Assembly (NCBI GenBank): GCA_021463865.1
Contig: JAJTXY010000020.1
Location: 1 to 64,000, forward strand
Direction: 5' to 3'
From: Anaerolineae bacterium
Lineage (GTDB): Bacteria > Chloroflexota > Anaerolineae > Aggregatilineales > J027
Length of the DNA: 64,000 nucleotides
Position 1 is the stretch's first letter. Every line of letters begins with the position of its first letter. Positions 1 to 64,000 of this stretch are shown here, piece after piece. The notes under the pieces were generated by a model that did not search any database, had not been told where the DNA came from, and saw nothing but the letters and a program-made list of their open reading frames with translations. A program made the translations under genes and the position numbers.

Positions 1-63
1 ATGGAGCGCGGGTGTGATCGAGGCAAGATCAAGGCGCAACGTGTCCGGGGGAAATATCTATAA
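1..63 (+). CDS. C-terminal end of an unknown protein (cut by window edge)
   Basis: The first frame is open from base 1 and stops at TAA 61-63, giving about 20 basic residues (ending RGKYL). It is probably the tail of a gene that begins before the window. The stop lies just before the ribosome binding site of the next gene, which suggests a compact operon. The ATG at base 1 may be internal. Nothing in the fragment allows a family assignment. Confidence 0.4.
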   Translation: MERGCDRGKIKAQRVRGKYL

Positions 64-75
64 GGAGTGATTGAA

Positions 76-360
76 GTGGGCAATAAAAAGAAACCACATG
101 TAGGAGACTGGAATAGAAAAACCTTCAGCCCTATCGAGGTTGTGTATCATCGCACAGAGAACGAATATGGGGTATCCATCGGAGACGGTTTTGGTCTCTG
201 GCTGCTGGCGAACGAACCCGATAATCCACTGGTGATTTGTCATATGGACGATGCCGAGGGGGGCGTGGCGTTTAGTGTTGATACCGCTCTTCAGATGATC
301 CAAGCATTGTCGGCGTTGGTAGCGATCGCCAATCAGTCAAAACCAGAGGGGGATAAATAA
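76..360 (+). CDS. Small unknown protein (94 aa)
   Basis: The GTG at 76 is preferred over the GTG at 67 because AAGGAG at 62-67 then sits 8 nt upstream. The product is acidic apart from a basic start (GNKKKPH) and has no signal peptide, membrane segment or recognised motif. It follows the partial gene closely and is followed 4 nt later by another small ORF. Gene size and packing resemble phage early genes, but the function is unknown. Confidence 0.55.
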   Translation: MGNKKKPHVGDWNRKTFSPIEVVYHRTENEYGVSIGDGFGLWLLANEPDNPLVICHMDDAEGGVAFSVDTALQMIQALSALVAIANQSKPEGDK

Positions 361-364
361 AACG

Positions 365-595
365 ATGACGCATTTTCGGTTAGGATATGAACATATATTG
401 GTTGGTGATCCATTTGATAACCAAGAGGCAGCGGAAAGGTCAGCACAGGAAACTAGCCGATACGACTGGCCGGTTGAAGTCATTTGGGTTAGAAATGACC
501 AATATCAAGTAGTGAGTGTGTGGGTCGAAGGGCAAGGATTCTTCCAGCAACTTGCAGACTGGCAGAAAAAAGAGTCATCTGAAAATGGGGTATAA
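365..595 (+). CDS. Small unknown protein (76 aa)
   Basis: It starts at ATG 365, with a GAGGGGG stretch in the end of the previous gene as a distant ribosome binding site. It is acidic and aromatic-rich (for example YDWPVEVIWV), soluble and without a recognised domain. It probably shares a transcript with the gene ending at 360. No partner is known. The next stretch on this strand holds the tRNA-like sequences. Confidence 0.5.
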   Translation: MTHFRLGYEHILVGDPFDNQEAAERSAQETSRYDWPVEVIWVRNDQYQVVSVWVEGQGFFQQLADWQKKESSENGV

Positions 596-665
596 TTTGG
601 GTTCGGGGAATCAGTCAGTTAAGTGATCCGCACAAGTGAGTGAAAGGATGGCTGATGACCCAGAT

Positions 666-739
666 GCTGGACTGGTGGAAGGGCAAACACGCCCTCGGAT
701 CGCCGGGGGAGAGTCGGGGTTCAAATCCTCGGTCTGGCA
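666..739 (+). tRNA. tRNA-like cloverleaf with an 8-nt anticodon loop
   Basis: Acceptor strands 666-672 and 732-738 pair 7/7 (two G-U). A 3-bp D stem GTG/CAC (675-677/688-690) encloses a GG-containing loop. The T arm is CGGGG-TTCAAAT-CCTCG (715-731) and the variable loop is 5 nt. The candidate anticodon stem CCCTC/GGGGG (692-696/705-709) closes an 8-nt loop, GGATCGCC, without U at the expected place before the anticodon, so no amino acid can be assigned. CCA is not encoded. It could be a degenerate phage tRNA or a tRNA mimic. Confidence 0.4.
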
Positions 740-776
740 CAAACCATCTAAAGCATATGTTGACTAGCTTTAGGTG

Positions 777-860
777 GGGCGCATAGGTCAAATTGGTAGA
801 CCGCTGGCTCCAGAGTCAACCCGTGAGCCAGTAATCGGGGTTCGAATCCCCGTGCGCTAA
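777..860 (+). tRNA. tRNA-like cloverleaf with an 18-nt anticodon loop
   Basis: Acceptor arms 777-783/853-859 pair 6/7. D stem GGTC/GACC (786-789/799-802) is perfect and its loop holds TTGG. Anticodon stem CTGGC/GCCAG (804-808/827-831) is perfect. The variable loop is TAAT and the T arm CGGGG-TTCGAAT-CCCCG (836-852) is canonical. The loop between the anticodon stem arms is 18 nt (809-826), 11 nt longer than normal. It lies 37 nt after the other tRNA-like sequence. Identity cannot be read from the anticodon. It may be a degenerate gene, a tRNA with a short insertion, or a structural mimic. Confidence 0.45.
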
Positions 861-923
861 CATACGCTGGCACCGGCATGTCGGCCCCCTTAGTGGTTGA
901 AGAAAGACTAACGGATACAAAAG

Positions 924-955
924 CACCCCCAGACTCAACATCTGAGGGTGTTTTT
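924..955 (+). terminator. Rho-independent terminator after the tRNA-like genes
   Basis: CACCC (924-928) and CAGA (930-933) pair with TCTG (941-944) and GGGTG (946-950). Five T follow at 951-955. It would end the transcript carrying the two tRNA-like sequences before the convergent leftward genes. Confidence 0.75.
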
Positions 956-1022
956 GGCTTGCATATTTTGAGCAGAAAAGTTGACGATCTGCCCACTTTT
1001 TTGGTGTAAAAAATGCCACAAA

Positions 1023-1280
1023 TTATGCAGATGGCTTGGCGGTGCGACGGCTCTGGCGTGTTGGGTTGCCGGGTGGCCGGGGCGTGGCTTTGAATCGTGC
1101 CAGCTCGGAGGCCTCAAAAATCAGACGGCCATTCCATACCACGCCAGCGAGCTTCTTGGTTTCATAGACATGCTTCTCCACCGTGCGAATACTCACATCC
1201 AGAAATCGCGCCGCACCTTCCAGCGAATAAAACGTGCCGGTTATCATATCCTCGGAAATGAAAGTCTCATCATTCGGCAT
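1023..1280 (-). CDS. Excisionase/MerR-like helix-turn-helix protein
   Basis: The 85-residue product contains a winged-helix type HTH (FYSLEGAARFLDVS followed by TVEKHVYE), then a W-N-G-R-L-I-F beta turn and an EASELARF tail. This is the pattern of excisionase-like and MerR-type DNA-binding domains. The C-terminus is basic. ATG at 1280 is preferred because it leaves only an 11-nt overlap with the upstream gene; an ATG at 1328 would overlap much more. It probably binds DNA as a small regulator or recombination directionality factor. Targets are unknown. Confidence 0.6.
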   Translation of the reverse strand: MPNDETFISEDMITGTFYSLEGAARFLDVSIRTVEKHVYETKKLAGVVWNGRLIFEASELARFKATPRPPGNPTRQSRRTAKPSA

Positions 1281-1599
1281 GGTCGGCGGCTTTCTCGGAT
1301 AGGTGGATAAGCGCCATATATGTTCCAATCAGGTAGGCGACGGTGGCGGCTGGTGGTATCCGATCTCCCAAAATAAAACGCCATGATTTATCAGTTGGGG
1401 AGACGGCTATTTCCAATCCCATTTCGCGCGTAGTATTGACGGCTTGGGTCATGGCATCGGCATCCCAACGGGCATTCTCGAATTGATGCAACATCGGATA
1501 GACGGATTCATTGTCGCGGCGCTGGGCGGGTGTGTTGGACGGCAGTAATGCTTTCAGCCTATCCGCGACGGCCTGCGTATTTTTCACATTTTCAAACAT
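1270..1599 (-). CDS. Unknown protein (109 aa)
   Basis: ATG 1599 is preceded by AGGAG about 8 nt upstream. The product is soluble, with a helical N-terminus (VADRLKALL), a central SWRFILGD segment and a hydrophobic C-terminal helix. It overlaps the downstream HTH gene by 11 nt, so the two are likely translationally coupled. No family is recognised. Confidence 0.55.
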   Translation of the reverse strand: MFENVKNTQAVADRLKALLPSNTPAQRRDNESVYPMLHQFENARWDADAMTQAVNTTREMGLEIAVSPTDKSWRFILGDRIPPAATVAYLIGTYMALIHLSEKAADHAE

Positions 1600-1656
1600 G
1601 GGTCACGCTCCTATGGTTTAGGCGGTACATGGTTAATTGTATCATAGATAGGTAGA

Positions 1657-1683
1657 GAATGGGGAGGGGTTGCCCCCTCCAAA
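1657..1683 (-). terminator. GC hairpin after the zinc-ribbon gene
   Basis: On the minus strand GGAGGGGG is followed by CAA and CCCCTCCCC, just after the stop of the leftward zinc-ribbon gene. No good T-tract follows, so it is a weak terminator or an RNA-stabilising hairpin. Confidence 0.35.
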
Positions 1684-2604
1684 TTATTTGCCGCAATCCG
1701 GACAGATTTCCGCACGATGATATTCATTACAGCGTTGGCATAGGCTGTAGTGATGGTTTAGGCAGTATTCGCAGATTAACTCATCTTCTGCGATGGTCAA
1801 ATCTTCGATATAGTGAGTTTCGCCACAACGGTAGCAGGAATCGAAACGGTCATAGTAGCAGCGTTCGCAATACACTTCGCCGTCCGCGCCATAGTATTCA
1901 TCATCTTCATTGATGGCACGACCACAATTTGAGCAACCGTGATAATCTTCCCAGTCGAAATCGTAACGAGTGACATCCGCAATCTTTTGGGCGGTGCCGA
2001 TAATGTAACCACGTGCCCCGTTGATGTAGAGAGTACCGCTGGTAGTGTGGCGATTTGCCAGATAGATGCGCTTGTAGGTCAGATTCATAAATTTGGAAAA
2101 GACTAGGGCGATGGTCAGGGTAGAATCCCCATCAAAGCCATAGCCATTCCACAGTACCCAAAAATCGCCAGTATCAAAAAGCCACGCGCGGCCCATGCCA
2201 AAATCGTTTTCCCAAAAGCGTATGGCGATTGCGCCATTGTCCATCAGCATGTCACGGGCGGCGCTATGGTCTCCCCAATAACATGAACCATCGTCACCAA
2301 AGTCACCCTCTTCCCAGTCAATTTCGGCGGTGAAATCGAATGAGTAGGTTTGACCGGATACGAGGTTGCCGCGTGCAATGTTGCCGATTTGGGCTACTAA
2401 TTCGGCTGGAAGTTTGATGGAATGGGCTTTGAAGTAGTGGCTGGCGATACGTTTGGGCAGTTTGCCGTCACGGGTCAACCACGTCCAATCCCAATCGGAA
2501 GGCATGGGCGGATAATGTTCTTGTACTAATTTCAGGATGGCAAGCACACCAGCATCAGAGATTTGTTCGGTGGTTTGGAAGGTATAACGGAAGTTCAGTT
2601 GCAT
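1684..2604 (-). CDS. Cysteine-rich multi-zinc-ribbon protein
   Basis: The product has 306 residues. The first about 220 are soluble, aromatic and Asp-rich, with no known family. The last about 80 residues hold a ladder of CxxC pairs (CSNC, CERC, CYRC, CEYC, CQRC, CPDC), each spaced like zinc knuckles, so several zinc ions are probably bound. Such ladders occur in nucleic-acid or protein-interaction modules of phage and plasmid proteins. AGGAG lies just upstream of ATG 2604. A promoter with an overlapping palindrome (2633-2661) lies in front, so the gene is probably repressible. Confidence 0.65.
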   Translation of the reverse strand: MQLNFRYTFQTTEQISDAGVLAILKLVQEHYPPMPSDWDWTWLTRDGKLPKRIASHYFKAHSIKLPAELVAQIGNIARGNLVSGQTYSFDFTAEIDWEEGDFGDDGSCYWGDHSAARDMLMDNGAIAIRFWENDFGMGRAWLFDTGDFWVLWNGYGFDGDSTLTIALVFSKFMNLTYKRIYLANRHTTSGTLYINGARGYIIGTAQKIADVTRYDFDWEDYHGCSNCGRAINEDDEYYGADGEVYCERCYYDRFDSCYRCGETHYIEDLTIAEDELICEYCLNHHYSLCQRCNEYHRAEICPDCGK

Positions 2605-2632
2605 TTTGTTCTCCTATCTTAGATACATTAAT

Positions 2633-2661
2633 AGTGTACCATATAGTACACGGTTAATCAA
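2633..2661 (-). promoter_or_regulatory. Leftward promoter with palindromic operator
   Basis: On the minus strand the -35 is TTGATT (2656-2661), the spacer is 17 nt and the -10 is TACACT (2633-2638). A perfect palindrome, GTGTAC-CATATA-GTACAC (2634-2651), fills the -10 and spacer, which is a repressor position for the zinc-ribbon gene. Confidence 0.55.
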
Positions 2662-2738
2662 CCCCCAAAATAGGGGAGGGCGGCGGAATGATGCGATGGA
2701 AGGTTGGTAGAGGGTAGGTGGATTGGAACAAGTGAGCA

Positions 2739-2747
2739 TGTTATAAT
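2739..2747 (+). promoter_or_regulatory. Extended -10 promoter for the putative small RNA
   Basis: TG-T-TATAAT (2739-2747) is a perfect extended -10 element. There is no convincing -35, which extended -10 promoters often lack. It faces an ORF-free interval that ends in a terminator. Confidence 0.5.
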
Positions 2748-2753
2748 GGGGGT

Positions 2754-2885
2754 AGTCTTTCGCGTGTCAGAAAGATATTTACCCCAAGCGACAATCCCAC
2801 CTCACAACTAGGCCGTCGCAGTCTAGTTCGGGATAAAAAGGCAGATACGGCGGGGCGGCGCAATTTCGGCGCTGCTTTTGTTTTA
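2754..2885 (+). ncRNA. Putative structured small RNA (about 130 nt)
   Basis: No ORF with a ribosome binding site lies here on the plus strand. Three hairpins follow the extended -10 promoter. Hairpin 1 is GTCTTTC/GAAAGAT (2755-2761/2770-2776). Hairpin 2 has an outer ATCCC/GGGAT (2794-2798/2830-2834) and an inner AACTAG/CTAGTT (2806-2811/2823-2828). Hairpin 3 is GCGGCGC/GCGCTGC (2855-2861/2869-2875) followed by TTTTGTTTT, a rho-independent terminator. The segment CAACTAGGCCG (2805-2815) plus TCGCAGT recurs at 33779-33806. It could be a phage sRNA or an attachment region. Confidence 0.5.
2855..2885 (+). terminator. Rho-independent terminator of the putative small RNA
   Basis: A 7-bp stem GCGGCGC/GCGCTGC with one G-U pair and a 7-nt loop is followed by TTTTGTTTTA. 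It is well placed to end the transcript from 2754. Confidence 0.65.
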
Positions 2886-2956
2886 TATACCCGCCATACT
2901 CCCCCCCCACTTTTGAGGGGTTCATGACCAATTCCCAAAATTGGCAGATTGGGGGC

Positions 2957-2985
2957 TTGACAGATGTATATACCTGTGAGATAAT
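2957..2985 (+). promoter_or_regulatory. Strong sigma-70 type promoter
   Basis: A consensus -35 TTGACA (2957-2962), a 17-nt spacer and -10 GATAAT (2980-2985) lie 45 nt upstream of the ATG at 3031. A small GGCC-AAAA-GGCC hairpin (about 3007-3018) lies in the leader next to the ribosome binding site. This is the best promoter seen at the left end of the structural operon. Confidence 0.7.
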
Positions 2986-3030
2986 GTAAGTACAGTTAAA
3001 TGAGAGGCCAAAAGGCCGAAGGAAACGAAG

Positions 3031-3624
3031 ATGAACAAGCAAAAAGTACAACAACTCATCAACCAAGAAATCGCAGAACTACACAGTCGTATCGGTGGCA
3101 AGGCTGCACGCAAGCAATATGCACCTGCCAAGTGGCAAATCGCCAAACTGACCGAACTCGGTATCCTAGACCTGATGCCAGTCGGTTTTGGTCACAGCGA
3201 CGCCGATGTCGTAATTAAGGCTGCGACCACCAAAGGCACAGCAGTATTTAACGCTGCTGGCGAAGGCGAAACAGTTTTGGCCTCCGACCTGTATAAGGCC
3301 ATCAACGAAGCCGAACCGGAAGTTACTGAAACCAAGACGTTCGTCGTTTCGAGTCGTGACAACGAAATCGAAGTGGATGGCATCTACTTTCAAGTTCAAT
3401 TTCCTCACAGCATTCATGACGACGTGAATCTCATCATCACGAACTTTCTCGCCACAGATGAGGACGGTGACGAAGTGGAAATAGACTACGTTAAAAATAT
3501 TCGCACCGTCATGGACGGTGCGGAATGGGACGGTCAAGAAATCGAAGTTGTCATCACGTCAGCGGACGTAGCAGCCGCACGTGAGGCGCTAAAAGGTTAC
3601 ACGCAATATACCTATAACTGGTAA
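3031..3624 (+). CDS. Unknown phage protein (197 aa)
   Basis: ATG 3031 follows an AAGGAAA ribosome binding site and a strong promoter. The N-terminal 45 residues are basic and helical (QQLINQEIAELHSRIGGKAARKQY), resembling a DNA-binding arm. The remainder is acidic and beta-rich. There is no signal peptide or membrane segment and no recognised family. As first gene after the promoter it may be an abundant early product. A GC-rich inverted repeat (about 3634-3668) follows the stop. Confidence 0.6.
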   Translation: MNKQKVQQLINQEIAELHSRIGGKAARKQYAPAKWQIAKLTELGILDLMPVGFGHSDADVVIKAATTKGTAVFNAAGEGETVLASDLYKAINEAEPEVTETKTFVVSSRDNEIEVDGIYFQVQFPHSIHDDVNLIITNFLATDEDGDEVEIDYVKNIRTVMDGAEWDGQEIEVVITSADVAAAREALKGYTQYTYNW

Positions 3625-3679
3625 ATAAAATCCGAAAGCGCCTCCACCTATGACCGGGCCGGGGGCGCTCCATTCCAAT

Positions 3680-3717
3680 CCTACCACATTTAGGTATCAG
3701 CACTCAAATGTGGTAGG
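3680..3717. repeat. 12-bp perfect inverted repeat
   Basis: CCTACCACATTT (3680-3691) and AAATGTGGTAGG (3706-3717) are perfect inverted copies around a 14-nt loop. No T-tract follows. It lies 60 nt before the next gene, in its leader. It could be an operator, an RNA hairpin controlling translation or a processing site. Confidence 0.6.
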
Positions 3718-3780
3718 GCAAAGTTTAGTAGGATAAGCAGTTCAATCAACTCAAAAACGCGCTTAGGAGGCGCAAAGATC

Positions 3781-4095
3781 ATGGAGAATAATTTCGTACT
3801 AGACTTCAACGAAGCCGATGATAATGATGCAATCGCAGCCCGCGTCATATCGCGTGGCTCGATCCCTTCGCCCGTGAGCGAAACTGTCATTACGGTTCGC
3901 CTCACAGAGGAATACTATAACAAGCGAAACGTGAGCGAGTACACAGTAGATAGTGCTGGCGTACACCTCATATCTGGCAAGCCCTCGGCTGCAGCCGAGT
4001 GGTCAATTTCGCGGCTACTCAAGTCAGGCCGTCGCCGCATTGAACACACAAGTGTCAGCAATCCTGAATACTTTTGGATTGCTGAGATTCTCTAG
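3781..4095 (+). CDS. Unknown phage protein (104 aa)
   Basis: A strong AGGAGG (about 3763-3768) precedes ATG 3781. The product starts acidic (DFNEADDNDAIAAR) and ends in a basic segment (LLKSGRRRIEH). It is soluble, with no recognised domain. The 12-bp inverted repeat at 3680-3717 lies in its leader. It probably belongs to the small phage genes ahead of the packaging module. Confidence 0.55.
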   Translation: MENNFVLDFNEADDNDAIAARVISRGSIPSPVSETVITVRLTEEYYNKRNVSEYTVDSAGVHLISGKPSAAAEWSISRLLKSGRRRIEHTSVSNPEYFWIAEIL

Positions 4096-4136
4096 TCAGC
4101 CCCTCCTGAGCATGAGGTAAAAAGGCTCAGGTGTTT

Positions 4137-4553
4137 ATGAAACTGATTACGTTCAAAGCCAGCGAAGACTGGCGTAACCATCTCAATGCCATCTCAGGCA
4201 AAAACACATCTGCCTATATCATCCAAGCCATCGAGGAAAAAGCAGACCGCGATGGTCAACCGTTCCCTGTGGCCGCCGTCGCGCCGCACGGGGTACGCTC
4301 GGACGCCTTACCGACAGGCTGGAAGTCGCGTCTGTACAAAGATCGCTACCAACTGGTGGCAGAATACACCGCGCAAGGCTTTGAAGTTTACCACCTGCAC
4401 GAGTATGGCAAGCTACCTGAAAATGTATTTGGTACATTGCGCGTCGAATCGCCAGCAATGGAAATTACCATCGTTGGTGTGCCGTCTGGTGTGTCCAGAG
4501 AGAACGTCGCACATGATGTCCGCCTAGCCGTCATGGAGATGGATTTATCATGA
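4137..4553 (+). CDS. Unknown phage protein (138 aa)
   Basis: Start could be ATG 4137 or GTG 4131; AAAGG at 4121-4125 fits either. The N-terminus (FKASEDWRNHLNAISGKNTSAYIIQAIEEKAD) resembles the short helical DNA-binding motif of ribbon-helix-helix proteins, followed by about 90 residues of mixed structure. That could make it a regulator, but the match is weak. The stop overlaps the next ATG (ATGA), so translation is coupled. Confidence 0.5.
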   Translation: MKLITFKASEDWRNHLNAISGKNTSAYIIQAIEEKADRDGQPFPVAAVAPHGVRSDALPTGWKSRLYKDRYQLVAEYTAQGFEVYHLHEYGKLPENVFGTLRVESPAMEITIVGVPSGVSRENVAHDVRLAVMEMDLS

Positions 4554-4777
4554 ACAACGACCAATACGCCCCGCGTTCAGAGCCTCATGGTCGTTTTGAG
4601 CGCGTTTACAACTATCGCAAGTGTCGCGCTCTATTTCGTACCAATAACTTTCGCGCACAATACTGCTGCCTGAAACACAAAAAGGCAGAAGCCAATGCAC
4701 GATACTACGAAATGCACACCGACGAACAAAAGACCCGTGCGATGGCTTCCAAGCGCCGTCGCCGTGAGCAAAAGTAA
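4550..4777 (+). CDS. Small basic protein with a Cys/His zinc-finger-like segment
   Basis: The 75-residue product holds one Cys in YRKCRALF, a CC pair and His in QYCCLKH, and then a long Arg/Lys-rich helix ending in RRRREQK. This resembles the short phage zinc fingers in which a YCS/YCC knuckle precedes a basic helix. The first knuckle has only one Cys, so metal binding is uncertain. Nucleic-acid binding is an inference from charge. It is translationally coupled to the upstream gene and followed by a terminator. Confidence 0.55.
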   Translation: MNNDQYAPRSEPHGRFERVYNYRKCRALFRTNNFRAQYCCLKHKKAEANARYYEMHTDEQKTRAMASKRRRREQK

Positions 4778-4784
4778 TCAAAAA

Positions 4785-4810
4785 GACACCCTCAGCAGGG
4801 GGTGTTTTTA
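4785..4810 (+). terminator. Rho-independent terminator
   Basis: ACACCC (4786-4791) pairs with GGGTGT (4800-4805) and T residues run to 4809. It ends the small-gene operon. Confidence 0.75.
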
Positions 4811-4860
4811 TTTTCCACACAGATGTGCTACACTTAAAAGTGAAATTGAATAGGGACTGA

Positions 4861-4907
4861 CACACCCATTGGACTTGGGATTTTTCCATTTCCGGTGGGT
4901 GTTTTTG
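4861..4907 (+). terminator. Second terminator-like hairpin
   Basis: ACACCCA (4862-4868) pairs with TGGGTGT (4896-4902) and is followed by TTTTTG. It is a second hairpin about 50 nt after the first terminator and may end a short independent transcript or act as a back-up. Confidence 0.5.
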
Positions 4908-5002
4908 TTTGTGGCTCCAATTGGTGGGGCAAGGCAAAGTAGCCGTATGGGCCGTCTACCTTGCCGATTATCAGTATAGCCCCGATTTTGGGGGGAATAG
5001 AA

Positions 5003-5638
5003 GTGACGGCGGCAGTGAACGAATTACTGATACCTCTCATCCTTTCATTGACGGCGGCTGGAACGACAGTGGCGGCCACATGGAAGATTTTGGCATCGGT
5101 TATCGGAAACCTAACGAAAAAACTTGATGAGGCGATTGAGCAGCGCAATGCGGCAGATATTGGTCGCATTAAAGGCTTAGAAGATCAGGTACTGCTGAAA
5201 AACGATATGGCAGACTTAGCAAGGCAGATGCAAGGTCAGCAAAGCGAGATCAGCAAACTAAAAACCAAAGTGATTGAATTACAAGGTGAGTCCGATGCCC
5301 GCCTGATTACTATTCAGAACCTTCAGGAGAAAATCGAAGCGGACGACCTTGCCCGTGTTACCCTCGAACAAAATGTCAAAGACCTCACCCAGACGGTTGG
5401 CGAACTGAATACCCAAATTGCGACCTTGACCATCCAGCGCGACAACCTGATTAAAGAAAACAAAGATTTGACCGGGCGCTTGGGAGAGGCTGAAAAAGCG
5501 GAAAATGACTTGCGCCAACGGGTGGCCGCGCTGGAAAAAGCGAATCAGCCCAAGCCTAGCGAGAATATTAACCCGACGATGGTATTGACTGCTCCGCCAG
5601 AAGCCATCCGTCAACCAGAGGGGAATGACCCACTATGA
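5003..5638 (+). CDS. Membrane-anchored coiled-coil protein
   Basis: GTG 5003 is preferred because GGGGGG lies 7 nt upstream; the frame is open back to a TTG at 4961. After a short start comes one hydrophobic segment (LLIPLILSLTAAGTTVAA), then about 150 residues of heptad-rich coiled coil (KLDEAIEQ to VAALEKA) and a Pro-rich tail. It could be a spanin-like, holin-accessory or membrane-tethered scaffold protein. None is provable. Its stop overlaps the next start by ATGA. Confidence 0.55.
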   Translation: MTAAVNELLIPLILSLTAAGTTVAATWKILASVIGNLTKKLDEAIEQRNAADIGRIKGLEDQVLLKNDMADLARQMQGQQSEISKLKTKVIELQGESDARLITIQNLQEKIEADDLARVTLEQNVKDLTQTVGELNTQIATLTIQRDNLIKENKDLTGRLGEAEKAENDLRQRVAALEKANQPKPSENINPTMVLTAPPEAIRQPEGNDPL

Positions 5639-6132
5639 AGCACATCATTGCAGCCGGGATTGTCCTGTTTGCCGTCGTGGGTGGGCTGGTGTATGCCGAC
5701 AGCCAGTGGTCAGATGAGACGCGGGTGAAGGTTGCGCCTGTCACACCGATTGTCATCCCGGCGATTTATTACTACACCGCTGTGCCAGAGCCGCGTATCC
5801 CGATGGATTTATGGCGGTGTTTGCAGAATCCCACACTGGCCTTAAATGCGCCGGATGTCGCGCTGGATCACAATCTTTTCGACGTGATTGATCTCAGAGT
5901 TACCCCCGTCGGTGAACTAGGCCAGATTCATGTGTATCAGGTGTTTAATCACGGGCGGAATGAAGCCAAACCTATCACGGTGGAATATGGTACAGACGGC
6001 GCGGGGCATGTGGTTTTGGTGCGGTGCGATGTGCCTGCGGAATGGGGCAACTTCCCGCCGGATGCCACGCTGATGCCATTACCCACGAACGTGAATCAGC
6101 CGGGGGAAGGGGTAGGGCAGCCGGAATCATGA
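5635..6132 (+). CDS. Secreted unknown protein (165 aa)
   Basis: An N-terminal signal peptide (MKHIIAAGIVLFAVVGGLVYA) is followed by an exported domain of about 140 residues with two Cys (WRCLQN and VRCDVP) that could form a disulfide. The domain is beta-rich and ends in a Pro/Gly tail. It overlaps both neighbours by ATGA. With the membrane coiled-coil protein before it, it may form an envelope-facing pair. No family is recognised. Confidence 0.55.
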   Translation: MKHIIAAGIVLFAVVGGLVYADSQWSDETRVKVAPVTPIVIPAIYYYTAVPEPRIPMDLWRCLQNPTLALNAPDVALDHNLFDVIDLRVTPVGELGQIHVYQVFNHGRNEAKPITVEYGTDGAGHVVLVRCDVPAEWGNFPPDATLMPLPTNVNQPGEGVGQPES

Positions 6133-6455
6133 ACGAGAAAAACCTCTATTATGTCGAAGTCGAATACGAAAGCTGCCTGCGATGCGATCTGGAATGGAAT
6201 CGCTATGCCATTTCTCCGATGGTTAAGGCCAGTGATTTTGTGTTGGCAACAAATCCGGTAGAGGCCGCCCGCTTGTTTCATTATTGGCACAAAAGCCGAT
6301 TCGAGCTTCAGGCAGTAAAGGTGCAATATCGCGGCCCAGTGGACATGAACCTTTTAAATTTGCTGACATTGGGCCAAGAACCGAAGGCCGTCGGGGACAT
6401 CGCACTGTTTGAGTATTGGGCACAGTTGCATGGGGAAGCGGGGTTGGCGGCATGA
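6129..6455 (+). CDS. Unknown phage protein (108 aa)
   Basis: ATG 6129 overlaps the preceding stop by ATGA. A longer reading starting at 6024 is ignored because it would bury 100 nt of the upstream gene. The product is soluble, with a CLRC pair near residue 15 and an AARLFHYWHKSRFE helix. It resembles many small phage proteins without assigned function. Confidence 0.5.
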   Translation: MNEKNLYYVEVEYESCLRCDLEWNRYAISPMVKASDFVLATNPVEAARLFHYWHKSRFELQAVKVQYRGPVDMNLLNLLTLGQEPKAVGDIALFEYWAQLHGEAGLAA

Positions 6456-6592
6456 AAAAAGCCAAGATGACCGTAGTTCTAGAACCATGCCAGCGGTGTA
6501 ATGCGGGCGGCATCCCGAATCCGAAGTATCGGAAGCAGCCGTGCCCGGTGTGTGGCGGCAAGGGATATGTGTTGGTGAAGGCGAAGTGGTAA
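6452..6592 (+). CDS. 46-aa zinc-knuckle protein
   Basis: This short gene starts at ATG 6452 inside the previous stop (ATGA) and stops at TAA 6590-6592, which overlaps the terminase start (TAATG). Two CxxC pairs, CQRC and CPVC-GGKGY, match half of a DnaJ-type zinc repeat (CxxCxGxG). Zinc binding is therefore likely. Small DnaJ-like knuckles next to terminase genes are common in phages; their role is unknown. Confidence 0.6.
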   Translation: MKKAKMTVVLEPCQRCNAGGIPNPKYRKQPCPVCGGKGYVLVKAKW

Positions 6593-7149
6593 TGGCAGGT
6601 CGTCAAAGCAAGCTGACAGCTAAACGAAAAGCGCAAATTGTCGAATTGCTCTCCAAAGGGGCAACTGATAAAGATGTTTGCGCGTCAGTTGGTATTGACG
6701 AATCTACATTCTATGGATGGCTCAAAGATGGTCGAGAGAAACGATCATCCACAAAAATCGAATTTTTAGAGGCGGTCACACGCGCACGTGCCAGCGCCAG
6801 ATTAGTCGCCGTTGAATCGGTGCGATCGGGGATGTTGCCGATTGAAATTATCAGCGAGACGGAAGAGACGATCACCGAGACGCGATTGACAAGAGACGGC
6901 AAGCCTTATGAATACAGCAAAACCATCAATAAACGGATGGTACAGCAGCAGCCGGGGGACTGGCGGGCGGGAATTGAATATCTGAAGCGGCGTGATCCTG
7001 AACATTGGACAGACCGCGTAGTTGTTTCCTTCTCACCAGAGGCAGTCGCCATCATGCAGCAGTTAGGCATTGAACCATCGGAGGCCGTGCAGCAGTTTGA
7101 GGAATTGTTGCGGGAGACGGCGGCAAAGAAGGTGGCAGATGACCATTAA
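6592..7149 (+). CDS. Terminase small subunit
   Basis: It starts at ATG 6592 (TAATG overlap), not at the upstream GTG 6541. Residues about 10-50 form an HTH (AQIVELLSKGATDKDVCASVGIDESTFYGWLKDG in sense), the DNA-recognition domain of small terminases that binds the pac or cos site. The middle is helical (EFLEAVTRARASARLVAV) for oligomerisation, and the C-terminus is an acidic helix that could dock the large subunit. Length (185 aa) is normal. It overlaps the large subunit by 11 nt. Confidence 0.8.
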   Translation: MAGRQSKLTAKRKAQIVELLSKGATDKDVCASVGIDESTFYGWLKDGREKRSSTKIEFLEAVTRARASARLVAVESVRSGMLPIEIISETEETITETRLTRDGKPYEYSKTINKRMVQQQPGDWRAGIEYLKRRDPEHWTDRVVVSFSPEAVAIMQQLGIEPSEAVQQFEELLRETAAKKVADDH

Positions 7150-8659
7150 CACACAAGTGCTGGCAGAGCGGTGGGCGGAACGGGTTTTGCCGAAGGTAGA
7201 TAAGGGAGATTCTCTCAAGCAAGACATCCCGGATGTGGTCGAATGGGCGGAGGAGAATTTCTTCTTGCCCGAAACGAAGCGCCCGATTCAGTTGGCAAAG
7301 CATCAAAAAGAGATTCTACGATTGTTTAGCCAGCGGGATGCCGACGGGCGATTTAAGTACACGACGCTGCTGTATTCGACCATCAAAAAAAGCGGCAAGA
7401 CGACGATCAGCGGGTTGTATGCACGATGGGCAGCCGAATGTTGGGGGGACTTTCAAGAGGTCTATAACCTCGGTAACAAATTTAAGCAGGCCAAACAGCG
7501 AGCATTCAAGGCTATTCAGATGAGTTTATTCAGCGCACCGCCAGCCGTTCGGAAGCAGTGGGATTTGCAGGCGACGATTATGACCCATACGAGCGGGAGC
7601 ATTATCGAGGCGCTACCCATCAGCGCGGCAGGGGAGGCAGGTGGCAATCAATCGCTGACGGTATGGACGGAATTGTGGGGCTTCCAATATCCAGAGGCGC
7701 TGCTGATGTACGACGAACTGAAACCTGTGCCGACACGCGCATTAAGCCAGCGATTTGTTGATACCTACGCGGGTTTTAAAGGCGTATCCACCCTGCTCGA
7801 AGCGATTTGGGAGACGGGGCTTAAAGGCCAACGCCTGCATGATGAATTACCGATCTATGGCAACGACGCGGCGAGCTTGTGTGCCTATATTGACACCGGG
7901 GAAGCTGCTCGGCGGATGGCATGGCAGATCGGGGAGATCGGCGAGAAATATTATGCAGAACAGGCATTGACCGAAGACCCGATTAACTTTCGGCGGCATC
8001 ACTTAAATGAATGGGCCGAGAGCCAAGAACAACTGATCGCCTTGCCGCTGTGGGACCGGTTGGAAGATGACATCCAGATAGATGACCCTAGCAAGACGGA
8101 TGTGGTGATTGGCATCGATGCTTCGGTAAGCGGGGATTGCACGGCATTGGTCGCGGTGACAGTGGACGGTCAACAGGTGATTGAACTTGAGACGCATGTT
8201 TGGCAGCCGCCCACGAACGGGAAGATTGATTATAGCCAAACGATAGAGCCGCAATTGGCAGCCGCGATTGGACGGTATCGGGTAGTGGCAGTGGCGTATG
8301 ACCCGTATCAACTGCATGACCTGATGACACGATGGAGCAAGGATTATCCACACATTGAATTTTATCCCTTCCCACAGACAGGGGAGCGATTGCAGGCAGA
8401 CACGGCGTTGGTGGGACGGGTGAATCAGGGCACATTAACGCACACTGGAAATCAGGTGCTTCGCCAGCATGTGCAAAACGCAGATGGCAAGCCGTCCGGG
8501 GACAAGGCCATTCGTATTGTGAAGCGGGAAAACAACAAACCCGTTGATGCGGTCGTGGCACTTTCAATGGCGGCATGGAAGGCCAGTGAATTATTCAACA
8601 AGCCAAGCGGGATACCCGTGATGCAGATTCGGGTCAAGGATAGGCGAGTGAACCGATGA
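7139..8659 (+). CDS. Terminase large subunit (packaging ATPase/nuclease)
   Basis: The 506-residue motor packages phage DNA into proheads. The ATPase half has a deviant Walker A (TIKKSGKTT, about 82-90) and a Walker B-like hydrophobic strand ending in Glu (LTVWTE). The C-terminal RNase H-fold nuclease shows the acidic residues in VIGIDAS (about 325), AYDPYQ (about 386) and DAVVALS (about 469). ATG 7139 gives the usual small/large overlap. Length and order before the portal are canonical for siphoviruses. Confidence 0.88.
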   Translation: MTINTQVLAERWAERVLPKVDKGDSLKQDIPDVVEWAEENFFLPETKRPIQLAKHQKEILRLFSQRDADGRFKYTTLLYSTIKKSGKTTISGLYARWAAECWGDFQEVYNLGNKFKQAKQRAFKAIQMSLFSAPPAVRKQWDLQATIMTHTSGSIIEALPISAAGEAGGNQSLTVWTELWGFQYPEALLMYDELKPVPTRALSQRFVDTYAGFKGVSTLLEAIWETGLKGQRLHDELPIYGNDAASLCAYIDTGEAARRMAWQIGEIGEKYYAEQALTEDPINFRRHHLNEWAESQEQLIALPLWDRLEDDIQIDDPSKTDVVIGIDASVSGDCTALVAVTVDGQQVIELETHVWQPPTNGKIDYSQTIEPQLAAAIGRYRVVAVAYDPYQLHDLMTRWSKDYPHIEFYPFPQTGERLQADTALVGRVNQGTLTHTGNQVLRQHVQNADGKPSGDKAIRIVKRENNKPVDAVVALSMAAWKASELFNKPSGIPVMQIRVKDRRVNR

Positions 8660-10089
8660 ATCCGAAAAAGTGGCCTGTGATTCGAGAATTGATTGGACGG
8701 GTGCGGAGTCTGATTATTACCACCCGGCAGCGCTGGGCGTATCGGGCAACGAAAGATTTGACCCGGCCCGATTCGGCGTTTTGGGACAAGGCACGGCGTG
8801 GGTTGGCGGTGGGACTTGAAATATCTGGGCTGCTGCTGAAGCCACTTGCCTCGAAAACGTCGCAATGGGTGATGGGGAAACCGCTGCAATTTAAGCAGAG
8901 CAATCCGCGCAACCAAGAGGCGCTCAATGAATGGTGGGCAGAGAACCACAGCGAGATTTTGTTTGGGTATGAGGAAGGCGTGGCGCTCGGAAATTATTAT
9001 CTGGTGGTCAACGGGGATTTGAGCATTACGGCTGTGCAGGATGATGTGGTTGACCCGATTGTTGATGAACAGGATTATTCCAAAATTATTGGCTGGAAGA
9101 TTACGCAGCGATTCCAGCATCCGACTGAAATCGGACGGTACATGGTTGAAATTAATGAATACACCGATACCGAGCGGGTGCGGCGTGTGCAGTTTGAGAA
9201 AGGCCCGGAACAGATTGAGCGCTTCCCCAATCTGATTGGGATTTGCCCGGTGATTCATATCGCCAATAACCGCGCTTCCAATGATGTGTATGGACAGCCG
9301 GAGGGTGCAGCGCTGGTAACGAATAATAAAAGCCTGCTGCATCGTTATGGTGAGATTGTGGACGCGGGGTTGGATGGCAATATCAAACAGGGTCGGGCCA
9401 CCCCCACGATTGAATTTAAGGATGCCCAGTCGGTCAAGCAGTTCATGGATATGTATGGGAAGACTGAGGTTGACCCGGAAACAGGCGAAAGAAGTACGTA
9501 TGTGGAATTTGACGCGGACAAACTGATGGCCGTCGCGGGCAAATTTACGTATCAATCGCCGGCGGCATTTGCAGAGGAGACCGAGAAGCTGCTGGGCATC
9601 CTCTATTGGCTGTTCTTGGAGCATGTCGAAATCCCCGAATTTGTGATGGGGACGGCGATTGCATCGTCTAAGGCCAGCGCGGAAATCCAGATGCCCGTGT
9701 TCATCCGGTGGATCGAAAAGAAGCGCGGACAGGTATCGGGGTGGGTGCTTCAATTGGCCGAAGTCGTGAACGCATTGCAGGCGTTGACTATGTCCGGTGT
9801 GACCCGCGAAAAGCCCTCGATCGTGTGGGACGAATTGACCAGCGAAGACGGGGCCTTGACGCAGAAGTATGTGGAATGGGCCTACAGCGAAGGGCTGATT
9901 GACAAGAAGACGGCGCTGATGTTGGCACCCAAGAAGATCGAGGATATTGACGCGGTGTTGGCAAAGGCGGCAGCCGAGCGCAAAAACGATGATGAACAGC
10001 AAGATCGGGAGTTCACACGGGCGCTACGGAGCAATCAGGATGCCGAGGATGATGACGAAGAAGATACCGATATAGAGTTGGCTGCATAG
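8656..10089 (+). CDS. Portal protein (SPP1 gp6/HK97 type)
   Basis: It has 477 residues and is placed directly after the terminase with an ATGA overlap. Features include a basic N-terminus, the SGLLLKPLASKTSQWVMGKP helix, a wing region and a long C-terminal helical and acidic tail (DDDEEDTDIELAA). The portal forms the dodecameric channel at the capsid vertex and docks the terminase. Assignment rests on position, length and overall pattern rather than one diagnostic motif. Confidence 0.78.
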   Translation: MNPKKWPVIRELIGRVRSLIITTRQRWAYRATKDLTRPDSAFWDKARRGLAVGLEISGLLLKPLASKTSQWVMGKPLQFKQSNPRNQEALNEWWAENHSEILFGYEEGVALGNYYLVVNGDLSITAVQDDVVDPIVDEQDYSKIIGWKITQRFQHPTEIGRYMVEINEYTDTERVRRVQFEKGPEQIERFPNLIGICPVIHIANNRASNDVYGQPEGAALVTNNKSLLHRYGEIVDAGLDGNIKQGRATPTIEFKDAQSVKQFMDMYGKTEVDPETGERSTYVEFDADKLMAVAGKFTYQSPAAFAEETEKLLGILYWLFLEHVEIPEFVMGTAIASSKASAEIQMPVFIRWIEKKRGQVSGWVLQLAEVVNALQALTMSGVTREKPSIVWDELTSEDGALTQKYVEWAYSEGLIDKKTALMLAPKKIEDIDAVLAKAAAERKNDDEQQDREFTRALRSNQDAEDDDEEDTDIELAA

Positions 10090-10107
10090 GGTTAGAGAAA
10101 GACGCTT

Positions 10108-11244
10108 ATGGCACAGAGTTGGGATTCTAAGCGGAAGCAACACGAACGGGCGATGGATGAACGCCTGCAACGTGAATTGCTGGGTCTGGCCGGAAGGATT
10201 GGGGCACAGATTCAACGCGCCGCGACGGATCGTAACGAGGCAGGATTAGCGATTGTGCCACCGCGACGACGGGCCATCCGCGAACGACTGAAGACACAGA
10301 TCTGGGAGCAGGAGCTGCGGCCTTATTTCATTGGGAATGGGGACGAGCCGCTGATTGGGCCAGAGCCGCAGAGCGATTATATGCGGACGATCCGGGACGG
10401 GGTACGTGGGGCGATTGCGCTCCAGCTTGACCGCCAGATTAGCATCCTTCGGAAGTATGCGGACGACACGGTTTTTAATTATTTGACCGGGCCGAGGCCG
10501 TTTACGATTCAAAGGCAGATGAACCCCATCCCCAGCCCTTCCCCTAACAAAGGGAAGGGAGTGATTAAAGAGATTGGCGGGGTGGCGCGGGTGATGACGT
10601 ATGACCCATTTCACCTATTTGTTTATGGGGATCAGCCGTATCGGTTATCTGATCGGGGTTGGCAGACGGGGATTGAAACCCGCAAGGCGATTGATGCGCT
10701 GATTGATTTGCATGTCCCACGCGGGACCAGCGCGGTTAACATGGCGGATATGTTGGTGCCATACCTTTGGCCTGAAGCGGCAAGGGTAACAACCCGGACA
10801 CCCTATGGGGAAGTGGGTAGTTATTGGGCGCGGCGATTGGCCCGGACGGAGATCACGGCGGCGAGTGGACGGGGCCTGATTAATTACAGCGCGGGAAATC
10901 TCTATATTGAGGAGATTGATTGGGTGCTGTCGCATCGGCATGGGCCAAAGGACGCGGATATTTGTGACCAGTTGGCGGCAAATGGGCCATATAAAAAGAA
11001 TCAAGTGCCGCTATACCCGGCCCATCCGCATGATCGCTGCAATCTACAGCCCAGAGTAACACGGACGCCGGGGCAGGTGACACAGGAATTGCGCGACATG
11101 ATTAATGCGCCGATCCAGATTCGACCCCCAGAGATTCAGCGGCTGCAAGGGGCATTTAACCCGGTGTGGGCCGTCGGCGCGATGTTGGTGGGGGCGTGGG
11201 TAGTGGATGTGTTGGGAGAAGGATCAGAACAAGATGCAGCGTGA
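10108..11244 (+). CDS. Minor head protein, Mu gpF-like (head morphogenesis)
   Basis: The 378-residue product carries the C-terminal MuF signature: RRLARTEITAASGRG, then WVLSHRHGP...DICDQLA and a P-LYPAHPHDRCNL end, where Cys/His/Asp residues form the conserved module. It lies right after the portal, as in SPP1 gp7 phages, and is probably injected or located at the portal vertex. Codons about 139-152 (NPIPSPSPNKGKG) are encoded by a copy of a dispersed GC-rich hairpin repeat (10524-10560), inserted in frame. Confidence 0.75.
   Translation: MAQSWDSKRKQHERAMDERLQRELLGLAGRIGAQIQRAATDRNEAGLAIVPPRRRAIRERLKTQIWEQELRPYFIGNGDEPLIGPEPQSDYMRTIRDGVRGAIALQLDRQISILRKYADDTVFNYLTGPRPFTIQRQMNPIPSPSPNKGKGVIKEIGGVARVMTYDPFHLFVYGDQPYRLSDRGWQTGIETRKAIDALIDLHVPRGTSAVNMADMLVPYLWPEAARVTTRTPYGEVGSYWARRLARTEITAASGRGLINYSAGNLYIEEIDWVLSHRHGPKDADICDQLAANGPYKKNQVPLYPAHPHDRCNLQPRVTRTPGQVTQELRDMINAPIQIRPPEIQRLQGAFNPVWAVGAMLVGAWVVDVLGEGSEQDAA
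10524..10560 (+). repeat. Dispersed C-rich hairpin repeat, copy 1 (inside a coding region)
   Basis: A CCCCATCCCCAG leader is followed by the hairpin CCCTTCCC (10536-10543)/GGGAAGGG (10552-10559). The same layout occurs at 14185-14227 and 32288-32328. Here it is read through in frame in the MuF-like gene, adding a Pro/Ser/Lys-rich stretch. Confidence 0.7.
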
Positions 11245-11731
11245 AGCCATACGGCTGGATATTGGTAGCGGCGATCAGACCGGGGAAAGCGAATTTTTGC
11301 GGGTTGATCCGTTTGTGGATAGCTCCGACATCAAGGCCATGATGTGGGACTTGCCCTTCGCTGATGATTCGGTAGATGAGATATTTACGTCTCATGCGCT
11401 GGAACACATCGGGCGGGGACAGGTGGTGGAGACATTGACCGAATGGCGGCGGGTCATCAAACCGGGGGGCAAGATTACGATCCGCGTGCCTGATCTGGTG
11501 TGGTGTTGCGAACACTGGCTACAAGTTGCCAAAGAAAACCCAACCGAGTGCGATGGATGGGATATGGCTGTTTTATTCGGAAGCCAAACCCATGAAGGCG
11601 AGTATCACAAAACGGGATTCACCTATCCGCTGATGGCGAAATATTTGTATCAGGCGGGATTGCGATTAGATCATTTTGAAAAGCTGTGGACACATAGCCA
11701 GCAGACGCTTAGTTTTGAGGTGAGCAAATGA
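11234..11731 (+). CDS. SAM-dependent methyltransferase (class I, type 11-like)
   Basis: Motif I LDIGSGDQ lies at the very start (ATG 11234, GGGAGAAGG upstream; ATG 11207 is possible). Later elements are DLPFADDSVDEIFTSHALEHI, which is the typical motif II/III region, and LTEWRRVIKPGGKITIRVPD, the post-III strand. At 165 residues it is a minimal Rossmann fold and substrate cannot be predicted. It overlaps the next gene, a glycosyltransferase, by ATGA, so a sugar or protein modification role is possible. Confidence 0.78.
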   Translation: MQREAIRLDIGSGDQTGESEFLRVDPFVDSSDIKAMMWDLPFADDSVDEIFTSHALEHIGRGQVVETLTEWRRVIKPGGKITIRVPDLVWCCEHWLQVAKENPTECDGWDMAVLFGSQTHEGEYHKTGFTYPLMAKYLYQAGLRLDHFEKLWTHSQQTLSFEVSK

Positions 11732-12513
11732 AGATCGGGATTGTCACAATCGCCTATGCGCTGGCAGCGGCAACCCATCAAATGATTGAGACGGCGCTGC
11801 GGGATGCAAAACACGAACGGGAAATGCACCTATTTCTGCACAGCGGACACGGGATGGTACGAAGTACCTGTGAACACTGGGCCAAACATGAAGCGGTGGT
11901 TTATTACCCGTATGGCACCAATCGCGGCCTCGCACGGTCATGGAACGAGGGCATGTTGGCGGCGTATGGGAACGGGTGCGATGTGGTGTTGATTGTCAAC
12001 GATGACATCGTGTTTAACGCCGGGGATGTGGACACATTAGCCGAATATGCCGTGAGTCACCGCGAAAACTTTATTGTGACCTGTCGGGGGTGGAATCATA
12101 GCTTGGGCAAAGACGACAGCATTGGGTATTCGTGCTTCGCCATCAACCCCGTCGCATTGGAGCAGGCGGGAATGTTCGATCAGAACTTCTTCCCGATCTA
12201 TTTTGAGGATAACGATTATCACCGCCGGGCTACCTTTGCCGGATTAACCGAGGGGCATTGCACTGATACCCGATTGGAGCATGGGGGCAGCGCCACAGTC
12301 CGATTTGGTGGGCCAGAATATCGTAGACAGCACAATGCTACCTTTGAGGCGAACAAACGCTACTACATAAAGAAGTGGGGCGGGGAGCCACATAAAGAGA
12401 CCTATATGACCCCGTTTAATGTTCCTTGGATGACTGGGTATATATCGCCGGAAAAACGGGACGCGCCCTATGGCGCATTTGACCGGGCCGATTTAGCAAT
12501 TGTCGAGTTCTGA
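11728..12513 (+). CDS. GT-A fold glycosyltransferase (family 2-like)
   Basis: The N-terminus reads KIGIVTIAY, then NRGLARSWNEGMLAA and a VLIVNDDIVF segment whose NDD is the metal/nucleotide-sugar DxD equivalent. FEDNDYHRRA is the usual acceptor-side acidic motif. The fold and motif order fit a GT2 inverting transferase of 261 residues. It lies in the head module, coupled to the methyltransferase. It may decorate virion proteins or the host surface; this is inference. Confidence 0.78.
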   Translation: MKIGIVTIAYALAAATHQMIETALRDAKHEREMHLFLHSGHGMVRSTCEHWAKHEAVVYYPYGTNRGLARSWNEGMLAAYGNGCDVVLIVNDDIVFNAGDVDTLAEYAVSHRENFIVTCRGWNHSLGKDDSIGYSCFAINPVALEQAGMFDQNFFPIYFEDNDYHRRATFAGLTEGHCTDTRLEHGGSATVRFGGPEYRRQHNATFEANKRYYIKKWGGEPHKETYMTPFNVPWMTGYISPEKRDAPYGAFDRADLAIVEF

Positions 12514-12537
12514 TAAGCCACTTTCTGTGAGGCGACT

Positions 12538-14184
12538 ATGGCAGAGAAGTATTTCACAATTCCACTCTCGAATCATCCGGCACTTTTGGAGGTGCAGCAA
12601 TATCTACGCGCCAAGCTGCCAGAGGTGACAACGTGGCAGGACCCGGCGACGTTTCATATCACGCTGGTGTTCATCACGGATGACATGGGGAAGGATGCCA
12701 GCACGATCACCCCACCGGCGCTACCCGCGTTTGGTATCGGGGCATGGGGATTGGATTATTTCAATACGCCAGACGGCCTCGCGGTGCATTTGGCAGTGGA
12801 GCGCAATCCACAATTGACCGCCTTGCAGACGATGTTGTTCTATGGCGCGTTTTGGAATGGCATGGCGCTGAGTGACAAAAGCTGGCCTGCGCTGTGGAAA
12901 CCCCATATCACATTGGCGTATATGCCCATGCCAGAAGAGCCGATGAATTTATCAATGGAACTGCCCACGCCCGTTCATTTGCAGGCCGAGCGGTTTGCCC
13001 TGAGTGAAGGCGAGTATGTGGAAGTGGCGAATTATCCACTGATGATGACCATGCCGGGGCAGGCGGCCGAAATTGCGGAGATGGCACGGATCCAAGGCGG
13101 GTGGCTCTTTACTGAGTTTAAGGGCAATCACCCCAAAAACATACCGCTATTCCCCGGCGTGGATATTGACTCGCTGACGGCTGGGGATAATGAACCGAAG
13201 TACGTGATACTTCCGGTGGCTGAAGCTGACGTGGTTAGCGCGAATGGGATTTATTACAGCGAGGAATTTGTATCGGAAATCGAACGCCAGATGATTGCCA
13301 AACGTCCGACGGGCAATCAGGGCCATATCAAGGATGAAGACCGCGAGACGGTTTTCCCAACCCCGGCGGGCTATTGGGTGGGCGCGACCCGCACAGGCAA
13401 AACACTCTGGGGCAAGGCTTATTTGCCACCGAATCACCCGATGCGAGAGATGGTATTACGCGCTCTGGCAGTGGGGGGAGGCATGGCGACTTCGATTTAT
13501 GGGACCGGCAATCGAGTGTGGGACAAGACACGTGCTGCCTTTGTTGCCATCGCCAAAGAATTCAATTTGGAGCATATAGATTTCGCTCCATCAGAACGGG
13601 CAGGCGTTGGAAGTTTGGCGCGTGTGCCGGTGGTCGTATCGGAAATGAAGCATCAGGAGGACATGAAGATGCCAGAGAAGGCAGACATCATCAAGGAATT
13701 GACGGTGGGTGATATTCCACAACCGCTGAAAGACGCGATTGTGGGGGAATCATCGGCGGTCAAGGTGTTGGCGGAGATGCGTCAACAGTTGGGGCTTGGC
13801 GAGAAAGATGATCTGACGAAGGTCATTGCGGAACTGAAGGCCAAGAAGGACAAGATCGAGACGGACGCGATTGAAGCCGCGATCATCAGCGAAGTGAAGG
13901 CTCAGGTCATGCCCAGCGTCACGGTTGAAACCGATGGCGTGAAGGCCGTCCGGGGGACCATCGCTGAATTTGTACGGGCACGCAAACCCGGCCTCGGTGA
14001 CGTGTCGAAGGTTGTGAAGGAGATCGCCGAGGGTGATTTGGCGAAGGGGCTGTATGCAGGTGTGGTCACGAGCGCGATGGGGCCAGCGTTGGGGCATAGT
14101 GCCGGGGGTCAACAGGGGCAGGCAGGCAGCGGGATGTTGAGTCCTGAGAGCCAGAAGGCGCTCGCCGAATCCAAGAAAGCCTAA
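12538..14184 (+). CDS. Fusion: 2H phosphoesterase + prohead protease + scaffold
   Basis: Three parts are visible. Residues 1-185 carry two HxT motifs (FHITLVFI about 38, PHITLAYM about 122), diagnostic of 2H/LigT RNA phosphoesterases. Residues about 200-375 look like a phage prohead protease, with His in QGHIKDED (about 262) and Ser in GMATSIYG (about 318). Residues 375-500 are charged coiled coil, a scaffold/delta domain, followed by a Gly/Gln-rich tail. The position before the decoration and capsid genes fits protease plus scaffold. Family identity of the protease is inferred. Confidence 0.72.
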   Translation: MAEKYFTIPLSNHPALLEVQQYLRAKLPEVTTWQDPATFHITLVFITDDMGKDASTITPPALPAFGIGAWGLDYFNTPDGLAVHLAVERNPQLTALQTMLFYGAFWNGMALSDKSWPALWKPHITLAYMPMPEEPMNLSMELPTPVHLQAERFALSEGEYVEVANYPLMMTMPGQAAEIAEMARIQGGWLFTEFKGNHPKNIPLFPGVDIDSLTAGDNEPKYVILPVAEADVVSANGIYYSEEFVSEIERQMIAKRPTGNQGHIKDEDRETVFPTPAGYWVGATRTGKTLWGKAYLPPNHPMREMVLRALAVGGGMATSIYGTGNRVWDKTRAAFVAIAKEFNLEHIDFAPSERAGVGSLARVPVVVSEMKHQEDMKMPEKADIIKELTVGDIPQPLKDAIVGESSAVKVLAEMRQQLGLGEKDDLTKVIAELKAKKDKIETDAIEAAIISEVKAQVMPSVTVETDGVKAVRGTIAEFVRARKPGLGDVSKVVKEIAEGDLAKGLYAGVVTSAMGPALGHSAGGQQGQAGSGMLSPESQKALAESKKA

Positions 14185-14227
14185 GCATCCCCACCCCTAG
14201 CCCCTCCCCATAGCAATAGGGAGGGGG
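14185..14227 (+). repeat. Dispersed C-rich hairpin repeat, copy 2
   Basis: ATCCCCACCCCTAG leader, then CCCCTCCC (14201-14208) paired with GGGAGGGG (14219-14226). It starts at the stop codon of the protease/scaffold gene, in the short gap before the decoration gene, where the hairpin could tune downstream expression. Confidence 0.75.
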
Positions 14228-14274
14228 AGAAGAGTGGATATTGAACGCGAATGAGTATGAAGGAGACATGAGAA

Positions 14275-14643
14275 ATGGCAGCAGGTGACAACACCTATTT
14301 TGATAACGATGGCAAGGCGGTTGAAGTTGCCCTAACCAGCACCGTCGCCAAAGGGCAAGTGATCTATGCCGACGGTTGGTTGGGACTGGCGAGCGATGAT
14401 GGGATAAGCGGTGACACGATTGCCCTGAACATTGACGAGCGGGCCTATCAGCTGACGGTGCCGGCAGCGTTGGCAGTGGCGAAGGGCGCGGAAATCTGGA
14501 TTGATGTGACCGACCTAACCGGACATATCCCGGATGAGACCGCGTATTACACCGCGACTGGGGCCAACCGCGTTCGCATGTTCAAGGCGATGGAAGCCAA
14601 AGACGCGAACAACGTGGTGATCGTCAAGATGCTGCAACAGTAG
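14275..14643 (+). CDS. Capsid decoration/cement protein (DUF2190-like)
   Basis: AAGGAG precedes ATG 14275. The 122-residue product is a small beta protein (VEVALTSTVAKGQVIYADGWLGLA) with the pattern of DUF2190 capsid cement proteins, which trimerise on the capsid surface. Its place directly before the major capsid gene, after the protease, is the classical lambda gpD/HK97-type order. Confidence 0.7.
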   Translation: MAAGDNTYFDNDGKAVEVALTSTVAKGQVIYADGWLGLASDDGISGDTIALNIDERAYQLTVPAALAVAKGAEIWIDVTDLTGHIPDETAYYTATGANRVRMFKAMEAKDANNVVIVKMLQQ

Positions 14644-14702
14644 CGCGGCATCATCGAATTCGATTCAGAGAAAGACAGTTATCCAAGCGAGTGAGGTGAA
14701 GT

Positions 14703-15716
14703 ATGGTCAATTTGATTAGCAAGGACATTCTTGCTAAGGAAAAACCCAAGCTGCAATTCGACAAAGGGTTTGATTTGCGCAATGTGACCGCCGAGGGCAA
14801 AGACGGGGTGATTGCGGAATTCGTCGGTACGGGTGATTTTGCGACGGCGTGGCGCGAACGCCGAATCTATGAGATTGACGCGGGACGTGATTCGGAACCG
14901 ATTTTATACACGCCCCTCTACAGCATCGTGGAAGATGCCAGCCTGCCCGAAATCGTCCCGATTTACCGTCTAGGGCCAGCCGGGGTGATTTTCAATGAGG
15001 TCAAAGAAGGCGGAGAGGCGCATTTTGTCACCGTGCAAAGCGGCGACATCAGCGTGCGTATTCGCTGGTATAACGTCGCGCTGGAATACAGCAAGAAATT
15101 GCGGATGTATAACCAGCTATGGACGGTCTCATCGGTGGAACGGCAGGTTGGGGTGGCCCACAACGCGCTGCTGAACAACATCCACTTCTCCCCTATCTTG
15201 ACGGCGAGTTATGCGGCGGCGAACCAGACGGCGGCGGCAAGCGGCCAAGGCGGGTTGCTGCAAAACGTTCTGCGCACGATTGAGAACGGCGTCACCCATG
15301 CTAAAGCGGATGGCACGAATCCGCGCCGAGGGCCATATAACCTCGTGATTTCGAGTTCCAACATGTTCACGGTTGAACGCGCACTTCGTCGCGTGCCTCA
15401 ACAGGGCTTTGATGAGCAATCGAGTGTCCTGAACATGATCCAGAACATCATCGTCTATGACGGCTGGACGGGCTTGCGCGGCAAGAAAACCGTCACTTAT
15501 TCGGGCGTGACAGCCAACAAAGCCTATCTGGTCAATGCGGGCCAGAAGGAAATGGATTTCCTGAGCTTCGTCAAGCAATCGCTCGATATGGCGGTTGGGA
15601 ATGCTGATGTGAGTCGCGGAATTGAAGAGCAGGTTGTCTGGGACGTGCATCTGGGCGCGTATGCCAATCCGATTGCGGCGGTGGAAGAAATTACCCTGCC
15701 CACTAGCGGCGCTTAA
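14703..15716 (+). CDS. Major capsid protein
   Basis: A strong GAGGTGA lies before ATG 14703. At 337 residues, in the position after protease and decoration genes and before connectors, this is the HK97-fold capsid subunit. Typical features are an N-terminal helical arm, an extended loop region (EGGEAHFVTVQSGD) and a long central helix (SSVERQVGVAHNALLNN). The assignment is by context and length; no single motif is diagnostic in this group. Confidence 0.78.
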   Translation: MVNLISKDILAKEKPKLQFDKGFDLRNVTAEGKDGVIAEFVGTGDFATAWRERRIYEIDAGRDSEPILYTPLYSIVEDASLPEIVPIYRLGPAGVIFNEVKEGGEAHFVTVQSGDISVRIRWYNVALEYSKKLRMYNQLWTVSSVERQVGVAHNALLNNIHFSPILTASYAAANQTAAASGQGGLLQNVLRTIENGVTHAKADGTNPRRGPYNLVISSSNMFTVERALRRVPQQGFDEQSSVLNMIQNIIVYDGWTGLRGKKTVTYSGVTANKAYLVNAGQKEMDFLSFVKQSLDMAVGNADVSRGIEEQVVWDVHLGAYANPIAAVEEITLPTSGA

Positions 15717-15730
15717 CTGAGGACAGACCT

Positions 15731-16933
15731 ATGACGAAACCCATCCTCAGCATCGGCAGCCCGGATTACGATCCCTATTCGGGATATGGCAGGAAGGCGT
15801 GTGAACTTGTGGCACACCTCTCCATGCCGCGCCCGGATGACGAGCAGCGCAAAGACGGCGTGCATGTCAATGTGCTGTATCTGGACAAGGCCGTGTATCC
15901 GACGCAAACAAAGGCCTTACAAGACCTGCTCCAAAAGCCGATCCAAATGGCTTTCGGGGGGATTGTGTTGGGGTATCCGACGACGTATGGGCAATATGGC
16001 GCGATGTTGAGTAATGGGCATCGGGTGGCCCAGACGATGTTTGAATCCACCCAACTGCCCGCCGGGTGGGTTGAAATCTTAAACGAGTGCCGGGCCGTCG
16101 CTGTACCCACGCCATTGCAGAAAAGCATCATGCAGAAAAATGGGGTGCGGGTACCGGTGCATGTTGTCCCGGAAGGGGTCAGCGAGACGTTCCGATGGGT
16201 TGACCGGAGCCGTCGCCAGTATTCTGCCAAGAATCCATTCAAGTTCGTGTGCTGGGCAGACAGAGGTATGCGAAAAGGATGGGACGTGGCGGTGCAGGCG
16301 TTTGTACAGGCCTTCGGAGATCGGGATGATGTGCAGTTGGTGATTAAGGCACGTGAAAACAGCTTTAAGTTCAATCTCACCAATGCCAACATTCGGATCG
16401 TGCGAGAGGACTTTGATGAACACCAGATGCAGGAATTTTATGCAGAAATGGATTGCATGATTTTCCCATCGAGGGCGGAAGGGTTTGGATTGCCACCCAG
16501 AGAATTCGCCGCGACGGGCGGGCCAGCACTCGTAACCGAATGGTGGGCCAGCGACGTGCCGCGATGGGGGTATCCGATCCATTACAAGCTCGTTCCGGCA
16601 TGGCAGGGCGAATCGGAAGCACTCGGCAAGTGGATAGACCGATCCGTGTTTGTGGGCCTCGGTGAATGGGCCGAGCCGGATATGGGACATCTGATCCAAC
16701 AGATGCAATACATTCACCAGTCCAAGCCGGAAATGCGGAATTACATGGGGAAGGTTAGCGCGGGGAACGTGCGGACATTGTACTCATGGAAACAATTCGC
16801 GGACGGCATGTATGAGGTGTGGCAGAAAGCCATTCAGCCACGCACGGACGCAGAGCTTAGGGCACGGCGCAAAGCACGCAAGGCCAATCAGAAGGCGGTG
16901 AAGGATGCCAGCAACAGCACAGCAAATCAGTGA
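15731..16933 (+). CDS. GT4-type glycosyltransferase (GT-B fold)
   Basis: The product has 400 residues. The C-terminal half contains the donor-binding pattern FVCWADRGMRKGWDVAVQAF, VIKARE, and the retaining GT4 motif FPSRAEGFGLPPREF (catalytic-site Glu about 249). Nucleotide-sugar specificity is unknown. It sits between the capsid and connector genes, an unusual place, and is the second glycosyltransferase in the head module. The C-terminus is basic (RARRKARKANQK) and overlaps the connector gene by 29 nt. Confidence 0.8.
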   Translation: MTKPILSIGSPDYDPYSGYGRKACELVAHLSMPRPDDEQRKDGVHVNVLYLDKAVYPTQTKALQDLLQKPIQMAFGGIVLGYPTTYGQYGAMLSNGHRVAQTMFESTQLPAGWVEILNECRAVAVPTPLQKSIMQKNGVRVPVHVVPEGVSETFRWVDRSRRQYSAKNPFKFVCWADRGMRKGWDVAVQAFVQAFGDRDDVQLVIKARENSFKFNLTNANIRIVREDFDEHQMQEFYAEMDCMIFPSRAEGFGLPPREFAATGGPALVTEWWASDVPRWGYPIHYKLVPAWQGESEALGKWIDRSVFVGLGEWAEPDMGHLIQQMQYIHQSKPEMRNYMGKVSAGNVRTLYSWKQFADGMYEVWQKAIQPRTDAELRARRKARKANQKAVKDASNSTANQ

Positions 16934-17282
16934 TTTTCGGCAGGACATCGGCGATGTGGGGGCAACCCCGATCTTTGACGATGATGCTGTCCAACGGATT
17001 TTTGACCGGGCGACGGCGGCGTATTCCGATACCGCGACGTATGAGGCGGAAATGCGGGTGCTGGGCATTCGGCAAATGTTGATGGACGCGGCCAAACGGG
17101 TCTCCTATAAACAAAACCAGAGCAGCGAGAACATGAGTGATGTTTTTAAGCATCTCAAGCAGCTTCTGGACTTGTGGCAGGACATTCGGGATGACGCGGC
17201 CTCGGCGAGCAGTGGCGGCGGCGCAGCGTGGGCCAGCCTGAAGAAAAAACCAGCGCGGAGTTATGAAGTGCCGGATTCCTGA
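16905..17282 (+). CDS. Head-tail connector/adaptor protein (gp6/gp15-like)
   Basis: ATG 16905 lies inside the end of the glycosyltransferase gene, with AGAAGGCGGTGAAGG upstream. The 125-residue product is helical (ISDFRQDIGDVG, FDDDAVQRIFDRATAAY), the usual pattern of the adaptor that binds below the portal. It is the first of four small genes in the canonical connector order. Confidence 0.65.
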   Translation: MPATAQQISDFRQDIGDVGATPIFDDDAVQRIFDRATAAYSDTATYEAEMRVLGIRQMLMDAAKRVSYKQNQSSENMSDVFKHLKQLLDLWQDIRDDAASASSGGGAAWASLKKKPARSYEVPDS

Positions 17283-17302
17283 GAGGGGATAAGGAGCATT
17301 CT

Positions 17303-17689
17303 GTGATGCCAAGTATCAGCGGATGGCTGGCAAACACACAAATAGATGTTACTGACGAGGGGACGCGGGCCGTCGTTGCATGGCGAAACATACTTGACTG
17401 GCCCACGCCCATCACTCTTTATCGGAACGAATCTGCTTTAGCCGAGCAGACCGTCCGGCTTGAGTATAGCGAAGCTACGACCTCGGCGGAAGGAAGAGGG
17501 CCAGCAGGTCAACCGAGTGAACGCCAACTGACCGTGTTTGGGGTGCGGAATCACCCGACAGTGGAAGACACCAATATCCAGCGGGGTGATCTCTTTAAAT
17601 ATCAAGGGGATACCTACTCAGTTGTAGATGTCATCTTAAAAAGAGGCAGCTTAGAAGCATATACGGAGCGGTTGCAAAGTGGCGGGTAG
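17303..17689 (+). CDS. Head closure (stopper-like) protein
   Basis: AAGGAG (17291-17296) supports GTG 17303 or ATG 17306. The 128-residue product is beta-rich with a GRGPAGQPSERQLTVFG loop and RGDLFKYQGDTYSVVDV strands, typical of the small barrel head-closure proteins. Position between adaptor and tail-completion genes supports this. It overlaps the next gene by 11 nt. Confidence 0.6.
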   Translation: MMPSISGWLANTQIDVTDEGTRAVVAWRNILDWPTPITLYRNESALAEQTVRLEYSEATTSAEGRGPAGQPSERQLTVFGVRNHPTVEDTNIQRGDLFKYQGDTYSVVDVILKRGSLEAYTERLQSGG

Positions 17690-18041
17690 TTCGTTTCGGT
17701 GGACAAGAACACCGACACAGGCATGGAGAGCAGGCGCGGCGGTGTATGTGGCGCGGCTAGATATGGCGATTGGGGAACTGCTGAGTTTTTGGGCAGGGCC
17801 AATCGAAAAGGCCATGAAAAGCAATGCTGTTTGGGAAGATCAGACAGGCAATGCGCGGCAGACGCTGGCGGCGTTCGCCTACAAAAAGTCGAACACGACA
17901 TGGGCGCTGATTGCCAAGCAGCAGATGACGTATGGGCGGTTCCTCGAACTCTCCAATGGTGGGAAATACCAAATCGTCATGCCGACTTTGCAAAGCCATT
18001 ACCCGCGCATCTGGCCCAGCCTACAGGATGTGGTGAGATGA
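17679..18041 (+). CDS. Tail completion protein (HK97 gp10-like)
   Basis: The start is GTG 17679. The 120-residue product contains WEDQTGNARQTLAAF, the W-x-D-x-T-G-x-A/L-R element of the HK97 gp10/phage-protein family, and LELSNGGKYQIVMPTL, its conserved end. This family caps or completes the tail. It overlaps the next gene by ATGA. Confidence 0.72.
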   Translation: MAGSSFRWTRTPTQAWRAGAAVYVARLDMAIGELLSFWAGPIEKAMKSNAVWEDQTGNARQTLAAFAYKKSNTTWALIAKQQMTYGRFLELSNGGKYQIVMPTLQSHYPRIWPSLQDVVR

Positions 18042-18502
18042 CGACGATCCGGGAAGCAGTACGGGCAGTTTTGACGGGCGATGCGACGTTGGCGGCGCTG
18101 GCGACAGGCGGCATCCATGACGATGACTCGTTGGATAACCGCAACGGGCTAACTCCCCAAGCATTGCAGGCCGCGAATTCGCCACTGATCCGGCCCGGCA
18201 TCTACATCGGGTGGACGACGAGCGACCCGTTTGGCGTGAATGATGCCACGCTGCACGCGGAGAGAGGCTTCTTTGAGGTCTATTTCTATCAGCATGAAGG
18301 ATATGACGTGATTACCGCCATGCGTGACCGGGTGAAGCGATTGTTGCATCAGCAGCGGGTGAATTTTGATACCCCGGCGAATCAGTATAACCACGCAATT
18401 TTGTGGGCCGGGGATGTGTTGAACATGAAAGACGAAGAGATGGCGGGGGCCAGCATGGAGCGCTCTCGCTTTGAAGTGCATATCAGGAGGCTAGATTACT
18501 AA
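18038..18502 (+). CDS. Tail terminator protein
   Basis: ATG 18038 overlaps the preceding stop (ATGA); the longer open frame back to 17699 is rejected because it is antisense-like overlap of a real gene. The 154-residue product starts TIREAVRAVLTGDATLAAL and has an alternating beta body, as in DUF3168-like tail terminators that stop tail tube growth. Assignment is mostly positional, just before the tail tube gene. Confidence 0.65.
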   Translation: MTTIREAVRAVLTGDATLAALATGGIHDDDSLDNRNGLTPQALQAANSPLIRPGIYIGWTTSDPFGVNDATLHAERGFFEVYFYQHEGYDVITAMRDRVKRLLHQQRVNFDTPANQYNHAILWAGDVLNMKDEEMAGASMERSRFEVHIRRLDY

Positions 18503-18504
18503 CC

Positions 18505-19104
18505 ATGACACTCACGAATCTCAATCAGGATTATCCCTATTCAGTCGTCGCGGCGAAGGTGGCCCGCTGGACACAATCCACATCCACCTATACAGCGACG
18601 GCAGTGGCGCTGGCATCTCTGCAGGGCTTTGATTTCAAGCCGAATCGTGCCACCGACAAGCGGTACAGCTATGGGAAGACCGAGGGCATGATCTCCATTC
18701 TGGAAGACATTGAACTCAAACTCAACGTCACGGGAATGGACTATCCGGCGATGACCGAAATGACGGGGCGGGGCGTGACCGACAGCGGATCGGGTGCGAT
18801 GCAGTATTCCGATTTGGCAGCCGGGGGCGCGGGCTTCAGCTATTTCGGATTTGCCGTCGCCATGCCAGCCGACAACGGGGGACAAGTTCACTTGTATTGC
18901 CCGTGTGTGATGCTAAATGACGACATTTGGAACATCACCGCCGAACGCAACAAGTTTGTGGTCTCGGAAGTGAACGCCACCGCGATGTCCTTGCGACTGA
19001 CCAGCACCACCGTGCTTGTGCCGGGGCGCTTAGTCCGTTGGCCTGCCCCCACCGCCTTGCCAGTTGATTTCAACGTGTGGAAGACCCAGCTTTTGGCGGC
19101 ATAG
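18505..19104 (+). CDS. Major tail tube protein
   Basis: AGGAGG upstream of ATG 18505 is strong, as expected for an abundant protein. The 199-residue product has the beta-sandwich character of tail tube subunits and a GFDFKPNRATDKRYSYGKTEGMIS loop. It lies between the terminator gene and the chaperones/tape measure, its standard place. Distinct family motifs are weak, so the call is contextual. Confidence 0.7.
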   Translation: MTLTNLNQDYPYSVVAAKVARWTQSTSTYTATAVALASLQGFDFKPNRATDKRYSYGKTEGMISILEDIELKLNVTGMDYPAMTEMTGRGVTDSGSGAMQYSDLAAGGAGFSYFGFAVAMPADNGGQVHLYCPCVMLNDDIWNITAERNKFVVSEVNATAMSLRLTSTTVLVPGRLVRWPAPTALPVDFNVWKTQLLAA

Positions 19105-19173
19105 GCAGCCTGAATTTTTGAACCAAAGCAGGCCGTCAGCGCGGCGGCCTATGGATTTTTTTGGAGGTGGAGA

Positions 19174-19680
19174 TTGGTCAATCAGAAGAATGGAACCGGC
19201 CATGCCGCGACTTCGCTTGAGGCATGGAATGAATTTAACAGCGAGATCATTCAGGTCAGTGATCGCTTGGCGATTGAAGTGGCCGGGTATGACGTGATGG
19301 CGCTGCTGACGGGCGGGCGGAATCCGATCTTGGCGATCATCCAAGATATGGTCGAACGTGACGCGGAAGGCAAGCCGCAACTGGACAAGATCAACGAAGC
19401 GGCGATGCTCGATAACCCGGAGAAGCTGGCGGAACTGTCGCAGGCGCTCGATCAGTTGCTGATTGATATTGTCATCAATCCACCGCTGAAAGAACAGGGC
19501 CACGAGAAGGGCTATTCGCTGGTACGCATCCCGTTCAATTACAAAATGAAAGTTTTTGAGCACATCAGCGGAGGCGAGCAAGCCCTGACTGCGGCGCAAC
19601 GATTTCATACGCCAGAGACCACAAGTTTGGTCATTGCACCTGCAAGCGCAGGATTACGGCCAGAGACCGAGCCAAATTAA
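19174..19680 (+). CDS. Tail assembly chaperone, first part (gpG-like)
   Basis: A strong GGAGGTGGAGA precedes a TTG start at 19174. The 168-residue product is helical and lies immediately before the tape-measure gene. Its final 92 nt (19589-19680) overlap a second open frame shifted +1 (equal to -2), the hallmark of G/GT pairs in which a few percent of ribosomes shift to make a longer chaperone. The gene begins in the gap after the tail tube gene. Confidence 0.7.
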   Translation: MVNQKNGTGHAATSLEAWNEFNSEIIQVSDRLAIEVAGYDVMALLTGGRNPILAIIQDMVERDAEGKPQLDKINEAAMLDNPEKLAELSQALDQLLIDIVINPPLKEQGHEKGYSLVRIPFNYKMKVFEHISGGEQALTAAQRFHTPETTSLVIAPASAGLRPETEPN

Positions 19681-19888
19681 GGGCCTGCGACACCCGATCC
19701 TAGCGGTGTGGTTTGATGAGGCAGTGCATTGGTTTGGGCGGTGGGTCGAGGGAATGATGGCACAAACGAAAGAGGTCAAGGATGGGAGGGGCAACACGAA
19801 ACACGTGCCCAAACATCGGATCGAACTTTTGTTGGGGCTGGAACTCCCGAAACGGACGATTAATCCAGCGGATTTTGGTTTTGTGTAA
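19634..19888 (+). CDS. Tail assembly chaperone, second part (gpT-like, probably expressed by frameshift)
   Basis: The frame is open from 19589 to 19888 after a TGA at 19586-19588. It has no convincing ribosome binding site (a TTG at 19634 is the only early start), so expression by ribosomal frameshifting from the upstream chaperone is likely. The shift needed is +1 or -2, as seen in Mu-type tails rather than the lambda -1. The product is basic (TKEVKDGRGNTKHVPKHR). It lies directly before the tape measure. Confidence 0.6.
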   Translation: MHLQAQDYGQRPSQIKGLRHPILAVWFDEAVHWFGRWVEGMMAQTKEVKDGRGNTKHVPKHRIELLLGLELPKRTINPADFGFV

Positions 19889-19919
19889 CCTGCATTCTCT
19901 GAGGTGAACGAGGTCAGCA

Positions 19920-22900
19920 ATGGCGAGTCCAACGGCAGGGGCAGTTAATCTGGGATCAGCCTATGGCGAAGTCCTAGTTGACTATTCCAATGTCGAGCGC
20001 AATCTACAAAACGTGATGGCGACGGTTGAACGCGGAGTTGCCAATTCGATGAATCGAGTTGGGGCCAGCCTTCAGCGGATCGGGACGGCGGTCACGGTTG
20101 CTACCCTGCCGGTTGCCGGGTTCGTCAAGCAGGGCATTTCGGCATTCGCCAATTTTGAGGAAGTGCTGGCGGAGATTGAGGCACGCACCGGGGCCACCGC
20201 CGAGCAGATGCGAATCGTCGAATCGGTTGCCCTCGACATGGGCAAAAAGACGGCGTTCTCTGCCAAACAAGCGGCAGAGGGCATGTTGCAGCTGCTGGCA
20301 AGCGGGATGGATACCAATCAAGCCATTGCCGCACTGCGACCCACGCTCGACTTGGCAGCCGCCGGGAAAATTTCGCTGGCAGAAGCCGCGTCGTATGTCA
20401 CCACGATATTGGGCCAATTCCGATTGGAGGCCGATCAGTCAGGCCGGGTGGCCGACGCATTGGCACGGGCCAGCGCCGCAAGCCGGGCCGAGGTATCCGA
20501 TTTAGGGCAGGCCTTCGCCAACGTGGGGCCAATCGCCAACCGCTTTGGGCTATCCGTTGAAGATACAGCCGCGATTCTAGCCCAATTTGCCAACAACGGG
20601 ATTATGGGGGCGGAAGCAGGGACACAGTTGAAGTCCATGCTGACCAATCTCACGCGGCCTACTGACGATGTACAGAAGATGTGGAAGCAGCTGGGGGTCA
20701 ACCTGTATGACACCGAGGGGCGCATTCGGCCTCTCAACGCGGTATTGCAGGAACTCAATAGTAAGCTGAACACCATGTCTGAGCAGGATCGCAATGAGGC
20801 GATCATTACGCTGGCTGGCAGCTATGGGCAGATGGGGTTGGAAGTCTTACTCGCCTCCAACGGGTTTGACACGATGACGGCCAAGATGCAACAGCAGGCG
20901 GGCGCGGCGAAGGTGGCGGAACGATGGATGACGACCCTTAAAGGCAAGCTGGAAAGCATGTTGGGGTCGCTGGAAACGGTGATGATCCGCATCTTTAAAC
21001 CGCTGGCAGAAAACATCCTCAAGCCATTGATTGACCGGGGGACGGAACTGCTCAATTGGGTCAGCGATGTGTTGGAAAAATCCCCAGCGCTGGCGTATGG
21101 CCTCGGACTGGTATTGGGTGTCCTCGTTTTATTAGGGCCGGGACTCATCGCCGTTGGGACGGGCTTACGACTGCTCTCCATGTTGATGTCTACGTTCTCC
21201 ATCGGATCGGCACTGGCGGCCTTGGGGCCATTTATCCCGATGCTGCTGGCAGTCGCGGCGGCGATTGGGGTGCTGGTACTGGCGTATAAAACCAACTTCT
21301 TGGGATTCGCGGATTTTGTCAATGGATTTGTGACCGAAGTCGGACGTTTAGTGGACACGGTGCAGGGATTCATTGATCGTATTAGAGAAGTTGGATTGTC
21401 GCAGGCGCTGCGAGAATTTTATGCAGCCGGTGGGCCATTCCAAAAGATGGGCAAGGGAGTCGTCAGAGGCATCCTTGATATTGTGGGGGCGGTGGCAGGA
21501 TTCATTCGGCTGATTCGCAAGGACGGCTTCATTGCAGCGTGGGAGCAGGTGTTTACCACGTTGGGCGACGGTTCAAGCTGGATCGGCAATATCTTGCAAT
21601 CGTTTGGGATGGCACAGGGCCGGGCCGAGGCGATTGGGCGGACGATCAACCGATTTGCGCTGGCATTTATGAATGGGGTGCAGGCCGTCCGGCGATTTGT
21701 GACCGGGCTGGTGGCCGCGTTCGAGGATGGTGGATTTAGAGGGGCGTTTGAATATCTGCGACAAGCGGCGATTGAAGGGCTGCCGATCTTCCTTGAAGGC
21801 CTCAATACACTCATCAGTGGGGCGTGGGCATGGATCCGCGAACAAGCACCGGGATTTGCACAGAATCTGGGCGAGATGATTGGGCGGGGATTACGGACGC
21901 TGGTTGATCTCATTATTCAATATGGGCCGACGGTACTCGCCGGATTGGTGGCGCTGCTGGCGGTGGTTGGGGAGTGGCTAATTACCACAGGGATTCCTGA
22001 ATTTGTGGGTTTCGCCATTGATGTGATTGACGGCTTCATGCAGGGCTTTAATGACGGCATGGGGGATGTCAATTGGAATGAGGTGTGGCGCGATGTGTGG
22101 AATGGAGCCAAGAAAGCAGCCGGAGTCGCACTGGCACTGCTGTGGAACACCTCGATCTGGATTCGGGAGGAACTCGTCAACCCGGCGATTGATTATCTGC
22201 GGAATGATGTTGAGTGGAATGAGGTCTGGCGCGATGTGTGGAATGGGGCCAAGAAAGCAGCAGGCGTGGCGTTGGCGCTGCTGTGGAATACGTCGGTGTG
22301 GATTCGAGAGGAACTGGTTAACCCAGCGATCAACTATCTACGCAATGACATCAATTGGGGAGAAGTGTGGCGGGATGTATGGAACGGAGCCAAGAAAGCA
22401 GCAGGCGTGGCGTTGGCGCTGCTATGGAACGTCTCGATGTGGATTCGAGAAAAAATCTATCTGCCCATCCTGAATTATTTTAAGAACAAAGATTGGGGAG
22501 AAGTGGGGCGCGATTTCTGGAATGGACTGAAGAAAGGTATCAGCGACGCATGGGACAGCCTCGGCATTGAGGATTTTGTCAAAGGTTTTGGCGACAAGGT
22601 GACAGGCGGCATTAAGTCTGTCTTCCAAATCCAAAGTCCCTCAATGGTGATGTGGCAGATTGGCTCGGATTTGGTGGCCGGATTGCGAAACGGCATCAAT
22701 GAAAATGCACAGGGGGCCGTCAACGCGGCGATGATGATGGCGAATCAGATTAACGGGCAGGTGCAGGGAGCCATGGCCCAGATTAATGCGTTGAATGCAC
22801 TGGCGATGCGTCCGATGGGAATCAGTGGGGCCTTGCCAGCGCTGGCACCGGCGGGGATGGGGAACACCATCAGCAATACCAACTTTGGCGGGATCAGCGT

Positions 22901-23018
22901 GATTGTGCCCCACAACACGATCCCGGCCAGCAACAATCCTCAATTGCAAGGGATGGGAATTGGGCGCGGGGTGCAGCAGGCACTTCAACGTCGGGGCAGC
23001 GGGACACGGAGGGTGTAG
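19920..23018 (+). CDS. Tape measure protein
   Basis: The 1032 residues set tail length. The N-terminal half resembles the TP901-type tape-measure region (GMLQLLASGMDTNQAIAAL, SLAEAASYVTTILGQF, LAQFANNGIMGAEAG). Hydrophobic segments follow at about residue 390-460. Residues about 717-870 hold three near-identical 47-residue repeats plus a fourth partial one, each with EVWRDVWNGAKKAAG (141 bp units). The C-terminal domain has ALNALAMRP. The ribosome binding site GAGG precedes ATG 19920. Confidence 0.88.
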   Translation: MASPTAGAVNLGSAYGEVLVDYSNVERNLQNVMATVERGVANSMNRVGASLQRIGTAVTVATLPVAGFVKQGISAFANFEEVLAEIEARTGATAEQMRIVESVALDMGKKTAFSAKQAAEGMLQLLASGMDTNQAIAALRPTLDLAAAGKISLAEAASYVTTILGQFRLEADQSGRVADALARASAASRAEVSDLGQAFANVGPIANRFGLSVEDTAAILAQFANNGIMGAEAGTQLKSMLTNLTRPTDDVQKMWKQLGVNLYDTEGRIRPLNAVLQELNSKLNTMSEQDRNEAIITLAGSYGQMGLEVLLASNGFDTMTAKMQQQAGAAKVAERWMTTLKGKLESMLGSLETVMIRIFKPLAENILKPLIDRGTELLNWVSDVLEKSPALAYGLGLVLGVLVLLGPGLIAVGTGLRLLSMLMSTFSIGSALAALGPFIPMLLAVAAAIGVLVLAYKTNFLGFADFVNGFVTEVGRLVDTVQGFIDRIREVGLSQALREFYAAGGPFQKMGKGVVRGILDIVGAVAGFIRLIRKDGFIAAWEQVFTTLGDGSSWIGNILQSFGMAQGRAEAIGRTINRFALAFMNGVQAVRRFVTGLVAAFEDGGFRGAFEYLRQAAIEGLPIFLEGLNTLISGAWAWIREQAPGFAQNLGEMIGRGLRTLVDLIIQYGPTVLAGLVALLAVVGEWLITTGIPEFVGFAIDVIDGFMQGFNDGMGDVNWNEVWRDVWNGAKKAAGVALALLWNTSIWIREELVNPAIDYLRNDVEWNEVWRDVWNGAKKAAGVALALLWNTSVWIREELVNPAINYLRNDINWGEVWRDVWNGAKKAAGVALALLWNVSMWIREKIYLPILNYFKNKDWGEVGRDFWNGLKKGISDAWDSLGIEDFVKGFGDKVTGGIKSVFQIQSPSMVMWQIGSDLVAGLRNGINENAQGAVNAAMMMANQINGQVQGAMAQINALNALAMRPMGISGALPALAPAGMGNTISNTNFGGISVIVPHNTIPASNNPQLQGMGIGRGVQQALQRRGSGTRRV
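22071..22540 (+). repeat. 141-bp tandem coding repeats in the tape measure gene
   Basis: Units begin at about 22071, 22212 and 22353, with a fourth partial unit from about 22494. Each encodes W-x-E-V-W/G-R-D-V/F-W-N-G-x-K-K. The first three differ at few positions. Such repeats change length by slipped recombination, which would alter predicted tail length. Confidence 0.85.
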
Positions 23019-23020
23019 CT

Positions 23021-23932
23021 ATGACCTATCGCATCACATTTGGACAATACACACTGCCCACGCCGCAGAACATCAATGACAACTTCATGGATTTTGTGCC
23101 ATCCACCGAGCGGATTCATGGCATGGACGGCGGGTTTGATAACTATGGAAGCGACACCGCGCCGCAATCGGTGGGCAATGTCGCCATCAGCTTCATTGTC
23201 TCGACCTACGATGAGACATTGCTACAAGGGCTGCTCGATGACTTGGGCAAGCTGGCGGCGTATGGCAAACAGGAACTGCGCAAATGGCCGCATGGGGCCA
23301 GCGAGAGCGCGTACCGGTATTGCATCGCCAAATTTAATAATGTGTCGGTTGGCGAAGACCTTGCCAGCGGGTTTGAACAATATAAGCGGGTCATCACGGC
23401 CAATTTTCAGGTAGATGATCCGCTGTGGTATCAACGGGCTGCAAATGCGGCGGAGTGGGCCTACACCAATGGGCCAGATAATTTGGTGTGGAACACCAGC
23501 GGGTCACAGGTGTGGGACGGCCTGCAAGTCAACCCGATTAGCATTGTGGACTATGACACCATTCAAGCGTTTGAGTATACCGGGACAGCCCCCACGCCAT
23601 TGCAATTGACGCTGACAACGAGCGCCGTCCAGACGCTATATAACCCGCATATCATCCTCGAATTTGATAACCGGGTGTGGTATCAGGCACGGTGGCAGGG
23701 CGTGTTGTCGGGTGGGGAATCGCTGGTGATTGATTCGGCGCGGCGGCAATTGATTTTGTTGTCGGCAGCCCGGCCCACCGACCAAGAATATGGCAATTTC
23801 TGGGTGCCGTCAGCGGATTGGCTGATGCTGCGACCAACCGCTTCACAGGCAGGGGTACTTAAGGTCTACACCGAACGTTCGAGTGATCGTGGTTCGATAT
23901 TGATGAATTGGAGGACGGCGTACTACACATGA
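23021..23932 (+). CDS. Distal tail protein (Dit-like)
   Basis: It follows the tape measure by 2 nt, the normal place of Dit. The 303-residue product contains the pattern of the N-terminal hub domain (YTLPTPQNINDNFMDFVP, then FIVSTYDETLLQGLLDDLG) and a C-terminal galectin-like beta region with TGTAPTPLQLTL and LMLRPTASQ. Dit forms the hexameric hub at the tail tip. The stop overlaps the next start (ATGA). Confidence 0.7.
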   Translation: MTYRITFGQYTLPTPQNINDNFMDFVPSTERIHGMDGGFDNYGSDTAPQSVGNVAISFIVSTYDETLLQGLLDDLGKLAAYGKQELRKWPHGASESAYRYCIAKFNNVSVGEDLASGFEQYKRVITANFQVDDPLWYQRAANAAEWAYTNGPDNLVWNTSGSQVWDGLQVNPISIVDYDTIQAFEYTGTAPTPLQLTLTTSAVQTLYNPHIILEFDNRVWYQARWQGVLSGGESLVIDSARRQLILLSAARPTDQEYGNFWVPSADWLMLRPTASQAGVLKVYTERSSDRGSILMNWRTAYYT

Positions 23933-24342
23933 CACTTCTCAATGGATTGATGGCGCTCTATCGTCCCCATCTCTTGAGCGGGGCGATTCGCATACAGGAC
24001 AACAGCGATGGTAACGGGCCATTTGTGGCGTTTTGGAATGAACAGGCCGTCGGCGTGAGTGAGGCGGAAGGCGTGGCACGGGCATTGGCGCTGGGAACAT
24101 TGACGCTGGTACAGACGCATCCGTATCGGGTGGAATGCACCCACGCGGCGATTGCAGGCGCGACGGTCATCACGGAATTGGTACAAGACGGGGTAGTGGT
24201 CGGCGCGGGAACGGCAACGGTGGTTGGCAACACGGCGCATGAAATTTTTATTGTGCCAGCCGGACATTACACGGTGCGGTTTCGCATTGAAGAGCCGACA
24301 CTGATCGGGGGTCAATTGGAGGTTGAATTGTGGCAATCGTAA
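23929..24342 (+). CDS. Small tail-tip protein (unknown role)
   Basis: ATG 23929 is inside the Dit stop (ATGA). The 137-residue product is a beta protein with Ala/Val/Gly-rich strands (VVVGAGTATVVGN) and an EIFIVPAGHYTVRF end, suggestive of an Ig-like domain. The next gene overlaps by 13 nt. Probably a tail-tip accessory component, by position. Confidence 0.5.
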   Translation: MTLLNGLMALYRPHLLSGAIRIQDNSDGNGPFVAFWNEQAVGVSEAEGVARALALGTLTLVQTHPYRVECTHAAIAGATVITELVQDGVVVGAGTATVVGNTAHEIFIVPAGHYTVRFRIEEPTLIGGQLEVELWQS

Positions 24343-24887
24343 TTCTGGAAAGCGAAATCTTGGAACAACAGGTGGTCAACGATGCGTTTGTGCCATTGGC
24401 GATTGAGGCCGGTATTGAGACGGTGATTAAATCGCTGTTGACGCTGGCAACGACCAAGCGGGAATTGCTCATCATGATTAAGGCGACGCTGGCTGTGAGT
24501 AATCCACCGCTCGCCAAAGCGCTCGGCATCCAGACGCTGGACGCGATCTTGAAATATATGCAGAAACGCGCGGCGGGGATTGTGCTTGGTGACCAGATTC
24601 CTGAACTGCTCGATCAGGACGGGCCAGCCGGGGTGTGGGTGGCACGTGACGGCGGACTCAATACACAGATCAACGTGACGTTCAGTGAACCACCGGTGGG
24701 TTTTCATGGACGGATTTACCTGGACGGGATTTTTCAAAAAGAAAGCGTGGCGATACCCGCCGGGGGAGTCGTTAACGATTCGATTCAAGGGGTTGCAGCG
24801 GGGGCGCACAGCATCCGGGTGTTGTTTCGCCGCGACAGTGATGGAGCACAAACACGCTTTGGGCCGCTTGGCACGATTGCGGAGTAG
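24330..24887 (+). CDS. Tail-associated unknown protein (185 aa)
   Basis: The start GTG 24330 lies within the previous gene. The first 90 residues are helical (FVPLAIEAGIETVIKSLLTLATTKREL), the last 90 are beta-rich (INVTFSEPPVGFHGRIYLDG to GAHSIRVLF) and resemble an Ig-like or carbohydrate-binding module. Genes on both sides are tail-tip proteins. No family is recognised. Confidence 0.5.
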   Translation: MAIVILESEILEQQVVNDAFVPLAIEAGIETVIKSLLTLATTKRELLIMIKATLAVSNPPLAKALGIQTLDAILKYMQKRAAGIVLGDQIPELLDQDGPAGVWVARDGGLNTQINVTFSEPPVGFHGRIYLDGIFQKESVAIPAGGVVNDSIQGVAAGAHSIRVLFRRDSDGAQTRFGPLGTIAE

Positions 24888-24894
24888 GTAGACG

Positions 24895-26094
24895 ATGCGA
24901 ATCTGGGCCGATGTGTATGATGCGATTGGGAATAGATTAGGCGACGGGCCGATTGTGAATGTGCGTTCGGCGTCGGTGAATCGCATCTTGGACAGCATCG
25001 GGGACTTTGCGGTTGAGATTAGCGGGGCAGATGGGCGTGCGCTCAGTCTCTTGCAACCGGAGCGGCGCGTGATTGTCATGATTGAGGAGGATGGGCAGCC
25101 CCGTGAGATGTTACGCGGGATTGTGCGGAATCTGGTATGGAACGAAACCGAGGGCGGCAAAACCTTCACGGTATCCGGGCCAGACATCCTGAATGAACTC
25201 GCCCGCGCCAACCTGTTTTATAACGCGGTCTATAACAATCAGGCAGCCCAGACGATTTTAAATAGCGCGTTTGCCCATACCCCGGCATGGGAGATTGTGT
25301 GTGATGACAGCACATTGACGACCCTCACCTTCAACGGCGCATCGGTGTTCACGGTGCTGCGAGAGGTCGCCAAAACAACGGGGCGGCATTTCCGGCTCGA
25401 TGAAGGGCGACGGGTGCTGTTTGATGAGATGGGCGACGACAGCGGGTTGAAAATTTATCAATCCAGCGGACGGGGCAGCTTCTATGAAAACCCCGACATT
25501 GCGCTGATTTCTCGCTTGGAATATCGCATCAACAGCGAAAACATTGCCAATGTTGTCTCTCCGTCGGGGGCGAATTACCTAAGCATGGGGTTGATTTATG
25601 GCGTACCCCAAGCGAGCTACGCGGTGCAGCAACTAATTAATGAATTTGGGGCAGTCTACTATCTGGCGGACTACCAGAGCATTGATGAGTATGGCGAGAT
25701 TCAAGCGGTGCTTTCGTACACCAACATTGAGGCGGCAAGCCTGTTGATTCCGGATCAGACGGCAGGAGCGAATGCACTCTACAAAGCGGCCTCGGCATGG
25801 CTGGAGCGCAATAGCCAACCACAGCATTTTTATGGCTGCACGCTGAAAAATATCCACCAAACGATTCGGCCCGGTCAAAAATGCTTCCTGCAATATAAAG
25901 GCGATGCGTGGCAGGGTGACAGCCAGACATGGCCTGTTGATGTGTTGGGCGATTTTTGGGTGATCCGGGTGGCGGAGCAATTTAACCAAAGCGGATTATC
26001 GGTCAATTTGGAACTATCGGATATTGACCAAGTGGAACAGAACGACGACGAATTTATGGCGAGTTTTATGGAAGAAGTCAACCGATTGGAGTAG
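24895..26094 (+). CDS. Tail hub protein (ReqiPepy6 gp37-like)
   Basis: The 399-residue product begins with a beta-domain (VYDAIGNRLGDGPIVNVRSASVNRILDSIGDFAVEISG) typical of Siphovirus ReqiPepy6 Gp37-like hub proteins. TVSGPDILNELARANLFYNAVY and the C-terminal WPVDVLGDFWVIRVAEQFNQSG segment agree. It forms part of the baseplate hub around the tube. The family name is from pattern recognition, not from a search. Confidence 0.65.
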   Translation: MRIWADVYDAIGNRLGDGPIVNVRSASVNRILDSIGDFAVEISGADGRALSLLQPERRVIVMIEEDGQPREMLRGIVRNLVWNETEGGKTFTVSGPDILNELARANLFYNAVYNNQAAQTILNSAFAHTPAWEIVCDDSTLTTLTFNGASVFTVLREVAKTTGRHFRLDEGRRVLFDEMGDDSGLKIYQSSGRGSFYENPDIALISRLEYRINSENIANVVSPSGANYLSMGLIYGVPQASYAVQQLINEFGAVYYLADYQSIDEYGEIQAVLSYTNIEAASLLIPDQTAGANALYKAASAWLERNSQPQHFYGCTLKNIHQTIRPGQKCFLQYKGDAWQGDSQTWPVDVLGDFWVIRVAEQFNQSGLSVNLELSDIDQVEQNDDEFMASFMEEVNRLE

Positions 26095-26100
26095 GACGAG

Positions 26101-26955
26101 ATGCCACGAACCACACACCCGCGTGCCATTACGAGCGGTTTGGTCGCGGGCCAGACAGCCGAGGCGGTGGACGTTTTAAATGCGATTACTCCGCTGGACA
26201 AGGCGATTGAAGATTTACGCACGGGTTGGTTGGAATTTGGACAATTGCGGTTTGACCCAACGGCAGGGACGCTGACGATCACAGCGGGGGCGATCACAAT
26301 CACCAATTCGTATCACACGATTACGACTGCGGCGCTGCAAGTGCTTGCGACGATCAATGGGGCCAATCAAGGCGACATTATCTATCTGGTGCGTTCGGGC
26401 GGAGCGGACATCATTGTTGGCGACTATCTGTTGGCGGCGGGTCAGGGCGTATGGATTATTAAGGAAGCGGTGGGGTTTAGGGTGCTGGCCTCGAATGGGT
26501 CACTGCTACGCCATGCGTTCCGTGCGACTCGCATTAACAGCGTCCAAGCGATTGCAGCCAGCACCAACACCAAAGTCCAGTTCAACGGGGTGGATTATCA
26601 GCAGATCACCCCTGCGGGGGCGAATGTGTATGACCCGACGACCAATTATCGCTACACGCCGGGCCGTCAGGGAGTCTATGACTTTGACATCATGATTACC
26701 TATTCCAGCGCGATGGACGCGGGCGGGTTGGTGGCGCTGGCGCTGGCGAAAAATGGGAGCGTGATTGCTCTAAGTCATGCGTTTGGGACAGGCGTGGCGG
26801 ATTTGACTTGCATGTTGAGTCACCAAGATCGGGCCACCGCGACGACGGATTATTATGAAGTCTTCACCTACCATTTCAACGCGGGCAGTCGGAACATCTA
26901 CGCCTCGGCCACCCAATGTTATTTCACTGGGGTACTGGTCGGAGAACTGAACTAG
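26101..26955 (+). CDS. Tail tip/fibre protein A, C1q-like fold (284 aa)
   Basis: The N-terminal 60 residues look like a helical attachment segment, the middle a beta-helix-like segment (GTLTITAGAITITNSYH), and the last 145 residues have the jelly-roll pattern of C1q/TNF-like modules (TKVQFNGVDYQQIT, GVYDFDIMITYSS). A paralogue follows directly. Receptor binding is plausible for a terminal fibre-like protein next to the hub. RBS GGAG precedes ATG 26101. Confidence 0.6.
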   Translation: MPRTTHPRAITSGLVAGQTAEAVDVLNAITPLDKAIEDLRTGWLEFGQLRFDPTAGTLTITAGAITITNSYHTITTAALQVLATINGANQGDIIYLVRSGGADIIVGDYLLAAGQGVWIIKEAVGFRVLASNGSLLRHAFRATRINSVQAIAASTNTKVQFNGVDYQQITPAGANVYDPTTNYRYTPGRQGVYDFDIMITYSSAMDAGGLVALALAKNGSVIALSHAFGTGVADLTCMLSHQDRATATTDYYEVFTYHFNAGSRNIYASATQCYFTGVLVGELN

Positions 26956-26963
26956 GAGGAACT

Positions 26964-27824
26964 ATGCCCTATCCTTATGCAGACACACGCGGCATTATCC
27001 CCGGCACAGTGCCTAACCCCGGCGGGGTGTTTACGGCGGTGGATGGGATTGATGACAACATCGAAAATATGCGGATCGGCGATTTGGCGTTTCAAAAATT
27101 CCGATTCGAGCTGCATCCCGTCCCGCTTGTGCCCAACGCCAGCGGCGCGATCAATGTGATTGGATCCTATCATCTGGTGCGGACGGCGAAGGTTTCCGAG
27201 CAAATTTTCACGATTAACGGGGTGAATCAGGGCGATGTGTTGATTTTGGAAAGGGCCAGTAACAGCGGCCACATCGTCATTGGTGAATTTATGCTGCATC
27301 GGGCCGGGGCACAGGTATTTGTGCAGGTAGAAGCCGCCGGATTCACGATACTGGGCAGCACGGGCAAACGCATCACCCCGGCGTTTAAGGCTTATCGCGC
27401 GACGGCGTTTCAACTGATTGCCGCGACGACGGATACGGTGGTGCAATTTAATGCGACGACCTATAACCAACCCCAAATATCCGCTGCGCTCACCCCCTGC
27501 TTTTCGACAGACTCTTATACCTATTTGCCTAATGCGACGGGGCTATATCTGCACCGCATCCAGATCACGTGGGCGGCGGCGATTACGGCAGGGGTGAATT
27601 GTTTTATCTATCTAAAGAAGGCCGGGGTCACGATTGCGGAGGCACGGTTTCAGGGCAACGGACTGGCGGATCAGATGATGTTTTTGCGATTTCAGGATTA
27701 TATGTCTGTCGCGGCGGGGTATCAGGTATTGATCCGGCAGAATGAGGGCGGGGCGGCATCACGCAATATGAATTTTGGTGCGGAGAAGACATGGTGGACA
27801 GCAACACGGCTAGGGCCGTATTGA
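26964..27824 (+). CDS. Tail tip/fibre protein B, paralogue of protein A (286 aa)
   Basis: AGGAGG (26955-26960) fixes the start at ATG 26964. It keeps the layout of protein A: TVNGVNQGD-type loop (INGVNQGDVLILER vs INGANQGDIIYLVR), GYLL-type strand, a TVVQFNATTYNQ segment and the same jelly-roll C-terminus. The two probably arose by tandem duplication and may bind different receptors or form heteromers. Confidence 0.6.
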   Translation: MPYPYADTRGIIPGTVPNPGGVFTAVDGIDDNIENMRIGDLAFQKFRFELHPVPLVPNASGAINVIGSYHLVRTAKVSEQIFTINGVNQGDVLILERASNSGHIVIGEFMLHRAGAQVFVQVEAAGFTILGSTGKRITPAFKAYRATAFQLIAATTDTVVQFNATTYNQPQISAALTPCFSTDSYTYLPNATGLYLHRIQITWAAAITAGVNCFIYLKKAGVTIAEARFQGNGLADQMMFLRFQDYMSVAAGYQVLIRQNEGGAASRNMNFGAEKTWWTATRLGPY

Positions 27825-27875
27825 TTTAGACCAAGAGAAATGACGTTATGACAGGCTCAAGGAGGGCCAAAGGAA

Positions 27876-28358
27876 ATGAAACTAGGACGATTGATGTTGT
27901 TATTGGTGTTGGCGCTGGTGTTGATGTTTGGGCCAGCGATCCGGGTCGAGGCACAGGACGGCGGACAAACTGGGCAGCCAGAGCCGACGGTAGTCGTTGA
28001 GGAGCAGATGGATTGGAGTGCGATCTTCATTTTGATTTCAGCGCTGTCGGGGGTGCTGGCAGGCGGAGGCACGGTGTTTGTGATTATGAGCCGGGCTAAT
28101 CAGAACGTGCAGCTAAAGGATAGCACCGAGAAGCTGCTGGCGGATTCTGTACCGCAACCTGTGATCCATACGATGAACGATGTATTTAAGGGATTGCAGC
28201 AACTGACCCAATATCTAGCACAGGGCTTTCAATATCCAAGCTCCATCCCCACGCCAGTCGCGGCACAAATTAGGAATGTGGCTGCCACGCTGGAACAGGC
28301 GGCGCAATTTGGGGAATCTGTGACCGACGGTGAATCCAACATTGGCCCGGCGGGCTGA
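27876..28358 (+). CDS. Membrane protein, holin-like candidate
   Basis: AAGGAGG precedes ATG 27876. A signal or signal-anchor (LMLLLVLALVLMFGPAIRVEA) is followed by a Gln/Thr/Pro linker and a second transmembrane segment (WSAIFILISALSGVLAGGGTVFVIMSR), then a soluble helical tail of about 90 residues. A holin or lysis accessory role is inferred from placement after the tail genes and before a cell-wall-active type protein. No holin family motif is seen. Confidence 0.5.
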   Translation: MKLGRLMLLLVLALVLMFGPAIRVEAQDGGQTGQPEPTVVVEEQMDWSAIFILISALSGVLAGGGTVFVIMSRANQNVQLKDSTEKLLADSVPQPVIHTMNDVFKGLQQLTQYLAQGFQYPSSIPTPVAAQIRNVAATLEQAAQFGESVTDGESNIGPAG

Positions 28359-28376
28359 TCGAGGCGAGCGCATCAG

Positions 28377-28853
28377 ATGAACAAGATTATCGCACTGATA
28401 CTCATTATCATTTGGCTGACTGTTCCATTGGGGCAGGCATACGCTGAAGGGGAGCGGCGCTGGATTCACATCCCGGCGCTGGACATCTCCCAAAAGGTGG
28501 TGACGGTTGAATATGATGGGTATCAGTGGGATACGTCGCGGCTGGGGAACGGTGTGGGGCATCTGGAATATCTGGATTGGTTGGGGGGCGGAAACACGGT
28601 GCTGGTGGGCCACAACCCCGGTGCATTTGGCAGCCTCGATCAATTGCAGGTGGGGGATATCCTCTATCTGTATGACGCGGCGGATGTGTATAAATTTGCG
28701 GTTACGCAGCGGTTCAAAGTCGGAGAGACGGCGCTGTGGGTTTATTATTCGACCCAGAGCCAGCGCTTGACGTTGTTTACGTGCTGGGGGCAGCCGGACG
28801 AGAGCGGGGCCTACCCGGATCGGCTGGTGGTGATTGCGGAGCCAGCAGCATGA
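28377..28853 (+). CDS. Secreted sortase-like cysteine transpeptidase
   Basis: A signal peptide (MNKIIALILIIIWLTVPLGQAYA) is followed by a 135-residue sortase fold: IHIPALDIS, NTVLVGHNPG with catalytic His (about 78), GDILYLYD, LTLFTCWG with catalytic Cys (about 135), and PDRLVVIAE with catalytic Arg (about 148). All three sortase residues are present. Sortases cleave a sorting motif and transfer proteins to cell-wall peptides. Phage-encoded copies are uncommon; this one follows the holin candidate. Confidence 0.75.
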   Translation: MNKIIALILIIIWLTVPLGQAYAEGERRWIHIPALDISQKVVTVEYDGYQWDTSRLGNGVGHLEYLDWLGGGNTVLVGHNPGAFGSLDQLQVGDILYLYDAADVYKFAVTQRFKVGETALWVYYSTQSQRLTLFTCWGQPDESGAYPDRLVVIAEPAA

Positions 28854-28945
28854 AGAAAAAACGGAGACATAAGGTGGACGCCACCAAGATACGGCGGATA
28901 GAAAATGTATGGATATTGCCGTCGGGGAGAATTGTAGAACGATAA
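28850..28945 (+). CDS. 31-aa basic peptide
   Basis: ATG 28850 overlaps the sortase stop (ATGA). The product, very basic at its start (KKKRRHKVDATKIRR), is too short to classify. Coupled translation with the sortase gene supports reality. It ends the rightward operon. Confidence 0.4.
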   Translation: MKKKRRHKVDATKIRRIENVWILPSGRIVER

Positions 28946-28967
28946 GCCACGTCTAGGACTCCAGTTT

Positions 28968-29201
28968 TTACTCCTCCTCGATAATTACTATGAATTCGCG
29001 CTGATAAATCATTTCGGCTTCATCCTGTGCCTGCTCTGGCCTTCGATAAACCTTGTTTGAGGCAACCCACTTATAACTTTTTTGGGCTGAAATTGAAGGT
29101 TTTTGTTTGTTTGCCGGAGTGATGCAAATGCGTCCGCTTATATTGTCTCCCTTATATTCTACATACCATGTCCACCGGAACACTTTCTTTCTGCTGTCCA
29201 T
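28968..29201 (-). CDS. Unknown phage protein (77 aa)
   Basis: This is the last gene of the leftward module that converges on the structural operon. The 77-residue product is basic in its first half (DSRKKVFRWTWYVEYKG) with an acidic C-terminal helix. The codons give a soluble, aromatic-rich protein. No domain is recognised. Confidence 0.45.
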   Translation of the reverse strand: MDSRKKVFRWTWYVEYKGDNISGRICITPANKQKPSISAQKSYKWVASNKVYRRPEQAQDEAEMIYQREFIVIIEEE

Positions 29202-29234
29202 TTTATGCTTTCCTAATGCTAATGTGATGAGATT

Positions 29235-29636
29235 TCAATGCCAGTCACCAGCTTCAGCGCGGATCCAACGCAGGGCAGAAGCATAATCGTCGCCCATGAT
29301 GGGGAGATCATCAATCACAAGGCCGTCCGGGATAAATACAAAATGTTCTGGATCGGAGAGCCAGACGACTCTGGCATCACGATAGCCGTAGGTGTGGGCA
29401 GCGCGGGTCAGTCGGGTAGCTTCGTCGCGGCGCAGGGCTAATTCATCTTCCACGCGCTGTTCGATTTCGGCCAGCCAGTCAGGGCCAAGAAGGGCGGGAA
29501 ATTCGAGTCGCCCGAACTCTATAGCGTTAGCCTTTTGCCAGCCGATAATGCTCTCATTGAGCCGCTTCCCCAATTCACTCATTGCCTCGACCCACGCCGG
29601 GTTTAGTTTTATTTCAAACATGGGACCAATGGACAT
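29235..29636 (-). CDS. Unknown protein (133 aa)
   Basis: A soluble, acidic, helical product (IEQRVEDELALRRDEATRLTRAAHTYGYRD). An internal start at Met-6 (MFEIKL) is possible; no strong ribosome binding site separates them. Gene content in this strand suggests accessory (moron-like) phage genes. Function unknown. Confidence 0.5.
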   Translation of the reverse strand: MSIGPMFEIKLNPAWVEAMSELGKRLNESIIGWQKANAIEFGRLEFPALLGPDWLAEIEQRVEDELALRRDEATRLTRAAHTYGYRDARVVWLSDPEHFVFIPDGLVIDDLPIMGDDYASALRWIRAEAGDWH

Positions 29637-29677
29637 CAGTCACCTTTCGATTAGAACGGACGTGTCATTTAATTATA

Positions 29678-29836
29678 TCACGGGACGCAGAGGGCTTCAC
29701 ACGGGATGCCATCGCCGTCGCGGTCAAGATCGGTTTGACCCTCGTTGAAACAGGCAAGTGCTTGCTCACAGGATGTCATGGCGCTGCATTTATTGGCACC
29801 CCCACACCCAACAGCGGTAGGCGTGGCGGGCGGCAG
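29678..29836 (-). pseudogene. Excalibur-domain coding remnant in frame after a TGA
   Basis: Read on the minus strand directly after the TGA: a short Pro/Thr linker (LPPATPTAVG), then CGGANKCSAMTSCEQALAC and the Ca-binding loop LDRDGDGIPCEALC, ending at TGA 29678-29680. The domain is intact (six Cys, DxDxDG). Without recoding or a sequencing correction it is not translated with the upstream protein. It has no clear start of its own. Confidence 0.65.
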
Positions 29837-30724
29837 TCAATCGTCTATCGAGGGATGCACATAATATTGATTGGCGATCACCGATAGATTAATAGAATCC
29901 ACATCATCACAATTGAAACGGGCCACGTTGGAAGGAGAGACGGTTATTTCGACTGCTTCCAGCCAGACCTTGTTGCCAAAAGCATCCGTGCCTTCAGCAA
30001 GGGCCGTCATTGCGAATTCTTGGGTATAACCCCGATCATACAGATGACAGGCAATCAGCTTGTAATCCTTATCGGCTTGCTCGCGCAGTTCACCCGTGCT
30101 TAAGACGGCTTCTTTTAGGCGATAACGCAGGTAGATTGAATTGCGATTGACTGTTACAGACTCCACATCGGAATCACTCAACTCAGTATCCTCGGTGTTT
30201 TTAATGAGGCGCTCCACTTCTTCCTGCATGGTACGGGTGGCAGTAGGTCGAGGGGTGTTGGATGGCAGGGGTGTATCGGACGGGAGCGGGGTGATGGATG
30301 GGGTGAAGGTGGCGCTGGGCGTTAAGGTCGGGGTAAGGGTAGAAGTGGGAGTCAGGGCGATGATAGTAGCGGTTTGACCGACGAAAAATTCATCAGTGGA
30401 ACGGGCAGCTTCTTTGGTTTCGGCCTGCTTGGTTTTGGTCTCATAGCCCTTGGGGATGATTCCGGCTTCTTGGGCCAGCGCCATGAACCCGATGAAGGCA
30501 ATGCAGGCGACGGATAGGCCGATTAGACAAGGAATGGTTTTCCATTTGGAGCGCTTTTTGGATGGGGTGGGTTTGGCGACGGGGGCAATTTCATCTAATT
30601 TCGCTAACCACTGCCGTGCGGTTGGGTGGTCAATGCGTTGGAGCAAAATGCGGGCCATTGCATAATCGCCGCGTTTGATTAACTCAGAGGCATACGCCAA
30701 ATCTTGGTCTGTTTTGGTAGACAT
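29837..30724 (-). CDS. Membrane-anchored lipoprotein-like protein truncated before an Excalibur domain
   Basis: GGGGAG about 7 nt upstream supports ATG 30724 (an ATG 53 codons upstream is rejected). Parts: a TPR-like cytoplasmic start (ASELIKRGDYAMARILLQRID), a basic stretch and transmembrane segment (IPCLIGLSVACIAFIGFMAL), a Thr/Pro-rich extracellular linker and a globular domain. The frame ends at TGA 29837-29839. The same frame continues for 52 codons (29678-29836) with a complete Excalibur calcium-binding motif (DRDGDGIPCE), so this is a truncated or stop-interrupted gene. Confidence 0.6.
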   Translation of the reverse strand: MSTKTDQDLAYASELIKRGDYAMARILLQRIDHPTARQWLAKLDEIAPVAKPTPSKKRSKWKTIPCLIGLSVACIAFIGFMALAQEAGIIPKGYETKTKQAETKEAARSTDEFFVGQTATIIALTPTSTLTPTLTPSATFTPSITPLPSDTPLPSNTPRPTATRTMQEEVERLIKNTEDTELSDSDVESVTVNRNSIYLRYRLKEAVLSTGELREQADKDYKLIACHLYDRGYTQEFAMTALAEGTDAFGNKVWLEAVEITVSPSNVARFNCDDVDSINLSVIANQYYVHPSIDD

Positions 30725-30796
30725 GGAAGACTCCCCTATCAGATGAGATATATATAATTTTAGGGGAAAGTGGTAGGAATTGCAAAAAGAGGAAAG

Positions 30797-30814
30797 AGGG
30801 GGGCAAGCCCCCCT
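30797..30814 (-). terminator. Terminator hairpin of the downstream leftward gene
   Basis: AGGGGGG (30797-30803) and CCCCCCT (30808-30814) form a 6-7 bp GC hairpin. Read leftward it is followed by a T-rich stretch. It would terminate the 85-aa gene transcript. Confidence 0.6.
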
Positions 30815-30824
30815 GTCAATAAAT

Positions 30825-31082
30825 TCAGGATGACTTTTCGACAATTTGACCCCGTTGCCAGATTTCAAAGCGACCTGTCTCAAGATCGTCGGCCAAAATA
30901 CTCCGAGCCGTTAAGTTGCTGATGTACTTGGCATATTCAGAAGCCGCCTCAAAAGTCGGGTGGTAATCTATTAGCTCCATATCGGGTAATTCCTGATGAT
31001 AGGTTTGTAACCATGAGATAGGCCGCCATTTGTAATCCGGCTCAATCTTCGGTACTTGAACGAGATAACGTTGATTGTTCAT
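30825..31082 (-). CDS. Unknown phage protein (85 aa)
   Basis: A soluble product with an acidic, aromatic composition (DYHPTFEAASEYAKYISNLTAR) between the integrase and the membrane protein genes. No motif is recognised. A 6-bp GC hairpin with T-rich tail follows. Confidence 0.45.
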   Translation of the reverse strand: MNNQRYLVQVPKIEPDYKWRPISWLQTYHQELPDMELIDYHPTFEAASEYAKYISNLTARSILADDLETGRFEIWQRGQIVEKSS

Positions 31083-31116
31083 AGCTTATTCTCCTGATTG
31101 ATTTGATTATAACTTA

Positions 31117-32232
31117 CTAGCCGAAGCTGACGCCGTAGGTATTGAGGTTGGAGGACGCGTAGTCGGGTTTTTGACCGATATAACGCAGGGTGGTGCCGGG
31201 GTCTTTGTGGCGCAACATCCTTTGAATCTGGGGCAAAGGCATTCCAGCATCGTAGGCGAGCGCGGCTGCCGTCCGGCGGGTGTCGTGCGGATTAAAACCG
31301 GGGCAGACCTTTTCGGCGTGTTTGCAGATGATCTGGCGAGCCGATTGGTTGCTGATGCCCTTGGCGGGATTGTAATCGGTGATGGCAGGGTGATGCTTCG
31401 ACTTCAACAGCGGCTGCCAGATAGGGGTGTCCTCGGTGATGCGGCGGGGATCATCCAAAGAGAGATCGGCATTGAAGGCCTCGACATAACGGCGAATATC
31501 TTCAACCGCTTTGGCGGCGATGGGGACGGGGGTCATATTGGAACGCTTGCCCCGGACGGTCACGATATAACCGGCATCCACAGGGGTGATGCTCGATAGG
31601 GTTAGGCGGGTGATCTCAGCAAGACGGAGGGCAGATGAAAAGGCGGTGTGCAACATGGCATAGTCGCGGAGGCCGCCGAGGGTCGAGGTATCCACCCCAC
31701 GCAAAATGGCGTTGACCTGCTGGATGGACAGGCGATGGAAACGCGGATCGTAGAGGGGTGAGATATCGGTGTGGGTGAATTTGGGCACGTCTTTAGTATC
31801 GGAGGCCTGCCGGATTTGTTCACGCCATTCGGGAAGGCCAAAGAGCATCTTGCCATCACCCACGTCCTCGAACCGGAGCGGCTGGGCAGCAAGGGCGCGG
31901 CAAAAATGGCGGGCAGGGGTTAGATAACGGGCGTTGATGGTTTGGGCCTGCAAGTTCCGATCCGCAAGATGGGCCACATAGGAGCGCATGATTTCCGGGG
32001 TGGGGAGATCATCTTGCAAGAATTTGATGAAGTAGTTCAGCCCAGAGATATAGACCTTGCGGGTATGGCGTTCTGGGGTGTGGTCGGATGGCAGGCCGGA
32101 GACGTGATTGAGAACCGATTGATAGGCGGCGTGGAAGTCGAAAAAGCGGCGATAGGGATTGATGGGGGTCTCGACGAAAACGATGTCCGTTCGGGCGGTT
32201 GGTTGCTGATAGACTGTAAGTGCGGTTGACAT
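31117..32232 (-). CDS. int: Tyrosine recombinase (phage integrase)
   Basis: The 371-residue protein has a SAM-like N-terminal core-binding region and a C-terminal catalytic domain with Arg in SSALRLAEITRL (about 202), Lys in VTVRGKRSN, His-x-x-Arg in HDTRRTAA (about 315), His in MLRHKDPGTT and the nucleophile Tyr in TTLRYIG (about 350). All catalytic residues are present. It is probably the integrase of the prophage; it sits beside the early control region. RBS AAAGGATC precedes ATG 32232. Confidence 0.85.
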   Translation of the reverse strand: MSTALTVYQQPTARTDIVFVETPINPYRRFFDFHAAYQSVLNHVSGLPSDHTPERHTRKVYISGLNYFIKFLQDDLPTPEIMRSYVAHLADRNLQAQTINARYLTPARHFCRALAAQPLRFEDVGDGKMLFGLPEWREQIRQASDTKDVPKFTHTDISPLYDPRFHRLSIQQVNAILRGVDTSTLGGLRDYAMLHTAFSSALRLAEITRLTLSSITPVDAGYIVTVRGKRSNMTPVPIAAKAVEDIRRYVEAFNADLSLDDPRRITEDTPIWQPLLKSKHHPAITDYNPAKGISNQSARQIICKHAEKVCPGFNPHDTRRTAAALAYDAGMPLPQIQRMLRHKDPGTTLRYIGQKPDYASSNLNTYGVSFG

Positions 32233-32287
32233 GGTGTTGATCCTTTTGGGTAATTCTCATTATGTGAAGCGAACGATGGTAAAAAAA

Positions 32288-32328
32288 CATCCCCACCCCT
32301 AACCCCTCCCCATCGCAATAGGGAGGGG
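32288..32328 (+). repeat. Dispersed C-rich hairpin repeat, copy 3
   Basis: Leader ATCCCCACCCCTAA, then CCCCTCCC (32303-32310) paired with GGGAGGGG (32321-32328). It lies between the integrase start and the small leftward gene. It is nearly identical in layout to the copy at 14185-14227. Confidence 0.75.
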
Positions 32329-32344
32329 AATTGGAGGGCGGAGG

Positions 32345-32524
32345 TTAGTGCTTGGCCCCGATGGTGGGGAAGAAAAAAAGCATCCAATAATCTTTGTCCC
32401 ATGAGTAATGGAGGGGGGCACCGGCGACGTTGAACCCGCGATCCCCGACAGGTTTTGACCACATGACGATCCAGAGTTTGCCGTCAGCCTTGAAGACGGC
32501 ACCAAGGGGGTAGGGGTTGGTCAT
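32345..32524 (-). CDS. Small unknown protein (59 aa)
   Basis: ATG 32524 overlaps the stop of the upstream gene (ATGA-type), so translation is coupled. The product is aromatic and beta-rich (FKADGKLWIVMWSKPV) with no domain recognised. It is part of the first leftward operon from the control region. An alternative ATG at 32542 lies inside the upstream gene. Confidence 0.45.
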   Translation of the reverse strand: MTNPYPLGAVFKADGKLWIVMWSKPVGDRGFNVAGAPLHYSWDKDYWMLFFFPTIGAKH

Positions 32525-32805
32525 AGTTGTTCTCCCAGCCATGCGGAAATTTTCTGGGCGAGGGTGGGCGTGTTGGGGGCATGTTCCCAGACAAGGGCAA
32601 GGTCACACACGGCACGCGGATCGCTGGAAATAACCGGGGCGTTGATGTCCAGAATGGCGACATAATATTGATCGTCTTGGTCGGGACGACGGCGCTCAAA
32701 TTGGACAATGTAGTAGCAGTCGTCGCTTTTCAGGCTGGTGTAGGGGAAAGCAGTGAAAAACACCAGATCGGGAGGAAGTTCGCGGTGGCACTTTTGGTTG
32801 GTCAT
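32521..32805 (-). CDS. Unknown early phage protein (94 aa)
   Basis: First gene leftward from the divergent control region. The product is soluble, acidic, with YYIVQFERRRPDQDDQYYVAILDINAP strands and an ALVWEHAP helix. Gene position suggests an early or immunity-linked role. Function unknown. Promoter with -35 TTGACT and -10 TACAAT on the minus strand is at 32915-32944. Confidence 0.5.
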   Translation of the reverse strand: MTNQKCHRELPPDLVFFTAFPYTSLKSDDCYYIVQFERRRPDQDDQYYVAILDINAPVISSDPRAVCDLALVWEHAPNTPTLAQKISAWLGEQL

Positions 32806-32894
32806 ATGATAGACTCCTGTTTGCTAATCGGTCTAAAACGGTTAGTGGTTGACAGTGCCCCCCGGTGAAGTTTCTCGGACGTTGCCGGGGGTCA

Positions 32895-33019
32895 TTGGAT
32901 AAATAAGTATCCAAATTGTATCATAAGATAAAAAGTAAAGTCAAGCAAATCGGATATGAAATTATCCGAAACACTTGACAATATATTTTGTTGGCGTTAT
33001 TCTGATGTTATCTGAGATA
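32895..33019. promoter_or_regulatory. Divergent early control region with two 20-bp operators
   Basis: Two palindromes of identical geometry (7-6-7): TTGGATA-N6-TATCCAA (32895-32914) and TCGGATA-N6-TATCCGA (32950-32969). The leftward promoter is -35 TTGACT (32939-32944), 18-nt spacer, -10 TACAAT (32915-32920). The rightward promoter is -35 TTGACA (32975-32980), 17-nt spacer, -10 TATTCT (32998-33003). Operator 1 abuts the leftward -10, operator 2 lies between both -35 boxes. A further palindrome TATCT-G-AGATA (33009-33019) overlaps the rightward start site. Confidence 0.72.
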
Positions 33020-33038
33020 CGAGAGAGGAAACCTATTG

Positions 33039-33332
33039 ATGCGGAAGAAATTAAGTAACCGCGTAGCCGAATTGGTGGCGATCAAAGCACGACGCGAAAA
33101 TCGTACAATCAATAAAACAACTATCGGCAATGAGTTAGGTTTGTCAAAGCGGACTGTTGATTTATGGATGGCGAATCAGGTTACTCGTTTCGATGATGAT
33201 ATTTTGCTCAAATGGAGCGAGTATCTGTCTTGCGGGATCGGTGATTTATTCATTGTGGAAGAAGTTGAATCCAAGGTGGATGAAGACCCTGAATCAAAAG
33301 CCTACCTAACCCCCTTCGCGGTTCCGGCTTAG
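33039..33332 (+). CDS. XRE/Cro-type DNA-binding regulator
   Basis: AGGAA lies 8 nt upstream of ATG 33039. Residues about 25-60 form an HTH with NKTTIGNELGLSKRTVDLWMANQVTRF, like the Cro/C1 family. The C-terminus is acidic. It is transcribed from the promoter next to the two operators and is the natural candidate for repressor or Cro of this prophage. The C-terminal 11 nt of the coding region start a perfect 11-bp inverted repeat with 33335-33345. Confidence 0.72.
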   Translation: MRKKLSNRVAELVAIKARRENRTINKTTIGNELGLSKRTVDLWMANQVTRFDDDILLKWSEYLSCGIGDLFIVEEVESKVDEDPESKAYLTPFAVPA

Positions 33333-33345
33333 TAGGTTAGGTAGG
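33301..33345. repeat. 11-bp perfect inverted repeat at the end of the regulator gene
   Basis: CCTACCTAACC (33301-33311) and GGTTAGGTAGG (33335-33345) with a 23-nt loop. No T-tract. It spans the stop codon of the regulator gene and could act as RNA hairpin or protein site. Confidence 0.55.
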
Positions 33346-33358
33346 CGGAGACAAGGCA

Positions 33359-33580
33359 ATGGCGAAGAAAAAGCAGATGGTTGTTATCATAACCGTCCCC
33401 TATCGAGGTGCTGATCCAAATATCAAAAAAGAGCAGAAGATCATTGCTCAATATTTGAAAATGGGTTACTACCTCAAGAGCCACGATGAAATCCAAGGCG
33501 GCTGCTTGTCTTCAAAACGGAGTCGGTTGACGTTCATTCTTGATGAACATGGTATTGGTCATCAAGTCATGCGACGATAA
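33359..33580 (+). CDS. Unknown basic protein (73 aa)
   Basis: Product starts KKKQMVVIITVPYRG and contains KKEQKIIAQYLKMGYYLKSHDE. It is soluble and basic, probably co-transcribed with the regulator. Function unknown. Confidence 0.5.
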   Translation: MAKKKQMVVIITVPYRGADPNIKKEQKIIAQYLKMGYYLKSHDEIQGGCLSSKRSRLTFILDEHGIGHQVMRR

Positions 33581-34093
33581 AAAGATAGACCTGCCGTCCA
33601 CTGCTTAGAATCACTAGACGGCAAGCCAGACCATTTTGGTGATGTTACGAGCATCACGGCACTTTAAAAACAGATGACGAAACGCAAACGACACGGGTGT
33701 ATCTGATTGCGCGGACAATGGCATTGTGATATATTAATGGCAGAGTCTACGCTTTAACTCTCCCACACGTTTGTAATTCAACTAGGCCGATACCCCCATC
33801 GCAGTTTATGACAGGGCCGCGATGGGAGCGATCCCTTTTTTGGATTTAGTCATCAGTATAAGCGGTTTCCCCATACGATGCAAGGAAATTGTCAGGTAAA
33901 TAGGCCAGACGGACTAGTGCCGGGAGGGAATTGGTTCGTGATAAATTCAATTATCACTTTTCGAGAACGTTGAATGGCTTGAGAATGCGGCGGGAATTGG
34001 TTACGATAACCCTGATTATCACGAATAAAGTTTTCTGATTAAGTAGAGTTATTGTACACCCACCGTCTGAAAATCTTCGTGTGAAAAATCTAA
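33581..34093. other. Intergenic stretch at the right end of the prophage
   Basis: No ORF with support. It holds a hairpin TGCCGTC/GACGGCA (about 33593-33623), a hairpin GTGATG/CATCAC (about 33640-33658), a second putative small RNA locus (33740-33841), a palindrome GTGATAA-N6-TTATCAC (33938-33957) and a direct repeat of GGGAATTGGTT (33926-33936 and 33992-34002, 66 bp apart) whose second copy is followed by GATAA-N6-TTATC (34005-34020). It is likely the prophage-host junction. Confidence 0.5.
33727..33841 (+). ncRNA. Second putative small RNA locus with extended -10 promoter and terminator
   Basis: An extended -10 TGA-TATATT (33727-33735) with a weak -35 TTGCGC (33707-33712, 17-nt spacer) faces an ORF-free interval. 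CAACTAGGCCG (33779-33789) and TCGCAGT (33799-33805) repeat the segment at 2805-2822, with a 9-nt gap here. CCCATCGC/GCGATGGG (33795-33802/33819-33826) and then GGGA-GCGA-TCCC-TTTTTT (33824-33841) are mutually exclusive hairpins, the latter terminator-like. Could be an RNA related to the 2.8-kb locus or a right attachment region. Confidence 0.45.
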
Positions 34094-34837
34094 TCAAAAA
34101 TTCGGGTAGACATCAATGCCAAGCAAGCGTCCGATGGCGACAATGAGCGGCGCTATGAGCAGGGCAGGCAGATAATTTGCCATGCGCGGGTGTTTAACAT
34201 CCAGCAAAATCAAACTGAGGCCGATAAGCAGCAGGCCACCTGCCGAACTCATCTCGTTAATCATATCATCCGTCATAATGTTTCCGGCAAGATAGCCAGC
34301 CAATGCAAGGCCACCCTGAATGACGATGATGGTGACAATTGAAAAACTAACGCCGATCCCCAATGAGGCCGCAAATGCCAATGCCGCGAATCCATCCAAA
34401 ACGGCTTTGATAGCGAGTAGCTGGTAATTGCCGGAGATGCCATCTTGAATCGAGCCGACAAACGTCAATGGGCCGATGCAAAAAACAAGGCTGGCGGTTA
34501 CAAAGCCATTAATGAAGCGCTCACGGGCTGAATCAAAATCACCCTCCTGACCGGGTTGACTGCGTTTGGCGACCCATGCCTGAAGCCGACTCGCAAAATC
34601 ATCCAGTCCTTTTTGAATGTTGATAGCTTCCCCAATGATGACCCCCAAGATGAGGCTAATCAGAGGAATGATAATGTTGCCCGACAGCATAGCATTGTCA
34701 ATGCCGACGACTAATGTGACTAAGCCGAGTCCGGTAATCACTGAAGTTTGGGTATTTTTGGGGAGGCGGTCACCAATCATCAGGCCGAGGGCGCTGCCAA
34801 TGGCGACGGTAATGACGTTGAGAATCGTGCCGATCAT
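34094..34837 (-). CDS. DUF554 family membrane protein (YdfK/YqgA-like)
   Basis: The 247-residue product has seven to eight hydrophobic segments (LNVITVAIGSALGLMIG at the start, LISLILGVIIGEAINI, LVFCIGPLTFVGSIQDG). GGLLLIGLSLILLDVKHPRMANYLPALLIAPLI is the typical DUF554 end. The family is an integral membrane protein of unproven function, possibly a transporter. It is the first recognisable host gene after the prophage. Confidence 0.85.
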   Translation of the reverse strand: MIGTILNVITVAIGSALGLMIGDRLPKNTQTSVITGLGLVTLVVGIDNAMLSGNIIIPLISLILGVIIGEAINIQKGLDDFASRLQAWVAKRSQPGQEGDFDSARERFINGFVTASLVFCIGPLTFVGSIQDGISGNYQLLAIKAVLDGFAALAFAASLGIGVSFSIVTIIVIQGGLALAGYLAGNIMTDDMINEMSSAGGLLLIGLSLILLDVKHPRMANYLPALLIAPLIVAIGRLLGIDVYPNF

Positions 34838-34855
34838 AAAAACTATTCCTGTTTA

Positions 34856-34895
34856 TAAAAAATAGCCGCCAGAGAGTGTACCCTCCGGCGGTTGA
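34856..34895 (-). terminator. Terminator of the PBP1A gene
   Basis: On the minus strand CCGCC (34887-34891) and GGCGG (34866-34870) pair around a 16-nt interior that contains a second short stem, and TTTTTT follows. It ends the PBP1A transcript before the DUF554 gene. Confidence 0.65.
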
Positions 34896-34923
34896 TGGCG
34901 ACTTTTACGGATTTGCCGATTTT

Positions 34924-37900
34924 TTACTGGGTCGGCGTAGAAACCGCTGCGGGTGCTTGATTATTAAAGACGGTGATTGGCACCCGGACATCCAAAAAGG
35001 CGTTGTTGGTGGCATAGGCGACCAGACGCAGCACGTATTGTCCGTCCGGGGTATCAATGCTGTTCCAACCACCCAAAAACGAATTGGCATCTGGTTCTTG
35101 AATAGTGTAGGTTTGCCCGGCGAGGGTGGTGAAATTTTCAGTTCCCACTGGGGCAATCTGGAACTCATATCTTTGGAAGTTTGGCAAGCTCACTTGACCA
35201 AGCAACTGTACCGGGCCGGATACGGTTGCTCCCGGTGCAGGACTGTTCAACACAACAATAGGTCGCGGCTGGTCGGCGGTACATTCCTCAACGGGAGGGG
35301 TCTGCAAGGGCAGTGTCAACCCGCGCGACTGCGCCCATGCCTGACCTTCGGGGCGATTGTTAATCCAGCTAATCGCAGTGGCATCAGTGGTCATGAGGTA
35401 GGTTTGTGGTTGGGCATACTCTTGGCAATACTGGTTCGCAATGCGATTGGTAAAGGGATCAACATTGACCACCTGCAACAAACTATCCGTGCCTTGTGGG
35501 GGCGGTTGTGAATTCCAAAATACTTCAAAGTAATCTCCACCGGGGCCGCAGCCATTGGTGGGAACTGTCGTACCTGTGTCATTACAAATCTGCTGCTGAA
35601 CAATGCCACCGGGTTGTGGGAAACTAACATTCGGTTTGCCTTGAAGTGCCGCCGATATGGTTGCATTCCAGACCGGGGCAGCTACCCCATACCCTGTTTC
35701 GCCGCCTGTCGGACGATTATCCGTATTGCCCATCCATACCCCGACGACCACTTGGGGTGTCCAGCCAATTGTCCATGCGTCACGGTTTTCATCGGTTGTA
35801 CCTGTCTTAACCGCAACCGTATAGCCTGCCACTTCCATCGGGTAGCCAGTGCCGAATTCTTCTGACCGAGCCTGATTGTCCGACAGAATGGAGCTAATCA
35901 GATAAGCGTGTTCAGATCGGATCACCGGAATGCCTTGCAGCGCATTCATGTCCACTTGGAAAATGATGTCCCCCGTCACGGTTTCGATACGGCTGATACC
36001 AAACGGTTCCCGCCGAATCCCTCCATTGGCAAAGGCGGCATAGGCAGCCACCATGTCAAACAAGCGCACTTCAGCCGCGCCTAACGCTGAGGGCAGACCA
36101 ACAGCGGTGGGGGATTGCAGTGGGAATTCAATGCCCATATCATTCGCTTTTTGTTGGAAGCGTTCCGTGCCTACACAGTCAAGGGCTTTTACAGCAGGCA
36201 CATTCAATGAGTTGGAAAGCGCTCGTCGAATGGTCACAGGCCCTCGGAACGTGCGGTCATAGTTCAAGGGTTCATAGACAGATGGCGGATTGCCCCACAC
36301 CGTCGGGGTATCCCACAACACCGTGCCGGGGCTGAAGTAAGGGGCAGCGGCGTTATAACATTGGCTTGCTGGGTCAATGCCCTCAAACGCGGTGACATAC
36401 ACCACTGGTTTGATAGATGACCCCGGTTGCTGCGGCGTGAGAGATACATTGACCTGACCGTCAATCTCATCATTGTTGAAGTCCGCGCTACCGACCATGC
36501 CCCAGACAGCACCTGTTTGTGGGTCAATCACCACCACCGAGCCATTTTCGATGTCAAAGCGTGCCCGTGCTTGATTTAGTTGGTCAATTACCGCCTGTTG
36601 GGCAGCGTTTTGGATGGTCGGGTCGAGGGTGGTGTAGACATTAAAGCCCGTCGCGTAAATCGTATCCGCCCCATAGGTTTCGGTCAGTTGATCCCAAATC
36701 CAATTTACAAAATGGGCATAACGCAGATCACGGGCGGGTTGCTCAAAAATCTTGGTTTCGACCAAAGCGCGGTCAATGGCAAAGTTGGGGTCGGCATTTA
36801 AAAATTCTGGCGTCACACACAGCGGCTGCGCGAGATCATAGGGGAAAGGTGTTCCGTCGGAATAGCCGTTGAAGGTGTTTTCAAGTTGGATACAGCCGTT
36901 GCCATTGGCTTCGGTCATGAGGCGCAGGACTTCGCTCATACGCCCAATCGAACCTTCGCGGTTGCTGATGGGGCTGTAGGTGGCAGGCGCTTGGGGTAGA
37001 CCCGCTAACAAGGCGGCTTCGGCGATATTTAAATCCGAGGCGGGTTTATCAAAATAGGCTTGGGCGGCAGCCTCGATGCCATAGGCGAGATTGCCATAAT
37101 AAATCTCATTGAGATACAGTTCCAAGATTTCGTTCTTGTCATATTTGCGGCTGAGTTCGGCGGCAAGGATGATTTCGGTGATTTTACGTTCACTGGATAC
37201 CTGTGCCGCAAAATCTTCTTCCAAAATCAACTGACGCACCAATTGTTGGGTAATGGTGCTTGCGCCAGAACGTGGGCCTTCGCCAGTTACGTTAGTGTAT
37301 ACGGCACGCAAAATCGAAAAGACACTGAAACCGGGATTTTCGTAATAGGTTTCATCTTCGGTAGCGACAGTCGCATGAATGACCCAAGGGGAAATTTCTT
37401 CTAATGGGACGGAAGTCCGTGCCCCTTCACGTGGGTCGTTATATTCGGCCAGCACATTGCCCTGTGCGTCATAAATGCGGGTGGTCTGGAAATTGGAGGC
37501 CTGTTGACCGAGATTGTCAATCTTGTCCTGATACTTGCCAACCACTGACATATAGTAACCAACCATGCCGAGCAGCATACACAGGGTTATGCCTAGCCCC
37601 GCCACAATTCCGGCGACCCCAACCCACACCCCATAACGAATGATGTTGCTGCGTTCAAAGGGGTGATCATAGGCCGCGCTGTAATCGGGTTGAATGCCAA
37701 CTTGTTTAGGCGGAGCGCCGGTTGGGATATTGGCGGAGGCATCCACCGGGCGGGGCGATTCAATGGTGGCCCCCATTGCGGCTTGAGCAGCTTGCACGGG
37801 TGAAACAATCGTTGGCGCACTGACAGGCGAACTTGGCGCACCCGCCGACGGGATGGTTTTGTCACTAATCCCCCCTGCCGGAGCCGCTGCATCGGGGCTA

Positions 37901-39270
37901 GGTTTGGGCTGTTGAAAGTCGCCCCATGTCGGTTCGTCGGCACGTGGGGTAAAGGCTTGGATATTGACCATTGTAGCGTTGGGGTCATCTTCGGGTACAC
38001 GCTGGGGCAGCGGCATCCCATATTCATCCAGCGCGATTTTGGTCGGTTCTTGGGAGGGCTGTACCAATCCAAACGCCCCAACTCCAGCGGCAGCCACAGG
38101 CGCTTGGACATTGGTTTCTGTGGGGACGTAATTGCCACGTACCCCTTGCCCGGCGGCGACCACTGGCTGCGACCCCGTTTGGGGTGGGGCATCGGGAATC
38201 CATTCACGTCCATCAAAGCGATACCAACGATTACTATCTACACCAAGCGTCCACCAACGTCCTTGATCGTCCAGCACCATCAAGCGGCGCAGTTCGGTTT
38301 CCAGTTGAGCACGAGTGATCTGGCCCTGCTTAAACTGGTCGCGCAGGATTTGTACCGACTGCTCCACTTCACGGAAACGGGCGGCGGCAACTTCACGGGC
38401 CGATGGCTGTGGGGTAATCGGCTGACTGGGGCCAGTTCCCGTGATCTGAGGGGGTTCTTGGGCCTGAAAACCAGACGATTGGGGCGTGGGTTTCTTTTGC
38501 ATGTCGCCTGTATCTCCCAAAACATGGGTTGCATTTGCAGTGGTTAAAGGAGTGCTTTGAGGATTCGCCGCAATCGCATCCAGCGGATTGGTGTCGGCTA
38601 CAGGGGTATCGCGGACGCCGCCTAAGCCACGTTCAACCGCTAAAATCTCGCCCGTGCCTTGCTGTTGCAAGGATGCTGCTTCCTCAAGTGTCAACCCCTG
38701 ACTGGGTTCTTCCAGCGCACGCTCTATATCGCGCAGACCGCTTGATTCTGCTTCCAATGCGATTGAGAGGGGCACTTCGGGCGCTTCTTTAAAACCCTCT
38801 GCTGATTGCAACCCCTCTGGTGCTTCTAATGGCTCAAAAACCGTGCCTTCTGCAATCGGGGCAGCGGGCGGTTCAGTGGCTTCTAAGGGTTCGGTAGAGG
38901 ATTCAGTGACAGCAGTTGCCGAGGGGATACTGTCGAGATTTAATGCAACTGAGGCGCTGGCCGCAATGGTCGGCAAATCAACCGTGTTGCTTGGTGAATA
39001 CCAGCCGCCTTCCCGCAGAGGAACAGTACCGGGGAGTAGCTCCGGTGTTGTCACGGGGGCTTGACTGCGCGTGGCAAGTTCCTCGGTTGAGAGGGCATTC
39101 GCTGGTTTGTACCAACGTTGTCGGGAAGTTTCTTGGGCAATCAGCCGCCAACCGGCTGTATCACCTGAACCGGGTAGAGGCTCTGTGTCGCCATTTCCCG
39201 AAGTCCCCGTGTTGATTTCGGGCAGATCACTCTGGGAATTTATGGGTAATTCGTTGGGGTTATCGCTCAT
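34924..39270 (-). CDS. Penicillin-binding protein 1A with a large N-terminal arm
   Basis: Class A PBP of 1448 residues, about twice the usual length. Residues 1-540 are cytoplasmic and low-complexity, with one short folded unit (LRDQFKQGQITRAQLETEL, SHOCT-like, then RWYRFDGREWIPDAPP). A transmembrane helix lies at about 545-575. The GT51 transglycosylase (ATEDETYYENPG, ASTITQQLVRQ) spans about 630-770. The transpeptidase has SSIK (Ser about 948), SNSLN (about 1020) and KTGT (about 1153). An Ig-like domain forms the end. ATG 39270 (MSDNPNEL) is taken as start. Confidence 0.9.
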   Translation of the reverse strand: MSDNPNELPINSQSDLPEINTGTSGNGDTEPLPGSGDTAGWRLIAQETSRQRWYKPANALSTEELATRSQAPVTTPELLPGTVPLREGGWYSPSNTVDLPTIAASASVALNLDSIPSATAVTESSTEPLEATEPPAAPIAEGTVFEPLEAPEGLQSAEGFKEAPEVPLSIALEAESSGLRDIERALEEPSQGLTLEEAASLQQQGTGEILAVERGLGGVRDTPVADTNPLDAIAANPQSTPLTTANATHVLGDTGDMQKKPTPQSSGFQAQEPPQITGTGPSQPITPQPSAREVAAARFREVEQSVQILRDQFKQGQITRAQLETELRRLMVLDDQGRWWTLGVDSNRWYRFDGREWIPDAPPQTGSQPVVAAGQGVRGNYVPTETNVQAPVAAAGVGAFGLVQPSQEPTKIALDEYGMPLPQRVPEDDPNATMVNIQAFTPRADEPTWGDFQQPKPSPDAAAPAGGISDKTIPSAGAPSSPVSAPTIVSPVQAAQAAMGATIESPRPVDASANIPTGAPPKQVGIQPDYSAAYDHPFERSNIIRYGVWVGVAGIVAGLGITLCMLLGMVGYYMSVVGKYQDKIDNLGQQASNFQTTRIYDAQGNVLAEYNDPREGARTSVPLEEISPWVIHATVATEDETYYENPGFSVFSILRAVYTNVTGEGPRSGASTITQQLVRQLILEEDFAAQVSSERKITEIILAAELSRKYDKNEILELYLNEIYYGNLAYGIEAAAQAYFDKPASDLNIAEAALLAGLPQAPATYSPISNREGSIGRMSEVLRLMTEANGNGCIQLENTFNGYSDGTPFPYDLAQPLCVTPEFLNADPNFAIDRALVETKIFEQPARDLRYAHFVNWIWDQLTETYGADTIYATGFNVYTTLDPTIQNAAQQAVIDQLNQARARFDIENGSVVVIDPQTGAVWGMVGSADFNNDEIDGQVNVSLTPQQPGSSIKPVVYVTAFEGIDPASQCYNAAAPYFSPGTVLWDTPTVWGNPPSVYEPLNYDRTFRGPVTIRRALSNSLNVPAVKALDCVGTERFQQKANDMGIEFPLQSPTAVGLPSALGAAEVRLFDMVAAYAAFANGGIRREPFGISRIETVTGDIIFQVDMNALQGIPVIRSEHAYLISSILSDNQARSEEFGTGYPMEVAGYTVAVKTGTTDENRDAWTIGWTPQVVVGVWMGNTDNRPTGGETGYGVAAPVWNATISAALQGKPNVSFPQPGGIVQQQICNDTGTTVPTNGCGPGGDYFEVFWNSQPPPQGTDSLLQVVNVDPFTNRIANQYCQEYAQPQTYLMTTDATAISWINNRPEGQAWAQSRGLTLPLQTPPVEECTADQPRPIVVLNSPAPGATVSGPVQLLGQVSLPNFQRYEFQIAPVGTENFTTLAGQTYTIQEPDANSFLGGWNSIDTPDGQYVLRLVAYATNNAFLDVRVPITVFNNQAPAAVSTPTQ

Positions 39271-39368
39271 ACTATAATGATGTCTCCCAAACGTAATAAA
39301 TCTATTGACATACCGTAATTTAGCCAAATCTAAAGAGTATTATAACACCCATTAGCGCTGAGAAAAAC

Positions 39369-40364
39369 CTAACGGCGTTGATGCGCTTCGGTGCGGGGTT
39401 GCCAGTAGACAATCCCATCGTGGTAGTCACGGGTGAGTTTGCCGTCGCGTTCAAGGAGGTCAATATGCCCCAAGACTTCGGATAGGGCCAAGTATTTTTC
39501 GCTGGAAGGGACATGGGCAAACATTTTTTCGGTCAAATCCCATAGATGATAGGCGTGGCCCTCAAAAAAGTCGAGGATTTGGGCAGCCCGTTTGTAATGA
39601 AAAGCAACCCGTTTTTCGACCAAGCTCCGCACATCTTCAACGGGTGCGCCGTGCCCTGAATAGGCTATTCGAATATCGAGAGCGGCGATGCGTTGGAGTT
39701 GCGCAATATATTCCAATAGGCGGCGTGGACGGGGTTGACCTTCAACAGCGGCGGGTTCAATCAAGGGATTGGAGCTAATTTTCAGAATGATATGGTCAGA
39801 GGCGATGAGCGTTTGACTGGCGGCGTGGTAGAGACAAATCAGATCGCCTGCATGACCGGGGGTATGATAGACTTGCCATTCGACGCCGCCTGCTTCTACT
39901 CTATCCCCTTCATCAAGTAGACGGAAAACGGGGGTAGGTTGATTACCATACCGCTGCAAAAATTCGTAACTGCGATTGATATGGCGAACGACCTCATCCG
40001 GTACAGCGGCCTCATGAAAAATCACTTGGGAAAACAGCTTATAACGTTCATGCGTCGTCGTTGGGTTATCCAAAAATGCGCGGGTTAGGGGATGTGCCAG
40101 AACTTTCGCTCCCGATTCTTCGGCGATTCGGGCTATCTGCCCCAAATGATCGGTGTGATGATGGGTAATGATGATTTGTTGAATATCGCGGAGGGTGTAG
40201 CCTGCTTGTGCCAACGTCCCCACCAGTGCGTCGTAGGCTTCGGGTGAATTTGGCCCAACATCAATCAATGTTAGGGGGTCCCCTTCTAAGAGGTAGACAT
40301 TAACAGGCCCAACCATAAAAGGGGTGGGAATCGGAAACTGATGGATGGTAGGTGTAATGGACAT
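39369..40364 (-). CDS. Metallo-beta-lactamase fold hydrolase
   Basis: The metal motif HHHTDHLG (about residue 60-66) with later His in TPGHAGDL and Asp in SDHIILK is the HxHxDH plus His/Asp set for two zinc ions. The rest, including a C-terminal winged-helix region, resembles LACTB2-like hydrolases. Substrate unknown (thioesters, nucleic acid or nucleotide phosphates in this superfamily). It lies 6 nt after the MaoC gene and is probably in one operon with it. Confidence 0.82.
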   Translation of the reverse strand: MSITPTIHQFPIPTPFMVGPVNVYLLEGDPLTLIDVGPNSPEAYDALVGTLAQAGYTLRDIQQIIITHHHTDHLGQIARIAEESGAKVLAHPLTRAFLDNPTTTHERYKLFSQVIFHEAAVPDEVVRHINRSYEFLQRYGNQPTPVFRLLDEGDRVEAGGVEWQVYHTPGHAGDLICLYHAASQTLIASDHIILKISSNPLIEPAAVEGQPRPRRLLEYIAQLQRIAALDIRIAYSGHGAPVEDVRSLVEKRVAFHYKRAAQILDFFEGHAYHLWDLTEKMFAHVPSSEKYLALSEVLGHIDLLERDGKLTRDYHDGIVYWQPRTEAHQRR

Positions 40365-40370
40365 GCAGAT

Positions 40371-40847
40371 TCAGTTCGTTTCGGTAGCCTCAGCAAATTC
40401 TTTCATTGCCACCAATACCGTCCATGTACCCTTTTGGGTAGTTTCACCGCGTTGATTAACGAGTTTAACGTCGAGGGTTACTAAGCCCCCACCCATACGT
40501 TTGGCTTCTTTTTTCTCGGTGACTTCGATCTGTACAGTAATCGTATCGCCCAACAAAATCGGTGCCCGAAATTTCCAGTCGAGACCCATAAACGCGATGA
40601 CCGTGCGTTCCATAAAACCGAGGGCATAGGCTTGCCCAGTGGCAGCAGATAGGCCCAACATGCCGTGTGCAATGCGCTGACCAAAGGGAGTCTTGCTTGC
40701 AAAATCAGCGTCGGTATGGTAAGGGTTATAATCGCCCGAAACCCCGGCAAAATTGACCACATCGGCTTCGGTAATCGTGCGCCCGCGTGAGATCATCGTA
40801 TGACCGACTTCCAGTTCTTCAAAATAGAGGCCACGTGGTGCTGTCAC
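40371..40847 (-). CDS. MaoC-like dehydratase (enoyl-CoA hydratase type)
   Basis: The hot-dog fold signature YNPYHTDADFASKTPFGQRIAHGML contains the R-hydratase Asp-x-x-x-x-His active site. Length (158 aa) is normal. Single hot-dog MaoC proteins hydrate 2-enoyl-CoA in fatty acid or propionate routes. RBS AGGAGA is just upstream of the ATG. With the neighbouring hydrolase it may act on acyl-CoA; this is inference. Confidence 0.85.
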   Translation of the reverse strand: MTAPRGLYFEELEVGHTMISRGRTITEADVVNFAGVSGDYNPYHTDADFASKTPFGQRIAHGMLGLSAATGQAYALGFMERTVIAFMGLDWKFRAPILLGDTITVQIEVTEKKEAKRMGGGLVTLDVKLVNQRGETTQKGTWTVLVAMKEFAEATETN

Positions 40848-40930
40848 AAAAACTCTCCTTTTGGCAGGCGAAATAAAATAGAGTTTAAACTTGACCCTCT
40901 CGTTTGTCTAGCATTTCGCCAAGTGGACTA

Positions 40931-41317
40931 CTAGGAATCCTGTGAGACTTCGGATTGAGCCTCTGCGACTAAGCGTTCGACTTCTCGATTAAATTGCTCC
41001 AAATGAACCGGTTTCGACAAAAAACCATCGGCCTTATATTTTTGCGAAATCCGTGCCGCTTCGTGGTGGGCACTGACGACCAAAACACGAGTACGTGCCA
41101 ACGACGGGGTACTTCGTACCAATCCTAACACTGTATCCCCCGAAGCATTGGGCATCATCAAATCGAGGATGATGAGGTCAGGTAGAAATTGTTGTACCAT
41201 GTCTATTGCTTCGAGGCCGTCATTGGCCTGCATAAATTCGTGTCCGGCGCGGCGCAGAAACAGCTTCCACACCTCCACCATATCTGGCTCGTCGTCCACC
41301 AAAAGTATACGTGCCAT
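40931..41317 (-). CDS. CheY-like response regulator (receiver only)
   Basis: 128 residues with the acidic pocket LLVDDEPDM (Asp 8, Asp 9), phospho-acceptor LIILDLMMP (Asp about 53), Ser in VLVVSAH and Lys in FLSKPV (about 105). There is no output domain. It is probably a stand-alone regulator of a kinase encoded elsewhere. It is read away from the aldehyde dehydrogenase gene. Confidence 0.9.
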   Translation of the reverse strand: MARILLVDDEPDMVEVWKLFLRRAGHEFMQANDGLEAIDMVQQFLPDLIILDLMMPNASGDTVLGLVRSTPSLARTRVLVVSAHHEAARISQKYKADGFLSKPVHLEQFNREVERLVAEAQSEVSQDS

Positions 41318-41463
41318 GCCGATGCTACCCTATCTCTATCCTTACTATAGCTTCATTGTACCCCGCATTAATATCTGTTTGCCTAATGGCGTCAATTTTT
41401 CACGGTAATTTCATGGCAGGGTAGAATAGACACATAAATTTTTGAAAAAATGGAGCAACAGCA

Positions 41464-42882
41464 ATGGCAGAAAAATTTTTAGTGGGCGGCGAATGGCGCA
41501 CCAGCAATGAAACTCTGGACGTGATGTTTCCCTATGATGGCTCGGTGTCTGCCACGATTTATATGGCAACAGAAAAAGATTTAGATGATGCGGTTGTGGC
41601 TGCTCAACGGGGATTTGAAATTACACGCAAATTAGCCACCTATCGTCGTGTCGAAATTTTGCGGAATCTCCATCGTCTGTTCCGCGAAAATTTTGACCGC
41701 ATGGTGGATTTGATGATTTCGGAAAGTGGCAAAAATCGCAAGACGGCAGTAGGTGAAATGAGCCGCGCTTGCCAGACTGTCTTGGTCGCCAGCGAAGAGG
41801 CCGGACGGAATTATGGTGAGGTGCTTGATCTTGATTGGACAGAACCGGGATTGGGGCATCGAGGATTTGTCCGACGCTATCCGGTGGGTATTGTGTTGGG
41901 CATTACACCATTTAATTATCCCGTTAATTTAGGCTGCCATAAACTCGCCCCGGCTATTGCGACGGGGAACGCCGTCATCATTAAGCCGCCAGAAATCGCC
42001 CCGCTATCCTCGCTGTTGATGGCAGAATTAGTGCTAGAGGCAGGGTTCCCGCCGGAAGCCTTTAGTATGCTGCCTTGCCCCGGCCCACGCGCTGAAAAAT
42101 TGGTCACCGACGCCCGTATCGCTATGTTGAGTTTTACGGGGAGTGCGCCGGTGGGTTGGATGCTGAAATCAAAAGCCGGACACAAGCGGGTCGCCCTTGA
42201 ATTAGGTGGGAATGCCCCGGCGATTGTGCATGAAGATGCTGATTTGAATGTCGCGGTGCAAAAAACTGTGATTGGGAGTTTTGCCAACGCGGGCCAGAAC
42301 TGCATCTCCGTTCAGCGCATTTTACTACATCGCCCGATTTACGAAGATTTTTGTGATCGTTTTGTTCCGGCAGTGCAAGCTCTCAAAATGGGTGATCCGC
42401 GTGACTCTGCCACTGATATTGGGCCATTGATTAATATTCGCGCGGCTGAACGTGTCGAAGCATGGGTAAATGAAGCAGTGGCACAGGGCGCGGCTATGTT
42501 ATTGGGTGGCAAGCGAGATGGGGCGATGATTCCCGCAACCGTTTTGGCGGAAGTGACCCCGACCATGAAAGTGTGTATTGAAGAAGTCTTTGCGCCAGTT
42601 GTTACGCTCTCTCCGTATGAAACATGGGAGGATGCCATTCAACAGGCCAACGCTTCCAATTTTGGGTTGCAGGCCGGGGTGTTTACCAACGACATTCGGC
42701 GTATGATGGATGCGTGGGAACGGTTGGAAGTTGGTGGTATACAGATTAATGATGTCTCAACCTTCCGAGTAGATCACATGCCCTATGGTGGGATCAAAGA
42801 TTCTGGCTTGGGGCGCGAGGGGGTACGCTACACCATGCAAGAAATGACCGAGATGCGCCAATTAGTGATTAACATGGGGTAA
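41464..42882 (+). CDS. NAD(P)-dependent aldehyde dehydrogenase
   Basis: 472 residues. The catalytic Cys is in NAGQNCIS (about 280), the general base Glu in ALELGGNAP (about 246), and the NAD-site FTGSAPVG turn precedes them. ITPFNYPVNLGCHKLAPA is the substrate-tunnel strand. Aldehyde oxidation to acid is certain; the natural aldehyde is not. A DUF2071 gene follows 4 nt later. RBS GGAGC is upstream. Confidence 0.9.
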   Translation: MAEKFLVGGEWRTSNETLDVMFPYDGSVSATIYMATEKDLDDAVVAAQRGFEITRKLATYRRVEILRNLHRLFRENFDRMVDLMISESGKNRKTAVGEMSRACQTVLVASEEAGRNYGEVLDLDWTEPGLGHRGFVRRYPVGIVLGITPFNYPVNLGCHKLAPAIATGNAVIIKPPEIAPLSSLLMAELVLEAGFPPEAFSMLPCPGPRAEKLVTDARIAMLSFTGSAPVGWMLKSKAGHKRVALELGGNAPAIVHEDADLNVAVQKTVIGSFANAGQNCISVQRILLHRPIYEDFCDRFVPAVQALKMGDPRDSATDIGPLINIRAAERVEAWVNEAVAQGAAMLLGGKRDGAMIPATVLAEVTPTMKVCIEEVFAPVVTLSPYETWEDAIQQANASNFGLQAGVFTNDIRRMMDAWERLEVGGIQINDVSTFRVDHMPYGGIKDSGLGREGVRYTMQEMTEMRQLVINMG

Positions 42883-42886
42883 CCTC

Positions 42887-43621
42887 ATGCGCCTGATTGA
42901 AGATATTGTTCACCGTCCCTATCCACTGCCAACAGGTGTATGGGTGATGAAACAGGAATGGCATCGGCTGTTATTTGCCCATTGGTCACTTAACCCGGCA
43001 CAGTTGCAACCGCTGATTCCTAAAGGCTTAACGTTGGATACCTTTGACGGGCAGGCTTGGATCAGTGTTGTGCCCTTTTATATGCGCGGGATTCGCCTAC
43101 GAGTCACGCCCACTGCCCCTTATCTATCCGCCTTTGCTGAATTGAATGTGCGGACTTATGTAACGGTCAATGGCGATAAACCGGGAGTGGTGTTTTTTAG
43201 CCTCGACGCAGCAAATCCGATTGGGGTGTGGCTGGGACGCAATTGGTATCATCTGCCCTATTTCAATGCTGATATGCAGGTGCAGGTAGACGGCGACAAG
43301 GTCACGTATAGCAGTCGGCGCACTCACAAAAACGCTCCGGCGGGCGAATTTCAAGCGACCTATGCCCCGGATTCGGACGTGTTCCATGCTGAACCGGGTA
43401 CGCTCGATCATTGGCTAGTCGAACGTTACTGCCTCTATACAGTGGGTCGGAAAGGCCAGATTGTGCGTGGCGATATTCATCATGTGCGTTGGCCTGTACA
43501 ACGTGCCAAAGCCGACATCACCCTAAACACCGTTGCGCCGATTCCCTTGACCAACACACCCGACCTCGTGCATTATGCCCATAAAATTGAGGTTTTGGCA
43601 TGGCCTATCAAGGCAACTTAA
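42887..43621 (+). CDS. DUF2071 (YqjF-like) protein
   Basis: The 244-residue product starts with the typical HRPYPLPTGVWVMKQEWHRLLFAHW (DUF2071 core: W-x-x-L-L-F-A-H-W) and continues with GVFFFSLDAANPIGVW and YHLPYFNADM. It is related to the acetoacetate decarboxylase fold, though catalysis is unproven. It lies 4 nt after the dehydrogenase and 3 nt before hicA. Confidence 0.82.
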   Translation: MRLIEDIVHRPYPLPTGVWVMKQEWHRLLFAHWSLNPAQLQPLIPKGLTLDTFDGQAWISVVPFYMRGIRLRVTPTAPYLSAFAELNVRTYVTVNGDKPGVVFFSLDAANPIGVWLGRNWYHLPYFNADMQVQVDGDKVTYSSRRTHKNAPAGEFQATYAPDSDVFHAEPGTLDHWLVERYCLYTVGRKGQIVRGDIHHVRWPVQRAKADITLNTVAPIPLTNTPDLVHYAHKIEVLAWPIKAT

Positions 43622-43624
43622 ATC

Positions 43625-43822
43625 ATGAAAGTACGGGATGTAATTAAACTGATAGAAGCGGACGGATGGTATCTAGCACGGACAAAAGGCAACCATCGTC
43701 AATATAAACACCTCATCAAAGTAGGGCTTGTAACCATAGCAGGTAAACCATCAGATGATTTACCACCCGGAACCTTGAATAGTATCTTAAAACAGGCTGG
43801 CCTCAAGGATAAGGAGAATTAA
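43625..43822 (+). CDS. hicA: HicA-type mRNA interferase toxin
   Basis: The 65-residue product has the double-stranded-RNA-binding-like HicA fold: MKVRDVIKLIEADGWYLARTKGNHRQYKH with the catalytic His in GNHRQY, and the IAGKPSDDLPPGTLNSILKQAGL end. It lies 2 nt before hicB, forming a toxin-first operon as usual. RBS is weak. Confidence 0.85.
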   Translation: MKVRDVIKLIEADGWYLARTKGNHRQYKHLIKVGLVTIAGKPSDDLPPGTLNSILKQAGLKDKEN

Positions 43823-43824
43823 CT

Positions 43825-44040
43825 ATGAAATATGGGATTGTCATTGAAAAAGCTGCGAATAACTATGCGGCCTATGTGCCCGATTTACCCGGCTGTATTG
43901 CAACGGGTGAATCGCTTGAAGAAACCGAAGAAGCTATCAAACAGGCTATCCAATTTCATATTGAAGGGTTATTGGAAGATGGCTTGCCTATTCCAGAGCC
44001 AAACACGGTACTCCTTTATGTTGAGGCGGCTATTTCGTGA
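43825..44040 (+). CDS. hicB: HicB-type antitoxin
   Basis: 71 residues with the HicB N-domain (YGIVIEKAANNYAAYVPDLPGCIATGES) and a helical segment (EETEEAIKQAIQFHIEGLLEDGLPIPEP). HicB blocks HicA. Many HicB proteins have an additional DNA-binding domain; this one is short and lacks one, so autoregulation may be partner-dependent. RBS AAGGAG precedes the ATG. Confidence 0.85.
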   Translation: MKYGIVIEKAANNYAAYVPDLPGCIATGESLEETEEAIKQAIQFHIEGLLEDGLPIPEPNTVLLYVEAAIS

Positions 44041-44113
44041 TTTATAAGCGTACCTTTCCAATAGGCTAACCGTCATCCGAGCAATTTGAGGTCGTAACAA
44101 ATAAATAGTAGGC

Positions 44114-44141
44114 CCGGGGTTATAATGACCGGGCTTTTTTT
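44114..44141 (+). terminator. Rho-independent terminator after hicB
   Basis: GCCCGG (44113-44118) and CCGGGC (44130-44135) with an 11-nt loop, followed by TTTTTTT. It ends the dehydrogenase-DUF2071-hicAB transcript. Confidence 0.8.
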
Positions 44142-44156
44142 GTGAACGGTATAGAT

Positions 44157-45497
44157 ATGAAAAACAAGACACTTGGCTCTAAATGGCTATTACTGCTGGA
44201 TGCCCTGCTGCTGGCGCTATTGGCCTGTTATGTGCTAGTGGGGGTTAAAAAAGTGCCGTTTCATGGCGATGAATCCACCATTATTTGGATGAGTGCGGAC
44301 TATGATACGGTTGTTTTAAAAGGGGATATATCGGCTGTCGCCTATTCTCCGCCGCCGCGCCGCACCACCGAGCAACATCTGCGTATTCTCAACGGGACAT
44401 GGACACGCTGGACAATGGGTATTGCTTGGTCGTCCGCTGGTTTCCATTGGACTGATTTGAATGACCAATGGGTCTGGGGGCTAGATACGGAATGGAATCG
44501 AGATAATGGGCATCTGCCGTCTGACCGTCTGCTCGATGTGACCCGTTTATCCTCAACACTGTTTTTGATTTTCAGTATGGCCCTTGTGTTGAGGATAAGC
44601 CGCTTGGTGGCTAATCAAATATTCTCTCGTCCCTTGATTTCGGCTTCGGCTGGGTGGGTATCGGCCACATTTTACGCGCTGAACCCCGTTATTTTAATGA
44701 ATGGGCGACGGGCGATGTTCGAAGGGGGGATGTTGTTCGGTTTGGCGCTGGTGGGGTGGGCCACATTCCGTCTAAATCGGCACGATTCCTTCAAAGGTTA
44801 TTTTATACTTGGCGCGGCGGCGGGCATCGCGTTAACCGCTAAACACAGCACGGCCTTTACCATTGCTCTGTTATTTTTAGGATTGATTGCTGTGAAGTGG
44901 GGTCATTCGCAGGACAAATCAAGGCAGGCATATCAGCTTATTTTCAAATTTGGGCTTGCGGGGATGACCACCTTAATTGTTTTTCTAGCGCTGACGCCAC
45001 TGTGGTGGTCAAGCCACCTTTTGCAGATGCCGGGTGTGGTAGTAGATGAGCGTCAGAAACTTTTGGATGAGCAGATAATCTTATTTGGTGGCTACAACAA
45101 TTTGGGGGAGCGATTAGAAGGTTTATGGGAGGGGATATTTGGCGTCGAACCCCAATATTATGAGGTTGATTATTGGGGCCATTATACGGGGGTAGCCGAT
45201 GAAATTGATGACTATGAAAGCAGCCACCTTGCGGGGATAAAATCACCTATCATCGTCGGAATACGGATATGCTTGGCTATCGCGGGTCTGGTTGCCATCG
45301 GTTTTGGCTGGTGGCGTGGTCAGAAAAATATAGCGATTATTTTAGCCATATGGGTGATTGGTATTGTTGTGATTTCACTATTGACCATTCCACTCGATTG
45401 GCAGCGCTATTATTTGCCCATTCAGACACCCCTTTCACTGGTAATGGGTTTGGGTGGGGCGATGCTGCTGCAAATCATCTTAAAGCATGGTGATTGA
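44157..45497 (+). CDS. Multi-pass GT39/PMT-type glycosyltransferase A
   Basis: 446 residues with about ten hydrophobic helices. The N-terminal loop VKKVPFHGDESTIIW carries the Asp-Glu (HGDE) pair of dolichyl-phosphate mannosyltransferase/ArnT-like GT-C enzymes. ATG 44157 is preferred to GTG 44142. It is tandem with a paralogue. Probably transfers a sugar from a lipid carrier; acceptor unknown. Confidence 0.75.
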   Translation: MKNKTLGSKWLLLLDALLLALLACYVLVGVKKVPFHGDESTIIWMSADYDTVVLKGDISAVAYSPPPRRTTEQHLRILNGTWTRWTMGIAWSSAGFHWTDLNDQWVWGLDTEWNRDNGHLPSDRLLDVTRLSSTLFLIFSMALVLRISRLVANQIFSRPLISASAGWVSATFYALNPVILMNGRRAMFEGGMLFGLALVGWATFRLNRHDSFKGYFILGAAAGIALTAKHSTAFTIALLFLGLIAVKWGHSQDKSRQAYQLIFKFGLAGMTTLIVFLALTPLWWSSHLLQMPGVVVDERQKLLDEQIILFGGYNNLGERLEGLWEGIFGVEPQYYEVDYWGHYTGVADEIDDYESSHLAGIKSPIIVGIRICLAIAGLVAIGFGWWRGQKNIAIILAIWVIGIVVISLLTIPLDWQRYYLPIQTPLSLVMGLGGAMLLQIILKHGD

Positions 45498-45500
45498 AGC

Positions 45501-46847
45501 ATGACATGGCGTAAAAAAGCCCTTATCGTCAGCTTTTTCGGGGTACTGATGGGCTATGTGCTGGTAGGCTATACTCGCGTGCCGTTTCATGGGGATGAGG
45601 CCGATCATCTTTTTAAGAGCCGCGATTTTATAACCTATTTTGTGGAGGGCGACCCCGATGCTCTGCGCGTAAGGCTGCCTGTTGCGATTGATTCCGAACA
45701 GCATATCCGTTTGTTGACCGGGACAACCACCGCTTATTTGACGGGGTATGCCCTATGGTCGGCGGGGGTGGAAAAATGGGAGTGGCCTGCACCGTGGTAC
45801 TATGGCTTGGATTATCGGTGGAATGTTGAAAATGGGCGGCGCCCAGAGGAATTTAAACTGCATCGGGCACGTTTGGTCACGACGCTATTGACAATGCTGA
45901 GTATCCCTTTCGCAGCGAACATCGCCTATCGCATGGGGCAATTCGATCAACGACGACCTTATATTGCCAGCCTTGTCACCGGGTTTTTGGTCGCTACCCA
46001 TCCGGTTTGGCTGCTCAATGGACGGCGCGTGATGCAGGAGGCAGCATTGGGGACATTTTCCTTGATGGTGGTGTGGCTGGCGCTGTTGGTGATGCAAAAA
46101 CCCACCCTGATACGCTGGATAGGGTTATCAATTGCAGCCGGGCTATGTCTAGCATCCAAACCGACAGGCGTGATTGCAGTGGGGGTGGTGATGGTTGCAT
46201 TGATAATTTTGCAGCTAGGCCGACGTTCTTTTCATACATCCGGTAAGATTCAGGGGGTACATCAATCCCAGATTCACTCATTTGCCCAATTGTTGGGGTT
46301 AGTAATTGGTGCGGTGGGGGTGTATATCCTATTGACACCTGCTATATGGGATGCACCGCTTGACCGGGTGCGCTTGGCGGGTGAACTGCGCCTCCAAGTG
46401 TTGCAGGGGCAGACGAAAGCGAGCGCTGATGCCTATGACTCAAATTGGTCGCAAGGGGGCGCGTTGATTCAACAGCCCTTTCTGACCAATTTGCAATATT
46501 ATGAGAGTCCAGCATTTGAGCAGGTGCTAGAGGATGAAATCACCCGCTATGAAAAGGCACACTTCGAGGGCTGGCAGATGAGTCGCCCTATCGGAACAAT
46601 TTGGACCGGGGTGGCGGCGATTGGACTTGTCGCTTTGCTTAATCGTTGGAGGCATCCCAGCGCGTTTGTAGGATTGATGTGGTCAATAGGCACGGCGGTA
46701 GCTTTAGGCATCAGTGTACCATTAGCGTGGCAGCGCTATTATCTCTTGTGGTCGCTGATTTGCTGTATTCTGGCGGGTATCGGCCTACAGACGATTTTTA
46801 TACTGCTGACAAACCGAAATTTTCGGATGAGTGAACCACATGGCTGA
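45501..46847 (+). CDS. Multi-pass GT39/PMT-type glycosyltransferase B
   Basis: 448 residues with a similar layout: VGYTRVPFHGDEADHLFKSRDF has the same HGDE loop as the previous gene, and its helices alternate in the same pattern. The start is 3 nt after the previous stop. Tandem duplication is likely. Acceptor unknown. The end overlaps the next gene by 8 nt. Confidence 0.75.
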   Translation: MTWRKKALIVSFFGVLMGYVLVGYTRVPFHGDEADHLFKSRDFITYFVEGDPDALRVRLPVAIDSEQHIRLLTGTTTAYLTGYALWSAGVEKWEWPAPWYYGLDYRWNVENGRRPEEFKLHRARLVTTLLTMLSIPFAANIAYRMGQFDQRRPYIASLVTGFLVATHPVWLLNGRRVMQEAALGTFSLMVVWLALLVMQKPTLIRWIGLSIAAGLCLASKPTGVIAVGVVMVALIILQLGRRSFHTSGKIQGVHQSQIHSFAQLLGLVIGAVGVYILLTPAIWDAPLDRVRLAGELRLQVLQGQTKASADAYDSNWSQGGALIQQPFLTNLQYYESPAFEQVLEDEITRYEKAHFEGWQMSRPIGTIWTGVAAIGLVALLNRWRHPSAFVGLMWSIGTAVALGISVPLAWQRYYLLWSLICCILAGIGLQTIFILLTNRNFRMSEPHG

Positions 46848-49395
46848 TTGGTTAGAACCGTTTTTATCTGTCTTGACGTGGCTAATTTGGTTTTTTGCTG
46901 GGGTCGGCATTCCTTGGGCCTATGGGCTGCTCCCCCGTCGAGATTGGCGTGATTGGGCAACTGTCGTCGGTCTTGGCTTGGCGCTTGGCCCATTATTTGG
47001 CACGACATGGCTGTTTTTGCTCGGCACATTTGGCAAATTGACCTTTGGAGCAGCGATTTTTGGAACGGTGGTGATTGCCGGGGTCGGCGTGGCTGTGGCA
47101 TGGCGACGGCGTGATGAACTGCCCCCGCTTGAAAATGAAGCGGATGTGCAAACCGATGGCCTGCTGCCGCGCCCTGTGATGACCACCCTGCTCGTTATGA
47201 TGGGCATTGCGGTTTTGGCGATGGCGTGGGATACGGCGTTTTGGCCCTTTTTACGCTATGACACCCTTTGGACATTTGGCTATAATGCCAAGATATTCAT
47301 GCAGGAAGGCCGTATCCCCGATTGGATAGATTATTATCCCCAACAAGTGCCGCTGACGTTTACTTTTGCCGACCTAGCATGGGGCAGCCACAATGACCAT
47401 GCCGCACGCGCAGCCGTCCCCCTATTTTTTATCAGCAGCGGGTTCGCGGCCTATTTGGTCGGTTGGCGGGTATATGGACGGCGTTCAGTAGGACTGTTAA
47501 CGGCGGCGCTATGGATTTCGCTGCCTTCCTCGCTGGCGTGGTCAAGCTCTGGCGACCTTGAACACCCGATGGCAATTTATTTCACGCTGGCGGTGGTATT
47601 TTTTACATTGGCATGGCGGGCCGAAATGCGCTCGTCGGCGGATCGTTATGCTGCGATTGCTGGTTTGATGCTGGCTGGGGCGATGTGGACAAAACCAACC
47701 TCCGGCGCGTTTGTATTAGGGGTGGGTCTAGTGATGTCACTAGCGGCGTCAGCGGCCTATTTGCAAGATCGCCGGCGCTGGTTTATCAACAAACTGCGCA
47801 TTGCTGCCATCACCGGAATTTTTGCGGCTCCCATCGGCGGCATGTGGTATATCCGTAATGTACTGTATGGGCATGATTGGACGATTTTGCCTGCCCACTA
47901 TTGGCGCGAATTGGCCCAACGTTCGGGGATGCAACTGGTTTGGCTGTATGGACTGACGATGTTACTGGCGATCATTGTAATTATTGAGAATTTGCGGCGA
48001 GGACGTGACCCCGAAACGGTTTTGCTGCCCATGCTCTCCATTACTCTGTTAAGTTTGGCGGTGCTACCAACGGTCTTAAGCATTCCTGACAGTGGATGGA
48101 CACAGGCGACGGCGTGGGATTGGATTAATGGCTTTCGTGAGCCGATGCGCCGCTTGAATTTGACGGAAACCATGTTGTTGTTTGCGGGGATTGCGGTATG
48201 GTTGTGGAGTATCCGTGATTTTTGGCGGGAACAGCCGCCGATGGTGCAACAGGGTTGGCTGCTGACATGGGGACTAGGTTTGCCATTCTTCTTGGTCTAT
48301 TTCTGGTCGTACAGCTATCATTATCGCTTGGCACTGACGGTGCTGCCGCTGATGCTTGCTCCCATTGCCTATTTGCTGGCGGGATGGGTCATACCCTTGA
48401 TGAGCCAAAACCGTTTACGTCAGATGGCACTTATCGTGATTGTCATTTTCCTTGCTATCCCGGCCCCAATCGCCGCAACTTATCACACTGCTTTGAACAC
48501 CTTCAATGATACAGGGGTGGATACTGACCGCGAGAAATATGCGTATGCCAACCCCGCCTTGATGCAGGTCGTCGGATTTTTGGAAAATTATGCGGAGGTG
48601 AATCAGGTTGACCGTCTGCGCGTTATTGCCCCCGGTGAAAATCGCCTACATTTCTATTTTCCCGAATGGGACATCAACTATCGGGATATTCCCACCGATA
48701 TTGCGGATTTAGCCGACTACGATTTATACGTAGCAGTGTTTGATGACGGCCTATGGCGCGATTTTGACCTCATCCCCAATCAAGTGTGGGCATGGAAACA
48801 CATGGCGTGGGCCTATCCCCTACCGCCGACGGGCCAACCTGCTACCGATGGGCCAAATGGTGTGGCGTGGCGTAAGGTGTTTACTCCCGTGACTTTTGTG
48901 GTAGATGATGGCAATAATCGCTATGAAGTCTTTAAGATTGATACGGGAGCGGTTCATCAACCCGTCACCCCCGAAAACGCACTCGATGGCGCCATCTTTG
49001 ACGGCACGATGCAGTTGCTGGGCTTCGATCTGCCCTCAACGACCCTGACACGCGGTGAATCCTTTACACTCAAATTGTACTGGCAGGGTACCGAGGACGC
49101 ACCGCCGCATGGGGATTACAGCGTATATGTGCATCTGCTCGATCCCGACACAGGTGAAATCTTGTCGCAGCGGGACGGCGGACTAATGGGTGGGGTGTTC
49201 CCAACACGCCTCCTGACCCCCGGGTTTGTCTTGCAAGATTTACGTGAATGGACGATTGCCCCGGATGTGCGACCCGGCCCGGCGATTTTGCGGGTGGGAA
49301 TTTATGTGCCCAACGGCCCGCGTCTGCCAGCTTCATTTAAGGGCGAACCTTCTGGTGATGGGGTGGTGATTGAAGCGGAAATTATGATTGAGTGA
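46840..49395 (+). CDS. Large membrane glycosyltransferase-like protein with C-terminal soluble domain
   Basis: 851 residues: about 12 hydrophobic helices in the first 550, then a soluble outer domain (residues 570-850) with beta-sandwich character (SFTLKLYWQGTEDAPPHGDYSVYVHLLDPDTG). It lacks an HGDE loop, but an acidic pair in LRYDTLWTFGYNAK occupies the equivalent loop. Third of three co-directional genes. ATG 46840 is favoured over GTG 46831. Likely cell-surface polymer or glycan assembly. Confidence 0.68.
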   Translation: MADWLEPFLSVLTWLIWFFAGVGIPWAYGLLPRRDWRDWATVVGLGLALGPLFGTTWLFLLGTFGKLTFGAAIFGTVVIAGVGVAVAWRRRDELPPLENEADVQTDGLLPRPVMTTLLVMMGIAVLAMAWDTAFWPFLRYDTLWTFGYNAKIFMQEGRIPDWIDYYPQQVPLTFTFADLAWGSHNDHAARAAVPLFFISSGFAAYLVGWRVYGRRSVGLLTAALWISLPSSLAWSSSGDLEHPMAIYFTLAVVFFTLAWRAEMRSSADRYAAIAGLMLAGAMWTKPTSGAFVLGVGLVMSLAASAAYLQDRRRWFINKLRIAAITGIFAAPIGGMWYIRNVLYGHDWTILPAHYWRELAQRSGMQLVWLYGLTMLLAIIVIIENLRRGRDPETVLLPMLSITLLSLAVLPTVLSIPDSGWTQATAWDWINGFREPMRRLNLTETMLLFAGIAVWLWSIRDFWREQPPMVQQGWLLTWGLGLPFFLVYFWSYSYHYRLALTVLPLMLAPIAYLLAGWVIPLMSQNRLRQMALIVIVIFLAIPAPIAATYHTALNTFNDTGVDTDREKYAYANPALMQVVGFLENYAEVNQVDRLRVIAPGENRLHFYFPEWDINYRDIPTDIADLADYDLYVAVFDDGLWRDFDLIPNQVWAWKHMAWAYPLPPTGQPATDGPNGVAWRKVFTPVTFVVDDGNNRYEVFKIDTGAVHQPVTPENALDGAIFDGTMQLLGFDLPSTTLTRGESFTLKLYWQGTEDAPPHGDYSVYVHLLDPDTGEILSQRDGGLMGGVFPTRLLTPGFVLQDLREWTIAPDVRPGPAILRVGIYVPNGPRLPASFKGEPSGDGVVIEAEIMIE

Positions 49396-49402
49396 TCTCG
49401 CT

Positions 49403-50458
49403 TTATTGACTTTCCATGAGTTGGTCAATGGTTGTGACCATTAGGGTATAGTTGCCACTGGGGCCACCCGGCTGGCTATAAATAACCAGCGAAAATCCGC
49501 CTTCAATCAATGCCGTATATTGCAGAGCACGACCTGTCAATGGGCCGACTGTAAAACCCATCCCCATTAACTCACGGGCTACCATGCCGCCGCTGTTCCA
49601 AAGCTCAACGGCAAAAACGTCGGGGTTGCCATTGGTAGTAAAGCTCACGATTGCCACGATTTCATCCCGCCGTCGGGCATAAAATCGGAACTCATGGGCT
49701 TCGTTGTGGTTCAATACGCCGATATTGGTGCTGCCATACTCGATATTGCGCCGTTTAGTAATGGGCAGGCGATCTTGTTCGGGGGTATCCTCGGAAGCGG
49801 GGCCACCTCGCAAAATATTGATATAGCCCAATGGCTTAGGCTCGCCGAGCACGCGATGTTCAAAATCGTCAAACATGTCACCACCCGTAAAATTATCCAA
49901 TAGGAGCAACGAGGTAAACATCATGGCTACCGTGCCTATTGCCGACAGAAGCACATAGGGCCAGCGGATACGACGTTTTTTCTTGGGTGGAATAATTGGA
50001 GCATGGCGTTCGGGCAGGGGGCCAGTCTGTTTGAGTTGGGCATCAAGCGCTTGGGCCATCTTCTGGGCTGGAGCATGGTCGGGTTTGATTTGCAGCACCC
50101 GCCCCAACGCAGCCCGTTTGCGCTGTGGGGTTTCCGCAACAAATGCGGATAGCCACCATGCGTCTATATTGTCTGGGTCAACCTTCAAAATATCTTCTAG
50201 GATCGGTCGTGCTTCTTCATTCGCCCCTGCTTTGACATATTGATAGGCGATTTGGAGCCGGTGCTGGCTGTAATAAATCCGCTGGGCAGTTTTCTGGGCC
50301 TCACCGCGTAGTTCGGGGTCTTTGACAAAAACCTCGGCCAGTGCGGGTAGGGCAGCCGGATCACCAAAAGCTTCAATCGAATGAATGGCCTCGCGGCGTG
50401 TAGCAGGATTAGTATCCGCTAGGCGGCTTACCCAAATCGAGATTCTTGAGTGGCTCAT
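49403..50458 (-). CDS. HEAT/TPR membrane protein A
   Basis: The 351-residue product has a HEAT repeat (ATRREAIHSIEAFGDPAALPALAEVFVKDP), a TPR pair (YQYVKAGANEEARPILEDILKVDPDNIDAWW), a basic strip and transmembrane segment (WPYVLLSAIGTVAMMFTSLLLL), and an extracytoplasmic beta domain that resembles a PPC-like domain (YTALIEGGFSLVIYSQPGG). It may scaffold a complex at the membrane. Its neighbour has HEAT repeats too. Function unknown. Confidence 0.6.
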   Translation of the reverse strand: MSHSRISIWVSRLADTNPATRREAIHSIEAFGDPAALPALAEVFVKDPELRGEAQKTAQRIYYSQHRLQIAYQYVKAGANEEARPILEDILKVDPDNIDAWWLSAFVAETPQRKRAALGRVLQIKPDHAPAQKMAQALDAQLKQTGPLPERHAPIIPPKKKRRIRWPYVLLSAIGTVAMMFTSLLLLDNFTGGDMFDDFEHRVLGEPKPLGYINILRGGPASEDTPEQDRLPITKRRNIEYGSTNIGVLNHNEAHEFRFYARRRDEIVAIVSFTTNGNPDVFAVELWNSGGMVARELMGMGFTVGPLTGRALQYTALIEGGFSLVIYSQPGGPSGNYTLMVTTIDQLMESQ

Positions 50459-50463
50459 TGTGG

Positions 50464-50955
50464 TTACGCTTTTGTTTTTAACTGCACCAACAGTCGGAAA
50501 TCATCCGATAAGCCTACCTCTAACAGTTCAAGTGGGTCAGTGCCGCTTGCTAGGCGCTTGACCGACGCTGTTTCGTACCGAAAATGGTCGGACAGGGTGT
50601 CCAACTGTTGCCATTCACTTCGAAGCATTTCCAATTGATTCTGCAAATCTTTATCTGAGCCTGCTTGCCCTGCCAAGTTCTCGACCAAGCGTTCCTCATG
50701 CACACGCGAGGGACGCCATTTAAAATGCTGTTGCAATGCTGCTTCGGTGGTATAGCCACGATGAAAGGCTGACCAGATAATCTTGCCTGCCCATTGTGCA
50801 GTTTGCCGAACCTGCTCGTCAGGATCGGTTTTATAGAGTTCAGTCACTATTTTTAATGCACGGGTTTCTTCTAGCATTGCCAATATCTGTAAGGCTTTAA
50901 TGCGAATTGAGGGGTCAGCGTGTTGGAGGTCATGAATAAGTTTAGGCAATAGCAT
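50464..50955 (-). CDS. HEAT-repeat protein B (163 aa)
   Basis: Two HEAT-like units (IHDLQHADPSIRIKALQILAMLEETRALKIV and LYKTDPDEQVRQTAQWAGKII) and a helical remainder. No membrane segment. It lies 5 nt upstream of protein A, likely in one operon and partner of it. Function unknown. Confidence 0.6.
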   Translation of the reverse strand: MLLPKLIHDLQHADPSIRIKALQILAMLEETRALKIVTELYKTDPDEQVRQTAQWAGKIIWSAFHRGYTTEAALQQHFKWRPSRVHEERLVENLAGQAGSDKDLQNQLEMLRSEWQQLDTLSDHFRYETASVKRLASGTDPLELLEVGLSDDFRLLVQLKTKA

Positions 50956-51014
50956 AAAACCCTACCTTAATTCTTGTGTTAACGCAACGTTCATTTATTT
51001 CTAACAAAAGGTGC

Positions 51015-51043
51015 TTGACTTTGCTTGTGAAACTTGAAACAAT
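51015..51043 (+). promoter_or_regulatory. Candidate promoter of the BON-like gene
   Basis: -35 TTGACT (51015-51020), a 17-nt spacer and -10 AACAAT (51038-51043), about 90 nt upstream of the likely ATG 51141. Confidence 0.4.
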
Positions 51044-51140
51044 TTTAACAACAGTGCGTAAAAAAATTAACTGCTTCTTACTGGGAATTTTTAAAGAAAA
51101 TTGGGTCGCCGTATATCATGGCGAAGGGAACACTGCCAAA

Positions 51141-51407
51141 ATGACAATGTTTGAGAAAGAAATCAAATTGCTGGTGATGGCTGCTTTGCGAGACAATCCT
51201 GATACATGCACTCAACCCATTCGAGTGCAGGTACGTGGGCGTAATGTTATGTTGTCGGGCTTGGTTGCCAATGAGAATGTGATTTTAGAAGCCATCATTA
51301 GTGTCGAATCTGTATCCGAGTTTCTCAATGTCTACAGTCGTTTGATGGTGCGTGAGGCTGAGGCGACCCCTGTCTATCGCAATGTTGCCGCCACCGCTAC
51401 CGTTTAG
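51141..51407 (+). CDS. BON-domain-like small protein
   Basis: ATG 51141 (88 aa) is preferred to the upstream TTG frame from 50976, since a GAAGGGAA ribosome binding site precedes it. MTMFEKEIKLLVMAALRDNP and RVQVRGRNVMLSGLVANENVILEAIISVESVSEFLNVYSRL form a BON-like alpha/beta fold, which binds phospholipid or acts as a scaffold in OsmY-type proteins. No signal peptide, so cytoplasmic. A terminator follows. Confidence 0.55.
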   Translation: MTMFEKEIKLLVMAALRDNPDTCTQPIRVQVRGRNVMLSGLVANENVILEAIISVESVSEFLNVYSRLMVREAEATPVYRNVAATATV

Positions 51408-51434
51408 TTTTACAAACTTTGGATTAACCAAGAG

Positions 51435-51460
51435 GGCAGGCATTTATACCTGCCTTTTTT
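51435..51460 (+). terminator. Rho-independent terminator
   Basis: GGCAGG (51435-51440) pairs with CCTGCC (51449-51454), followed by TTTTTT (51455-51460). It ends the BON-like gene and faces the end of the leftward aminotransferase fragment. Confidence 0.75.
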
Positions 51461-51464
51461 GTTC

Positions 51465-52226
51465 CTACAGCTTTTTTAAAGCTGATTCCAGCCGATCAAT
51501 TTCGGCATGGGTGTTGTAATGGGCAAGCCCAACACGCACCATACCTCCACTCGATTGTCTATCCAAGCGTTCCATGATCGCCAGCGCATAATAATTGCCA
51601 TCCCACACGTAAATATCGTGTTGGGCAAGGTGGGTAGCAATTTCAAGTGGGGAATGTCCCTGCATCGTAAAAACAACAGTAGGGACTCGTTCAGGATAAT
51701 GGACAGGGTCGGTAATCCCCGCAATTTCAATCCCCTGTAGCGATTTCAACATCTCAATCAAATAGGCCACCAATTCACGCTCATAGGCCGCGAGGGTGGT
51801 CATGGCTGTTTTAAAATCCAAGCGCCGTCCAGTGAAATTCGGGAAATTTGGGGCCTCAGAACCGCCATATAACCTGCCGATTTCCGCCAAATATTCCAGC
51901 GCCGCCTTTGTCCCGGCGATGGTTTCAAAACTGGGTGTCCCGGTTTCCCAACGATAGGGTGTGACATTTTTTGAGGGGCGGACTTTGTAGGCGGGCAGGC
52001 GTTCTAATAAATCAAATTTGCCCCATAAAATCCCAATATGTGGCCCAAAAAATTTATAGGCACTGCACAACAAAAAGTCGCAACCAATCGCCTGTACGTC
52101 AATTGGAATATGGGGGGCGCTTTGGACGGCATCCACTACATAATAGGCTCCGGCGGCGTGGGCCATTGCCGCGATTCGCTGCACCGGGTTGATCGTACCA
52201 ACCGCATTGATGGTGTGGTCACAAAT
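51465..52226 (-). pseudogene. Class V aminotransferase, 3' part only (interrupted by an integrated element)
   Basis: The frame is open from 52226 to the TAG at 51465-51467, about 253 residues. It begins TINAVGTINPVQRIAAMAH, the middle of a cysteine-desulfurase-like (am_tr_V_VC1184 type) enzyme: PLP Lys in LLCSAYKFFGPHIG, then PYRWETGTPSFE and the C-terminal domain. The N-terminal half is absent; just upstream in this frame is a TGA. The integrated element's recombinase overlaps this region, so the gene was probably split by integration. The first available ATG at 52184 cannot restore the enzyme. Confidence 0.72.
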
Positions 52227-53806
52227 TCACCCCCTTTTTTTATCTCAATACGTGGGATATAACCTGTCAAAGTGATAACATCGGCCGCCTTTGTTTCTCC
52301 AAGATGGACAATACCCTTGATGTCCAAAGTTTCAATCACCATAAGTTTTTCTTCAAAGGTGAAAAGTTCGATCCCCGCTGTCGCCATTTCGCAAAATGCT
52401 TTGACCTGTTCGGTTTGATCGTCAGTGAACACCATATCGGTTAGGCGTTTCTCTAAATCAGCTTTCTTATCTGAGTAAAGTTCGTGTTCTTTTTGAAGAT
52501 AGGCCAGTTTGTCATCAAGCACATCTTTGGGCAACTTGTCGTCAAGGTAGAGGTCAAGCACCTTGCTTTGCTGCTTCTCAAGTGCGCTCAATTTGCTCTC
52601 ACATTGACGCAAATACTCAGTAAGGGTTTGGACTTGCTCATGTGATTGGGCTTGGCGTTCCTGTATTGCTCCAAGAATATGATCTGGCTTGAGAACCATT
52701 TTAACGATTCCCTCCCATACCATCTCTTCTGTTTCGTCTTGTCTAAGGCTATGATTGCAAGTTCTGGTTTTCCTATCGGCTGAAGTAAAGGAAAACTGAC
52801 CACCGCATTGATAGTAACTGGCATTCCTTCTGTCATCATAGTGACAATTAAAAGTATAGCCGCAAGTTGCACAAACAAGGCGTCCCCGTAAAAGGTATTC
52901 GCGTTTTGTATTGCGCCTCGAGTAATGCCTATTCTCTTTAGCTTTCTTTTGGGCTGCTTCCCATAATTCACGGCTGACAATAGCAGGCACATTTGTACTT
53001 ACCCACTCACTGGGGTCTGTCCGCACTCGCTGTGTTTTTGACGCCCCAATTTTGTATCGCCCGTAGTACCATATACCTATGTAGTGTTCTCCGTCTAAAA
53101 TCTTTTTTACTGAAGATTTGCCCCAAACCCCGTATTGTTTCTTGGTTTTTTTCAGCCCGTCAATGTCATGTTTAGTAGGAATTCGCATAGCACTGAGCCG
53201 ATTAGCAATAGCGTCCAAACCTAGCCTTTTCCCTGTCTCATCGCCGAAAACGTACCACTCGAAAATTTGCCGCACGATAGCCGCTTGTTCTTCATCAATA
53301 ACAAACACGCCATTTTCTTTATCGTAGTTATATCCGTAGGGGGCTATCGAAGTAATGATCACCTTTCCAGACTTCACTCGCGCCCGCTTGCCACGCTCAC
53401 TTCTTTCAGATCGTTTTGCGTTTTCTTCTTGGGCGTAAATCCCTTGCAGGAATAGAAATGCTTGACCCATTGGGGTAGCAGTATCAACAGAAAAGTTCAC
53501 AAATTCGACTTGTGTACCCTTAGCGAGAAAATCTCGATTAAAAATTGCCATGTCTACCGCATCTCGTGAGAGACGGTCTGTATCGTGAACAACAACCACG
53601 TCTATCAGGCCAGCCAATTTTTTTAGTTTATTGAACTCTGGCCTATCGAATTCTTCTCCTGTATGGGCATCGGCAAACTCAGCGACTACTTCATAACCAC
53701 GCTTGGCTGCATAGTCACGGCAGGATTGTAACTGGGTGGGGAGACTGTAATTATGGGTTTGTACTTCTCTGCTGACTCTGGCGTAGATAGCTGCTTTCTT
53801 GACCAC
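52136..53806 (-). CDS. Large serine recombinase (integrase)
   Basis: 556 residues. N-terminal resolvase domain with nucleophile Ser in YARVSREVQ (Ser 12) and the DRLSRD signature, recombinase domain with GYNYDKENGVFVIDEEQAAIVRQIF, a zinc ribbon (CATCGYTFNC to the ARTCNH region, about 317-365) and a long coiled coil (about 390-500). The frame ends within the aminotransferase region in another frame (last about 25 codons). GTG 53806 with AGGAG 9 nt upstream is the start. It probably integrated this element. Confidence 0.88.
   Translation of the reverse strand: MVKKAAIYARVSREVQTHNYSLPTQLQSCRDYAAKRGYEVVAEFADAHTGEEFDRPEFNKLKKLAGLIDVVVVHDTDRLSRDAVDMAIFNRDFLAKGTQVEFVNFSVDTATPMGQAFLFLQGIYAQEENAKRSERSERGKRARVKSGKVIITSIAPYGYNYDKENGVFVIDEEQAAIVRQIFEWYVFGDETGKRLGLDAIANRLSAMRIPTKHDIDGLKKTKKQYGVWGKSSVKKILDGEHYIGIWYYGRYKIGASKTQRVRTDPSEWVSTNVPAIVSRELWEAAQKKAKENRHYSRRNTKREYLLRGRLVCATCGYTFNCHYDDRRNASYYQCGGQFSFTSADRKTRTCNHSLRQDETEEMVWEGIVKMVLKPDHILGAIQERQAQSHEQVQTLTEYLRQCESKLSALEKQQSKVLDLYLDDKLPKDVLDDKLAYLQKEHELYSDKKADLEKRLTDMVFTDDQTEQVKAFCEMATAGIELFTFEEKLMVIETLDIKGIVHLGETKAADVITLTGYIPRIEIKKGGEFVTTPSMRLVRSTRCSESRQWPTPPEPIM
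52185..52240. other. Probable attachment junction of the second element
   Basis: Here the recombinase reading frame passes into the aminotransferase reading frame on the same strand (minus): aminotransferase codons are open to 52226, then a TGA. The conserved NAVGT segment is the last recognisable aminotransferase sequence. Serine integrases cross over at a short core; its exact 2-bp site cannot be read without the other end. Confidence 0.5.
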
Positions 53807-53838
53807 TGTTCATAGCTCCTTTTCCTAGAGAACGAAAA

Positions 53839-53882
53839 CAGGCAACCCTTTATGCCAAGAAAAGCATCGAAAGGATTGCCTG
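53839..53882 (-). terminator. Long hairpin between the recombinase and the upstream gene
   Basis: CAGGCAACCCTTT (53839-53851) pairs with AAAGGATTGCCTG (53870-53882) with one G-U on the minus strand, and TTTTCGTT follows there. It separates the 72-aa gene from the recombinase. Confidence 0.55.
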
Positions 53883-53894
53883 ATAGTGGTAAAA

Positions 53895-54113
53895 TTAGCC
53901 ATCAGCCCCATCACCGCTTTTCCCGGTCTTGTGGGTTAGAACGGCGTTACTGTTGTCAGCAGTAGCGTCGTTTGCCATCTCAATTGATTTAGATTGATTG
54001 TACCGCAAAATCGCAATTTCGTAAATTTTGGCAAGGCGCTTTAATAAATCTGGACTCAGGGTGGGTTGCCCCAAAAATTCAGAACCATTTGATATTTGTG
54101 CCTTGCCATTCAT
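53895..54113 (-). CDS. Small unknown protein (72 aa)
   Basis: AGGAGGGC precedes ATG 54113. A helical product (LSPDLLKRLAKIYEIAILRYNQ) with Asn/Ser-rich ends. No recognised domain. It lies between the SpoU methyltransferase and the recombinase genes of the element. Confidence 0.5.
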   Translation of the reverse strand: MNGKAQISNGSEFLGQPTLSPDLLKRLAKIYEIAILRYNQSKSIEMANDATADNSNAVLTHKTGKSGDGADG

Positions 54114-54189
54114 GATGTAATTGCCCTCCTAAGTCATACTATCTGACTATCTGATTGAAACTTGGCGTCGCTTTCGTCTAAGAAAATAT

Positions 54190-54720
54190 CTAACCCCTGA
54201 AACGTCTATGCCATTCATAAAGGGTAATCCCAAGTGCTGTGGCAACATTCATCGAACTGTTTACACCAAACATCGGGATATGTACTGCTCGTGAACATAA
54301 CGCTAAAATATCTTCGGGTATCCCGTGTCGTTCACCCCCAATGACAAATGTGGTATTTTCCGGCAAAACAGCCATATATAGGTCTTGTGATTTTGAGGTA
54401 ATTTCAACTGCAGTCAGGCTAGCAAATTCGGTACTCTTTTCAATAAATTCTTGGGAAGAGAGGACTTGATACTTTATCTTTTGGCTTGTGCTTCTGGATA
54501 CGCGCTTAATCTTTTCAGGAGTGATATTTGGACAATCCACCAAAATCAATTCCTTAGACTTAACTGCATCACAGATACGGAAGATAGACCCGACGTTTGC
54601 CGGGTCTTTAATGTTTACAGCAACTACCGCAGGCGCGTCTTTTTCAACTACCACCTGACTCTGGCGCTTATGCAATTCTTCACTGGTAAGTTGATGCCCA
54701 ACGGCATTTGCTTGCTTCAT
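54190..54720 (-). CDS. SpoU/TrmH-type RNA 2'-O-methyltransferase
   Basis: The SPOUT trefoil-knot motifs are present: NIKDPANVGSIFRICDA (motif 1), FVIGGERHGIPEDI (motif 2) and IPMFGVNSSMNVATALGITLYEW (motif 3). The enzyme methylates a ribose of tRNA or rRNA. Start ATG 54720 or GTG 54750 (the latter with AAGGA directly in front). Length (176 aa) matches the short TrmH subclass without an N-terminal substrate-binding domain. Its presence in a mobile element is notable. Confidence 0.82.
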   Translation of the reverse strand: MKQANAVGHQLTSEELHKRQSQVVVEKDAPAVVAVNIKDPANVGSIFRICDAVKSKELILVDCPNITPEKIKRVSRSTSQKIKYQVLSSQEFIEKSTEFASLTAVEITSKSQDLYMAVLPENTTFVIGGERHGIPEDILALCSRAVHIPMFGVNSSMNVATALGITLYEWHRRFRG

Positions 54721-54727
54721 AAAACTG

Positions 54728-54976
54728 TCAGCACGATACGCGCCGCGCACTCCTTGGCAGATTGATATTGCCCTTGGTATTTTCCTTTTTCGTTACACCA
54801 TTTTTATCTTTATGGTAGGTAACGTGGCCCTCTTGATTGCCATTTTTTCTCAATTCCATAACCTCATCGTAGTCGCCGGGATCGCCAGTTGTGCTATCGT
54901 AGATTACATAGAAAATTTCCCAGCGGTTTCCATCGTCATCCTGATAGCACTCTTTATCTTTAGCTCTAGGAGGCAT
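54728..54976 (-). CDS. Unknown charged protein (82 aa)
   Basis: AAAGGA precedes ATG 54976. The product is very hydrophilic (RAKDKECYQDDDGNRWEIFYVIYDSTTGD), with a Cys near the start and end. It probably shares a transcript with the methyltransferase (overlap if GTG 54750 is used). Function unknown. Confidence 0.5.
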   Translation of the reverse strand: MPPRAKDKECYQDDDGNRWEIFYVIYDSTTGDPGDYDEVMELRKNGNQEGHVTYHKDKNGVTKKENTKGNINLPRSARRVSC

Positions 54977-55073
54977 TATAACTTAGTCCTTTCTCGGTTT
55001 GAATCAAACCATCAAATTGTTACGGAGATTGGCTTTATTTACTCGAATAACCCCTCCTCACTTTAAGTTAAGG

Positions 55074-56810
55074 CTATGGTGTAGATTGAGGTGTAGCTAC
55101 TTCCTCGGAAACGGTAAATTCAATGACAATCGGTTCGCCCACATATCGCCCAGATGCCCACACACGCCATGTGCTGGTGTATGTTCCGGTTGCTTCGGGT
55201 GCGATAAAAGGGTTGTTGGGGTCGGTAAATGTATAGGTCTGATTTGCACCAACAGCACCATTCACAGGAATGACGGGGTAGGCTTCATGCAGGTTATTCT
55301 CAGTGGATTCTGCGTAGAACAAACCATCCCCGGCCTTCAGTTCATAACCATCGAGAACTTTCACCGTAATTTGGGGCACAAAATGTTGATTTGGGCTAAC
55401 TTCTTCGGGATAGTCCACACTCACGATTTCAATGACAGGGGATGGTTGCGGGATACGACTATGGGTGAGTCCTTCAGTAGTAGCCAACCAGACATGTTCG
55501 TCGTTATAAGGGCAGGTATCGCAGACTGGCCCAAAGGCTATATCCAAGGTGTCAATCGCGGCGTAGCTTTGCCAATTTGTGCCATCAAACAACATCACAC
55601 CACTTTCGGTAGCTGCCCAAACCCGATCATATTTATCCACTGCCAAAGCCTTGACATTATCGTTGGGTAGCTTGCTATTGGAGGAGGTGTAAATAGTCCA
55701 TGCTTGGGTCTCAAAGTTGAGTTGGCTTACCCCACCCCCCGAAGTTGCAACCCACGTATTCCCCTGATTATCAATCAAGATGTCGCGTATATTGTTGCTT
55801 TGAAGTGCATCGGGAGTGGTCTCAGCCGTGTAGTGTGTCCACTGTTCGCCTTGTAATCTACTAAGTCCGGCATCAATATAACCTAGCCAAACCTCTCCTG
55901 TTGGGTGAAAAGCAATGGTGTGAATATGATTGTTCACCAGAGTATCGGGGATACTATTGGTATAAGGCACACTCCACGAAATGCCATCAAATTGCGCTAC
56001 CCCTTCCCATGTAGCAATCCAAACGACATTGTTTTGGTCAATCACGACCTCATAGTTCCTATCGTCCGACAGCCCATCCAAAGTTGAATAGGTGTGCCAC
56101 ACTTGACCATCAAACCGGGCAGCACCATAGCCATCCGTAACCACCCAAACATCCCCATTGCTACTAATGGCAATATCATTGGCGTTGTCTCCAATGGCTT
56201 TTCCTTGCGCTCCACACAGTTCCCAACTTTGGCGGTCAAATTGTCCAATCCCATTCACTCTGGGGTCTTCACTTCTTGGAAAATAGCCGAACCAAACCCC
56301 GCGTTCATCGAGTGCCACAGCCCGTATGTAGTTGTTAAGAATGTTGCCGTTGGTATTTTCATTGTTATAGAGCGTTAAACCCAAATCTCGTCGAAAGACA
56401 CCTTGTTGGCTATCTCCGACTGGGGTACGAACACTGCTCCCGCAAATGGGTGTCAGCGGATCGGGTGTCTGAACGGTAACTGAAGTGGGCATATCTGTCG
56501 GAGTAAGTTCTACTACGGTTGGTGAAACGAGTGGTTCAGTGATAACCCCCTGAGCAGATTCGAGTTCGTGGTTGGTATTCAAGGCTTCAATAAGAATGAC
56601 AAGCGCCATGACCGCCGCGATGCCTGCGGCCACTGCCATTCTAAGATAGGAATTGCGGCGTTTGCGTTGGTGGCGCTTCACCATGTCTAAAGCCCTGTAG
56701 AATTCTCGTCTATTGGCTTCAGAGGGGTTTTCTATGAATTGATCACTGACTTCCCACAGCTTAACCAAAAGCTCCAATGGTGTACCCATGTTCTGTCTCT
56801 CACTGTTCAT
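55074..56810 (-). CDS. Membrane-anchored beta-propeller sensor-like protein
   Basis: 578 residues from ATG 56810. A cytoplasmic start (LLVKLWEVSDQFIENPSEANRREF), one transmembrane helix (LRMAVAAGIAAVMALVILIEAL), a Thr/Pro linker, then a seven-blade-type propeller whose repeats have GDVWVVTDGYGAARFDGQVWHTYS and VWIATWEGVAQFDGISW (two-component regulator propeller units). The C-terminal domain is Ig-like. It overlaps the upstream HTH gene by 11 nt. The pair resembles a regulator with an outer sensor. Confidence 0.72.
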   Translation of the reverse strand: MNSERQNMGTPLELLVKLWEVSDQFIENPSEANRREFYRALDMVKRHQRKRRNSYLRMAVAAGIAAVMALVILIEALNTNHELESAQGVITEPLVSPTVVELTPTDMPTSVTVQTPDPLTPICGSSVRTPVGDSQQGVFRRDLGLTLYNNENTNGNILNNYIRAVALDERGVWFGYFPRSEDPRVNGIGQFDRQSWELCGAQGKAIGDNANDIAISSNGDVWVVTDGYGAARFDGQVWHTYSTLDGLSDDRNYEVVIDQNNVVWIATWEGVAQFDGISWSVPYTNSIPDTLVNNHIHTIAFHPTGEVWLGYIDAGLSRLQGEQWTHYTAETTPDALQSNNIRDILIDNQGNTWVATSGGGVSQLNFETQAWTIYTSSNSKLPNDNVKALAVDKYDRVWAATESGVMLFDGTNWQSYAAIDTLDIAFGPVCDTCPYNDEHVWLATTEGLTHSRIPQPSPVIEIVSVDYPEEVSPNQHFVPQITVKVLDGYELKAGDGLFYAESTENNLHEAYPVIPVNGAVGANQTYTFTDPNNPFIAPEATGTYTSTWRVWASGRYVGEPIVIEFTVSEEVATPQSTP

Positions 56811-57126
56811 CGTCTGGCAAGAACCCCTTTTTGCGTAGCTCTTTAATAATGGCATCACAAGCGAAGGCTCTGACCATCAAAGCGTATTCTTGTTCTGTAC
56901 AATTCAAGGCAATTCTAAGTTTTTCTAAAACCGCAATATCCGAAGGAAGAGCCTCGCTTTTTAGCCAACGCTCCACCATAGATTTTGAGTATTGGGTGCG
57001 TTGACCCAACTTTTCAAGGCTAATGCTTTTTCCTTCTCTATTCTCCGCACGTTCCAAAAGTTCTTGAAAAATCTCACCGAATGTTTTATTGCACCTTGCT
57101 AAAAACTCCTCAAGATTACTCAACAT
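56800..57126 (-). CDS. XRE-family HTH regulator
   Basis: 108 residues: FGEIFQELLERAENREGKSISLEKLGQRTQYSKSMVERWLKSEALPS is the five-helix lambda-repressor-like domain, followed by a helical extension (EKLRIALNCTEQEYALMVRAF). It is translationally coupled to the propeller gene and reads away from the secreted SH3 gene. A palindrome at 57154-57173 in the intergenic region is a likely operator. Confidence 0.78.
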   Translation of the reverse strand: MLSNLEEFLARCNKTFGEIFQELLERAENREGKSISLEKLGQRTQYSKSMVERWLKSEALPSDIAVLEKLRIALNCTEQEYALMVRAFACDAIIKELRKKGFLPDDEQ

Positions 57127-57153
57127 ACCACGTATTTGCCCCCTTTTGAGAAA

Positions 57154-57173
57154 TTTCCCAATTTTTAGGGAAA
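57154..57173. promoter_or_regulatory. Palindrome TTTCCC-N8-GGGAAA in the divergent region
   Basis: Arms TTTCCC (57154-57159) and GGGAAA (57168-57173) with an 8-nt spacer, 28 nt upstream of the HTH start codon and 118 nt upstream of the secreted SH3 gene start. It is the only clear palindrome in the interval. Confidence 0.5.
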
Positions 57174-57290
57174 AATGAAGTCCACACCAGATTACAGGCT
57201 ATATTGTATCCAATGGTACGAGACCAGAAAAAACTGGTTTTATCAGCATTTACACTCCAAGCACTATTACAGAAAGGGCAGTGTGACAGA

Positions 57291-58763
57291 ATGGTCAAGT
57301 TATCATTCCGTTGGTATCGAGTCGTGGTGATGCTGGTGGTCATCCTCATGGGAGCAGGCACGCTCCGTCTCGAGTCAGTTCAGAAGGCATCTGCCTCCGA
57401 TTGTACCGTCGAAGCCTTTAGTGTTTCGCCCAATTCCTCCTCGCAGGCTGTTGGCACAATCCTCAGCCTGTATGGACGTGGCAACTGTGGGGGTGGTATC
57501 CGCGCCTCACGTTTCAACATTGATGGAGGTGGTTTTGGCGAAGATGCCGGAGCGCCTGAACAAAGCGAAACGTGGCCGCTCACGGCTGGCACACACACGA
57601 TCTGTTTTGAAATCGCGGGTGGGAGCAATGGCGATTGGTCAGCCGGAGCGCGTAGTTGTATAACAATTACGGGTACAAGCAATCCACCGCCTCCACCGTC
57701 CAATACAATCAATCCCGTGCTGAATGGGCCATATATCACGGCAACGGGAAATTGCCAATGGGAAATCCGCTATACCCTCAGTGGGTTTGCCTCCAATAGC
57801 ACCATCACAGTATCCAGCAACTACTCGGAAACCGTATGTAGTACGGGCCAACAGGTTAGCTCCTCGTGGACAGTAGCACAGGGGTCTACCGATGGAAACG
57901 GCAACTTCACTTTCGTCGCTACTCATCACGGGACGGGCAACTACAATTACACCTTCCGCGATGGGCAAGGGAATAGTCGGGCATCCAGCTTTACTACCAG
58001 CAATTCGAATCCTAATCCACCCGCCAATCCTCCCGTTAACCCACCACCTTCTAATCCCACCACAGGCGGAAACAACCCTACAACGGGCAATACTAATCCG
58101 ACAAACCCAAGCACGGGGAATTCCAATCCGGTAGTTGTTCAGCCTTCCTCCCCCGCAACGCCGCTAGTTGGTAGTAGTACCCCACCTCAAGGCGAGTGGG
58201 TACGAATTGTAGCCGCATCAGGAATGAACATTAGAAGAGGGCCGAGTACAGACTACTCTGTGGCTGCGCGTGCAGCAAATGGTGTGTATTTGGAATACGT
58301 TGGTGAGCGATCTGGATGGTACGAAGTTCGCTGGAACGGGGGAACAGGCTACGTTAGTGGGGGTAGTCAATTTACGCAAAGAGGTAACAATTCAACTCAA
58401 AACCCCTCTACCAATTCACCCACCTCTCCGTCGCAACCAAGTTCCACGTCTCAGTCATGGTGTACCCATAGTGCACATGCTTACGACGAAGGCGGAGGAA
58501 GCTATAGAGACCGGAACTATTATCTTCAGATTCCTAGGGGAGTTTGGGATGGCGACCCCAATCACCTTAGAATTAAGTTCGCAGGAATAGTAGTGTCTGG
58601 TGTAGGCGGATATTGGCCTGTCAAAGAAAATTCAGGAGTAGAGGATGGTAACTATTGGCGATTTGGTATTTCAACTGCGTGGGCTTATGGCGTATCGTGG
58701 GTTTCTCGTGGCGTTCGCATTTGGGAACTAGACGCTTTATGGAGCGTCGAGGCAACATGCTAA
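57291..58763 (+). CDS. Secreted SH3-domain surface protein
   Basis: A signal peptide (MVKLSFRWYRVVVMLVVILMGAG with a basic start) is followed by two Ig-like segments, a Pro/Asn/Thr/Gly-rich spacer of about 60 residues, an SH3b domain (about 300-365; MNIRRGPSTDYSVAARAANG and WYEVRWNGGTGYVSGG), and a novel Cys-flanked C-terminal domain of about 110 residues (TWCTHSAHAYDEGGG to VEATC). SH3b binds peptidoglycan in many proteins. The start at 57291 is chosen because it begins a signal peptide; the frame is open to 57204. Confidence 0.68.
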   Translation: MVKLSFRWYRVVVMLVVILMGAGTLRLESVQKASASDCTVEAFSVSPNSSSQAVGTILSLYGRGNCGGGIRASRFNIDGGGFGEDAGAPEQSETWPLTAGTHTICFEIAGGSNGDWSAGARSCITITGTSNPPPPPSNTINPVLNGPYITATGNCQWEIRYTLSGFASNSTITVSSNYSETVCSTGQQVSSSWTVAQGSTDGNGNFTFVATHHGTGNYNYTFRDGQGNSRASSFTTSNSNPNPPANPPVNPPPSNPTTGGNNPTTGNTNPTNPSTGNSNPVVVQPSSPATPLVGSSTPPQGEWVRIVAASGMNIRRGPSTDYSVAARAANGVYLEYVGERSGWYEVRWNGGTGYVSGGSQFTQRGNNSTQNPSTNSPTSPSQPSSTSQSWCTHSAHAYDEGGGSYRDRNYYLQIPRGVWDGDPNHLRIKFAGIVVSGVGGYWPVKENSGVEDGNYWRFGISTAWAYGVSWVSRGVRIWELDALWSVEATC

Positions 58764-58777
58764 AATGATCTAACTAA

Positions 58778-58810
58778 AGGGGGTTTATGCTGCAAAACAT
58801 AAACTCCCTG
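58778..58810 (+). repeat. Hairpin after the SH3 protein gene
   Basis: GGGGGTTTATG and CATAAACTCCC pair over 11 positions with one G-U pair around an 8-nt loop, directly after the stop codon. No T-tract follows, so it may stabilise mRNA rather than terminate. Confidence 0.5.
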
Positions 58811-58826
58811 AAGTGAAAGCGCGATC

Positions 58827-59378
58827 ATGACAACCTCCAAAAAACTAATTCGACCATTTTACTTAAAAGTACCCACACTTATTCTCTTTTCCATAATGAT
58901 TTCTATAATCTATTTTTTTATTATATTTATTATTGTTGATATAGAAGGAGCCAATCTCGAATTTTATAATGAGGTACATAAACTGGCTACCGTTTTGAAG
59001 CTACACAAGCAAGCAACAGGCAAGTATCCTAAAAGTCTATCTGAAATACGACAAACTGGTAAAATATGTATTAATAAATTTTATAGGCGGTGTCGAAAAA
59101 TATATTATAAAGCCTCGAATGATTTTGAGAGTTTTGGACTAGCCACAAAAACAACTGACAACACTATACTTTTCTATCATCCTGAAATCTCGGTTTCTTT
59201 GGAAGAATATAGGGCCTTATCAGATGAGGATATAGAGGAGAGAATTAGAAAATATGGGCTGATATGTATTTACTGTGAGGCTTTACCCGAAAACGCCAGC
59301 ACTGAAAATACCCGAAGAATTATTTATCGAAAATCGCCTAGGGTTTTCCCTTTCCCCGATGAATGGCCTCGTATCTAG
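58827..59378 (+). CDS. AT-rich single-pass membrane protein (183 aa)
   Basis: One transmembrane helix (LILFSIMISIIYFFIIFIIVDI) is followed by an outer domain with LATVLKLHKQATGKYPKSLSEI, a pattern of pseudopilin-like soluble domains. Its base composition is clearly more AT-rich than neighbouring genes, suggesting a separate origin. RBS is weak. Function unknown. Confidence 0.5.
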   Translation: MTTSKKLIRPFYLKVPTLILFSIMISIIYFFIIFIIVDIEGANLEFYNEVHKLATVLKLHKQATGKYPKSLSEIRQTGKICINKFYRRCRKIYYKASNDFESFGLATKTTDNTILFYHPEISVSLEEYRALSDEDIEERIRKYGLICIYCEALPENASTENTRRIIYRKSPRVFPFPDEWPRI

Positions 59379-59395
59379 GGGTCGCATCCCTAGCG

Positions 59396-60025
59396 TTAGG
59401 GTGTATCTTGGGACGGTTGTTGCACAAAATATTTGTACGTATTATAGGTCAACGGCTGGGAAAGGTGAGAGTTGATGAGTTTCCGAATGGCACTGATAGG
59501 CAACCCCAGTTGCAAATAAGCCCGAATTTGGTCTTTGAACGGTTCGAGTATCAGGCCTTTTTTGTTTCTACTCCCCTTTGGCCTGCCAAGTAGCTGTCCA
59601 TTGGCTTTGGCGGCGGCAAGCCCTTGCTTGGTTCGCAGGGAGATGAATTCACGCTCGGTTTCAGCGATATAACTGTAGATTGCCAAGAGCAGTTTGCCGT
59701 GCATTCCGCTGGTGGACAGTTCGGGCTGGCGTACAAAAATGATCTTGACACCCTTGTCGCTAAATGTAGTGACAATATTGAGCGTTTCTAGCATATTCCG
59801 GCCTAAGCGTGATAGTTCAGCGACGATCAGGTGATCTCCCCCACTCAGTTTTGATAGGAGTTCGGTAATCTTTCGCTCCCGCTGGTCTTTGCGTGACGAA
59901 ACTTCTACTTCGATGAATTCATCAATCACGAACTTGTGTTGCTGGGCATATTCCAACAGCAGGTGTCTTTGTTTGCTGAGGTCTTGTTCGTCGGTGCTGA
60001 CGCGGATGTAGCCGATGGTTTTCAT
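59396..60025 (-). CDS. Small serine recombinase (resolvase/invertase)
   Basis: 209 residues: catalytic domain with Ser in GYIRVSTDEQ (Ser 10), VAELSRLGRNMLE, the E-helix region with ELSTSGMHGKLL, and a C-terminal HTH (KGSRNKKGLILEPF). This is a resolvase/invertase-length enzyme with the typical DNA-binding end. Its gene is convergent with the AT-rich gene. It may resolve the mobile element or be a cargo remnant. Confidence 0.85.
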   Translation of the reverse strand: MKTIGYIRVSTDEQDLSKQRHLLLEYAQQHKFVIDEFIEVEVSSRKDQRERKITELLSKLSGGDHLIVAELSRLGRNMLETLNIVTTFSDKGVKIIFVRQPELSTSGMHGKLLLAIYSYIAETEREFISLRTKQGLAAAKANGQLLGRPKGSRNKKGLILEPFKDQIRAYLQLGLPISAIRKLINSHLSQPLTYNTYKYFVQQPSQDTP

Positions 60026-60187
60026 AGGATTCTGGGCGATTGCAGCAAAAAGGTACTTCGGGTGCTACTTTCGCCAGTTTGATGCAACGATATTCAATCG
60101 TTTCTATGGTTATTTGTAGCACAAAATAACGAACCATTAAAGTGCAAAATTGGCTTCAATAAGCCGGACTCGCCTCCGTCCATCCAC

Positions 60188-60216
60188 TTGACATTCGGCT
60201 ATCCTTATCATTCAAT
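60188..60216 (+). promoter_or_regulatory. Candidate promoter upstream of the 60-aa gene
   Basis: -35 TTGACA (60188-60193), 17-nt spacer, -10 TTCAAT (60211-60216). The start codon lies 40 nt further on. Confidence 0.5.
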
Positions 60217-60256
60217 GCAGTTGACTGCTCAGGCTAACTTTATTGTGAAAGGAAAA

Positions 60257-60439
60257 ATGAAACTTATCGTCTCCCCAACTAAGGGCCAGAAGTACCGAGT
60301 CGTTTTATATGATGACGGCTTAGGCTTGATTATGAGGGGTTACAGTGTTGCACATGATAAAGCACTGGATATTGCTGCCAGAATTAAAAAGGGGCTAGGC
60401 GAAGCCGAAATTATTGACCAATCACAGGAAGAGAAATGA
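60257..60439 (+). CDS. Small unknown protein (60 aa)
   Basis: AAAGGA precedes ATG 60257 (spacing about 5 nt); the frame is also open further upstream. The product is basic at the start and has KYRVVLYDDGLGLIMRGYSVAHDKAL, with no recognised family. It is preceded by a clear promoter. Confidence 0.5.
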   Translation: MKLIVSPTKGQKYRVVLYDDGLGLIMRGYSVAHDKALDIAARIKKGLGEAEIIDQSQEEK

Positions 60440-60474
60440 GGATAAGCAAATTCGGCGAATATGTTTTTTGTTTG

Positions 60475-60801
60475 TTATGACTCACCACTCGCCTCTTCAA
60501 CCGCTTTGAGGGTTGTAGCGGGTTTGCGTCCGAGTTCTACCCCTTCGGCTATGACAGAGAAGCGCCCATTTTCAGCCACTTCAATCCGGCCTTCCACCAG
60601 CACTTGACGCCCTTTAGTGAGATGGGGTGTCAGATTTTCGGCAAGTTTGCCAAAAAGGGTGACTGGAAAGAAAGTGGCACGCCTTTGGGCGTCACTGACT
60701 GCAACACGAATATGGGCATATTTTACTCCACCCTCTTTAGCCGATTTTAGTTCGGCGTCGGCTGCAAGATTGCCCATGATGATGAGTTTTTGGTAGGTCA
60801 T
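60475..60801 (-). CDS. ssb: Single-stranded DNA-binding protein (short)
   Basis: 108 residues: an OB fold with KLIIMGNLAADAELK, KYAHIRVAVSDAQ, FFPVTLFGKLAENLTPHLTKGRQVLVEGRIEV. The acidic C-terminal tip used to recruit partners in most SSBs is short and ends GES without a DDDIPF-like tip. Such truncated forms are common on mobile elements. It supports replication or conjugation of the element. The start ATG is at 60801. Confidence 0.82.
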   Translation of the reverse strand: MTYQKLIIMGNLAADAELKSAKEGGVKYAHIRVAVSDAQRRATFFPVTLFGKLAENLTPHLTKGRQVLVEGRIEVAENGRFSVIAEGVELGRKPATTLKAVEEASGES

Positions 60802-60849
60802 CGAAAACCACTATAGCACAAGTAATCAGTGGATAAGCGCCACCGTTGG

Positions 60850-60896
60850 GGTTGAAAACCCTCTCCCTGAATCCTTTCAGAAAAGAGGGTTTAACC
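60850..60896 (-). terminator. Inverted repeat between ssb and the WD40 gene
   Basis: AACCCTCT (about 60857-60866) and AGAGGGTTT (about 60884-60893) form an 8-9 bp stem with an inner CTGA/TCAG stem. It lies between convergent-direction neighbours and likely terminates the WD40 transcript on the minus strand. Confidence 0.5.
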
Positions 60897-60904
60897 TTGT
60901 CTAG

Positions 60905-62965
60905 CTAACGCCAAGTTGTTGGGATCACATACATACCAAATGGTTGTGGAAAGGTTGTTGAACCTGAAATCGGCTGATTCCATTCGAGATGATCCCGCCA
61001 ATAGAGGTTCCCGTCGGCGTAAAAATAGCCGAAAGTATCTATCCCATCATAATTCCAATCGCCTGCAACTAGGTTGCCGTATAAACTAGGATACTGACCG
61101 TTATATGGATTGCCAAAGTATTGTGCCTGATTAAACTCGGCATTCTGACCGGGAGCAACGTTTGTGAAGGCAATATACTCGCTGCGACGTGCTGCAATCG
61201 TATCTATGCCGTCAGCATTCCAGTCCCCACTGGCAAATTGATAATCACCCGTATAGGTAGGATTAGGCAATATGGCACTCAACCACTGAAATGACAGAGC
61301 GGGACTCGTACCTCCCGTCAAATTGCATGTGTAGCCCAACATGAAAACAATGGTGTCTGGGGGAAACAAAATGCTATCTATCACACCCAAGCAATCATGA
61401 CCTATATTCAGGTCGAAGCGTCCCACAACGGGATATTCGTTAGCTTGGACATTAATCTGTGTCCAGTCTGTTGCCGTCGCACTTGGAGTATTGGTGTACC
61501 AATAGGTGCCATTATTGAATACCGCCGGAGTATCTACGCCATCGCCATTCCAATCACCCATGAACCATTGTCCTGTGTGTGTTCCTCCAACCCAATAGTG
61601 AATATAACCCAAATCGGGTGGACGTGGTGGGAAACTGAAAGTAGTGAATAGACGTGCTTGGGTATCCATCATATTGAAAACCGCAATCTTATCTGGGCCA
61701 CAGTTGTCGGCTCGCACATAGACTTGCGTGGAATATGGAGAAAACTCATTATCGCTTTGGCGGTAAGCTCGAACTCTATACTGGGTATTCTTATTGCAGA
61801 CCAAGCCAACATGGGTATAGCTGGTCTGATTTGCAGGGACGGTTGTGATTTCTGTCCAACTGCCATTTAGATACCACTCTATATGGAACGCGGTTTCTGT
61901 ATCAAAATTGTCTTGCCAAGTAAGTCGAACTTTATCTAAGGGAATGGGAACAGCCGTGAGATTTGAAGGAGCAATCACTGGGAGCACCTCTGAAGTTACT
62001 ATTGACCCATTACTTCCCGGATAAGTCACACTTTTTCCATCTGGGTTTATAGCAATATCAGCTTGACCGCCGTTACTCTCAAGAGAGATAAACTGAGATG
62101 CGTCTCGCTCTCGATCCCAGATAACGACAGCCTTTTCCCACGTACTTGTCGCCAAGATTTGATCACTTATTTCAACATCATAAATATAAAAGCTGCTCAT
62201 ATCGTTATATGTAGAGGTCTGATCTGCCAAAAAGTCCCAGAAGATGATATCTCCAACATCTGGAATTACAAGTGTAGTATTGTTCTCCCAGTTGATATCC
62301 AAAACCTCATCGCGGATCTCCAAAGCTGCAACGTGTAACTTAGATGGGAAATTCCAAACATGTATCGTTGCGTCAGTTCCACCACTGGCTATCTTTGTTC
62401 CATCTGGACTCCACTTAAGTACATCTACCTCATCCTCATGAGCCGATGCGATGGAGTCTATTTGTCGCCAGTCCTCAGTGCTCCAAAAGAGTATCTCATC
62501 AAATGCACCTGTAGCTAAAACACGGATATTAGGATTGGGATTCCAACTCAAAGGAGCCTTTCTTGTCCCGCCCGTAGTGATGACTTGGCTATTTGTGTCT
62601 ATAATTGTTAAGCTTGGTATTTGCAAGATCAATACGTGTCCATATGGACCTTGATTTGCAGCTAACATCGTACTATCGGGACTCCAAGCCAAACCATCGA
62701 TTGCAACGGTTTCGAGACTATTTACTTCCTGTCCAGTAACGTCATATAATCTTATCCCATCAGTTCGGCCCACAGCGAGTAATTCTCCAGATGGACTCCA
62801 AGCAATTGCAAGCACTACCTGTGGTCTTTGACCAAAGTGTCCCTCATATGTTGAGGTACTTCCTATTTCTTTGGAAAACACAGGTTCAGCATTTAATGCC
62901 ATCAAATGAACCATTAAGCTGATAACCAAAATCTGAAGAAGTTGACGTTTTGTCAAGCTGCACAT
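60905..62965 (-). CDS. Secreted WD40/FN3/FG-GAP protein
   Basis: 686 residues from ATG 62965 (AGGAGA in front). A signal peptide (QLLQILVISLMVHLMALNAEP) leads to seven WD40-like blades (SPSGELLAVGRTDG, WSPDGTKIASGGTDATIHVW), a fibronectin type III domain (APSNLTAVPIPLDKVRLTWQDN) and three FG-GAP/VCBS-like calcium-loop repeats (GDWNGDGVDTPAVF, GDWNADGIDTIAA, GDWNYDGIDTFGYF). It is an exported multidomain binding protein of unknown target. Confidence 0.78.
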   Translation of the reverse strand: MCSLTKRQLLQILVISLMVHLMALNAEPVFSKEIGSTSTYEGHFGQRPQVVLAIAWSPSGELLAVGRTDGIRLYDVTGQEVNSLETVAIDGLAWSPDSTMLAANQGPYGHVLILQIPSLTIIDTNSQVITTGGTRKAPLSWNPNPNIRVLATGAFDEILFWSTEDWRQIDSIASAHEDEVDVLKWSPDGTKIASGGTDATIHVWNFPSKLHVAALEIRDEVLDINWENNTTLVIPDVGDIIFWDFLADQTSTYNDMSSFYIYDVEISDQILATSTWEKAVVIWDRERDASQFISLESNGGQADIAINPDGKSVTYPGSNGSIVTSEVLPVIAPSNLTAVPIPLDKVRLTWQDNFDTETAFHIEWYLNGSWTEITTVPANQTSYTHVGLVCNKNTQYRVRAYRQSDNEFSPYSTQVYVRADNCGPDKIAVFNMMDTQARLFTTFSFPPRPPDLGYIHYWVGGTHTGQWFMGDWNGDGVDTPAVFNNGTYWYTNTPSATATDWTQINVQANEYPVVGRFDLNIGHDCLGVIDSILFPPDTIVFMLGYTCNLTGGTSPALSFQWLSAILPNPTYTGDYQFASGDWNADGIDTIAARRSEYIAFTNVAPGQNAEFNQAQYFGNPYNGQYPSLYGNLVAGDWNYDGIDTFGYFYADGNLYWRDHLEWNQPISGSTTFPQPFGMYVIPTTWR

Positions 62966-62994
62966 TTTCCATCTCCTCAATTAATCGACGTTTG

Positions 62995-64000
62995 CTAATT
63001 CTGGGTTTGCCATTTGGTTTCTGTGTATAAGCTTGTTGGGGAAATCTCAACACTCTCGGGCAAAGTGTAGAACCACCAGTTATGACGACCTAGAGCTTGA
63101 AATGGAACTTCTTCTTCTACAACAGTAAAGGTTGACTGATTATCAACAGCGAAATTGCCGTTATAGTTGATGGCGAGTTTTGTCTGAATATCAGCGTATT
63201 GTTGATATCCTAGTCCCCATGTTGTTTGTTGGTAAAAACCTAGCTGGAAATACCGGGTACAATAAAAAGGACGTGGCGTGGGTAGTTGTGTTCGTCGACC
63301 ATAATAGCGCTCTCCCGGAAAGTCCACAACGTATGGCACAATATGGTCATTGAGATCAAGAGCTGCGTCATACGTAGGGGCAATCTCATCTAACGAGAAC
63401 TCATAATTAATGTCAACTGTTGCCAACGGATGGCTCTCAAGATATGTTTGATCTATGGGCAGGAGGCGATTATCGCGTATACGAGGTAAATCCATGACTT
63501 CCGCACAAGTTCTAACGGGTCCCCAACCAACTACCATATAGCCATGATATGCCCCCTCAGCAGGTTTGTTTTGGTATTCTAACCGTGAGTCCGTCCACAT
63601 ATAGTCACCTTCCTTAATATATTGAAGGTTCGCCAAAGATTCCGCTTGTGTCAGATAATCATGCAGCCCCGCTTGGTCGATAAGTCGGATACCGCCTGAC
63701 TCTAGGTCTACGAAAGGCTCCAAGTTCTGCCAATAAATGAATTCAATACAGTCAAGTGGATTGACTGATGTGAGACAATCATCACTTGGCGGAAACTGGC
63801 TGGGAAACTCTGTGCTTTCGGAAATAATGTTAGTTCCAATAACATTATTCGCGGTAGAAAATGCGTCGGGGTGTGGCGCAGATGCATCAGTAAAGTAAGA
63901 AATTAGCGGTTGATGAAGCCCCCACACATTACTGTAAGATAATCCGCATACAGCCCAACCAGCGGTTGTGTTGTTGTTCAACGAACAGGTTTGACTACTG
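62995..64000 (-). CDS. Partial secreted or surface protein, peptidase-like
   Basis: The gene enters from the right edge; codons upstream of a TTG at 63981 remain open to the end. The visible 330 residues carry WAVCGLSYSNVWG near the start and GAYHGYMVVGWGP later, a Cys followed by a His in positions seen in papain-like or NlpC/P60/CHAP peptidases. DYMWTDSRLE precedes it. The Cys is not at a classical spot, so the assignment is tentative. It is downstream of nothing else visible. Confidence 0.45.
   Translation of the reverse strand, partial: SSQTCSLNNNTTAGWAVCGLSYSNVWGLHQPLISYFTDASAPHPDAFSTANNVIGTNIISESTEFPSQFPPSDDCLTSVNPLDCIEFIYWQNLEPFVDLESGGIRLIDQAGLHDYLTQAESLANLQYIKEGDYMWTDSRLEYQNKPAEGAYHGYMVVGWGPVRTCAEVMDLPRIRDNRLLPIDQTYLESHPLATVDINYEFSLDEIAPTYDAALDLNDHIVPYVVDFPGERYYGRRTQLPTPRPFYCTRYFQLGFYQQTTWGLGYQQYADIQTKLAINYNGNFAVDNQSTFTVVEEEVPFQALGRHNWWFYTLPESVEISPTSLYTETKWQTQN

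What the first reader, a model, noticed from the sequence alone, without database searches (positions are those of the whole stretch)
2739..2885. Putative undescribed phage small RNA with promoter, three hairpins and terminator
The sequence shows an extended -10 (TGT-TATAAT), no ORF, hairpin 1 (2755-2776), a two-part hairpin 2 (2794-2834) and a terminator hairpin plus T-tract (2855-2885). Convergence of a promoter, ordered stems and a terminator in 150 bp with no gene is what a small RNA gene looks like. I recognise no known family. Hairpin 2's loop sequence includes GGCCGTCGCAG, a possible pairing seed.
Basis: partly seen in the sequence, partly recalled or inferred. Interest (0 to 1): 0.72.

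Follow-up and report, generated by a model that had tools for sequence, protein, structure and literature searches.

The report
Pseudoknotted small RNA in Anaerolineae phage
A bacterial virus integrated in an Anaerolineae (Chloroflexota) genome carries a small RNA gene that no public RNA library describes; its folded shape is preserved by matched mutations in two related viruses, so the RNA itself is under selection although its job is unknown.

Summary
In detail: extended -10 (2739-2747), hairpins and terminator (to 2884) lie where stated. One-sequence folding was unconvincing (z -0.84), but comparison is decisive. Two phage loci of the same Anaerolineae genus (L014, L013) carry the element from promoter to T-tract at about 80% identity. 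All six pairs of stem P2b are kept in all three copies, five with changes on both sides, while the terminator, hairpin 1, C-rich arm and loop are nearly invariant. Indels break any shared reading frame. The 'seed' loop GCCGUCGC is better read as one half of a pseudoknot with GCGAC (2788-2792): invariant, so not covariation-tested. The RNA stands at the entrance of the late operon, followed in the relatives by a second promoter-hairpin-terminator unit (RNA2) and a holin-like gene; in the window a 1.9-kb three-gene cassette sits between them. So it is a discrete transcription unit, more likely a trans-acting phage sRNA than a late-operon leader, but this choice is inference. No Rfam family matches; copies were found only in this genus. 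A second dispersed RNA-like family there ('type B') shares the architecture and twice the late-operon position; homology is unproven. New RNA family of a known kind (phage sRNA).

The parts
2714..2747 (+). Promoter region of RNA1: conserved upstream block and extended -10 (TG 2739-2740, TATAAT 2742-2747); no clear -35
   Evidence: GTGAGCATGTTATAATG invariant in three homologues; the win/G003 alignment starts at 2714
2748..2884 (+). RNA1 transcribed body; start expected near 2752-2755 (about 7 nt after the -10, inferred), end at the T-tract
   Evidence: conserved as a block in L014:296-481(-) and L013:9984-10157(-)
2749..2785 (+). P1: GTCTTTC 2755-2761 / GAAAGAT 2770-2776 capped by GCGTGTCA, with an outer stem 2749-2754/2780-2785 whose register and length differ in homologues
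   Evidence: P1b: 6 of 7 pairs never vary, so conserved in sequence and uninformative on covariation
2788..2792 (+). GCGAC, 5' strand of the proposed pseudoknot with loop GTCGC 2815-2819
   Evidence: 5 contiguous pairs, invariant in three homologues; shuffle P about 0.02 each for win and G003, 0.0001 for G002, which has a run of 8
2795..2805 (+). UCCCACCUCAC arm; invariant UCCCACCUC; UCCC may pair with GGGA 2830-2833 (P2a), ACCUC mostly unpaired in the window RNA; CACCUC resembles an anti-Shine-Dalgarno sequence
   Evidence: P2a pairs never vary
2806..2828 (+). P2b stem AACTAGG/TCTAGTT with loop CCGTCGCAG
   Evidence: six pairs counted: all kept in all three, five with changes on both sides
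2815..2819 (+). GTCGC, loop strand of the proposed pseudoknot
2855..2884 (+). Intrinsic terminator: stem 2855-2861/2869-2875, T-tract 2876-2884
   Evidence: invariant stem in three homologues, whose similarity to the window ends at 2884
2957..4815 (+). Cassette inserted between RNA1 and RNA2 in this phage: promoter 2957-2985, ORFs 3031-3624, 3781-4095 and 4131-4553, terminator-like ACACCC...GGGTGTTTTTATTTT near 4787-4815
   Evidence: absent in G002 and G003; no Pfam or PHROG match for its proteins
4814..4915 (+). RNA2: second conserved promoter-hairpin-terminator unit just upstream of the late operon; its counterpart follows RNA1's terminator directly in the relatives
   Evidence: similar unit in G004 and G002:C210
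5003..5638 (+). First late gene: holin-like N-terminus plus coiled coil (GTG start inferred), followed by terminase small and large subunit and portal genes

Best explanation
RNA1 (about 2754-2884, +) is a discrete small RNA gene of a siphovirus-type prophage. Host RNA polymerase starts at an extended -10 promoter and stops at its own intrinsic terminator, giving an RNA of about 130 nt with hairpin P1, a C-rich arm, hairpin P2b and a terminator hairpin (promoter, terminator and P2b shown by comparison; the transcript itself is inferred). The P2b loop probably folds back onto GCGAC just upstream, making a pseudoknot that competes with P2a and would free the UCCCACCUC arm (inferred). The most likely action is in trans: the presented C-rich, anti-Shine-Dalgarno-like arm pairs with G-rich ribosome-binding sites of phage or host mRNAs, or the invariant P1 and loop are read by a protein, around the early-to-late switch (inferred). 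Confidence that it is a functional structured RNA is about 0.93; the number below is for the trans-acting sRNA reading.
For: P2b covariation. Between the window and G003 the conserved stretch is 2714-2884, that is, from promoter to T-tract, with the flanks unrelated there. Own terminator preserved, and a three-gene cassette with its own promoter and terminator lies downstream of it without disturbing RNA1, so RNA1 need not adjoin the late genes. G-U pairs are used in P2b, as expected for RNA rather than a DNA cruciform. No conserved frame. Not a repeat, crRNA-like or self-targeting sequence: one copy in its own genome.
Against: No transcript data. Only three homologues, all in one genus. The single-sequence energy is not exceptional. 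A small duplex screen of the arm against 87 start regions of the window found nothing better than shuffled arms (best -17.1 against shuffled median -18.5 kcal/mol). The position at the entrance of the late operon also suits a leader.
Confidence: 0.55

Rival explanations
1. RNA1 is the terminated leader of the phage late operon, like the lambda PR'-tR' transcript: polymerase stops at 2884 until a phage antiterminator, or the RNA itself in the manner of HK022 put, lets it read into the late genes.
For: RNA1 lies on the late strand, and in G002 and G003 it is followed directly by RNA2 and the holin-like first late gene, the position of the lambda late promoter. RNA2 repeats the promoter-terminator pattern.
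Against: RNA2, not RNA1, adjoins the operon; in the window a 1.9-kb cassette with its own promoter and terminator intervenes. A leader of the lambda type does not require a covarying stem. No Q-like gene was identified.
Confidence: 0.25
2. RNA1 acts by binding a protein (decoy, guide or scaffold, for example against a host defence or RNA-binding protein) through the invariant P1 loop and pseudoknot, without base-pairing to mRNAs.
For: P1 stem and loop and GCCGUCGC are invariant in sequence while P2b only keeps its pairing, a pattern expected for a specific binding site; no convincing mRNA target.
Against: No protein partner is known; invariance among three close copies is weak evidence.
Confidence: 0.15
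3. Not an RNA gene: the conserved block is a DNA site or part of a coding region, and the stems are coincidence.
For: Antisense frames are open in the window and G002; single-sequence folding is unremarkable.
Against: P2b covariation including G-U pairs; frame-breaking indels of 1, 1 and 4 nt and no shared start codon; block bounded by promoter and terminator.
Confidence: 0.05

Closest known systems
IsrK, Gifsy-1 prophage of Salmonella (PMC4825925)
   Same: Prophage sRNA with its own promoter and terminator in a region tied to late-gene antitermination; a short terminated RNA acts in trans.
   Different: IsrK also exists as a read-through mRNA and its locus holds a Q-like antiterminator; no such gene is identified here. 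No sequence relation was seen: no Rfam hit and no hit among phage records.
Lambda late leader transcript PR'-tR' (own knowledge; Q mechanism in PMC6606751, listed)
   Same: Constitutive-looking promoter and terminator directly before the lysis and late genes.
   Different: RNA1 has a covarying stem and can be separated from the late operon by a cassette; RNA2 is the better positional counterpart.
Other phage sRNAs reviewed in PMC12197685 (OOP, PreS, sar, DicF, PAK_P4as15)
   Same: Short phage-borne noncoding RNAs acting on phage or host mRNAs.
   Different: The review does not mention Chloroflexota; RNA1 has a proposed pseudoknot and no antisense partner in the window.
Type B elements of the same genus (this work)
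   Same: -10 of the same form, upstream strand pairing with the loop of a hairpin, a CCCACC arm, a GGCGC...GCGCC-TTTTGTTT terminator; twice in front of cargo, RNA2 and a phage late operon.
   Different: The core shows no sequence similarity beyond chance and the models cross-match only weakly (17-20 bits one way, 12 bits the other); mostly dispersed at chromosomal sites, several copies decayed.

Membership tests
Phage-encoded small noncoding RNA | Discrete unit with own promoter and terminator in a phage genome | tested here: met
Phage-encoded small noncoding RNA | Structure conserved by compensatory change; no conserved ORF | tested here: met
Phage-encoded small noncoding RNA | Transcript detected | not testable with these tools
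   no RNA-seq available
Any Rfam family | Match at the gathering score | tested here: not met
   only a tRNA at 777-860 in the whole window; nothing overlapping RNA1 on its strand even at E 10
Lambda-type late leader (PR'-tR') | Promoter and terminator directly upstream of the late operon | tested here: inconclusive
   true with RNA2 in between in G002 and G003; separated by a cassette in the window
Lambda-type late leader (PR'-tR') | Q-type antiterminator and its DNA site | not tested
   no dedicated search; the proteins scanned near RNA1 gave no antiterminator family
HK022 put-type antiterminator RNA | Two-hairpin RNA that lets polymerase pass downstream terminators | not testable with these tools
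   needs transcription assays
CRISPR-derived or anti-CRISPR RNA | Similarity to CRISPR repeats of the host genus | tested here: not met
   no second copy or repeat in its own genome; no similarity to the G004 array seen in the alignments
Type B element family | Significant match to the type B covariance model | tested here: not met
   12.3 bits, E 1.5, though at the exact place and strand; core similarity at chance level

The most novel reading that the evidence does not exclude
RNA1 is the phage branch of a genus-wide family of pseudoknotted small RNAs: dispersed chromosomal and prophage-flanking copies (type B) and late-control copies (type A) share one architecture, in which a hairpin loop pairs with a strand upstream of a C-rich arm, while the pairing sequence has been rewired. 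Phages of these Chloroflexota would then carry their own version of a resident small RNA, to mimic or override it at the switch to late gene expression.
Probability: 0.25. Interest if true: 0.68.

Novelty: new member of a known kind. Interest (0 to 1): 0.45.

Why it matters
The literature searches here turned up nothing on small RNAs of Chloroflexota phages. A structure-conserved RNA at the entrance of the late operon, next to a second such unit, gives a concrete and testable entry to late-gene control in these phages, and the two RNA-like families in one genus offer a case of how phage and chromosomal small RNAs exchange or converge. It also shows that a reading from raw sequence can be confirmed by covariation with only two homologues.

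Tried and rejected
Rfam at gathering level and at E 10: nothing on RNA1's strand. Phage and plasmid records by blastn: none. IMG/VR by protein neighbours: none; by terminase: two short contigs without RNA1. DNA patterns in IMG/VR gave chance hits, those lying in coding sequence. The genome pattern scan returned only the two copies already known plus chance hits. Covariance model R1 in 154 genomes of the order and 400 of the phylum: only the three copies, plus a 29-bit match in G052 judged false after inspection (GC-rich, lacks the P1 and loop motifs). CRISPR repeat or self-target: rejected. Free seed loop: replaced by the pseudoknot. Protein coding: rejected. Target screen of the C-rich arm: nothing above shuffles. 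MAFFT misplaces GCGAC in G003, so pseudoknot pairs were read from a hand alignment. Type A-type B homology by sequence: not shown.

Full report
What is there. The listed features are at the stated places. The extended -10 TGT-TATAAT ends at 2747. Hairpin P1 is 2755-2761/2770-2776, with an outer extension 2749-2754/2780-2785. Hairpin 2 has a lower part P2a (2795-2798/2830-2833) and an upper part P2b (2806-2812/2822-2828). The terminator is 2855-2861/2869-2875 with T-tract 2876-2884. On one sequence this would not impress: the fold is only 0.84 sd better than shuffles, and the antisense strand folds as well. Rfam has nothing that overlaps it on its strand.

Homologues. BLAST in whole genomes found two copies in the same genus: L014 (G002:C310) and L013 (G003:C28). 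Identity is about 80%. Against G003 the alignment runs from 2714 to 2884, that is from the promoter to the end of the T-tract. The 17 bases GTGAGCATGTTATAATG are the same in all three.

Structure. In the structure-guided alignment the six counted P2b pairs are standard in all three sequences and five differ on both sides: AU/CG/GU, AU/CG/UA, CG/UA, AU/CG, GC/AU; the sixth is GC/GU. Sliding the partners by 1-3 columns destroys this, and in 3000 column shuffles no six-pair helix reached more than two such pairs. P1b, P2a and the terminator are nearly invariant and so neither support nor oppose pairing. The loop sequence CCGUCGC is invariant and its GUCGC is the reverse complement of invariant GCGAC 2788-2792. 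The chance of such a run is about 0.02 each for win and G003 and 0.0001 for G002, where it extends to eight. Only two to four nucleotides separate GCGAC from P2a, so the pseudoknot and P2a are probably alternatives (inference from loop geometry). In the pseudoknot form UCCCACCUC would be free. Indels of 1, 1 and 4 nt between the window and G002, and stops and shifts in G003, exclude a conserved reading frame.

Surroundings. The window holds a tailed phage: terminase small and large subunits, portal-like and head morphogenesis proteins, tape measure, integrase. RNA1 lies at the entrance of the late operon. In G002 and G003 the RNA1 terminator is followed directly by a second conserved unit, RNA2 (-10-like TGCTACACT, long hairpin, T-tract), then a covarying hairpin and the holin-like first late gene. 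In the window a cassette of three small unknown genes with its own promoter (TTGACA-17-GATAAT, 2957-2985) and terminator sits between RNA1 and RNA2. RNA1 therefore behaves as an insulated unit.

A second family. The related late operons of G004 and G002:C210 lack a close RNA1, but at the matching place, in front of a large cargo gene, RNA2 and the late genes, they carry an element found weakly by the RNA1 model (20.5 and 17.6 bits). These two are 90% identical to each other and belong to a family, type B, with further copies at chromosomal sites in all five genomes of the genus, including the window's own (G000:C23), some decayed. Type B also has an upstream strand that can pair with the loop of a hairpin; in G004 CCCUC/GAGGG, in C210 UCCUC/GAGGA, one compensatory change. 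The two families' cores are not similar beyond chance, and the type B model finds RNA1 only at 12.3 bits, E 1.5, although at the right place. I treat common descent as possible, not shown.

Mechanism. That the RNA is real and structured is well supported; that it is transcribed and ends at 2884 follows from conserved signals but is not measured. Trans action is preferred over a late leader because RNA1 has its own terminator, RNA2 is the unit next to the operon, and the cassette separates RNA1 from it. The conserved arm contains CACCUC, like the anti-Shine-Dalgarno end of 16S rRNA (own knowledge), so pairing with ribosome-binding sites is a natural guess; a small screen in the window gave no target above shuffles. 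Binding of a protein to the invariant P1 and loop is the main alternative within the trans reading.

Known things. IsrK of Gifsy-1 (PMC4825925) is the closest in kind: a prophage sRNA with terminator near late antitermination. The lambda late leader is closest in position. Neither is related in sequence. No small RNA of Chloroflexota phages turned up in the searches made, which cover open-licence papers only.

Noticed in passing
window 4814-4915 (RNA2); L014 about 205-304(-); L013 about 9880-9992(-); L034 about 7565-7650(-); L063 about 9805-9895: Second conserved promoter-hairpin-terminator unit directly before the late operon, with changes kept in pairs between subgroups (ACACCCA/TGGGTGT against ACAGCCCG/CGGGCTGT); best candidate for a late promoter leader.
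   Followed up: partly
window 4932-4967: Covarying hairpin GGCAAGG...CCTTGCC upstream of the holin-like gene, conserved in G002 and G003.
   Followed up: partly
G002:C210:21555-21716, G002:C288:25510-25677, G004:C12:38345-38507, G004:C21:365092-365237, G004:C9:338043-338177, G003:C28:27942-28096, G000:C23:301885-302026, G001:C7:271513-271624: Type B: dispersed family of about 150-bp sRNA-like elements bounded by a -10 and a terminator, in all five genomes of the genus, some copies near tRNA or 6S RNA genes, some decayed.
   Followed up: partly
window 666-740 and 777-861: Two tRNA-like genes that ARAGORN gives four-base anticodons (atcg, ccag); the second also matches Rfam tRNA at 43 bits.
   Followed up: no
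window 2957-4815: Three-gene cassette without Pfam or PHROG matches, inserted between RNA1's terminator and RNA2's promoter; G004 and G002:C210 have large repeat-containing proteins of 1496 and 946 aa at the matching place.
   Followed up: partly
L034:12590-13510 and 13893-19884: CRISPR array with type III-like cas genes (judged from the translations, not searched) directly upstream of the type B element and phage late module in G004.
   Followed up: no
L013:10344-10419(-): tRNA-His gene about 190 bp upstream of RNA1 in the G003 phage.
   Followed up: no
window 1684-2604(-): 306-aa protein with C-terminal zinc-ribbon/LIM-like motifs, divergent from RNA1 and shared with G002 (40% identity) but not found in 297 other genomes of the class.
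   Followed up: no
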